Of a stretch of DNA of 32,062 bases, positions 1 through 32,062 are shown piece after piece (the first letter of the stretch is position 1; each line of letters begins with the position of its first letter). The stretch is taken from positions 1 through 32,062 of the IMG/VR virus record IMGVR_UViG_3300020473_001887; one strand, given 5' to 3'. This DNA is from a virus. The notes below the pieces were generated by a model. The model was not told the origin of the DNA and searched no databases. It saw nothing but the letters and a program-made list of their open reading frames with translations. The position numbers and the translations under genes were made by a program.

Positions 1-273
1 GATTATTTCATAAGAATATATAGGATCATCATAATATGTTTCAGCATCCATTTCATTCGGATAAACTCCAACGATCCATGTTGTTTCATTCTTTTTATTT
101 CTTCTATATGTATATCGTGAATTTCTGGATTGCCAATTGAATGCATTTCTAGTTATCATCCTATTGCCAGAATATGGGTCTATATTATGTGCGATCATCA
201 TTAATTCTTCTTTTATCTTGGGATCATCTCGACCCCATTCTTCATCAAATTGATGTAAAGTATATCTAGGCAT
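1..273 (-). CDS. Unknown phage protein, 3' end beyond window
   Basis: An open frame starts at ATG 273-271 and runs without a stop to base 1, giving 91 codons; the gene continues past the left edge. The start overlaps the stop of the nfuA-like gene by 8 bases, as elsewhere in this tightly packed operon. The visible protein begins MPRYTLHQFDEEWGRDD and is rich in Asp, Arg, Tyr and Trp, with no signal peptide or membrane segment. I do not recognise the family. Its place directly after the Fe-S genes suggests co-transcription with them, but says nothing firm about function. Confidence 0.6.
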   Translation of the reverse strand, partial: MPRYTLHQFDEEWGRDDPKIKEELMMIAHNIDPYSGNRMITRNAFNWQSRNSRYTYRRNKKNETTWIVGVYPNEMDAETYYDDPIYSYEII

Positions 274-841
274 AATACGGATTCTCCCCTGCTTCGTGAT
301 TTGTGGTATCTACAATTTGCTTTATCTCAGGAAACTGAGACTTAATTTGTTGGTCTACCGCATGCTGTAATGTATACTGAGATGCAGAACAACCCTGACA
401 TCCACCCAACATTTCAATATATAAAATACCAGAATCAATACCGACAACTTGAATATTTCCACCATGTGATGCAATTTGAGGATTAACCGTTGAATCAATC
501 AACTCCATTATACGTTCTTCTAAATCACTTGCTTCTGGTTTGTTTGGGTTGATAATATCAAACCCCTGTACATTCAAATCCTCTTTATAATCAACTGTAG
601 CACCATCCAGTACTCTCAATGACCGTTCATCTACAATCATACTGAATTTTTCTAAATCAAAGAATGATTCAGTTTCGGTATAATCATCCTTCCTAAACTC
701 TAATCCAATTCCATACTTATAATCAGTTGCAGTTTTCCCCGTAACCTGAATTCTGAATAGGGTAGTCTCAGCAGAATAGTCATCATCATTTTCAATGATA
801 CCAGAAATTTTCTCAATTGCCTTTTCTGTAACTTCAATCAT
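266..841 (-). CDS. nfuA: NfuA-like Fe-S cluster carrier protein
   Basis: NfuA delivers [4Fe-4S] clusters to apo-enzymes, notably under oxidative stress or iron shortage. The product has the two-part NfuA layout. Residues 1-100 resemble a degenerate A-type (IscA-like) domain without its cysteines. Residues 105-180 are a NifU C-terminal domain with the cluster-binding CxxC (C148, C151) in GGCQGCSAS. The length, 191 residues, equals that of E. coli NfuA as I recall it. The start overlaps the stop of the A-type carrier gene as ATGA, implying translational coupling. With the upstream carrier, Rieske, glutaredoxin and ferredoxin genes it forms a phage-borne Fe-S cassette. Family assignment is firm; the cluster type and targets are inferred. 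Confidence 0.9.
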   Translation of the reverse strand: MIEVTEKAIEKISGIIENDDDYSAETTLFRIQVTGKTATDYKYGIGLEFRKDDYTETESFFDLEKFSMIVDERSLRVLDGATVDYKEDLNVQGFDIINPNKPEASDLEERIMELIDSTVNPQIASHGGNIQVVGIDSGILYIEMLGGCQGCSASQYTLQHAVDQQIKSQFPEIKQIVDTTNHEAGENPYYA

Positions 842-1170
842 ATACTAAAACTCTCCCCACATCCACAGGTTGAATTTGCCTTTGGATTGCTAATCACAAA
901 CCCGTTACCCATTAACCCGTCATGGTAGTTTATTTGCGAACCAGCAACATACAAAAACGATCTTTTATCAACAATAATTTTGAATATATCTTTGACATCA
1001 AACACCACATCATCATCATTCCAAAGATCAAAGGATAAATTATATTGAAAACCAGAACATCCTCCACCTTCAACCTTAACCCTAAGACCACATCCACTAT
1101 ATTCTTCACCTTGATTATCCCTCATTCGCATTGCGGTTTCTAGTGCTTTATCAGATATGGATAACATCAT
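838..1170 (-). CDS. A-type Fe-S carrier (IscA/ErpA/SufA family)
   Basis: A-type carriers accept an Fe-S cluster from a scaffold and pass it to target enzymes. The 110-residue product has the family length and its three conserved cysteines: C38 in GGGCSGF and C102/C104 in the C-terminal TCGCGESF. The sequence does not separate IscA, SufA and ErpA. Two consecutive ATG codons start the gene; AAGGGG lies 3-4 bases before the first and 6-7 before the second, so the second ATG (1167-1165) may be the real start. The gene overlaps its neighbours on both sides by ATGA. It sits directly upstream of the NfuA-like gene, its natural partner in cluster delivery. Confidence 0.92.
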   Translation of the reverse strand: MMLSISDKALETAMRMRDNQGEEYSGCGLRVKVEGGGCSGFQYNLSFDLWNDDDVVFDVKDIFKIIVDKRSFLYVAGSQINYHDGLMGNGFVISNPKANSTCGCGESFSI

Positions 1171-1379
1171 TTCCCCTTGAGTTGTCTAATTTCTTTCATA
1201 ATTTCGGCAATACGTCTATCTTTCCAACGTCTTTCGTGGTTTAAAGCAGTTTCTTTTTCCTTATCTTTCAAATTGAACCAATTACGTTTATCACCCATTT
1301 TTTTAATCTGGTCAATTCTTTCTTTCAGGAATTTGATCTGCTTTTCATTTTCTGTCATTAGGTTATTCAACACCCACAT
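1167..1379 (-). CDS. Small charged coiled-coil protein
   Basis: A short protein of about 70 residues, highly charged (Lys, Glu, Arg), with heptad-like spacing suggesting a coiled coil over most of its length. I do not recognise a family. Several starts are possible. ATG 1391 lacks a clear ribosome binding site. ATG 1379 has GGTGAT five bases upstream and is preferred here. ATG 1358 would avoid overlap with the Rieske gene. The stop overlaps the A-type carrier start as ATGA, which supports real translation. Its location inside the Fe-S cassette hints at an adaptor role, but nothing in the sequence proves it. Confidence 0.6.
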   Translation of the reverse strand: MWVLNNLMTENEKQIKFLKERIDQIKKMGDKRNWFNLKDKEKETALNHERRWKDRRIAEIMKEIRQLKGK

Positions 1380-1674
1380 AAATATCACCATTTTCTACTT
1401 TGGTTGTATAAGATTCAATTGGTTCGTATGCCGGCATACATAGTGCCTTTCCTGTTCTAAGACAAAATCTTGCACCATGTCTTGGACATATTATTTCATC
1501 ACCCTGAACCTCACCATCTGCTAAAGTACCACTGTCATGAGTACAAATATCTTCGACTGCTAAGAACTCACCATCAATATTGAAAATTGCTACCATATTG
1601 TAATCAATTTCAACTATTTTTTTAGCACCAACTGGAATTTCATCAGTTGATGCAACCTTCAAATAATCTATCAC
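1363..1674 (-). CDS. Rieske [2Fe-2S] ferredoxin
   Basis: A small soluble Rieske protein of 103 residues. The cluster ligands are complete: C44-T-H46 and C63-P-R-H66, separated by 16 residues, the CxH...CxxH pattern of Rieske domains, in CTHDSGTLADG and CPRHGARF. There is no membrane anchor, so it resembles the ferredoxin subunits of dioxygenases or the Rieske proteins found beside bacterial suf genes rather than a bc1 subunit. It probably carries single electrons; the partner is unknown. No oxygenase large subunit lies nearby, which favours a role with the Fe-S cassette. Its end overlaps the small coiled-coil gene if that gene uses an upstream start. Confidence 0.9.
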   Translation of the reverse strand: MIDYLKVASTDEIPVGAKKIVEIDYNMVAIFNIDGEFLAVEDICTHDSGTLADGEVQGDEIICPRHGARFCLRTGKALCMPAYEPIESYTTKVENGDIYVGVE

Positions 1675-1683
1675 TATTTTTCC

Positions 1684-2016
1684 CTATGGTTGTATATCAT
1701 AAAATTGTTGTAATCTTTGTCTCTCATGTTCTTCATCCGTACATGGTGCATCTAATGGTACATTAGTTTCCACCATACTTTCATGACCAATAGAAACAAG
1801 ATAATCCAAAACTTCCTCACCACTAACATCAATCAATACATCATTATCAAATTGAACACATGGCTGTAAAGTTTGACCTGTTTTCTGAACCATTTCAATA
1901 TAATTATCTGGAATATGAATTTGTTTTTCCTCATACTCAATTCCACATTTAGCCAATACTTCTCTAACACCACGACTCCAACCACACTGCTCTTTCAGGT
2001 ATGCGATAACCGTCAT
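1684..2016 (-). CDS. Monothiol glutaredoxin (CGWS active site)
   Basis: A 110-residue protein with a thioredoxin fold. The active site near the N-terminus reads CGWS (residues 11-14), a variant of the CGFS site of class II monothiol glutaredoxins (GrxD/Grx4/Grx5), followed by RGVREVL. A cis-Pro segment TLQPCVQF and the later DVSGEEVLDYL fit the glutathione-binding end of the fold. Monothiol glutaredoxins bridge a [2Fe-2S] cluster through glutathione and hand it to A-type carriers, which fits the neighbouring genes. A C-terminal tail of about 30 residues lies beyond the usual domain. The start overlaps the ferredoxin stop as ATGA. Substitution of Phe by Trp in the active site is unusual. Confidence 0.82.
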   Translation of the reverse strand: MTVIAYLKEQCGWSRGVREVLAKCGIEYEEKQIHIPDNYIEMVQKTGQTLQPCVQFDNDVLIDVSGEEVLDYLVSIGHESMVETNVPLDAPCTDEEHERQRLQQFYDIQP

Positions 2017-2384
2017 ATTTCTATCACCTCGGTATTATTGTTCGATTTTTCAAATGTATTTGTAATTTCTATTTCAGGGAACATTTCTTCAAACTCTGCA
2101 ATCTTAATCATATGTATTGCATCCCATGTTAATTTAGTGCAAACAGTAGAACATATAGAACATCCAATGCACTCATTGTATCGTATTCTAACAGGATTAA
2201 TTGGAGAATTACCGTTAGAAAATTCGTCAACCTCAATACAGTCAACAGGACAAAAAGGAACGCAAACTTGACATCCAGTACAATTCCCTTCATCCACAAC
2301 TGCAATAGATTTAGGTTTACGTGTTTTTGTTCCGATTTCAAATGGAAATTTAGGTACTGACTTGTAATGATCGTATTTCCTCAC
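2013..2384 (-). CDS. 2[4Fe-4S] dicluster ferredoxin
   Basis: A soluble ferredoxin of 123 residues with two CxxCxxCxxxC motifs: C35, C38, C41, C45 (CTGCQVCVPFCPVDC) and C72, C75, C78, C82 (CIGCSICSTVC). A further cysteine at 49, in CPVDCI, resembles RnfB-like and related ferredoxins. It should transfer low-potential electrons in the cytoplasm; reductase and acceptor are unknown. The start is a GTG (2384-2382), preceded by AGAGG eight bases upstream; no in-frame ATG occurs near it. It is the first gene of the Fe-S cassette in transcription order, and the phosphate permease gene ends 11 bases upstream. Confidence 0.9.
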   Translation of the reverse strand: MRKYDHYKSVPKFPFEIGTKTRKPKSIAVVDEGNCTGCQVCVPFCPVDCIEVDEFSNGNSPINPVRIRYNECIGCSICSTVCTKLTWDAIHMIKIAEFEEMFPEIEITNTFEKSNNNTEVIEI

Positions 2385-2392
2385 TATTTATA
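2385..2392 (-). promoter_or_regulatory. TATAAATA late-promoter-like box
   Basis: The minus strand reads TATAAATA directly before the GTG start of the ferredoxin gene. This is the T4 late promoter -10 sequence. It lies so close to the start codon that a transcript from it would lack a leader for this gene, so it may be chance in AT-rich DNA or serve only the downstream genes of the cassette. Confidence 0.2.
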
Positions 2393-2395
2393 CCT

Positions 2396-3319
2396 CTAAG
2401 GTAAATATATAGCTACTCCAACACTAATAACCAATCCTATAACCAACCGTACAAAATCCCAACCAACACCAACAAAACCCTCTCGTTGCTTTTTCTTAAG
2501 AGTTTGTGTCATTGCAATTTCTCGACCTGCCAACATACCCACAAATAACCATGTAGTACTCATAGGTATGGGATTAACCACTTTAAAAACAAAGAGAAGT
2601 GAACCATAAACAAAATCTATAATAGTTACCTGTTTAAGATTAATAACTTCAGATTTTCTCTGAACAACCTGTTGTATTTTACCACCCTTGAGGTAGAAAA
2701 TAACACCAAGTAATGTAAATGTAGTTATTAAATATAATAACAATAAAGAAACTGATATTTCTCTAGGTAAAAACACACACTCGTTTGCTGTATCATGCAT
2801 CAACCAAGTTATCCATAAAAACGATGTAGAAACTACCTGTAATTTCCCCCAAAAAGGTGGTACATTATTCCACCACTGTGGATTCTTTTTAACATGTCTA
2901 GCAACTATAGTCCACAATAAAAAAGCAACAATACTTGCAACAACATACCCAGTAACCGATTTTTTTACCATCTTCATGATGGTAGGAGTACTGGCAAAAG
3001 TAGTTAAAGTAAATAGGGTAGTTGATACAGGAACGCCCAAGCGAGTTAATATCAGTAAACAAACTGGAGCCAATAAAAATTTGTATTTAAATTCTTCAGG
3101 ATATGGTATTTTGGAAAGTCTACCCCATGATAAATCACCACCATTTATAAACCATCCTACAGTAGCCGTAACTACCATAATACCACCAAACCATAACCAC
3201 AGGTGCCACCATTTTCTTTGTTTATTGGAAGAAATAAAAGTACCTAATGTTTGAATACTATCATTGGCCACCACTGCATATGCAGACAAAAAGAACCCAA
3301 ATAATAAATACATACTCAT
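2396..3319 (-). CDS. PiT-family inorganic phosphate permease
   Basis: An integral membrane protein of 307 residues with about eight hydrophobic segments. It shows the duplicated PiT signature (PF01384): VANDSIQTLGTF near the N-terminus, matching the GANDxxNxxG repeat, a degenerate second copy HDTANECVF around residue 175, and the paired GVPVSTT and PIPMSTT motifs that line the transport path. PiT carriers couple phosphate uptake to H+ or Na+. The length is short compared with about 400-500 residues for bacterial PitA. The likely role is to keep phosphate flowing for DNA synthesis during infection. A 37-residue gene stops at the base before this start codon. Family is fairly secure; ion coupling is unknown. 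Confidence 0.8.
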   Translation of the reverse strand: MSMYLLFGFFLSAYAVVANDSIQTLGTFISSNKQRKWWHLWLWFGGIMVVTATVGWFINGGDLSWGRLSKIPYPEEFKYKFLLAPVCLLILTRLGVPVSTTLFTLTTFASTPTIMKMVKKSVTGYVVASIVAFLLWTIVARHVKKNPQWWNNVPPFWGKLQVVSTSFLWITWLMHDTANECVFLPREISVSLLLLYLITTFTLLGVIFYLKGGKIQQVVQRKSEVINLKQVTIIDFVYGSLLFVFKVVNPIPMSTTWLFVGMLAGREIAMTQTLKKKQREGFVGVGWDFVRLVIGLVISVGVAIYLP

Positions 3320-3433
3320 CTATAATATATCACCACAAGTCTCCAGACATTCATATATGTCTGGGCCGAAATTTACTAAATAGTCAACATATGCTGAAAA
3401 TATACCGTAACAAATCAATACTGCCAATATCAT
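3320..3433 (-). CDS. Small putative membrane peptide (37 aa)
   Basis: A 37-codon frame starting MILAVLICYGIFSAY with a hydrophobic N-terminal half and an acidic, cysteine-containing tail ending ETCGDIL. An AGAGGA ribosome binding site lies about six bases upstream. The start overlaps the stop of the preceding frame as TAATG, and its stop TAG abuts the permease ATG. These signals argue for a translated gene. It could be a small accessory subunit of the permease or a membrane peptide. No family recognised. Confidence 0.55.
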   Translation of the reverse strand: MILAVLICYGIFSAYVDYLVNFGPDIYECLETCGDIL

Positions 3434-3612
3434 TAAAATCCTCTAAAAATATTATCGTTAATAGGAATAAAAGGTTGTTTTGGTTTTAACTTCTTTTTAG
3501 GTTTTTCCTCAACCTTCTTTTTCTCACCTTTCTTCTTTTTGAGATCTTCCGATTTTTTTCCATCTTCTAATAATTTCTTCACGACTGCCTGAACTACTCC
3601 GCTGTTTAACAT
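3433..3612 (-). CDS. Lys-rich 59-aa frame overlapping the LamG gene end
   Basis: The frame starts at ATG 3612 inside the LamG gene, overlaps it in another frame for 89 bases, then continues 91 bases beyond the LamG stop. The product begins MLNSGVVQAVVKKLLEDG, is Lys/Pro-rich in the middle and ends with a normal-looking INDNIFRGF. Its stop forms TAATG with the next small gene. No good ribosome binding site precedes ATG 3612. Alternatively, one base less in the A7 run (3553-3559) would fuse the LamG protein to this tail. The portion after 3524 is therefore very likely coding; how it is reached is unresolved. Confidence 0.5.
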   Translation of the reverse strand: MLNSGVVQAVVKKLLEDGKKSEDLKKKKGEKKKVEEKPKKKLKPKQPFIPINDNIFRGF

Positions 3613-4372
3613 TAGATTTGATTTCTCCCCACGTGGTGGTTACTTTATTTTTTGGATCAACTGAATACTCAGTTCCCCAATAATTTGCTGTTATTTCCCA
3701 AGGCCTAAGTCTTTTATTATATAGTTTTATATCATCAAACCTACCTGCAAATCCACTACCACCAAAAACAATCGGATAACCATTCATAGAACTTCTAGGT
3801 ATTTCAATATAATCAGTGCAATATGAATCTAACCAAATAGAAATTCCATTTTGTTCTGACCTAATTGCCATATAGTAATATTTAAATCCCTGAACCCCTT
3901 TGATTGTCTCTACTTGACCCTGATATACTATTCTAATCACACCTTTCCATGCCTGACCAGAATCTTGATAAAAGGTGATTCTTAAATCACCCCACCTGAG
4001 AATTTGACCGAATGGCATTAATTTTCCATTATCTCTGACTGTATGGTCTAAATTATGTTGACCAGCACCAAACTCAAAATCAAGTGTCCAATCGTCTAAT
4101 TCACGTTCGAGATATCTAGCAGGAATTGTAAAACTAGAATTAGGATCTATATTACCATGAATATGAATAACTGGTGATTTATGATACGAATACTTTTCTG
4201 GAATCCACCGTACAGTTCCCCGTTTATGTGCTATTGTATTCGACTTAAAATCCATCAAAAAATTTCTTTCATTACTAAAATCCCACATATACATTAGACC
4301 ATCACCTGTATAATAATCTGCAGAAAATAATACAGAAGTCAACAAAAACATTATAAAAATAATTGGATACAT
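3524..4372 (-). CDS. Secreted LamG/ConA-like lectin-domain protein
   Basis: The 282-residue product starts with a Sec-type signal peptide (hydrophobic residues 3-17, likely cleavage after LFSA, residue 18). The mature part resembles a concanavalin A-like/LamG jelly roll. The most recognisable piece is the terminal strand GRFDDIKLYNKRLRPWEI (about 225-242), typical of LamG_3 domains, and there is a repeated aromatic strand pattern before it. A strong AAGGAG precedes the ATG. Such domains bind glycans, so the protein may act in the periplasm or at the surface, or be part of a fibre. A signal peptide is unusual for a virion protein. The last 30 residues are basic and lie in the region overlapped by another frame. 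Confidence 0.65.
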   Translation of the reverse strand: MYPIIFIMFLLTSVLFSADYYTGDGLMYMWDFSNERNFLMDFKSNTIAHKRGTVRWIPEKYSYHKSPVIHIHGNIDPNSSFTIPARYLERELDDWTLDFEFGAGQHNLDHTVRDNGKLMPFGQILRWGDLRITFYQDSGQAWKGVIRIVYQGQVETIKGVQGFKYYYMAIRSEQNGISIWLDSYCTDYIEIPRSSMNGYPIVFGGSGFAGRFDDIKLYNKRLRPWEITANYWGTEYSVDPKNKVTTTWGEIKSNVKQRSSSGSREEIIRRWKKIGRSQKEER

Positions 4373-4398
4373 ACTCTCCTTTTTGTTTAGTTTTTACC

Positions 4399-5409
4399 TT
4401 ACACCTTATATTTTGTTGGGAAATTGTTGCGTGGGTTTCTATTCAACATTATTCTACCATTTAGTTGTTTGATTTGTTGCATTTCATCTCTCAAATATCC
4501 ACCCTTCTCTCCCATCTTGACAACAGGGCCCCTATAACCAGACCTTTTAAGGTTTGCTATCAGATCATCAGAATTTCCTACTTCACTACTAAACGAGCCC
4601 GTTTTAGAATGTACCTTTGTTGGATGGAAAATAACCTTTAAGATTTTGATTTCAGACAGAACCAATTCATCCCACTGTTGTTGTTTACCTTGGCTCCCCT
4701 TACCCATCCTCATCATTTTCTGTATCTGTTCCAGATATTTTTTATTCTTGAGAATTTTCTCAATTCCATCCATATACCACTTGATTGCCCCTGCCTTTTC
4801 CTTACCAGTACCATATGTTGATATTTCTGACCAATCTCTAATATCATCACTTCTCCAGTACCATTTTGGATCATCTGATGTAACACCATATTTCTTCTGC
4901 ATTTCAGGGTTATCGTTCTGGGCTTCGATTATGGCTTTATATCCATCCTGACGCATTTGCTTAATTTCATCAACAAAATCCTTCCAACCCTCGAAAACTT
5001 CATCGTGCCATTCTCTTTGATATAACTGACCAGCCATCAACCATCTACGTCCTTGCGTATCCCTTTGTGTAGAAAAATCTTCACCCATATCCATCACAAT
5101 TGTACCTTTCAATACACAAAAAATTCCACCTTCAGTTAAAATTCCACCACCCTGAGCAAAACTACTCTCGGAATCTTTCATATCAGTCATAGTGGAAATT
5201 TGATTTTTCTTACCCTGTAGTTTTGCAAGTTTTATGACATCTTCCATGTCTGTAACGTGCATTCCATATCCTTCACTTTTGAAATTAGTTATCCGTTCCC
5301 ACATTGGCTGTGAGAACGGTATTGGATATTCATATTCACTATCTGTAAAAATCAATTCCTTAATTTCAGTAGCAGTTCCTTCGGTGATAAATTGTTTAAA
5401 AGACTTCAT
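4399..5409 (-). CDS. Putative packaged internal protein, ART-like paralogue A
   Basis: 336 residues. It opens with MKSFKQFITE, which matches the T4 internal-protein leader MKTYQEFIAE with Glu at position 10 after I-T, a likely gp21 protease site; this suggests packaging in the head and injection. The body shares motifs with the genes at 13699 and 15428: HVTD near residue 50, LQGKKNQISTMT just after, a GGxxxEGG block, DTQGRRW near 117, and WDELVLSEIKILKV near 250. The order of conserved His, Ser/Thr strand and late Glu recalls H-type ADP-ribosyltransferases. The fold is my inference. Its start overlaps the previous gene's stop as ATGA. T4 Alt is a packaged ADP-ribosyltransferase, a precedent. 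Confidence 0.55.
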   Translation of the reverse strand: MKSFKQFITEGTATEIKELIFTDSEYEYPIPFSQPMWERITNFKSEGYGMHVTDMEDVIKLAKLQGKKNQISTMTDMKDSESSFAQGGGILTEGGIFCVLKGTIVMDMGEDFSTQRDTQGRRWLMAGQLYQREWHDEVFEGWKDFVDEIKQMRQDGYKAIIEAQNDNPEMQKKYGVTSDDPKWYWRSDDIRDWSEISTYGTGKEKAGAIKWYMDGIEKILKNKKYLEQIQKMMRMGKGSQGKQQQWDELVLSEIKILKVIFHPTKVHSKTGSFSSEVGNSDDLIANLKRSGYRGPVVKMGEKGGYLRDEMQQIKQLNGRIMLNRNPRNNFPTKYKV

Positions 5410-5648
5410 TCGATCAACCTTACGGTAGCTATTTCACTACCACTAAATAGTTTGTTTGTTTCACCCGTATTTATGTTTATAACATCTTCCATGTCATCCC
5501 ACGTTACGCGAGTAACATACCCTTCAGTTGACTGACCCTTACCTAAAATTCTGACTTTACATGAATTTTGAAGTGCATATTTACAACACTCCACATTTTT
5601 TTGTACAGCACTTTTAATATTTTTTAGATACTCTCCGCCTTTAAACAT
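5406..5648 (-). CDS. Unknown 80-aa phage protein
   Basis: An 80-residue protein with a basic N-terminal helix containing two adjacent cysteines (VECCKYAL) and a beta-rich C-terminal half (CKVRILGKG, EGYVTRVTWDDM). The latter looks like a small barrel, but I cannot assign a family. A GGGGGTGAT run just before the ATG provides the ribosome binding site. The stop overlaps the start of the leader-bearing gene as ATGA, so the two are translationally coupled. No signal peptide or membrane segment. Confidence 0.6.
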   Translation of the reverse strand: MFKGGEYLKNIKSAVQKNVECCKYALQNSCKVRILGKGQSTEGYVTRVTWDDMEDVININTGETNKLFSGSEIATVRLIE

Positions 5649-5703
5649 ACGATCACCCCCTGCATTGGTAATTGTATTTAGGTTAAACTAGTGTTACATC
5701 ATC

Positions 5704-6084
5704 TCAACAATCAGGAAAATCTCCATATTCTTCGAGATAATTATCAAATCTCTCCTTAGCCTCAATAGCAGTTTTTTCACTATCTTTATACTCATAATAC
5801 TTTTGCCATCCATCAGCCCAGTTAGATTCTCTTTTAATCACTTCAGACATTAAGTCTCCAGAAATTTCAGATGTAGTTGAAGTAGGTAAAATTGACCTTA
5901 CTTTATAAATCGCTGCAATAAATTCTTCCTCTAATTCTGAAATATAGCCACCCTGAAGAAAACTAGAAAATAACTCATAACTATCAACAATAGAATTTTC
6001 ATCTAACATTTTTTCAACTAATTTTTTTCTCAACCAACTAACATCACTAGAAAAATCTTGATCTAATTTCTTATAAATACTCAT
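5704..6084 (-). CDS. Unknown acidic helical protein
   Basis: 126 residues, acidic and mostly helical by composition, beginning MSIYKKLDQDFSSDV and ending EEYGDFPDC. No membrane segment or recognised motif. GGGAG lies about eight bases before the ATG, inside the end of the preceding membrane peptide gene. It sits between the ribonucleotide reductase operon and the leader-bearing gene at 4399. Function unknown. Confidence 0.65.
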   Translation of the reverse strand: MSIYKKLDQDFSSDVSWLRKKLVEKMLDENSIVDSYELFSSFLQGGYISELEEEFIAAIYKVRSILPTSTTSEISGDLMSEVIKRESNWADGWQKYYEYKDSEKTAIEAKERFDNYLEEYGDFPDC

Positions 6085-6086
6085 TT

Positions 6087-6206
6087 TTAACTCCCAAAAA
6101 ATAACATGACTAGACCATAGCCAAACTTAAATGTAAAATACCAAAAACCCATACAAAACATAAATATTAAAGACCAAACCGTTACCTTCTCCCAATCAAA
6201 CATCAT
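6087..6206 (-). CDS. Small membrane peptide (39 aa)
   Basis: A 39-codon frame starting MMFDWEKVTVWSLIF and continuing with an aromatic-rich hydrophobic stretch that spans the membrane once. Its ATG overlaps the stop of the ribonucleotide reductase gene as ATGA, and its own stop lies two bases before the next start. Without it, 118 bases of this compact genome would be non-coding. I cannot assign a family; small single-span peptides are common in T4-like genomes. Confidence 0.55.
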   Translation of the reverse strand: MMFDWEKVTVWSLIFMFCMGFWYFTFKFGYGLVMLFFGS

Positions 6207-8197
6207 ATCACCTCACAAGAACCTCCACTACATGCAAGTTCTCCCTGTAAATCTGTATTATCTTCAATCTCAACCACCATTTCTAAATTAATATTTTCAA
6301 GATTTTTGACCCCCTCAATATACTCAAATTCTTCAATATCCTCAAATGGAGCTTGAGTATAAGTTCCATTATCATATGGTAAAAACGATAAACCATTAAA
6401 AGAATCTTGATTTTTCCAAACCCAAGACCCAACACTATCCCATTCATCATCTTTAACAGACACAGTTGCAGATACGTTATGTGTATTCATACCGCCATTG
6501 TGGCCTGGACGAACCCATTGTTCTGTAAAATACTTTATTCTATCCAAGAAACTATTAACATCCTCATCTCTAGTTACTGCACCCTCTGGTGCTTTTACTG
6601 GGATAGTAATTACTGCATTACTTCCAAAAACTTCATCTTCAACAATATCAGGATTAGTTTCCACTAGATATTGATATATCGCCTCATTCTTACCCACTCT
6701 AATTCTTCTATTATAGTATCCATTGTGCCATGCATGAATACCCGAACTCGTACCCAACACTAAAGAACCAGAACCCTCTGGTTTAATACAAGTAACCCTT
6801 TTTGCAGGATTAATACCAATAATTTTCGCAATTCTCTTATTTTCCTCTACAGTAGCCAAAGAAGCTTCCCTAAAATCATATTCTGTATGATCTATAGAAG
6901 CAATACCTGTCAGGGAAACACCCAAAAGAGCTTCCTTTTCAGTGATCTTTTTCCATGTTGGGTTTAAATAATGAAAATCTGTATATGATGCCTGAAGTGT
7001 ACCTAAGAATCCAGCTGCCCTAGAACGTTCTTCTAAATCTTCTTGACTTTCAATAGTAGCAACATTGATCGAGGTTAAATTACAAAATTGATTAGAATTT
7101 AAACTAATTTCACAACAGGGATTTGTACCTAATTCAACATTATTAGTAAAATAGAAACCAGGCTCACCACTACCAGAATTTTTAACAACTTCCCATCTAT
7201 CCTTAAATATATCGGAAGTAATTAAAGACCTTGCAACCACCATAGAATTATTAGAACGTGCACGATGGGGATAGAGATAATACCATTGTAACGTATTCTC
7301 GGTTTTTAGTTTAATGTAATCAGATTCAGGTATCCAAACATTTTTTTGTTCATAAAATTCATCTTCACGAAACACATTGACTCTCACATTATAACTATCA
7401 TTTTCCTTTGTTAGTACCTCATCCACTTCTGCTCTATGTAAAGACTTACACATTAACATAGATTCATCATCAATACTAAACAAAGAAATTAATGCAGACC
7501 TACGAATACCCCCCGCCAAGACTGCATCGGAAATAATACATAACATATCATGACATTCAAGAGGAGTTAGTTTTTCTCCATTATCTTTACTGTCCAGAAT
7601 ACTCTGTAGTGTATTCAAACAAAGTTTTAATGGTTCAGGGCCAGGAGCTTTTCCACCACTGATTACCAATCTTGCACCCTTGTCTCGTATTGCTCTATAA
7701 TCAAATAAAGGTAATGAACGATTATTAAAGTAAGCTTTAAACAATACTTTAATCGAGTCTGCCCAACCTTCAATCGAATCTTGAATTAAGTACCTACGTG
7801 ATTTGATAGGTTTTCTAACTTCGGGTAGTTGTTCAATATGATGTTTTTGGACTGAGTATCCAACACCACAACCAGACAACAATAGGAACATGGTTTCCCA
7901 AAAAGCACTGATTTTGTCAACTGTCAGATATGAACAATTGAACATTCTAGCAGGATTAACCTCAATTGCTGTACCCGCGAACTGCATTGATCTCATTGAT
8001 GGTATTACTTTTTTATCATAGACCAATTTATAAACATCTTCAATCTCCTCACTAAGTTCAGGAAAATTGTCAAGATGCATTTGTTTATTTCTATCAACAG
8101 TTTCGGTAAAAGTTTCCCTTCGTTGTTGTTTATCATCATATTTTGCATATTTCATATGATGAACTAAATCACTTAATATTTGTAAATTTGTTTCCAT
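6203..8197 (-). CDS. nrdJ: Class II (B12-dependent) ribonucleoside-triphosphate reductase
   Basis: Reduces ribonucleotides to deoxynucleotides with adenosylcobalamin as radical source, in one 664-residue chain, so no beta subunit is needed. The active-site pair is C88 (FNCSY) and C372 (FCNLT). The thiyl cysteine lies in NPCCE (N359, C361, E363), the NxCxE motif. SGCGVGYSVQ (109-118) and PEGSGSL are typical. The C-terminus carries the CxxxxC redox shuttle (C656, C661) as in the Lactobacillus RTPR type. GGGAGA precedes the ATG. It implies that the host makes or imports cobalamin. It is followed by a small membrane peptide in ATGA overlap. Similar enzymes occur in many marine phages. Confidence 0.9.
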   Translation of the reverse strand: METNLQILSDLVHHMKYAKYDDKQQRRETFTETVDRNKQMHLDNFPELSEEIEDVYKLVYDKKVIPSMRSMQFAGTAIEVNPARMFNCSYLTVDKISAFWETMFLLLSGCGVGYSVQKHHIEQLPEVRKPIKSRRYLIQDSIEGWADSIKVLFKAYFNNRSLPLFDYRAIRDKGARLVISGGKAPGPEPLKLCLNTLQSILDSKDNGEKLTPLECHDMLCIISDAVLAGGIRRSALISLFSIDDESMLMCKSLHRAEVDEVLTKENDSYNVRVNVFREDEFYEQKNVWIPESDYIKLKTENTLQWYYLYPHRARSNNSMVVARSLITSDIFKDRWEVVKNSGSGEPGFYFTNNVELGTNPCCEISLNSNQFCNLTSINVATIESQEDLEERSRAAGFLGTLQASYTDFHYLNPTWKKITEKEALLGVSLTGIASIDHTEYDFREASLATVEENKRIAKIIGINPAKRVTCIKPEGSGSLVLGTSSGIHAWHNGYYNRRIRVGKNEAIYQYLVETNPDIVEDEVFGSNAVITIPVKAPEGAVTRDEDVNSFLDRIKYFTEQWVRPGHNGGMNTHNVSATVSVKDDEWDSVGSWVWKNQDSFNGLSFLPYDNGTYTQAPFEDIEEFEYIEGVKNLENINLEMVVEIEDNTDLQGELACSGGSCEVI

Positions 8198-8210
8198 ATC
8201 TCCCTTCCAC

Positions 8211-9224
8211 TTAAATTCTTTTCCATCTGTTCAGAGCTAACAGAGCCCCAAATCCCACAAATGTATTTTTATTTATCATTTTCAATATTTCTCCCGTATT
8301 CACTCCCTTCAAAAAAATTTCATTAATGTCTTTATTTTTTATAACTTCTGGCCAAATAAACATCCTGTAACCGACATCTATTGCCTTCTTCATTCTCCTA
8401 ATAGTATCATAATTTCTTGGTTCATTATCATAAACCATAATTGCTTTATCTTTCGGAATTATGTTTGATAAAGAATCACAATCACCACCACCCATAGCAA
8501 TACAATTATCAAGAAACATACTATCAAAAGGGCCTTCAACCACGTATATATCTTTAGTATAGTTGATTTGATCCAATCCATAAATTTTTAACGCATCATC
8601 CCATATTTTAATAGTAACATAACGTTTATTATGTTCAACTGTAGTAACAGCTCTACCCTGCAACATCATCAAATCTTTTTCACGACTATAGAAAGGAATA
8701 ATTATCCTACCCTTGTCATCTGAAAGGTTTGGATATTTATCAGGAACTAAGTCATGCACAAATCTATCAAAAATGTTAGTGTAATATAGATTTTTCTTGA
8801 ATGGAATTTTTCGTTCTTTTAAAAATTTCACTGCCACGTGGTCATTATCAAGATCATCTACCAATGTCAAATATTTATTTGACGATAATTTAGGTTTAAA
8901 GTTAGGTTGTTCAAAGGTAATACTTGGTTGTATCTTGGTTTGTTTGATATTTACACTTTTCAATTTCTCCAATTTATACTGTTTAAACAGACTATCATTA
9001 TTATCCTTAAGGAAAGTTGATACAGTTTTACCAATACCACAATTATGGCACTTGTAATACATATCAGTCTTTTTTCGATAGAAAAATCCTCTGGCCTTGT
9101 ACTGATTTTTAGCTGAATCACCACAATATGGACAACGGAAATTATACAAATATTCTTTTTTTCTGGAAAATCGACTCAGAGTAGAACCGACCAGTTCAAT
9201 ATATTTAATATCAATGTATATCAT
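8211..9224 (-). CDS. 61: DNA primase, T4 gp61-like
   Basis: Synthesises RNA primers for the lagging strand with helicase gp41. The 337-residue length matches T4 gp61 (about 340). An N-terminal zinc ribbon uses CPYC (31, 34) and CHNC (59, 62). A TOPRIM domain follows, with VVEGPFDSMF (catalytic Glu) and the MVYDNEPR acidic strand. It is the first gene behind a strong sigma70-like promoter at 9235-9264, only 10 bases upstream of the ATG, so the transcript would have a very short leader or none; no Shine-Dalgarno sequence is evident. It lies away from the rest of the replication genes and next to nrdJ. Confidence 0.88.
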   Translation of the reverse strand: MIYIDIKYIELVGSTLSRFSRKKEYLYNFRCPYCGDSAKNQYKARGFFYRKKTDMYYKCHNCGIGKTVSTFLKDNNDSLFKQYKLEKLKSVNIKQTKIQPSITFEQPNFKPKLSSNKYLTLVDDLDNDHVAVKFLKERKIPFKKNLYYTNIFDRFVHDLVPDKYPNLSDDKGRIIIPFYSREKDLMMLQGRAVTTVEHNKRYVTIKIWDDALKIYGLDQINYTKDIYVVEGPFDSMFLDNCIAMGGGDCDSLSNIIPKDKAIMVYDNEPRNYDTIRRMKKAIDVGYRMFIWPEVIKNKDINEIFLKGVNTGEILKMINKNTFVGFGALLALNRWKRI

Positions 9225-9234
9225 AACAAGACAT

Positions 9235-9264
9235 ATTATACCACATTAGGGTATAGTTTGTCAA
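9235..9264 (-). promoter_or_regulatory. Sigma70 promoter P1 upstream of primase
   Basis: The minus strand carries TTGACA (9264-9259), an 18-base spacer and TATAAT (9240-9235), both perfect consensus, with TGG just before the -10 (extended -10). The -10 and spacer also contain an inverted repeat TATACC/GGTATA. It should drive the primase and ribonucleotide reductase block early, using host RNA polymerase. Confidence 0.85.
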
Positions 9265-9271
9265 GTCTAAT

Positions 9272-9499
9272 TTACTTCATCATTTGTATAACAGATAAAA
9301 TTGCACTAAGGATTGCCGGCAATCCTGCACCAAAAATTACTGCCTTCCAACCAACACTAATGGAAGTTTCTAGCTTAGTGAGTCTAAGCTCAAGGTGATG
9401 TAGGTGATTACATTTCATCACTTCAATTTCAGATCTCATATCGTTCATTTGATGCTCGATATTATTTAATTGTTTTTCTATACGTTCTATTTCTGACAT
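9272..9499 (-). CDS. Coiled-coil plus C-terminal membrane helix (XhlA/holin-like)
   Basis: 75 residues. Residues 1-45 are a charged coiled coil (EIERIEKQLNNIEHQMNDM, later LELRLTKLETSIS). Residues 50-72 form one hydrophobic segment (VIFGAGLPAILSAILSVI), and the chain ends at the membrane boundary. This layout resembles phage XhlA-type haemolysin/holin accessory proteins and other small tail-anchored phage proteins. No endolysin is seen in the window, so a lysis role is only a guess. It follows the sensor-like gene by 12 bases and its stop is close to promoter P1. Confidence 0.6.
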   Translation of the reverse strand: MSEIERIEKQLNNIEHQMNDMRSEIEVMKCNHLHHLELRLTKLETSISVGWKAVIFGAGLPAILSAILSVIQMMK

Positions 9500-9511
9500 T
9501 TAAATTAACCT

Positions 9512-10366
9512 CTAATCATCTCGAATATGAAAATCCAATCTATCATTAATTAAAAATATGAGGATCAAATTTGCTATACATAATACAATAATAAATCCAT
9601 AACTAAAGTATATTTTAGTTACGACTTTCCTACCAACATCTAATTGCATCTTTCTAGTAAAATCAATTAGAGGAGTAACAATTTTTTCCTTTTCGGTTTC
9701 ATAATCTTCACTGAATAGTAAAGCTATTGCTTTATCCCTATCTCCACTTTCAGCTAACTTAATAGCCTCAGTTTCCTTTATAGCAAGTAGGTCGCTTGTT
9801 GATAAACTATCGAGAAGTTTCTGTTTGTCAGACTCAGGAACGATTGTAGTTGGAATGTCTTTAAATCGTTGATCGTAAGACTTTTTAATGCCATTATCGT
9901 CATAATCTTCTCCTGCTCGGACAATTAAATGATCTTCATATGCTTTCTTATATTTATCATTTCCAGTAATTACATATTCCCTTGCCCACATAGTTAAATC
10001 TCCACTAGATTTACCCATTAATAGTACATTATATAATGACTGACTAGAGGTTATATATGCATCTTTAACGTTTAAATTATTGTTTAATATCAATAAAGAA
10101 CATATAAAAATTAATACACCAAGACCCAAACGAACATTATCAACATGAGTATTTACCCATCGAACAATAAAATTTCCATTTTTTTGAGGTGGTGTAGGTG
10201 GGTAATTAGGATATTCCGGCGGGGAAGGAATAACTTCATAATCAGCTTCACTTTCTTCTGGGGCATAACGAGGTGGGGAAGGCTTTCTTCTTCTCTCCAC
10301 CCTATTATTAGTTCTATGTTGAGTTCTTCTTTTACTTCTTCTTCTACGTCTTAGTTCTTTGTCCAT
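9512..10366 (-). CDS. Membrane sensor domain (CHASE3/4HB-MCP-like) without output domain
   Basis: 284 residues. Residues 1-40 are extremely Arg-rich, then a Pro-rich linker (about 45-62). A membrane helix lies at about 77-96 (LGVLIFICSLLILN), an extracytoplasmic helical region at 98-250, and a second helix at about 255-275 (FIIVLCIANLILIFLI), ending soon after. The loop has features of CHASE3 and four-helix-bundle MCP sensors, such as WAREYVITGNDKYKKAYEDH and GDRDKAIALLFSEDY. HAMP, kinase and methyl-accepting domains are absent. It might titrate or mimic a host receptor. The fold call rests on pattern only. ATG follows the preceding stop by three bases. Confidence 0.6.
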   Translation of the reverse strand: MDKELRRRRRSKRRTQHRTNNRVERRRKPSPPRYAPEESEADYEVIPSPPEYPNYPPTPPQKNGNFIVRWVNTHVDNVRLGLGVLIFICSLLILNNNLNVKDAYITSSQSLYNVLLMGKSSGDLTMWAREYVITGNDKYKKAYEDHLIVRAGEDYDDNGIKKSYDQRFKDIPTTIVPESDKQKLLDSLSTSDLLAIKETEAIKLAESGDRDKAIALLFSEDYETEKEKIVTPLIDFTRKMQLDVGRKVVTKIYFSYGFIIVLCIANLILIFLINDRLDFHIRDD

Positions 10367-10369
10367 ATT

Positions 10370-10651
10370 TTAACCACCCAATAATGCAAATAATTTTTCT
10401 ATGATTAAACGTATTTCAGCCTTAAAGTTTGTTGCAACTAAAGTAACTATTCCACCCATTGCAACAGTTTTCGAGTCTACTGATTGAGCTCTACGTGGAG
10501 GAGAATTCGTATCAAAATATTGTTGATCTTCCATATTTTTTTGAGCTGAGTTCGAGCCACTTCTCCCACCACTTCTTTTTGGATAATTTTCCTGTGATTT
10601 TTTTCTGCTTCTTCTTCGAGATTGGTGGTTCATCTGGAGGCAACCCCGCAA
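10370..10651 (-). CDS. Basic protein with hydrophobic C-terminus, overlaps previous frame
   Basis: The frame can start at TTG 10651 (AGGA four bases upstream), ATG 10633 or ATG 10534. The N-terminal part overlaps the frame at 10512-10694 and is Arg/Ser-rich, perhaps only a shadow. The part after 10512 reads as normal protein (SPPRRAQSVDSKTVAMGG, then an amphipathic end EKLFALLGG) and fills the space to the next gene, whose start is three bases away. One base fewer in the A7 run at 10536-10542 would join the upstream 60-residue frame to this tail as one protein of about 106 residues. No family recognised. Confidence 0.5.
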   Translation of the reverse strand: MRGCLQMNHQSRRRSRKKSQENYPKRSGGRSGSNSAQKNMEDQQYFDTNSPPRRAQSVDSKTVAMGGIVTLVATNFKAEIRLIIEKLFALLGG

Positions 10652-10694
10652 TATTTCCTGATGTTGCTGTTGTAATTATTTCTTTTAAACCCAT
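10512..10694 (-). CDS. Small Lys-rich protein, possibly the N-terminal half of a split gene
   Basis: 60 codons starting MGLKEIITTATSGNIAGLPP, with a Lys/Trp-rich second half (SKKKWWEKWLELSSKKYG). The ATG overlaps the stop of the gene at 10694-11083 as TAATG, strong support for a true start. The frame ends four codons past the codon that leaves an A7 run (10536-10542), where a one-base shift would lead into the following frame and give a longer protein. Unknown function. Confidence 0.55.
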   Translation of the reverse strand: MGLKEIITTATSGNIAGLPPDEPPISKKKQKKITGKLSKKKWWEKWLELSSKKYGRSTIF

Positions 10695-11083
10695 TATACG
10701 TTCCTTAAAACACGAATTGATAATTCGTCTAACGGTATGTCAACTGTATTTATGTCTTTACCATTTATACCATAAACAACTTCCGGCAAATAATTCATAC
10801 TAATCAAAAATGGTTTTAGGATTGGATAGTGAGACTCATCCATCTTCAAAAATAGTATTCTTGTTGCACATTCAACTCCAAAAACATTATATAACAGGAT
10901 TAGATGATTTAATATTAAATGGTCTTTTAACTTACCATTATTCAAAAATCTATTAAACAATCTTTTTAAATATTTAATAGATTTAAGATCATCTAAAAAA
11001 TCATCTAATCCTGTACAATGTGGGTTATCATAATATTTAGCTGCATATAATAAATAGTTTGACTCATTCAAATTGTCAAACAT
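10694..11083 (-). CDS. Conserved T4-like phage protein (DUF7207-like)
   Basis: A 129-residue protein, mostly helical, with features I associate with a protein conserved among marine T4-like phages: an N-terminal YAAKYYDNPHC, then LKSIKYLKRLFNRFL and LILNHLILLYNVFG. No catalytic motif is visible and no function is known to me; the DUF number is from memory and less certain than the conservation. It starts seven bases after the decoration protein stop and ends in TAATG overlap with the next small gene. In related phages it tends to lie near structural or replication genes. Confidence 0.65.
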   Translation of the reverse strand: MFDNLNESNYLLYAAKYYDNPHCTGLDDFLDDLKSIKYLKRLFNRFLNNGKLKDHLILNHLILLYNVFGVECATRILFLKMDESHYPILKPFLISMNYLPEVVYGINGKDINTVDIPLDELSIRVLRNV

Positions 11084-11090
11084 TTATGGT

Positions 11091-12320
11091 TTATTCGTCA
11101 GGGAATTCTATGTCATCACCGGCATCAGTAGTAATACTACTTGAAGCGACTAGAACTTCATAATTAATTCTACCAGCTCTACCACCAGTACCTACAGTTC
11201 TCTTTACCCAGCCTGGTTGACCTGTCTTATTACCACTACCCAAAGTAGCTGTAGCTGTAGCAGATTCACCCTGAAGGCCATGGCCAGCTTCACTAGATCC
11301 AGCTGTTAAGTCGATTGCATCAGATGCATCTGCAGATGCTTTTAATTTAACAGTGGTTGAAGTTGGCTTAGAATGAATATAATAAACTGTTGCTGTAGTT
11401 AATCCAATATCCTGAGATCCACCACCGTTAGTATATGTAACAGCATCACCTACAGCTAAAGCTGCAACCTCTGCACTTGACAACGTAATTGTATCATCTG
11501 CAGTACTCGCAGCATTCGCATTAAAAGTAGCATTGGTTGCTGCAGCAACAGTAATAGTTGGAGCAGTTTGATAATCTGAACCACCAGCTGTTACTGTAAT
11601 AGATGCAAGTTTTCCAGCAGTAACTACTGGAGTAGCAGTTGCGGTATCACCCTCTAAAGTTTGGGCATTATTACCAGTTCCCGTAAGATTGATTGCCGTT
11701 CCCGCATTAGCATTATTTAAACTTGTGGCTAATTTAATAGTATCGTTATCTACTTTAATTGCATAATATGCAGTATTATCAGTTAAACCAGCTAAAGCAG
11801 TACCACTTCCATCTTGATAAGTAAATTTAGTACCAGTTAATATATTATGACCAGTAATAGTAATTGTATTATCTGAAGTACTCACATTTGATGTAGCAAT
11901 AGTTCTTACTGTAGGGGCAGGAATTGTTAGTGCAGCATCTCCAGCATTAACATAACCACTTCCCTGATTACTTGGAGTAATTGATACTACATTATCCTGA
12001 CCACCTGTTACCTCTGAAACACTAACACCAAAAATAGCATTGGATTCAGTTGGACTTAAATATCTTGGTGTTTGTCTAATATAAGCTGTTTTTCCAGAGC
12101 CAGGATCATCACCATTATAGTTAGCTGTTAATTCTAAACTAGTATCACTAGCAATAGACAATATTCGATTTGCATCTGTATCAGTACTAGCTAGAAAAAT
12201 ATCACCCACTTCTACTTCAGTGGTAAAAGCAGTACCACTTCCAGTTACAGTGGCATCACTACCACTAGTAGTAACTGTTCCTGTTAATGTTTTTTTATCT
12301 TGATTTCCATATAAACTCAT
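11091..12320 (-). CDS. Head decoration/structural protein with repeated modules
   Basis: 409 residues rich in Ala, Thr, Gly and Ser, starting MSLYGNQDKKTLTG. The C-terminal module (PGWVKRTVGTGGRAGRIN, later ASSSITTDAGDD, ending FPDE) resembles the end of virion structural/decoration proteins of marine T4-like cyanophages. The middle holds two diverged copies of an 80-90 residue beta module, each with a DNTITI/DDTITL strand, TYxxG, GLTxxTxYYI, TxKL and a closing LxGxxATAT. The N-terminal GTVTTSGSDATVTGSGTAF is typical of phage carbohydrate-binding or Ig-like surface modules. Probably an outer capsid protein. Two in-frame repeats suggest modular evolution. No signal peptide or membrane segment. 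Confidence 0.7.
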   Translation of the reverse strand: MSLYGNQDKKTLTGTVTTSGSDATVTGSGTAFTTEVEVGDIFLASTDTDANRILSIASDTSLELTANYNGDDPGSGKTAYIRQTPRYLSPTESNAIFGVSVSEVTGGQDNVVSITPSNQGSGYVNAGDAALTIPAPTVRTIATSNVSTSDNTITITGHNILTGTKFTYQDGSGTALAGLTDNTAYYAIKVDNDTIKLATSLNNANAGTAINLTGTGNNAQTLEGDTATATPVVTAGKLASITVTAGGSDYQTAPTITVAAATNATFNANAASTADDTITLSSAEVAALAVGDAVTYTNGGGSQDIGLTTATVYYIHSKPTSTTVKLKASADASDAIDLTAGSSEAGHGLQGESATATATLGSGNKTGQPGWVKRTVGTGGRAGRINYEVLVASSSITTDAGDDIEFPDE

Positions 12321-12330
12321 GGGTTTCTCC

Positions 12331-12858
12331 CTATAAAGATTTCTTTAGGTTATCGTAAATTCTGTCCAAAGTATCTTTATATCCATCCATATTACTTTCT
12401 TTGGCAACAGTTTTACTAGTTGTTTTCTGACTTCTAGCAGCCACTCTGGCTTTATATGCTCGGACGGCCTTACTTCGACCATCAACTTTGACTTCTGAAG
12501 ATTTAGTTTCTTCTTCTTCAGTTTCTTCTTCTTCAGTATGAAGAGCTTTTCCAGAAAGAACAGCAGATACGACATCTACTAATTCTTTAGGTTGGGTTTT
12601 AAGTGTATTGGACATTATACTTTCCTTTTGTATTAATTTTTGAAAAGCAGCTTGTACTGGCATTCCCTGATCGTAAAACATTGCAGCCCTATCCCAATCA
12701 ATGGGAATATCTCCAATCATGGATTGTAAAGAATCCATCCACTTTTGTTTAAGCTTTCTGGCTTCAGCTGTTCCACGATAAGTTCCACTCTTTAACTGCT
12801 TTATCGGTTTTCTGGTTGATTTTCTTTTTTTGGATTTCATTGGTTTTCTTTTTCTCAT
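12331..12858 (-). CDS. Unknown basic/acidic phage protein
   Basis: 175 residues. The first 35 are strongly basic (repeated RK and KSKKRK), the middle contains an amphipathic helical region (DWDRAAMFYDQGMPVQAAF), followed by a Glu/Thr run (HTEEEETEEEETKSSE) that is a short tandem repeat, and a basic C-terminus. This charge pattern would fit a scaffold, core or DNA-associated head protein, but I recognise no family. It lies directly upstream of the decoration protein gene and 53 bases after the nucleotidyltransferase stop. M7 is an alternative start. Confidence 0.55.
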   Translation of the reverse strand: MRKRKPMKSKKRKSTRKPIKQLKSGTYRGTAEARKLKQKWMDSLQSMIGDIPIDWDRAAMFYDQGMPVQAAFQKLIQKESIMSNTLKTQPKELVDVVSAVLSGKALHTEEEETEEEETKSSEVKVDGRSKAVRAYKARVAARSQKTTSKTVAKESNMDGYKDTLDRIYDNLKKSL

Positions 12859-12911
12859 ATACAGCCTTTATTTTTCTGTTATCTCTAATCTTTTTTCTAA
12901 GTTTGAGATGA

Positions 12912-13697
12912 CTAACCATTCAACCACCTATAAAAATCATTATAAGTTTTTAAATATGAAGATTCTTTAATAGATTGTTTTTTAGCCATATTTGTTGCAG
13001 TGGCATATATAACGTCTAACCACTTATCACCATATTTTTTCTTGAATTCATCAGATTTCTTTTTCAATTCAAGAACATATTTTTCCTTAAGTCTTTTTTC
13101 CCTTAAAGTTAATTCCCTTTCTTGAATATATTCTTCTTTAACACCCATATATTTTCTAACATCATTATATAAACCCTTTTTAACTGTATCAGAAACCGTA
13201 TCAGGTATTCCCATCTTAAAAGATTCAAAATCTCCCTCTGTTGCTGCTGCTCTCATCTTGGATGCTGACATCCCCTCAACACCTTGTGCATCAGGATCAC
13301 GCTCACCAGCACTCGTAACAGTTATTTTTTCATACTGATAGAAACCATGAGTACTTTTAACTCCATTATATTTAGTAAACAACCTCAGAAAATCCTTAAC
13401 CCTATCAGATCCAACTACCATAACAATCTCATTAAACTGATCGTTTAATTTAGCTAATACATGAATTGCAGTTTTGCAATCTGGATTAGAAATAATTTGA
13501 TTTGAATACTTAGGAAAAATTTTCCTCATCCACTTAACTTTAATTGGGTGTGGTAGTGGATCTTTCTTAGAATTATGAGTCCAGCTTGGATAAATGAAAA
13601 AAGGATCATTTCCAGCAACATCTGCTACCTTCTTAATAAGTTTTTCGTGTCCAATTGTTGGCGGATTAAACCTTCCAAATGTAAATACACCTCTCAT
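12912..13697 (-). CDS. NMNAT-like cytidylyltransferase-fold nucleotidyltransferase
   Basis: The first 150 residues are a nucleotidyltransferase alpha/beta phosphodiesterase-fold domain. GRFNPPTIGHEKLI (8-21) carries the TxGH signature and MSASKMRAA (about 143-151) the SxSKxR signature. Members transfer AMP or CMP; in the Vibrio phage KVP40 a related enzyme (NatV) makes NAD from NMN. NMN adenylyltransfer is my best guess, not proven. The last 110 residues are a helical, Lys/Glu-rich extension not needed for catalysis. GGAGATGAT precedes the ATG, which lies at the stop of the ART-like gene B. NAD supply would suit packaged ADP-ribosyltransferases. Confidence 0.8.
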   Translation of the reverse strand: MRGVFTFGRFNPPTIGHEKLIKKVADVAGNDPFFIYPSWTHNSKKDPLPHPIKVKWMRKIFPKYSNQIISNPDCKTAIHVLAKLNDQFNEIVMVVGSDRVKDFLRLFTKYNGVKSTHGFYQYEKITVTSAGERDPDAQGVEGMSASKMRAAATEGDFESFKMGIPDTVSDTVKKGLYNDVRKYMGVKEEYIQERELTLREKRLKEKYVLELKKKSDEFKKKYGDKWLDVIYATATNMAKKQSIKESSYLKTYNDFYRWLNG

Positions 13698-13698
13698 A

Positions 13699-14769
13699 TC
13701 ATCTCCTACCTACTAACCAATTTTTCTTAAAATATTCCTGAAATTCCTTTCCACTCAGCATACTTTCCTCTATCTCGGCATCACTCATATAATCACCTAC
13801 AGCATCTTTGATTTCTGCAACGGAAAGTCTGCTTCCCCAGAAATATACATTTTCAATAGTAAAATTATCCATAATATGTTCATTATATGCAAAAGTAGTT
13901 CTTTCTTGACCCATTTCAAAAAAGTCTAATAAATTCTCAGTGAAATACTTCTCAGCTTGGTCAAACAAATCTTTAGTCAACTTATATAGAGCTTGTTTTG
14001 CTTTCTTGACAAATGGGTCGTTTAGATTGACCTTGGCAATCTGGATCTTATCAATAATACCTCTTTCTGCCAAAGAATCTTCTTTTGAAAATTTAGTCAT
14101 TCCTATCTGGACTGTGTATTCCTGACTTCCAACCCAAAAAACCTTAGCTGCAGCGAAGTCTCTACCAATATAGGACAAATACTCAGCATATAATGGATTA
14201 CGATCTGCATAGAATTTCTCATAGACTTCTTCTAACTCTTTTCTATTTGACTTATAGAAGTCCATTGCATGATTCATAATAGTCTTACGATAGATTAAAT
14301 CCCAATCCTGTAGTAAATAAGCTTTATTATCGTTAGCTAACCTACGGGCGAATTGATTTATATCAATCCATCTACGACCCTGACTATCTGGTGAACTGAA
14401 TATATCAAATTCACCTTCAAAGAGAATATCTCCCCTAACCTCTACCAGTACACCACCAGCTGTCTCAACCCCTTCCAACATCTCCATACCAGCATATACA
14501 TCTTTCACCTTAGTGGTAACTGATAATGATTTAGCACTATTCTGTAAATCATATAATGTTCCTATACCATCTGTATCAGTAATATGAAAAGCCAATGTAT
14601 TTTCATTTACATTCTGCATTCGTTTCATCATACCTTTAGATAAGGGAAATGGTAAAGTAAACTGCGGAGACATCCAATACTGATAAGGCTTTGCTCTCGT
14701 TCCCAACCATGACCTTATCTTTGGAGTTGCCCTTCTTCTTTCTAAAAGATATTGTTTAAACCCTAACAT
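13699..14769 (-). CDS. Putative packaged internal protein, ART-like paralogue B
   Basis: 356 residues beginning MLGFKQYLLE, the shared leader with Glu at residue 10, implying packaging and gp21-type cleavage. It is a paralogue of the genes at 4399 and 15428: FHITD (about 60), LQNSAKSLSVTT, a TAGGVLVEVRG block, then SPDSQGRRWI. A late segment AYNEHIMDNFTIENVYF (about 295) resembles the NEYIV Glu strand of PARP-like enzymes, the best support in this family for an H...E ADP-ribosyltransferase fold. TAGGGGGA precedes the ATG. The nucleotidyltransferase gene follows at once. The enzymatic assignment is inferred; the family relationship is seen directly. Confidence 0.6.
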   Translation of the reverse strand: MLGFKQYLLERRRATPKIRSWLGTRAKPYQYWMSPQFTLPFPLSKGMMKRMQNVNENTLAFHITDTDGIGTLYDLQNSAKSLSVTTKVKDVYAGMEMLEGVETAGGVLVEVRGDILFEGEFDIFSSPDSQGRRWIDINQFARRLANDNKAYLLQDWDLIYRKTIMNHAMDFYKSNRKELEEVYEKFYADRNPLYAEYLSYIGRDFAAAKVFWVGSQEYTVQIGMTKFSKEDSLAERGIIDKIQIAKVNLNDPFVKKAKQALYKLTKDLFDQAEKYFTENLLDFFEMGQERTTFAYNEHIMDNFTIENVYFWGSRLSVAEIKDAVGDYMSDAEIEESMLSGKEFQEYFKKNWLVGRR

Positions 14770-14778
14770 TAAATCCCC

Positions 14779-14910
14779 CTACTTACGAAACATTCCTTTT
14801 ATATAACCAATTATCCAAAATACATCATAAATTACACCCAAAAAAATCTTAAATAAATACTTACCCACTTTATTCTGGAATAGTAAGTATCCTATGAACC
14901 TATTTATCAC
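14779..14910 (-). CDS. Possible small membrane peptide (GTG start)
   Basis: A 43-codon frame opening with GTG in an 11-base overlap with the preceding stop and ending just before the ribosome binding site of gene B. The product contains one hydrophobic aromatic segment (KIFLGVIYDVFWIIGYI) followed by a basic end (KGMFRK), a plausible single-span orientation. An internal GTG gives a 29-residue version. There is no strong ribosome binding site. Without this frame the gap would be about 130 non-coding bases. Confidence 0.35.
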   Translation of the reverse strand: MINRFIGYLLFQNKVGKYLFKIFLGVIYDVFWIIGYIKGMFRK

Positions 14911-15301
14911 TGATAAATTCTCTAAACCCCATCAACCTATCTTCAAATGCAAATCTCTGGTCTGGTGTCTTAAAGTCTTTTTTACGCATCACAGTTTTAG
15001 CAACCAAATCAATTTCTTGATTTACTTTATCCCAAGTTAGAATAAATGGCATATTAACATCAGTTTTCATATCTGTAATTACTGCTTCTGCATCTGCACC
15101 CAATTTAGCAATCTTTTTACCATACTTCTTATGTGTTTGTTTAAATAACCTTATCAGTTCACTTTGTGTAATATCTTTTTTATTTCTACGGTCATTGACT
15201 CTATCTAAAAAGTGTTTGGTAAAAACCACATCAATACCAACTGACTTAAACAACTTATCTGCATACTTTTCAATGCCATCGAGTATTTTCTTAGTTATCA
15301 T
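14900..15301 (-). CDS. Conserved T4-like virion-associated protein, unknown function
   Basis: 133 residues. The central part (FTKHFLDRVNDRRNKKDIT, then LIRLFKQTHKKYGKKI and DMKTDVNMPFIL) looks like a domain I recall from structural proteins of marine T4-like phages, often as the C-terminal part of larger proteins. A small alpha/beta toxin-like (RelE/BrnT-like) fold is possible, but no catalytic set is clear. It lacks the capsid-targeting leader. Its ATG lies inside the end of the 46-residue Cys-rich, leader-bearing frame (11-base overlap), so the two are probably translated together. Confidence 0.6.
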   Translation of the reverse strand: MITKKILDGIEKYADKLFKSVGIDVVFTKHFLDRVNDRRNKKDITQSELIRLFKQTHKKYGKKIAKLGADAEAVITDMKTDVNMPFILTWDKVNQEIDLVAKTVMRKKDFKTPDQRFAFEDRLMGFREFISDK

Positions 15302-15431
15302 CTTTCAACCTTAGCTCCCGCTCTACACTTTCTTCAATTTCATTACAACAATCACAATCGACACATTCCACACAATCACAATTTACACAATCGCAATAAT
15401 CTTCCTTTAAGAATTCTTTAAATCCTTTCAT
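15291..15431 (-). CDS. Cys-rich mini-protein with capsid-targeting leader
   Basis: A 46-codon frame. It starts MKGFKEFLKE, the same leader as the larger putative internal proteins here, with Glu at position 10. After the predicted cut, a 19-residue stretch (13-31) packs eight cysteines as CDCVNCDCVECVDCDCC, then an acidic/basic tail (EESVERELRLKDDN). The ATG overlaps the preceding stop as ATGA and the stop overlaps the next gene's start. The density of CxC and CxxC suggests metal binding, metallothionein-like, or a zinc knot. I know no matching family. If cleaved, the mature peptide would be about 36 residues. Confidence 0.65.
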   Translation of the reverse strand: MKGFKEFLKEDYCDCVNCDCVECVDCDCCNEIEESVERELRLKDDN

Positions 15432-16441
15432 TGACGTATCTCTGATTGAATTTTACGTACTGTTTTCCAACCTTCATCTGAATATTCATCTTCGGACATA
15501 TCCACTTCTAAATAACCAGCGATTGGAACTCCACCCGTATAAGGATCTTCTTCATCATCAAAAGTTTCTAAATCTCCCCACAAATCACCAGCAGTTTCAG
15601 AATAAGGATAACACTTAATCAGTTCTATATCAACTAAATTAATTTCATCCCAAGTATTTTTTCTTTCAGACATAAACTCTGGATCAAATATATATTGTAG
15701 CCTTCTCCAGTTCTTTTTCCATATATCTTCCATTTCATCAAACCATTCTTTAATACAGAAAGCTATAATCTGACCATACAATCTATTATCAACCCCTAAC
15801 CAATCTCCCCATTCCTTAATTTTCAACTTTGGGATGTTATGAAATCCAGAGTTCATAATATGATTTACCAGATTAGAATTATCCTTGACCATCCTACTAG
15901 AAACCAACTTAAACATAATATTACTTTGAGCTTCTTTGATCTGTTTGAATATGGTTTTCCTCAATTGACCAGCCATCTTAAGATATTCATTATTATATGA
16001 GAATGCTCCACTGTCGCTAGGTAACAAACTAGCTAATGGAATGTACCTTCTACCCTGACCATCTAAACGACTATATAAGTCAATATTAGAAATCATAGTG
16101 GGATAACCTTCTACAATAAAAACTATACCACCACCTGTTGCAACACCTTCTCTCCATATTTTTGGGTCAGATGGATTGGTCATACATGCTAAAGATTTTT
16201 GAGTTCCTTGCATCTTAACCAACTCATCTACATATCCCTCACCAGTAATATGAGCAGCCCGTATTCGATTTCTTTCACCAAAAATACGTTGAGACATCTT
16301 TTTAGACATAGGTAAAAGAACTTGTCTCATAAAACTGCTGTTATCAGATTTTGCATCAGTTCTACTAAAGGATAAAAATACAATATCTTTTAGCTCGTTT
16401 CTACCTACTACCTCTGTGAGAAATTGTTTAAACCCTAACAT
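15428..16441 (-). CDS. Putative packaged internal protein, ART-like paralogue C
   Basis: 337 residues beginning MLGFKQFLTE; L-T-E at 8-10 matches the T4 gp21 cleavage consensus very well. Shared family motifs: AHITGEGYVDELVKMQG (about 65-81), KSLACMT, ATGGGIVFIVEG, RLDGQGRRYIPLASL (about 128-142) and, late, WDEINLVDIELIKC (about 263-276). The His, small-residue strand and late Glu are in the same order as in paralogues A and B. An ADP-ribosyltransferase fold is proposed on this pattern. The stop overlaps the Cys-rich mini-gene start as ATGA. The ammonium transporter gene ends five bases upstream. Confidence 0.55.
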   Translation of the reverse strand: MLGFKQFLTEVVGRNELKDIVFLSFSRTDAKSDNSSFMRQVLLPMSKKMSQRIFGERNRIRAAHITGEGYVDELVKMQGTQKSLACMTNPSDPKIWREGVATGGGIVFIVEGYPTMISNIDLYSRLDGQGRRYIPLASLLPSDSGAFSYNNEYLKMAGQLRKTIFKQIKEAQSNIMFKLVSSRMVKDNSNLVNHIMNSGFHNIPKLKIKEWGDWLGVDNRLYGQIIAFCIKEWFDEMEDIWKKNWRRLQYIFDPEFMSERKNTWDEINLVDIELIKCYPYSETAGDLWGDLETFDDEEDPYTGGVPIAGYLEVDMSEDEYSDEGWKTVRKIQSEIRQ

Positions 16442-16445
16442 ATTA

Positions 16446-17705
16446 TCAGAACTCCCCTTGACTTAAAACTGGAATACCTTCATACCCACTTATACCATGT
16501 TCAGTTATATCCAATCCTTCTATTTCTTCTCTATCATCCACTCGAATACCAATGGTATGTTTAATCAAAAGGAACAATGGATAACTAAGTCCAAATGCCC
16601 AAACAAAAGCTGAAATAACTCCAATAAACTGTATACCCAATTGGTTTAAACTTGCTTGTGTACTGAATAACCCAATTGCTAAAGTACCCCACGCTCCACA
16701 AACACCATGAACTGAAATGGCACCAACTGGATCATCAATTTTTATACTATCAAACAGTCTAACCGCACCTACTACAATAATACCACCAATAAAACCAACT
16801 AAAACAGCCATACTTGGAGACATAATATCACATCCAGCAGTAATTGAAACTAATCCTCCCAGAGCTCCATTAAGAGCTAAAGTTGGATCAGGTTTACGAT
16901 ATAAAAACCAACTAATCAACCCAGCACCTACAGCACCCGCACATGCCGATAAGTTAGTAATAACTGCAATAAAGGCTAAATCTCCACCAACTGAAGTAGT
17001 ACTTCCAGCATTAAATCCAAACCAACCTAACCACAGGATAAATACACCCAAAGCTCCCATTGGAACATTATGTGGTGAAATTAATCCCATTCTACCATCT
17101 GGTAAATATTTACCCTTACGTGCACCAACTACCATTGCTCCAGCTAGAGCTGCCCATCCACCAATAGAATGAACCACTGTAGAACCCGCAAAGTCTAAAA
17201 ATCCAAGTTTTTCTAACCATCCACCACCTGCATATAATCCACCCCAAGCCCACGATCCGAAAATAGGATAAATTAATCCACAGATTACTAACGAAAATAT
17301 TAAATATGAACTAAATTTAGTTCTCTCTGCAACAGCACCACTAACTATAGTTGCAGTGGTTGCACAAAATACTGTTTGAAATAATAAAAAAGCCCAGTTA
17401 AATCCTACTGAACTACCAACAGATTTAGCTTCCTCTGAAGATCCATCAAAGAAAAACAAACTAGTACCAAAATACCCATTAGAAGCACCAAACATCAACC
17501 CAAAACCAATCATCCAGAATATCAGAGAACCTATCGACATATCCATGAGATTCTTCATTACAATATTACAGACGTTTTTAGCCCTAGTAAATCCGGCCTC
17601 AACTAATGTAAATCCGGCTTGCATGAAAAATACCAAGAATGCAGCCATACATGTCCATAAAATATTTGAATGTTCCCTAAGAATTTCTAGTGTATCCATA
17701 CCCAC
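16446..17705 (-). CDS. amt: Ammonium transporter (Amt family)
   Basis: A 419-residue membrane protein with about eleven hydrophobic segments. The conserved Asp of the periplasmic recruitment site (D171 in DFAGSTVVH) and the twin pore histidines (H179; H333 in AISVHGVCG) are present, so the channel should be active. GFTLVEAGFTRAKN and the C-terminal EEIEGLDITEHG are typical of the family. It should carry ammonium into the host cytoplasm. No GlnK regulator gene is beside it. The first ATG is followed by a second possible start two codons on. It sits inside a run of leader-bearing virion genes, an unexpected place for a metabolic gene. Confidence 0.95.
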   Translation of the reverse strand: MGMDTLEILREHSNILWTCMAAFLVFFMQAGFTLVEAGFTRAKNVCNIVMKNLMDMSIGSLIFWMIGFGLMFGASNGYFGTSLFFFDGSSEEAKSVGSSVGFNWAFLLFQTVFCATTATIVSGAVAERTKFSSYLIFSLVICGLIYPIFGSWAWGGLYAGGGWLEKLGFLDFAGSTVVHSIGGWAALAGAMVVGARKGKYLPDGRMGLISPHNVPMGALGVFILWLGWFGFNAGSTTSVGGDLAFIAVITNLSACAGAVGAGLISWFLYRKPDPTLALNGALGGLVSITAGCDIMSPSMAVLVGFIGGIIVVGAVRLFDSIKIDDPVGAISVHGVCGAWGTLAIGLFSTQASLNQLGIQFIGVISAFVWAFGLSYPLFLLIKHTIGIRVDDREEIEGLDITEHGISGYEGIPVLSQGEF

Positions 17706-17715
17706 CTCATTTTAA

Positions 17716-18033
17716 TTATTTTTTATCATCCGTATTAAAACGTAAACCAATTTCCTCTAAAGTGTTTATTATATCAGAAGTTCTATTAAAATCATCTTCA
17801 ACACCCAATATTTCATCATAACAAAAATATCTCTTATCTTTTTTGTATATAACATTATTAATAGTTATTTTTGTACCATCATTCATTTTAAATGAAATAG
17901 ACTTAGTTTTATTATTTCCAACAACACTTCCTTTTTTGATATATCGACTATTGTCAATCATACCTACTGCCTGAAGTATTGTTCCTTGCATTGAATTTCC
18001 TGCTTCGTCTAAATATTGCTTAAAACTTTTCAT
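17716..18033 (-). CDS. Small packaged internal protein
   Basis: 105 residues starting MKSFKQYLDE, the shared leader with Glu at 10, so a predicted internal head protein with a mature part of about 95 residues. The remainder is basic and beta-rich (ISFKMNDGTKITINNVIYKK) and ends acidic (FNTDDKK). No catalytic motif visible. It resembles the small T4 internal proteins IPI-IPIII in size and leader; one of those, IPI, protects T4 DNA from a host nuclease, but no similarity beyond the leader is claimed. Confidence 0.65.
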   Translation of the reverse strand: MKSFKQYLDEAGNSMQGTILQAVGMIDNSRYIKKGSVVGNNKTKSISFKMNDGTKITINNVIYKKDKRYFCYDEILGVEDDFNRTSDIINTLEEIGLRFNTDDKK

Positions 18034-18043
18034 CTAAAACTCC

Positions 18044-18469
18044 TTAAGCCTTACTTATACCTACATCCTGTAGAGATGAAACTACCCTTTCTTCTAAACC
18101 ACTAACTCCTCTCTGTACACTAATATCAGTGTAAGTGCACTCCACAGAATCAATACCCATAAGACTAACCATATAAGTACTATACTCAAAATCTACTCTA
18201 CTATCCCCCACCATTTTAATTTCACTAACTTCTTTAATTTTCTTTAATTTATCTTCAAAATATTCTTCTCCACCATAAGCTTCATTTTTTGCAGTCCAAC
18301 CATTTTCAATCTCATCAAAAAACTTCTTTTTCATTTTATCATTTAACTCTGCAGGAGAATTAACACCGTACTTCTCTAAAGTTTTTTCAAAAAACTTTTG
18401 ATAGCCTGTCTTTTCTTCTGCTATCTCTTGACCAAAAAGTCTATCCATTACTTCTATATATCTTTTCAT
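18044..18469 (-). CDS. Unknown virion-type protein
   Basis: 141 residues. A helical segment FFEKTLEKYGVNSPAELND followed by KKKFFDEIENGWTAKNE looks like a motif I recall from several marine T4-like phage structural proteins. The N-terminus MKRYIEVMDRLFGQEIAE lacks the common leader but contains I-A-E, a possible gp21-type site, at residues 16-18. The C-terminal half is beta-rich. It lies between two leader-bearing genes with gaps of about ten bases. Function unknown. Confidence 0.55.
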   Translation of the reverse strand: MKRYIEVMDRLFGQEIAEEKTGYQKFFEKTLEKYGVNSPAELNDKMKKKFFDEIENGWTAKNEAYGGEEYFEDKLKKIKEVSEIKMVGDSRVDFEYSTYMVSLMGIDSVECTYTDISVQRGVSGLEERVVSSLQDVGISKA

Positions 18470-18478
18470 GTAAAACCC

Positions 18479-19735
18479 CTATTTATCCCAATTTTTAATT
18501 CCGTTAAAATTATTGTAAGAAAACTCTAATCTGTCTACTAATTTTACTGCACCACCACTCATTTTATCAATTGCCACGTATCCTTCATCATTGACAACTT
18601 TATAACCTGAGTTTGTCCTAACAAAAGTACTTGGGAACTTCTTAGCTCCATTGTTAAGTTTATCAACAATCATCATTTTTGCATCAACTAAATGGTTATG
18701 TAAAATTAAACAATTCTTAATTACTTGTAAATTCTTTTTTGTGTCAGAAATGATACTATTCATCTGTTCTGTTTTAACTTGTTTACCTTTTTCTGACTTG
18801 ACTTTAGGAAATACCTTAGTATCAAAATATTCTTTGATATAATCTACATAACCACTTGCATGTCTAACAGGATTATCAACTTTTTCACCCTTACGAATTT
18901 TCGAGTTATTATAGGTCTTGATACCTGCACCAATGATACTAGATGGTAAACTATTCTGAGAACTTAAAAATGAGTCTATTGATTTTCGATTAATCTTACG
19001 AAAAGTCTTACCTGCATCGGATAAGTATTTAGTTATCTTAGATGTCTCAGATTTGGTCATTGTAACAGAACCAGAATAATCCTCATAATCTACACCAGAA
19101 TACCATACGTTTTTAGTATTGTTTAGATTAGAAACATCAGCACCAAATGAAGCACCCATATCCTCTAAACTATTTCCAACGTAAGTGGTATGAAATACAA
19201 CACCAATTTCAGCACCTTTGATCTTTTTATCCAATTCACTACCAACAGGAACTGCATAAACAATCGTATTGGGTTGAAAAGTAGTAAATTTCTGACCTTC
19301 TACCTCAACTTCCTCAAAATCACTTTGGGTGAACATTATATCACCCTGTAAAACACCCTTAATACCTAATGATTTCATTTCTTTAAGTGCAATTCTTAGT
19401 TTTTCTGCAAGACCACCTTTATATCCCAATTCTGTAATATCACTTTCTTGTTTAACTAATTTGGGATTCTTGTTGAATACTCCCTTAGTACCAACAAAAA
19501 ATTGACCATCACTTGGATCAGTACCAACGAAAATAGCTGGTGCACCATCAAACTTGACAGTAACCTTAACTGAATTGCCACTATTTCCAGATAACATATC
19601 CCGTAGCGATCTTAGAAAATTAATAGATTCTCGAGCTCCCCTGAAACCCAAATTGAATATTTCATCTTCAATATGTTCCAAATGGAGATTTTTAACAGGA
19701 GCAGATTCTTCTAAAAATTGTTTAAAACTAATCAT
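18479..19735 (-). CDS. Packaged nucleotidyltransferase/ligase-like protein (DUF6267-like)
   Basis: 418 residues beginning MISFKQFLEE, the shared leader. The body contains KFDG (61-64), the motif I lysine signature of covalent nucleotidyltransferases (DNA/RNA ligases), VLQGDIMF (about 128-135) as motif III, TIVYAVPV, and GVVFHTTYVG (about 178-187) resembling motif IV. A family of this kind (DUF6267, from memory) is common in T4-like phages. The C-terminal 200 residues are Lys/Asn-rich and unassigned. It might repair or seal nucleic acid on injection. Its ATG overlaps the upstream stop as TAATG. The motif I assignment is strong, the substrate unknown. Confidence 0.65.
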   Translation of the reverse strand: MISFKQFLEESAPVKNLHLEHIEDEIFNLGFRGARESINFLRSLRDMLSGNSGNSVKVTVKFDGAPAIFVGTDPSDGQFFVGTKGVFNKNPKLVKQESDITELGYKGGLAEKLRIALKEMKSLGIKGVLQGDIMFTQSDFEEVEVEGQKFTTFQPNTIVYAVPVGSELDKKIKGAEIGVVFHTTYVGNSLEDMGASFGADVSNLNNTKNVWYSGVDYEDYSGSVTMTKSETSKITKYLSDAGKTFRKINRKSIDSFLSSQNSLPSSIIGAGIKTYNNSKIRKGEKVDNPVRHASGYVDYIKEYFDTKVFPKVKSEKGKQVKTEQMNSIISDTKKNLQVIKNCLILHNHLVDAKMMIVDKLNNGAKKFPSTFVRTNSGYKVVNDEGYVAIDKMSGGAVKLVDRLEFSYNNFNGIKNWDK

Positions 19736-21483
19736 TATCCACCTATCTTTAAATGTACTGATGAAAAATCTGCCATCGACATACCAAAATATAACATTTT
19801 TGTTGCAGTCTCAGTAGCTGAATTATATTTTCCACTTTTACTTTTAGCTAAAACCGACCACCAACCAGCAAATGCTATATTCTGGAAAGTGGCATTAATT
19901 CTTACACTCATCTGAGTGATAACCTGATTTACACTTTTACCAGAAAAATTATTTTGTATATATTCATTCAATTTTATTTCAAAAGATTCACTTCCTTGTT
20001 CAAAAGCCTCATATTCTTTTCTCAAATTTGGTTTTATTTTAGTTCTTGCACTAAGACTTGTAGAAACTACTGGACTATTTTTAATATGACGTTTATACAT
20101 AATACTAACTAGTCTAAATCGTTTTTTACCCTTAGATGTCAGAGAATATCTTCCGTTTTTATATTCTATGTTACCATCTCCACGAACTTTATTAACAGTA
20201 TCAACAATTTTACTTGTACCTGAAACACTGTCAATATATGATAAAAATACTTTACCATGAGAAGCTTCTGTTCCCTTTTTTACAACCTCACCGCGTATCA
20301 TTTCCCTAGAACCACTTTGAAACAACCTATAACTTATACTATGAACTTTATCCTTTTTATTAGAATTAGGAACTTTCATAACCAAATTCTGATTAATACC
20401 CTGAGTAAATAAAGCACCAAAAACTATCTCGAAGCTATCTACAACCTTCAACTCCTTACCCATATCTACAATCTTAGCTGAACCACCCTTCTCAAACTTT
20501 TTCAAAGATAGCCCAACAATACCACTAGAATTATCTACAGACTGTTTGAGATAACCATTAAGTTCAGCTAAAGAACTATACTCTTTTACTACTTCACGAA
20601 CACCACTGTCGTAAATAAACCAAACATCTGCCGGATTCCACTTGTCATTATTCCATTTAGTTGACCATCCAGCCTTCTCATAAAGTTTTTTAGCCAAAAT
20701 ATTTAAGAAAAACTTAGAACTATCTTTATGATATTCCAATGGCTCTTCTTTTAATATCTCTTTAACTTTAAGAGAAGAATATAAAAGAGATGATTTCCAA
20801 TCATCACCAATCGAAAAATTGTATATATCTTCAACTTGAGAATCAGAATAAGATTTACCATCGACAAATATCTTACCTCTACATTCAGATTTCCAATAGG
20901 ATAGATTAAAAATATCATCACCTGAAAATTTAAAACTTGAAGCTAATGCGAACAAAAATCCAGATTCTTGATACTCAGTTCCTACCGACCTTTTTTGAAT
21001 TCCAGCAAGATTTATTAGATATTTTAAAGACTTAGAAGAAGGATATTTATCTCTAACATCAAACTGAATAGTGAAACCCATATAAGACTTACTTGGGTTT
21101 TTCAAACCATCAACCGTATCTTGAAGATCAACAATTTTAGTTTTTATTGGCAATACCTTATCTAAAAATTCTTTAAATTTACTTGCACTTACATTCAAAG
21201 AATCACCCGACCAAGATGCTGGAATTCCAATTCGTTTGTCATTCGTCTTTAATATATCTTTATTAAAATCAATACCTAAAATATCACCAGATTTATGTAA
21301 ATAATCTTTTAAATGAGACATGCGAGTAATTCTAGGAAACATTTCTTTCTGTAAAACTTCTAGCTGCGTTCCCGAAGAAACACCCTCACCCATAAATTCC
21401 GTCAAACCATAACTAATTGCCATTGAGTTCCACCTCTCTAGCCACATATCACGTTCAGATATATATTTTTTGAATTTCAACAT
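19735..21483 (-). CDS. Large packaged protein, possible PD-(D/E)XK nuclease
   Basis: 582 residues beginning MLKFKKYISE, the shared leader (I-S-E at 8-10). Around residues 270-330 the segment GWSTKWNNDKWNPADVWFI and, after a short loop, GIVGLSLKKFEKGG resemble the catalytic core of PD-(D/E)XK nucleases (D286 and K328/K329, with E173 a possible helix Glu). This is a pattern call, not proof. It is the first gene of the long virion block behind promoter P2 and a TATAAATA box; AGGA lies about seven bases before the ATG. The gene for the ligase-like protein follows in TAATG overlap, so the two may act together. Confidence 0.55.
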   Translation of the reverse strand: MLKFKKYISERDMWLERWNSMAISYGLTEFMGEGVSSGTQLEVLQKEMFPRITRMSHLKDYLHKSGDILGIDFNKDILKTNDKRIGIPASWSGDSLNVSASKFKEFLDKVLPIKTKIVDLQDTVDGLKNPSKSYMGFTIQFDVRDKYPSSKSLKYLINLAGIQKRSVGTEYQESGFLFALASSFKFSGDDIFNLSYWKSECRGKIFVDGKSYSDSQVEDIYNFSIGDDWKSSLLYSSLKVKEILKEEPLEYHKDSSKFFLNILAKKLYEKAGWSTKWNNDKWNPADVWFIYDSGVREVVKEYSSLAELNGYLKQSVDNSSGIVGLSLKKFEKGGSAKIVDMGKELKVVDSFEIVFGALFTQGINQNLVMKVPNSNKKDKVHSISYRLFQSGSREMIRGEVVKKGTEASHGKVFLSYIDSVSGTSKIVDTVNKVRGDGNIEYKNGRYSLTSKGKKRFRLVSIMYKRHIKNSPVVSTSLSARTKIKPNLRKEYEAFEQGSESFEIKLNEYIQNNFSGKSVNQVITQMSVRINATFQNIAFAGWWSVLAKSKSGKYNSATETATKMLYFGMSMADFSSVHLKIGG

Positions 21484-21554
21484 TTGATTATCCTGACAAT
21501 ATGATTAATGTTACAAATACTATCATAACAACCAGTTCAAATTCTGACATGGTT

Positions 21555-21584
21555 ATTATACCATTTTCCTTACGTGTTTGTCAA
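21555..21584 (-). promoter_or_regulatory. Sigma70 promoter P2 upstream of the internal-protein block
   Basis: TTGACA (21584-21579), 18-base spacer and TATAAT (21560-21555) on the minus strand, with TGG before the -10. The spacing and flanks match P1 and P3. Expected start of transcription is about 65 bases before the ATG of the 582-residue gene. Early expression of predicted head proteins would be unusual, so the box may serve a different stage or the downstream amt gene. Confidence 0.8.
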
Positions 21585-21598
21585 CACTCATTTTCTTT

Positions 21599-21606
21599 TA
21601 TTTATA
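21599..21606 (-). promoter_or_regulatory. TATAAATA late-promoter-like box
   Basis: The minus strand reads TATAAATA, the T4 late promoter element recognised by gp55, in the intergenic region between the terminator of the replication operon and promoter P2. Its position ahead of a block of predicted head proteins is where a late promoter is expected. One octamer in AT-rich DNA is weak evidence on its own. Confidence 0.45.
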
Positions 21607-21625
21607 AGATTTTTACATTAGATAT

Positions 21626-21654
21626 AAAAAAACCCGTACATTTCTGTACGGGTT
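21626..21654 (-). terminator. Rho-independent terminator after gp41
   Basis: A perfect 10-base stem (AACCCGTACA at 21631-21640 with TGTACGGGTT at 21645-21654) and TTTC loop on the plus strand. Read on the minus strand it is followed by seven T. It lies eight bases past the helicase stop and closes the replication operon. Confidence 0.92.
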
Positions 21655-21661
21655 GAAATGG

Positions 21662-23032
21662 TCAAATTTGGAAACCACTAAAATCTATTCCTGTATTGCT
21701 ATTACCAACATCATCTTCGGGTAATATCAAATCACTCTGTGCTGAATCTTCTAAGTCATATAACCTCATTTTTGATCGGTCAATACCAACAACAAATTTA
21801 CGATGGGCCGTTGGATCATTATATCTATTTTTCAACTGTTTAACTTGTATCTGATCTAATTCTTCTAGTTCTTCACTTGTAATCAATGCAACCATAAAAT
21901 CTGCAGTGGCCGGAAGTCCAAAACTCTCCGAAGTATCTGTAATATCCACATCACTATTAGAATACCCTGACCTAGTTGTTTGAGTTGCACTAACAATAGG
22001 TACATTAGTTTCTACTGCCAAACCTCTTAACTCCTCGGCAATAGATTTGATGTAAGTATACGTATTCTGTGCATTTGCAGGTTTAATTCGACTTGATCCA
22101 CAAATATTCAAATAATCCACGTAAATAATATCAGGTGCAAACGACTTTTTCAACTTCAATTCATTTATCAAATGTCGAAAATGACCAGTATGTGCACCAG
22201 CTGTTGGATACTCCTTAATAATCAAATTACCAACTGTTTTATCTCTTTTTGCTTGTATTTTAGTGTCATAAGCATCTTTATCCAACATTTTCAGATCTGT
22301 TATCTCAACATCTAATAAATTTGAATCAATCCTCTCGGCAATTCTTTCTTCTGCCATCTCCATTGTGATATACAGTACATTACTACCATTGTTGATATTA
22401 GCTGCAGCACAATGACACATAAACAAAGATTTACCCACACCAGTACCTGCAAGAATAATATTAAGAGATTTTTTAGATAAACCACCCTTAGTGATCTTAT
22501 TAAACATCCTTAAATCAAACTTAACCTTTTCTTCCTTTGTGTGATAAAACTCAAATCTTTCATCACTATTTTCAAAATAATCATGACCAACACTATCATC
22601 AAAAGTGATAGAAAGTGCATCTTGCATTATCTTAGGTATCTCTCCCAAGTCCTTATTTCCTTTATATTCATCTAACAATTCAACCGAATTCATTAAAGCA
22701 ATATATAGTGCCTGATCCTTACAAAATTTCTCACTACTATTAAGTAACCAATCTTCATCCGCAACACTATCTTTATTATCTTCAAAAGTTTTCAATAATT
22801 CTAAGGAGTCATTATATTGTGTTTCTGTAAATTTGGTATATTTGGATAATTCAATGCCCAAGACCTCACTACTGGGCATTGAATTATATTCTCTTATAAA
22901 TTCATCTATGATTTTAAATACAGCCTGTTCAGTACTATCTGTAAAATAATCTGGTTTAAGAAATGGTAAAACTCTTCGCGAATAATCCTCATTATATATC
23001 AGATTTTTCAGAATTGTCTGCTCTATCCTCAT
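21662..23032 (-). CDS. 41: Replicative DNA helicase, T4 gp41-like
   Basis: DnaB-family hexameric helicase that unwinds ahead of the fork and stimulates primase. 456 residues (T4 gp41 is about 475). Walker A GTGVGKS is at 196-202; Walker B DIIYVDYLN lies about residues 290-298; SATQTTRSG resembles the conserved sensor segment (motif H3). Residues 1-150 are the less conserved helical N-domain. The ATG lies inside the 3' end of uvsX, with a 41-base overlap in another frame, larger than any other replication overlap here. A strong terminator follows the stop, so this is the last gene of the operon. Confidence 0.93.
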   Translation of the reverse strand: MRIEQTILKNLIYNEDYSRRVLPFLKPDYFTDSTEQAVFKIIDEFIREYNSMPSSEVLGIELSKYTKFTETQYNDSLELLKTFEDNKDSVADEDWLLNSSEKFCKDQALYIALMNSVELLDEYKGNKDLGEIPKIMQDALSITFDDSVGHDYFENSDERFEFYHTKEEKVKFDLRMFNKITKGGLSKKSLNIILAGTGVGKSLFMCHCAAANINNGSNVLYITMEMAEERIAERIDSNLLDVEITDLKMLDKDAYDTKIQAKRDKTVGNLIIKEYPTAGAHTGHFRHLINELKLKKSFAPDIIYVDYLNICGSSRIKPANAQNTYTYIKSIAEELRGLAVETNVPIVSATQTTRSGYSNSDVDITDTSESFGLPATADFMVALITSEELEELDQIQVKQLKNRYNDPTAHRKFVVGIDRSKMRLYDLEDSAQSDLILPEDDVGNSNTGIDFSGFQI

Positions 23033-24068
23033 CTAAAAATATTTCCTCTGGCATACCACCATATGTATATTCTTTTGCAACATATTCCTCAATTTTTTCC
23101 ATAATATTATTAGTAAAATATTTTTCTGGATCACCATATATGGTCTTAGCATATTGTTTACTTTCATCAGGTAATTCAATTCGATTACCTGCTTTCTTAA
23201 ACAAACCAGCCTCAATAGCAAAATCAATCATCCCATAATATCTGTCTAACCCCTTATCATATGTCAAAAGTACTTCTATATCTTTATTTTCTCTGGATAA
23301 TCTCGACTTTTGCATCCTCACCTTAATCACATTACCTACAACTTCTGTACCATCCCTCTCTTTTTTCTTGGTTAAGAAGGCAATAGTAGAAGCAGAATAT
23401 TTTAGACCAGAACCACCTGACATTTCTTTCATTGGAACATACGAACCAACAACATCATATGTATGATTACAAACAATCAGAGGAACACCAGCCTTGGCCA
23501 TTTTCAAATTCAATACTCGAAAAGTAGCTTTCAACAGTTGTGCTTTAGTCATATCTCTGGTTTCAGCACCACTTGTACTATCTTCAATTTCTTTAGTTGA
23601 TGATAATTGACCTAAACTATCCAATACCATCATCATAGGTATATTTTCTTCTTCATCCTGTGTAATGAAATGATCTAACATACTGATAGCCACATTACGA
23701 AACTTCTGTATGGTATCTGGTTCAGATTTAATCACCCTAGAGGTATCAATCTGTCTCTGTTCCATCATATCTGCTGTTACAGCAGACTCTGTGTCAAAAT
23801 ATACAACTATTCCATTATCATGGGTTTCTAAAAACCTACGAACCAAACCAAGTGCAAAATATGTTTTACCTGTTGCACTCTCACCTGCCAAAGCAGTAAT
23901 TTTATTATTAGAAACCCCACCAAAAATAGAACCTGAAAACAGGGCATTTAGTGCATATGAACCTGTATCAATAGTACCACTAAACTCAGCCGAAGATTTT
24001 CTATCTGCAACTACTGTAGTATACTCATCATCTACCTGTTTAATTAAACTATTTAAAAAATCCGACAT
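22992..24068 (-). CDS. uvsX: RecA-like recombinase UvsX
   Basis: Strand-exchange protein for recombination-dependent replication and repair. 358 residues, close to T4 UvsX (about 390). Walker A GESATGKT is at 62-69, Walker B MMMVLDSLG at about 145, and CNHTYDVVGSY plus MSGGSGLKYSAS are typical UvsX loop segments. The acidic C-terminal tail (EDRADNSEKSDI) is a shared feature. The start abuts the stop of the small Cys protein; the end overlaps gp41 by 41 bases. Confidence 0.95.
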   Translation of the reverse strand: MSDFLNSLIKQVDDEYTTVVADRKSSAEFSGTIDTGSYALNALFSGSIFGGVSNNKITALAGESATGKTYFALGLVRRFLETHDNGIVVYFDTESAVTADMMEQRQIDTSRVIKSEPDTIQKFRNVAISMLDHFITQDEEENIPMMMVLDSLGQLSSTKEIEDSTSGAETRDMTKAQLLKATFRVLNLKMAKAGVPLIVCNHTYDVVGSYVPMKEMSGGSGLKYSASTIAFLTKKKERDGTEVVGNVIKVRMQKSRLSRENKDIEVLLTYDKGLDRYYGMIDFAIEAGLFKKAGNRIELPDESKQYAKTIYGDPEKYFTNNIMEKIEEYVAKEYTYGGMPEEIFLDEDRADNSEKSDI

Positions 24069-24323
24069 CTAATCTACCCTCTCTATCTTTTCTGCACAAC
24101 AAGGTGATCTCCATTTATCCAAAACTTTATCATCAATATCATGAATTTTGTCCAAAACCTTGAAATATCTTGGAAACTTTGCCTCAATTACCCTACGACA
24201 ATACGTACAAATAAACCTACCCAACTTCCAATCCTTTTGACCAGAAAATACACCCCACATGCCAGGATTTGCCCCGTCATATGAGGTGTCATCTAATACT
24301 TCAACTATTGAATTATCTAACAT
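24069..24323 (-). CDS. Small Cys-containing, possibly zinc-binding protein
   Basis: 84 residues with CTYC (about 39-42) and a later PCCAEK (about 75), a possible zinc ribbon spanning CxxC and CC. The N-terminal third is acidic, the rest basic and aromatic (WKLGRFICTYCRRVIEAKF). Function unknown. It lies between the IF2-like gene (TAATG overlap) and uvsX (abutting), so it is part of the replication operon. A single-strand binding or RNA-binding role would fit the setting, but nothing proves it. Confidence 0.65.
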   Translation of the reverse strand: MLDNSIVEVLDDTSYDGANPGMWGVFSGQKDWKLGRFICTYCRRVIEAKFPRYFKVLDKIHDIDDKVLDKWRSPCCAEKIERVD

Positions 24324-24772
24324 TAACTAAATAAACTAGCTATCCAACCAAAAAAACCTTTAGGTCGAGATACTTCAGCAAACTGTCTTTCTCTGACCTC
24401 AGCCAATTTTTCTTCAATATGTTCCCTTTCTTTATTTTTTAATATTACTTCATCAGCCTTATCCTTCAAAGAATCAGTTTTTTCTGTTATTCCATTAACA
24501 ACTTCCTGAGCTCTTTTAAACAATTCATCAGCTGAATCATCACCACCATCAAATCCTTCAGGCGGAGATTGTTCATTTGGATCAGGAACCCATTCCTTTA
24601 CTTCTGGTTTTTCTGCCTCATCTTTTACTGACATTTTATACCTAATATCAGATACTTGAGCATCATCCAAAGAACTTAAATGACTTTTAATATCAAATCC
24701 AAAGCTTTGTATCACATCTACAAACTCAGTTGATTTAATTCCATACTCTTTAGCTAATTCATGTACTCTCAT
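24323..24772 (-). CDS. Stand-alone IF2 N-terminal-like domain protein
   Basis: 149 residues from ATG 24772 (a TTG 12 bases earlier is a weaker alternative). Residues 1-46 match the IF2_N domain (PF04760) found at the N-terminus of translation initiation factor IF-2: VHELAKEYGIKSTEFVDVI, then a GFDIKSHLSSLDD turn. The IF-2 G domain is absent. A Pro/Asp-rich linker follows, then a long charged helix and a hydrophobic tail KGFFGWIASLFS. IF2_N domains contact the ribosome or other factors, so a role in redirecting host translation is conceivable. It starts five bases after the polymerase stop. Confidence 0.75.
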   Translation of the reverse strand: MRVHELAKEYGIKSTEFVDVIQSFGFDIKSHLSSLDDAQVSDIRYKMSVKDEAEKPEVKEWVPDPNEQSPPEGFDGGDDSADELFKRAQEVVNGITEKTDSLKDKADEVILKNKEREHIEEKLAEVRERQFAEVSRPKGFFGWIASLFS

Positions 24773-24776
24773 AACT

Positions 24777-27293
24777 TTACCCAAAAAACCCCTCTAAACT
24801 ACCTACTCGTTCATGATTCCAACCAACTGCATCCAATACAGTCTTAATTGGTTCTAAGTAAGCTTTATCAAATTGTGTATTGTAATCAATGTAATTATCT
24901 AAACCAAATTCTTCTGGAAGTATATCCATAAAGCCAATAACTTTTTCTGAAATTGGGTTTGGTTCTTTCAAATATACAAACTTTATTTTTTCCCCGTTAC
25001 CAATTAAAGGATACTTGTTTTGCAACTTTTTCTCTTTAACTAAACCATTGAACATTAAACAGCCCTTGACTTGAATAGGAGTTCCCTTCTTATAGCCATG
25101 AACCGAATCAAAATATTTATCTAAACCATTAACACTTCTTGGAAAAGAGACTTGACTAACATCTAAATTACTAAACTTATCACGAAAATCATCAATGTAA
25201 TTTATAACATTATTTTCATCAGACTCTAAAACCAATTTAAGAGTTTCTTTGATTTTATCCCGACAAACTTCAGGAGTTGAGCTACGCACACACTCAATAC
25301 CCATAATTTTCAATTTGGGTTCTTCATATCTAACCCCCTCATTATCACGAACATTCAAAACATATCTTTTCTTCGCAGTCCATACACCGCGATCTGCAAT
25401 AGTTTCCCTCTCCATAACCATTCTTTGTTGATATGCACCCATATAATTCGCAAGTTCTCGATAACACTTATCTATATACGGAGAAACTTTGTCATCGCAA
25501 AAACTATCTAAAGACTCTACAATAGTATCTCTATCATCAACTGAACTTAAATATTTATCTACCAAAGAACCTAATGTCAAATAAACACTATCAGTATCAA
25601 CCGCAACGACATAATCTTCACTATCAGTATTAAGAAGTTTATTAAAATACTTATTAAGTCTATCTTCAATCCATTTGATAGATAATTGACCAGATAAAGT
25701 AATAGATTCTGCCATCTTGACATCAAAATATCTAAACCAAGCATTACCTAAAGCACCATAAGCACTGTTCAAGGAAATCTTTTTTGCCATCTGTATATTA
25801 GTATACTTAGATATTTCTGCATTTAATTTTTGTCTCTCAAAAACATCCTTAGTGGATTGTAATTCTTTCTGACATTCAATCATCTGATTTTTTGCCACAA
25901 CCCTATCAGTATACATTTTTTCCATTAACTCAGGTAAAAATCCCTGCCGCTCTGTACTATAATAAACTCCATTTGCTGTAATACATGTCTTAGGAACTTT
26001 TGGTATATCAACTTGACCAGAAACCAAATTATCAACCGTAGTAGAAAATATTGGAATATCGTTACGTATAGTATCAGGTGAGATATTATATTGCATAATT
26101 AGATGTGGATATAGACTGTTCAAGTCAAAAGAAACTACCCAATCATGCATGCCCACCTGCGGATCTTTTACATAAGCACCTTCATATTCTCCAATCTTCT
26201 TTTCTGTTTGTCTTGGTGGAATAACTATGTTTTGTTTAATCAAATGATTATAAATTAATGCATCCCATGTCTTAACAGGTGAAAATACATCTTCATAATT
26301 AATTCCTGCTTCATATGCAATCGTCATTGCCAATTCGATAAGTTTCATCTTATCTTCAAGACGATCAACTAATTCCACATCCTTAATATTATATTCAATA
26401 AATTTTTGATAATCAGACTTATAGAACCAGTAAAAATTACCATACTCCTCATAACTAAGTTTTTTCTCACCTAATTCAACATACGCAATATGGTCTAGCT
26501 TATAACTTTCTTGATTGACATAGGTAAACTTCTTATACAAATCCATAAAATCTAATATTGCAATACCAAACAAACTATATACCACATGTTGTCTACCCAT
26601 GTATGTAATAGTTCCTTCATTCACCACACCCCATGGCGACAATGGTTTGACTGCCTTCTCACCCATCAAATAAGAAATTCTACGAACTAAATACGGTATA
26701 TCATAAAATTTACAATTCCATCCAGTAACAATATCAGGATTGATTACTTGCCAAATCTCAATAAACTTTTCCAATAACGTATTTTCATCACCACAATTCA
26801 AATAATGAACATCTTCACGATCTGTATGAAAATGTCCAACCCCTAATGCATATATATCACCTGTTTTACTATCCTTCATTGTAATTGCATTTATCTTTTC
26901 TTTCACACTTTCAACATCTGGAAACCCATGTTCACATTCTACTTCGATGTCTATAGTACAAATTCTAACCTTAGATAAATCATAATCTGTAAGATCATAT
27001 TCTTCAGTTATAAATTGATGGCCCCATTGAGTATAACCATAGATATCAAAATTGTCTGTATTTTTATATCTCTCCATAAATTTACGACAATCTTGAATTG
27101 TGCCGGGTTTAACTGAGGCCAGAGGTGTTCCATCTGAAGTTCTATAATCAACTTCACCCTTTTCTAAAGACTTTTTTCTTTGAAGATATAAGGTAGGCTG
27201 GAAAGAATCACGATATTTAACTGGTTCACCATCATCAATTTCACGAACTAAAATATCATTATTTCTATATTGTATATTAGTATAAAATCTCAT
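24777..27293 (-). CDS. 43: DNA polymerase, family B, T4 gp43-like
   Basis: Replicative polymerase with proofreading. 838 residues (T4 gp43 is 898). Exonuclease motifs: D115-I-E117 (TIDIEVE) and GWNCKFYDIPYL (191-202). Polymerase motif A DLNSLYP (390-396), motif B KISLNSAYG (505-513), motif C VDTDS (D566, D568). The C-terminus GSLEGFFG should bind the sliding clamp, as the tail of T4 gp43 does. ATG 27293 is chosen because the N-terminus MRFYTN fits the family; an in-frame TTG lies at 27311. There is no Shine-Dalgarno, and the start lies just past a terminator hairpin, so expression needs read-through. Confidence 0.96.
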   Translation of the reverse strand: MRFYTNIQYRNNDILVREIDDGEPVKYRDSFQPTLYLQRKKSLEKGEVDYRTSDGTPLASVKPGTIQDCRKFMERYKNTDNFDIYGYTQWGHQFITEEYDLTDYDLSKVRICTIDIEVECEHGFPDVESVKEKINAITMKDSKTGDIYALGVGHFHTDREDVHYLNCGDENTLLEKFIEIWQVINPDIVTGWNCKFYDIPYLVRRISYLMGEKAVKPLSPWGVVNEGTITYMGRQHVVYSLFGIAILDFMDLYKKFTYVNQESYKLDHIAYVELGEKKLSYEEYGNFYWFYKSDYQKFIEYNIKDVELVDRLEDKMKLIELAMTIAYEAGINYEDVFSPVKTWDALIYNHLIKQNIVIPPRQTEKKIGEYEGAYVKDPQVGMHDWVVSFDLNSLYPHLIMQYNISPDTIRNDIPIFSTTVDNLVSGQVDIPKVPKTCITANGVYYSTERQGFLPELMEKMYTDRVVAKNQMIECQKELQSTKDVFERQKLNAEISKYTNIQMAKKISLNSAYGALGNAWFRYFDVKMAESITLSGQLSIKWIEDRLNKYFNKLLNTDSEDYVVAVDTDSVYLTLGSLVDKYLSSVDDRDTIVESLDSFCDDKVSPYIDKCYRELANYMGAYQQRMVMERETIADRGVWTAKKRYVLNVRDNEGVRYEEPKLKIMGIECVRSSTPEVCRDKIKETLKLVLESDENNVINYIDDFRDKFSNLDVSQVSFPRSVNGLDKYFDSVHGYKKGTPIQVKGCLMFNGLVKEKKLQNKYPLIGNGEKIKFVYLKEPNPISEKVIGFMDILPEEFGLDNYIDYNTQFDKAYLEPIKTVLDAVGWNHERVGSLEGFFG

Positions 27294-27319
27294 AAAATAA
27301 AAAGGGGGCAATTGCCCCC
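27294..27319 (-). terminator. Terminator hairpin between hsp20 and gp43
   Basis: GGGGGCAATTGCCCCC (27304-27319) is a perfect palindrome with a six-base GC stem and AATT loop. On the minus strand it is followed by TTTTTATTTT, then the polymerase ATG. It should end the hsp20 transcript, or attenuate transcription into gp43. Confidence 0.85.
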
Positions 27320-27345
27320 ATAGTAATTGGTACTAATGACACACA

Positions 27346-27780
27346 TTACCCATTTAATAATTGTTTACCAGTTGTAATTGGTATACTCTTAGGTTTTTTA
27401 CTCTCTGGAATTACATTTATTAACTCAATTGTTAAAACCCCATTAATAAACTTAGCACTCTCAACTTCAATAGTGTCTGCAACAGTCCACTCCTTTTTGA
27501 AGTTTCGGGTTGCAATTCCTTTATGAATATAATCACCTTTTTGGTTATCATTAGAACCAGAAACAGTAAGTTTACCTGGCTCATAAACAACCTCAACCTC
27601 AGTTTCATTAAATCCCGCCAAAGCTATTTCTATGGTATACTTATCACCATTATTAATAACATTGTATGGCGGATAATTCGGCTGACGATTTATTTTGAAG
27701 GTTTCCATCTCCCTAAAAAGACGGTCAAACCCCACGAAAAACGGATCATACTTACTAGATAGACTAAAAAGTGTTGTCAT
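27346..27780 (-). CDS. hsp20: Small heat shock protein (Hsp20 family)
   Basis: 144-residue alpha-crystallin-domain chaperone that binds unfolding proteins without ATP. The core runs from about 35 to 125, with YPPYNVINNGDKYTIEIALA, GFNETEVEVVYEPGKLTVSG and the A/G-V-L-T-I motif GVLTIEL near the end. The C-terminal SIPI is the I-x-I anchor used in oligomer assembly. Such genes are common in marine T4-like phages. It has its own promoter (P3) and a following terminator, and is thus a monocistronic unit between regA and gp43. Its stop lies 26 bases before the terminator stem. Confidence 0.95.
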   Translation of the reverse strand: MTTLFSLSSKYDPFFVGFDRLFREMETFKINRQPNYPPYNVINNGDKYTIEIALAGFNETEVEVVYEPGKLTVSGSNDNQKGDYIHKGIATRNFKKEWTVADTIEVESAKFINGVLTIELINVIPESKKPKSIPITTGKQLLNG

Positions 27781-27879
27781 TATATTATCTCCTTTATTAA
27801 AAGCAAGATTATTAATATGTGGTAATTCTAAACGAATCTACCACCGAAATTTGATTGAACATTTCAACCAAACACTCGT

Positions 27880-27909
27880 ATTATACCACATTCATGTGGT
27901 ATTTGTCAA
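27880..27909 (-). promoter_or_regulatory. Sigma70 promoter P3 upstream of hsp20, with palindromic spacer
   Basis: TTGACA (27909-27904), 18-base spacer and TATAAT (27885-27880) on the minus strand. The spacer and the start of the -10 contain a perfect 8-base inverted repeat, TACCACAT and ATGTGGTA, two bases apart (27884-27901), well placed for an operator. The ATG of hsp20 is about 100 bases downstream; the leader is purine-rich with no clear gene. Confidence 0.88.
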
Positions 27910-27911
27910 GG

Positions 27912-28301
27912 CTATTTTTTACCTATATTGTATTTCGGAACTAAATCCCATTCATCTTTTTCTGAAAAGGATAAAATTTTAATTTGATTTAAAGGAACAG
28001 TATCTTCAATATCTCCCCTAACTAAAGTTACTAACCCCCACTCAATTAATAAATTAACAATGGTGTTTCTTCGAGAAACATCATTTTCTATAAAATCTGA
28101 AGGCTTACCATCTAACATAAAAAGTTCTTTAAAGTGAACTATGTAGTACCTACCCTGTTTATGTAAGATATGACAAGATTGGAATAATTTATTATCTTTT
28201 CTGGACGCAACTCCAATCCTAGTTAGCGTCTCCTTTACCTTTAGAAAATCATCTGGTTCATCTAAACCAACCTCAATCATACTATCTACTATATCATTCA
28301 T
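27912..28301 (-). CDS. regA: RegA translational repressor
   Basis: RNA-binding protein that blocks translation of early mRNAs. 129 residues versus 122 in T4; the segments DDFLKVKETLTRIG, SCHILHKQGRYYIVHFKE and the C-terminal EWDLVPKYNIG closely match T4 RegA as I recall it. It carries about seven extra N-terminal residues (MNDIVDS). The start overlaps the gp62 stop as ATGA. As in T4, it lies between the clamp loader genes and gp43, here with hsp20 inserted. Promoter P3 begins right after its stop. Confidence 0.95.
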   Translation of the reverse strand: MNDIVDSMIEVGLDEPDDFLKVKETLTRIGVASRKDNKLFQSCHILHKQGRYYIVHFKELFMLDGKPSDFIENDVSRRNTIVNLLIEWGLVTLVRGDIEDTVPLNQIKILSFSEKDEWDLVPKYNIGKK

Positions 28302-28684
28302 TTTTTCAAACCACCCTTTCTCAATTTAAATCTTATATGCTCTAATTGCTCCTCAGTCAAAATCTCTAAGGCCTGTTTAGCTTTAGTCGTACTATAACCA
28401 AAATATTCTTTAACAACTTCAACATCATCAAAAAAATCTGGTTTTAACCATTTACTAGACCTTCTAAATTGTTTCCTTAAACTATTTATAAGATAATCAA
28501 ATTGTAAAATTTTATCACAATGTGGTCTGGAATTCATCTCATTAACATATAATATACAATCTATATGCTGAGATAAAAACTTATTTATCACATACGGGTT
28601 ATAATCCTTTTCTGCAAGAGGATCATCCCTGATGACACCTTTCTTTTTATGAGAAATATCATTTAGAAAATCAAAAAGTTCCAT
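28298..28684 (-). CDS. 62: Clamp loader small subunit, T4 gp62-like
   Basis: 128 residues, short compared with T4 gp62 (187). The conserved segment NPYVINKFLSQHIDCILYVNEMN and the following FDYLINSLRK identify it; the C-terminal helical region (TTKAKQALEILTEEQLEHIRF) aligns with the end of gp62. It forms a complex with gp44 to load the clamp. Its ATG overlaps the gp44 stop as TAATG, as expected for subunits made together. The stop overlaps the regA start. Confidence 0.88.
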   Translation of the reverse strand: MELFDFLNDISHKKKGVIRDDPLAEKDYNPYVINKFLSQHIDCILYVNEMNSRPHCDKILQFDYLINSLRKQFRRSSKWLKPDFFDDVEVVKEYFGYSTTKAKQALEILTEEQLEHIRFKLRKGGLKK

Positions 28685-29622
28685 TATTTAAACTCACACT
28701 CCGCCATCAACCTAGTTAAACATGCAACTAAATTAATTTCCTGATCGACTACAAATGCAGATTTATAACTAAAGTCTGCAATTGTCAAGACAGCAACAGG
28801 AATAGTTTGTGGCTTAAGTATTTCGGACAATGAATCATAAAGTTTTCGATATAATGTATTTGGGTCATTATCTAAATTGTCAACAACCCACTTACGCATA
28901 TCTGTAAATCTTTGTTCTTTAATATAAATTACCAATTGGTCTAAGTTGACATCAAGCATACTAGAAAGTATACCTGTATCAATTACCCCACCTGCAGAAT
29001 ACCGCTGGAGTTCATTCAAAATTCTTCTCCAATCTGGTAAATATTTAGTTATCAATTCTGCAACAACTTTTTTATCATACTCAATAGATTCTTGATCTAA
29101 AATACCCCATACTCGTTTCAAGAAACTAGCAGCCAAGGTGGGTGCACCACCTCTCGGTATTCTAAATTCAACCACACTACACCTAGAATGCAAAGGTGCG
29201 ATAATTCGATTGGCAAAGTTACAAGTAAAAATAAACCTACAATTTTTACTAAATTCTTCAATAAATCCACGAAGTGCAGGTTGTGTAGACTGTGGATTTA
29301 AATAATCTGCCTCATCAAGTATTACAACCTTAGTACCACCGGCAAGTGAAACAGTACTAGCAAAATTCTTGATTTTGTTTCTAAGAACATCAATACCAGA
29401 TTCCTCAGAACCATTTATCAAAATATAATCCGCACCTAACTGTTCACATAATGCCCTAGCAACCGTAGTTTTCCCAATACCTGCGGTGCCACTAAATAAT
29501 AAATTTGGAATTTCTTTATTCTCAACAAATTCCCCGAAAGTCTGCTTAAGACTCTCGGGCAATATACAATCATCTATAGTTTTAGGTCGATATTTCTCAA
29601 CCCAAAGAAATTCATCACGCAT
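28684..29622 (-). CDS. 44: Clamp loader large subunit (AAA+ ATPase), T4 gp44-like
   Basis: 312 residues (T4 gp44 is 319). Opens with FLWVEKYRP, typical of clamp loaders. Walker A GTAGIGKT (45-52), Walker B VVILDEAD (99-106), and the SRC motif with arginine finger at 146-148 (HSRC). The C-terminal region is the helical collar domain. Four copies with one gp62 normally load gp45 on primer ends. It follows gp45 by eight bases. Confidence 0.95.
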   Translation of the reverse strand: MRDEFLWVEKYRPKTIDDCILPESLKQTFGEFVENKEIPNLLFSGTAGIGKTTVARALCEQLGADYILINGSEESGIDVLRNKIKNFASTVSLAGGTKVVILDEADYLNPQSTQPALRGFIEEFSKNCRFIFTCNFANRIIAPLHSRCSVVEFRIPRGGAPTLAASFLKRVWGILDQESIEYDKKVVAELITKYLPDWRRILNELQRYSAGGVIDTGILSSMLDVNLDQLVIYIKEQRFTDMRKWVVDNLDNDPNTLYRKLYDSLSEILKPQTIPVAVLTIADFSYKSAFVVDQEINLVACLTRLMAECEFK

Positions 29623-29630
29623 GTAAGTTT

Positions 29631-30308
29631 TTACTCCTTACCTTTAAAAACAGAATCGGGTTCTAGTGCAATCCAGTATTGTAAATCTAAATCCTTATGT
29701 GAAAAATGACTAATCGCCTTCTGTGAAATTTCTACATCATAATCTCCAGTGAACAATTTCAAATTCTCAACCTTAAAATACATATCATATGTTGAGCCAT
29801 CTCCATTTCCAACATCTAATGTAAACGTATTAGTTGTTGGGTCGTTCTTATCCCATATAGTCAAACTAATAATATCACCATTACTTGTAACCTTCAAATC
29901 TCCCTTCTGTAAGATAGAAGCCATTGTCTTAACTGTGTTTAAATCATCCTGAGTAAATTCAAACTTAATATCAATTTCTGGCATATTAACATCAGAAGTA
30001 GGGGAAACCACTGTACTTGGATCAGCATAAAAATAACTAGACTTTGCTTTGTCTTTTGCTAAAGTTACCTTATCTTGATTAAATTCATACTCTGCACCAA
30101 AGAATACACTAGATTTGATAAGACTTAAAAACTCATTCAAATCATAAATCGCAAAATCATTTGGCCAAGTTTCATGTACTGTAACCCTTGCAAGAATATT
30201 TTTCATCGCTGAAATTGTTTGAAGTTCATTTCCACTATTTACCATAATAGATGAATTAATTGATGAAAAGTTACTTAAAATATCAATGGTTTGTTTACTA
30301 ATTTGCAT
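29631..30308 (-). CDS. 45: Sliding clamp, T4 gp45-like
   Basis: 225 residues (T4 gp45 is 228), acidic, beta-rich, two-domain layout with a Ser-rich connecting segment at about 100 (STVVSPTSDVNMPEID). Identification rests on size, on the gp45-gp44-gp62-regA order and on segments such as DFAIYDLNEFLSLI and LDLQYWIALEPDSVF resembling the T4-like clamp C-terminus. It tethers the polymerase and, in T4, also links replication to late transcription. The start overlaps the end of the DUF3310 gene by 11 bases. Confidence 0.93.
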   Translation of the reverse strand: MQISKQTIDILSNFSSINSSIMVNSGNELQTISAMKNILARVTVHETWPNDFAIYDLNEFLSLIKSSVFFGAEYEFNQDKVTLAKDKAKSSYFYADPSTVVSPTSDVNMPEIDIKFEFTQDDLNTVKTMASILQKGDLKVTSNGDIISLTIWDKNDPTTNTFTLDVGNGDGSTYDMYFKVENLKLFTGDYDVEISQKAISHFSHKDLDLQYWIALEPDSVFKGKE

Positions 30309-30570
30309 CTTCTTCGATCTCCATAATCATAATTAAAATGTAATGAATAGCCTTGAATAAATCAATCTCACTATCCGAATTAAGTTTTCTTTTAAATCTT
30401 GTAATATACTTTATCGCATTCCCACGACAAAAACTATCCAAATCACCAGTAGTTCTAAGCAAATCAATCACCTGAACTTGATTATCACCATAATAATTCC
30501 CCCGTGCTTTGTTTTTAATATAAGTACTAAGCTCTCCTAAAACAATATCTAACTTATCTATCTTATCCAT
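30298..30570 (-). CDS. DUF3310-like phage protein
   Basis: 90 residues. The stretch CRGNAIKYITRFKRK followed by DLFKAIHYILIMI matches the core of DUF3310 (PF11753), a small helical family in many phages: GNxIKYxxRxxxK plus DLxKAxxYL. Its function is unsettled; some members are annotated as nucleotide kinase-like. It is the first gene after promoter P4 (-10 box two bases upstream of the start codon, so a leaderless or distal start would be needed for this gene), and leads into gp45. Confidence 0.7.
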   Translation of the reverse strand: MDKIDKLDIVLGELSTYIKNKARGNYYGDNQVQVIDLLRTTGDLDSFCRGNAIKYITRFKRKLNSDSEIDLFKAIHYILIMIMEIEEDAN

Positions 30571-30571
30571 A

Positions 30572-30600
30572 ATTATACCATATTTTTCTTAATTTGTCAA
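30572..30600 (-). promoter_or_regulatory. Sigma70 promoter P4 at the head of the gp45 operon
   Basis: TTGACA (30600-30595), 17-base spacer and TATAAT (30577-30572) on the minus strand, with TGG before the -10. The -35 overlaps the stop of the glycosyltransferase gene. The predicted transcription start falls inside the first codons of the DUF3310 gene, so it mainly serves gp45, gp44, gp62 and regA unless the start is leaderless. Confidence 0.78.
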
Positions 30601-31508
30601 GAGAAAAAAGCATCTAATCCAGTATTTTCTTTTTTCTCCCCAGAATATTCAATATCTGGAAAACTATCCTCTAATGGATCTTGATCCAAGTAATATTCTA
30701 TTATTTCCTTATTAATGTAAACGTGGCCATTTTTTCCCATTGGTAAATCGTCAGAATAATCCTTACTTATCTCCATCAAAAAAGGATGTTTCAAACCTTC
30801 TGCAATTGCCTTTGCAGAACTACAATTACCTACAAATAGTTTAGACCCCCTAATATATTGAGCTGTCTCCAATGCATTCTTAACCTCAATTCTCTTTGGT
30901 TTAAAATTGTACCGATCTACGAAATTTTGATACTCATCATCAAATCCCACAAAACCTGTATTATACTCTTTGAGTAAGGTATAATCAAAATGCTTCATAG
31001 GATTATGAGTAGATTCCCCGTTTAATATATAATCATGATATCTCCCCGAAACATTAATTAAAATATCAACCTCTGTCTTAGGATCAATATTTGTTATCCA
31101 AGCTTTATTATTATTCCATATAGGAATATCTCTATATTTCATTAAATCCAGATTAATGTTACCATATTTGATTTGAGTAGATTTTAGCTCAATACTATCA
31201 ATTTTTAAAGGAAAATGATGTGTTCGTATCCCTGCACATATAAGATTCATATAAACCAAATTCCCTCTTAAAAACAACTTATATAGTGCTTGATAGGAAC
31301 TAAAATCTAAATCAATATTAGAATCTGGTTTATTTGAATAACCAACATAATCTATATATGGCTGTGCTTCAAATAGTGGTTTTATGTACTCTGTTTCACT
31401 TTTTCTTGCTGAAATAAATCTTTTAGTTCCCCCGCGAAGATAAACTGCAGGTAAACTATAGATCATATCCCCTATTTTTGAAGGATGAAATACACCATTT
31501 AACTGCAT
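30597..31508 (-). CDS. GT9-like glycosyltransferase with clamp-binding-like tail
   Basis: 303 residues, GT-B fold of the glycosyltransferase 9 (heptosyltransferase) type. The N-terminal FHPSKIGDMIYSLPAVY matches the lGDvxxxlPa signature and the late GSKLFVGNCSSAKAIAEGL (about 226-244) the sugar-nucleotide pocket. It ends TGLDAFFS, similar to the polymerase tail GSLEGFFG, which suggests docking on the sliding clamp. It directly follows the 2OG oxygenase gene (TAATG-type overlap) and precedes gp45, so glycosylation of hydroxylated DNA bases at the fork is the favoured idea. T4 alpha-glucosyltransferase is a precedent for clamp binding. An LPS or other target is possible. Confidence 0.7.
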   Translation of the reverse strand: MQLNGVFHPSKIGDMIYSLPAVYLRGGTKRFISARKSETEYIKPLFEAQPYIDYVGYSNKPDSNIDLDFSSYQALYKLFLRGNLVYMNLICAGIRTHHFPLKIDSIELKSTQIKYGNINLDLMKYRDIPIWNNNKAWITNIDPKTEVDILINVSGRYHDYILNGESTHNPMKHFDYTLLKEYNTGFVGFDDEYQNFVDRYNFKPKRIEVKNALETAQYIRGSKLFVGNCSSAKAIAEGLKHPFLMEISKDYSDDLPMGKNGHVYINKEIIEYYLDQDPLEDSFPDIEYSGEKKENTGLDAFFS

Positions 31509-32062
31509 TAAAAAAATCCCTCAAGACTACCCGTTTCAACTTTTGGTGCATTCTTTCCAATCAACTTTTCTGGTTTACCACGAACTCCTAACGTAGCCAA
31601 TCTAGTATCACAATAACAGACACAATTCATAGAAATGCCAGTTCCATCGACATCATATACTCCATGAACTTCTCCACTATCACCCAAAAATACATCCCCA
31701 TCGCCACGAGAAATTGCCACACCATATCTAGGTAAAACAAAATAACAACCAGTAATATCCCCATCAATAAAGTTAGCAATCGTTGTAAGACCTTCTGGTA
31801 AATCTCCAGAATCTATATGATAAGACATTGCCTGAGAACCATCCTGACTATATTTGTTTGCTGAAAGAGTAGTATATATACCTCCGGCAATTCTAAATCT
31901 TTCTTCAACATATGTTTCGGCAAATTTTTTCTGTGCTTCATAATAGGATGGTGCTAACTCTCTATATGCAATATTATTAATCTGTGGAATACGACTCAAT
32001 ATATCATTTTTTTCTGGATTAGACTTCGACCAACCACTTTTATCTATTTTTCCTGTAAAACG
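31508..32062 (-). CDS. 2OG-Fe(II) oxygenase, TET/JBP-like, 5' end beyond window
   Basis: The frame is open to the right edge, so the N-terminus is missing; 184 residues are visible. A TTG at 31999 is not needed as start. The iron ligands appear as YHID (HxD), EVHG 51 residues on, and an Arg (CDTRLATLG) 21 further, a spacing similar to JBP/TET oxygenases, which hydroxylate methyl groups on thymine or 5-methylcytosine. RYGVAISRGDGDVFLGD is the expected strand before the distal His. It ends GSLEGFF, almost the same as the polymerase C-terminus, suggesting sliding clamp binding. With the next gene it may form a base hypermodification pathway. A prolyl-hydroxylase-like role is the alternative. Confidence 0.65.
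   Translation of the reverse strand, partial: RFTGKIDKSGWSKSNPEKNDILSRIPQINNIAYRELAPSYYEAQKKFAETYVEERFRIAGGIYTTLSANKYSQDGSQAMSYHIDSGDLPEGLTTIANFIDGDITGCYFVLPRYGVAISRGDGDVFLGDSGEVHGVYDVDGTGISMNCVCYCDTRLATLGVRGKPEKLIGKNAPKVETGSLEGFF

Follow-up and report, generated by a model that had tools for sequence, protein, structure and literature searches.

A TET-like oxygenase and a putative glycosyltransferase encoded near gp45 of a marine T4-like phage carry clamp-type C-terminal tails

The window, by which we mean the whole stretch of DNA that was analyzed, is a viral contig of 32,062 bases from an IMG/VR record, and its minus strand carries a T4-type replication block. Besides the genes listed in Table 1, this block includes gp44, gp62, RegA, a UvsX-like ORF, and a gp41-like ORF, as well as an Hsp20-like ORF that was assigned by eye. 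Two of its genes encode a TET-like oxygenase (TET) and a glycosyltransferase-like protein (GT). The contig ends within the TET ORF, which thus lacks its 5' part and is visible only in its last 184 codons. An earlier note on this stretch had described the two enzyme genes as adjacent and overlapping, which held, as they share one base in TAATG. The same note had placed the pair directly before gp45, which held only in part: the pair is near gp45, but the DUF3310 gene separates it from the GT gene. The near-identical protein ends that the note had pointed out were confirmed, with all three being exact in sequence: gp43 ends in VGSLEGFFG, the oxygenase in ETGSLEGFF, and the GT-like protein in NTGLDAFFS. 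As a side aspect, the window, judged by eye, also seems to encode an ammonium-transporter-like protein (16446-17705), a phosphate-transporter-like protein (2396-3319), and a run of NifU/IscA/Rieske/ferredoxin-like proteins (266-2384).

Table 1. Positions of the genes and C-terminal tails considered here, numbered along the window
Feature	Position	Strand	Basis
TET/JBP-family 2OG-Fe(II) oxygenase	31508..32062	(-)	Pfam Tet_JBP PF12851
GT-like protein, 303 aa	30597..31508	(-)	predicted GT-B fold, GT9-like type (weak)
Small DUF3310 protein	30298..30570	(-)	PF11753, 36 bits
gp45 sliding clamp	29631..30308	(-)	PF09116 and phrog_223, 1.2e-68
gp43 DNA polymerase	24777..27311	(-)	phrog_262, 1078 bits
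TET C-terminal clamp-type tail GSLEGFF	31511..31531	(-)	
GT-like protein C-terminal clamp-type tail GLDAFFS	30600..30620	(-)	
gp43 C-terminal tail GSLEGFFG, reference clamp-binding tail	24780..24803	(-)	

The visible TET fragment scored 35.5 bits against the Pfam profile Tet_JBP, for which the curated cut-off is 34.9. Among the relatives, the TETs of locus L001 and of phage Melnitz reached 37.6 and 43 bits, and the TET of L004, which is 84% identical to that of the window, remained slightly below the cut-off with 32.8 bits. A PDB sequence search with the TET profile gave no match. The full-length TET of L008, which is 82% identical to the window TET, was modeled with AlphaFold2 (pLDDT 85.7), and the predicted fold is a double-stranded beta-helix that is nearest to known TETs, the 26 best PDB matches being NgTET1, human TET2, algal CMD1, and fungal CcTET (E 1e-10 to 4e-7). 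The Fe(II) triad HxD...H is invariant in our TET alignment (A7), and the visible part of the window TET contains it with HxD at residues 82-84 and the distal H at residue 133. The Pfam profile, together with the predicted fold of the close relative, identifies the window oxygenase as a genuine TET, and the earlier assignment of this protein to the 2OG oxygenases held, with its place being inside the TET/JBP group.

The residue presumed to anchor 2OG, about 11 residues past the distal histidine, is an arginine in 91 relatives and a serine in all six TETs of the window lineage, which are those of the window (residue 144 of the visible part), L004, and L008-L011. This column was set by spacing and not by superposition. 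The six TETs share an arginine in the motif AI[AS]RGDGDV that is absent from the compared relatives L012, L030, and L069. It is conceivable, from sequence alone, that this arginine replaces the lost one, or that co-substrate handling has changed in the window lineage. A loss of 2OG use does not follow from the serine, as another arginine may stand in.

Sequence searches of Pfam, PHROG, and the PDB gave no match for the GT-like protein, and none in NCBIfam exceeded a cut-off. Its family comprises at least 26 related viral loci, most of whose proteins share 52-59% identity with the window GT, and is confined to viral contigs in the sequences searched; no relatives were detected in INPHARED phages or, by a pattern scan, in cellular genomes. 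The structure model is weak (pLDDT 58), and Foldseek gave no match at E <= 0.001. When this model was aligned structurally in a second look, WaaC, a Veillonella GT9 protein, and TibC were near the top (Z 6.7-7.9, about 190 residues), but all these GT9 matches are below Z 8 and rest on a model with a pLDDT of 58. In hhalign comparisons, the family matched E. coli GT9 proteins weakly and locally around the usual sugar-nucleotide site (probability 20%), with GT4 and AGT as controls reaching 0.1-0.3%, and the Pfam GT9 profile matched none of 17 family members at E up to 1. The profile of the T4 DNA alpha-glucosyltransferase (AGT, PF11440) did not match the window GT, whereas it did match the neighbor protein in L004. 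On this weak fold and profile evidence, the protein is likely, but not shown, to be a GT-B enzyme of the GT9-like type, and the label 'GT9-type' of the earlier note is toned down to that extent. Glycosyltransferase activity and DNA as the acceptor are inferred. The family, which has no library match, is a candidate DNA-sugar enzyme.

In the nearest lineage (L004 and L008), the gene order is C5-cytosine methyltransferase (C5-MTase, PF00145), TET, T4-type AGT (PF11440, E 4e-23; PHROG phrog_2888 alpha-glucosyltransferase, E 1e-73), and gp45, with AGT taking the slot of the window GT. The cassettes of other loci contain the window GT family, the TET-associated glycosyltransferase TAGT (PF20691), or proteins without a library match. 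C5-MTase, TET, and a GT occur in one cassette in L001, L004, L008, L092, L096, and others, and C5-MTase adjoins TET in most of the loci that extend far enough. TET was present in 15 and C5-MTase in 12 of the 22 contigs with the window GT family, the remainder being fragments of 4 to 23 kb. The earlier note had proposed a search for a methylase, and this C5-MTase was found beside TET in the nearest lineages and not in the window, where the gene, if present, lies past the contig end. As C5-MTase neighbors TET in the relatives and AGT occupies the slot of the window GT, the route most likely leads from 5-methylcytosine (5mC) via 5-hydroxymethylcytosine (5hmC) to glycosyl-5hmC, with the order of the steps being inferred.

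The conservation of the tails was addressed by a census of the ORFs in 108 sequences, consisting of the relative loci and the window. A [STN]L[ED]xFF tail was found in all 52 gp43 ORFs and a GL[ED]xF[FM] or ALEGFF tail in all 27 GT relatives, and 97 of the 101 TET ORFs ended with LxxF plus a hydrophobic residue. The other four TET ORFs are two SLEGLWV variants, an ORF of L080 that stops before the tail, and the TET of Pelagibacter phage HTVC112P. When proteins were clustered at 80% identity, the strict tail was found in 15 of 19 TET clusters (18 of 19 with the loose motif), 3 of 4 GT clusters, 17 of 17 gp43 clusters, and 2 of 2 clusters of the late sigma factor gp55, and the motif of the fourth GT cluster lies ten residues before the end. 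None of the 37 clusters of gp44, gp45, gp41, UvsX, and C5-MTase had the strict tail, and among other ORF clusters it occurred in 5 of 432, resulting in a Fisher p of about 1e-23 for the enrichment in TET and GT. As the motif was drawn up after seeing the tails, this p-value serves as a guide only, but the controls with gp45-less phages described below do not depend on it. Shuffled tails matched a slightly different regular expression in 0.2-0.4% of cases. We also considered that the whole cassette might be tailed and rejected this, as the census found the tail in 0 of 87 C5-MTases and 0 of 6 AGT proteins.

In the TET alignment, the tail leucine is invariant and the phenylalanine is conserved to 90% behind a varying linker, and in the GT alignment (A6) both residues are invariant behind a variable linker; pairwise identity was 0.9-1.0 at these two positions versus mostly 0.15-0.6 in the linkers. 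Tails of both enzymes meet the sequence sign of gp45 clients, which is an LxxF-type hydrophobic-acidic C-terminus behind a linker, as in the phage's own gp43. In the L008 TET model, the last 26 residues (299-324) are disordered, almost all of them with a pLDDT below 50, apart from a short helix formed by the tail; a docking peptide on a linker would be expected to look like this. The codons differ between gp43 (AGT TTA GAG GGG TTT TTT), TET (AGT CTT GAG GGA TTT TTT), and GT (GGA TTA GAT GCT TTT TTC), and the three window tails are therefore not a recent DNA copy. Several TAGTs, namely those of L012, L021, L036, L056, L057, and phage DLP6, also carry a clamp-type tail.

Some further tailed proteins were observed. 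An N6/N4 DNA methylase with the tail RLEDFFE is encoded at 4743-5681 of L008, directly upstream of C5-MTase and TET, and a Mom-family protein (PF25680, E 2.4e-57) with the tail SLEKFMA at 915-1709 of L084, a viral contig on which gp43, C5-MTase, and TET genes are found as well. A family of 249-264 aa, whose tails are GTLEAFI and GNLEAFFE, lies in the cassettes of L001 (5813-6562) and L014 (2682-3476) and is a candidate for a further DNA-modifying enzyme; clamp-type tails on cassette proteins without a known family were seen with this L001/L014 type and in L015 and L022.

The comparison across phages links the tails to gp45. No gp43 or gp45 match was detected in the genomes of HTVC112P, P12024L, Microbacterium phage Margaery, and Synechococcus phage S-CBWM1, and the TETs of these four groups have no tail (the Microbacterium phages Margaery and MementoMori were counted as one gp45-less group). 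TETs of gp43/gp45-bearing phages end in NLNDFLGE (Melnitz), TLGDFFV (DLP6), and SLEEFFV (C48C1), and the TET of the gp45-bearing Cr30 has the ambiguous end GATLF. The earlier note had named tails that are not conserved in relatives as a refutation, and this test was passed: the tails are conserved and track the presence of gp45. In DLP6, the polymerase ends in TLDSFFA and the TAGT in DLSSFFN; in Cr30, the polymerase ends in DLSSLFD and a TAGT-like protein (19.7 bits, below cut-off) in DLSKLF; T4 gp43 ends in SLDFLFG. Judging by the sequences of Cr30 and DLP6, the tails tend to resemble that of the polymerase encoded by the same phage. It has been published that gp43, gp55, and gp33, whose C-termini are alike, bind gp45 through these ends, which can replace one another (PMC2988020). 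Binding of gp45 is a likely function of the TET and GT tails, although this is inferred from sequence without binding data.

Two side observations concern the same phages. In the gp45-less P12024L (L109), the TAGT (3371-4129) ends in NQLEIF and a DNA methylase (4131-4766) in QQTLF, which we take to resemble bacterial beta-clamp motifs. Caulobacter phage Cr30 (L110) encodes an amino acid:DNA transferase (ADDT, PF18724, E 1e-52) at 8436-9665, near TET and the TAGT-like gene.

We propose the following mechanism. A C5-MTase encoded just beyond the contig end would generate 5mC in finished DNA, TET would hydroxylate it to 5hmC, and the GT-like protein would attach a sugar to the 5hmC. The C-terminal tails, on flexible linkers, would take TET and GT to new DNA by binding the same hydrophobic gp45 pocket as the polymerase tail, so that bases would be modified on clamp-carrying DNA, at or just behind the fork. 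That both genes encode the final enzymes of a pathway for post-replicative cytosine hypermodification in a marine T4-like phage, with clamp recruitment via the tails, is in our view likely. The TET family, the cassette in relatives, tail conservation, and the association of the tails with gp45 are shown; clamp binding, glycosyltransferase activity, the DNA acceptor, the order of steps, and protection from restriction are inferred in the absence of binding, enzyme, or DNA data. The claim of the earlier note that a base is hydroxylated and then glycosylated at the fork is in this sense supported, with docking of the tails on gp45, the activity and DNA acceptor of GT, and modified virion DNA remaining unproven.

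Some aspects speak against this mechanism or against an essential role of tethering in it. The C5-MTase is not found within the window itself, the window TET lineage has the serine described above, the TET of the gp45-bearing Cr30 has no clear tail, and the GT9-like fold is only weakly supported. C5-MTase, the enzyme of the first step, has no tail, and the untailed AGT in the same slot of L004 and L008 indicates that a glycosyltransferase there can work without one. The earlier note had invoked the polymerase tail and the alpha-glucosyltransferase of T4 as precedent, which held in part: T4 alpha-GT pulls down gp45, whereas beta-GT does not (PMC13216743, confirming the alpha-GT-gp45 interaction described by Sommer 2004). 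A shared tail among T4 DNA glucosyltransferases can be rejected, however, as none of T4 alpha-GT, T4 beta-GT, and the RB3 beta-glucosyl-HMC-alpha-GT ends in LxxFF, and the T4 alpha-GT contact with gp45 must be made otherwise. As alpha-glucosylation in T4 was found to dominate mainly for reasons other than gp45 binding (PMC13216743), the gain from tethering may be small. Tethering could possibly speed or time the reaction without being essential.

Alternative explanations have to be considered. The pathway could be real with tails that dock elsewhere, on the clamp loader, another replication protein, or each other. There are no gp45-binding data for the tails, and T4 alpha-GT binds gp45 without such a tail, but the same tail occurs on gp43 and gp55, which are textbook gp45 clients (PMC2988020), and TET tails are absent where gp45 and gp43 are absent, which makes this alternative improbable. 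We also reject the idea that the tail likeness is due to chance or to recent copying of gene ends. It is true that the motif has only about five defined positions and that three tails in one window could agree by luck. However, the codons differ, and the tail is kept across 19 TET and 4 GT clusters with the low background and shuffling rates given above, which all but excludes this possibility.

Other alternatives concern the chemistry. GT could sugar a surface or virion glycan and merely be encoded near TET. In favor of this, it has no sequence match to any DNA glycosyltransferase, its fold, as far as the weak model shows, is nearest to lipopolysaccharide heptosyltransferases, and the contigs L095 and L098 are fragments that have the GT gene close to gp45 and contain no TET. 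Against this, GT is linked to TET/C5-MTase in most contigs, its position is interchangeable with AGT and TAGT, both of which are DNA glycosyltransferase families, and its clamp-type tail is invariant; a non-DNA target is therefore unlikely. TET could also act on thymine like JBP, yielding 5hmU, or use another co-substrate, such as vitamin C in the case of CMD1, and the product would then not be glycosyl-5hmC. The serine at the presumed 2OG arginine position and the presence of CMD1 among the top fold matches are compatible with this, but C5-MTase lies beside TET in most sufficiently long loci, in the nearest lineage TET is followed by AGT, which acts on hmC, and the lineage-specific arginine in AI[AS]RGDGDV might, by inference, substitute. 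We regard this variant as unlikely as well and retain clamp-recruited cytosine hypermodification as our preferred reading.

Phages with post-replicative hypermodification must coat their new DNA before restriction enzymes meet it. It is an open question how the modifying enzymes can work as fast as the fork moves, and a portable clamp tail on an oxygenase and on unrelated glycosyltransferases would be a simple answer. The coating is inferred to be probably protective and probably added right behind the copying machine. The clamp tail is also a sequence sign by which more DNA-modifying enzymes can be found among uncharacterized phage genes. In a bolder reading, towards which we lean only slightly when all its parts are taken together, T4-like marine phages use a general clamp-tail code for DNA modification. 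The tailed set would comprise TET and two or more glycosyltransferase families that are unrelated to each other (TAGT and the new GT9-like family), with single cases of an N6/N4 methylase and Mom; the interchangeable tails would copy the phage's own polymerase tail, and one sliding clamp would serve successive enzymes in turn behind the fork. In gp45-less phages, tails like bacterial beta-clamp motifs may take this role.

Hypermodification by C5-MT, TET, and GT and the binding of T4 alpha-GT to gp45 have already been published. As far as the literature was searched, clamp-type tails common to TET, TAGT, and a new GT family appear to be new; no report of such a motif on TETs or glucosyltransferases of phages was found there, with most subscription papers being outside the scope.

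Phage C5-MT, TET, and GTs together make glycosylated cytosine (Burke et al., 2021, PNAS, pmid 34155108, cited in PMC12730594 and PMC11404850). The cassettes of the window's relatives have the same three gene types together and point to the same post-replicative route, but the set lies in a T4-like replisome context, TET and GT carry clamp-type tails, and the GT family inferred to take the sugar step has no library match. The isolated Methylophilales phage Melnitz EXVC044M (PMC9004378) has gp43, an HhaI-like C5-MTase, and TET in a row, with the TET tail SGNLNDFLGE, but its TET is annotated as 'hypothetical', and no window-type GT was found in its genome. As with T4 alpha-GT, a DNA glycosyltransferase would be recruited to gp45, with binding being inferred for the window. 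In contrast, 5hmC arises in T4 at the nucleotide level through gp42, and the AGT family is unrelated by profile to the window GT. The tails resemble the clamp-binding C-termini of gp43, gp55, and gp33 (SCBM; PMC2988020, PMC7892883) in being short, hydrophobic-acidic, and placed behind a linker, but those of the window, for which there are no binding data, are located on DNA-modifying enzymes. The GT9 heptosyltransferases WaaC and TibC are among the best fold matches of GT, with a weak profile match at the nucleotide-sugar site, whereas the window GT has no Pfam GT9 match and carries a clamp-type tail. TAGT (PF20691) is a separate family to which the window GT has no Pfam match, but it occurs in the same cassettes, and several of its members carry the same tail.
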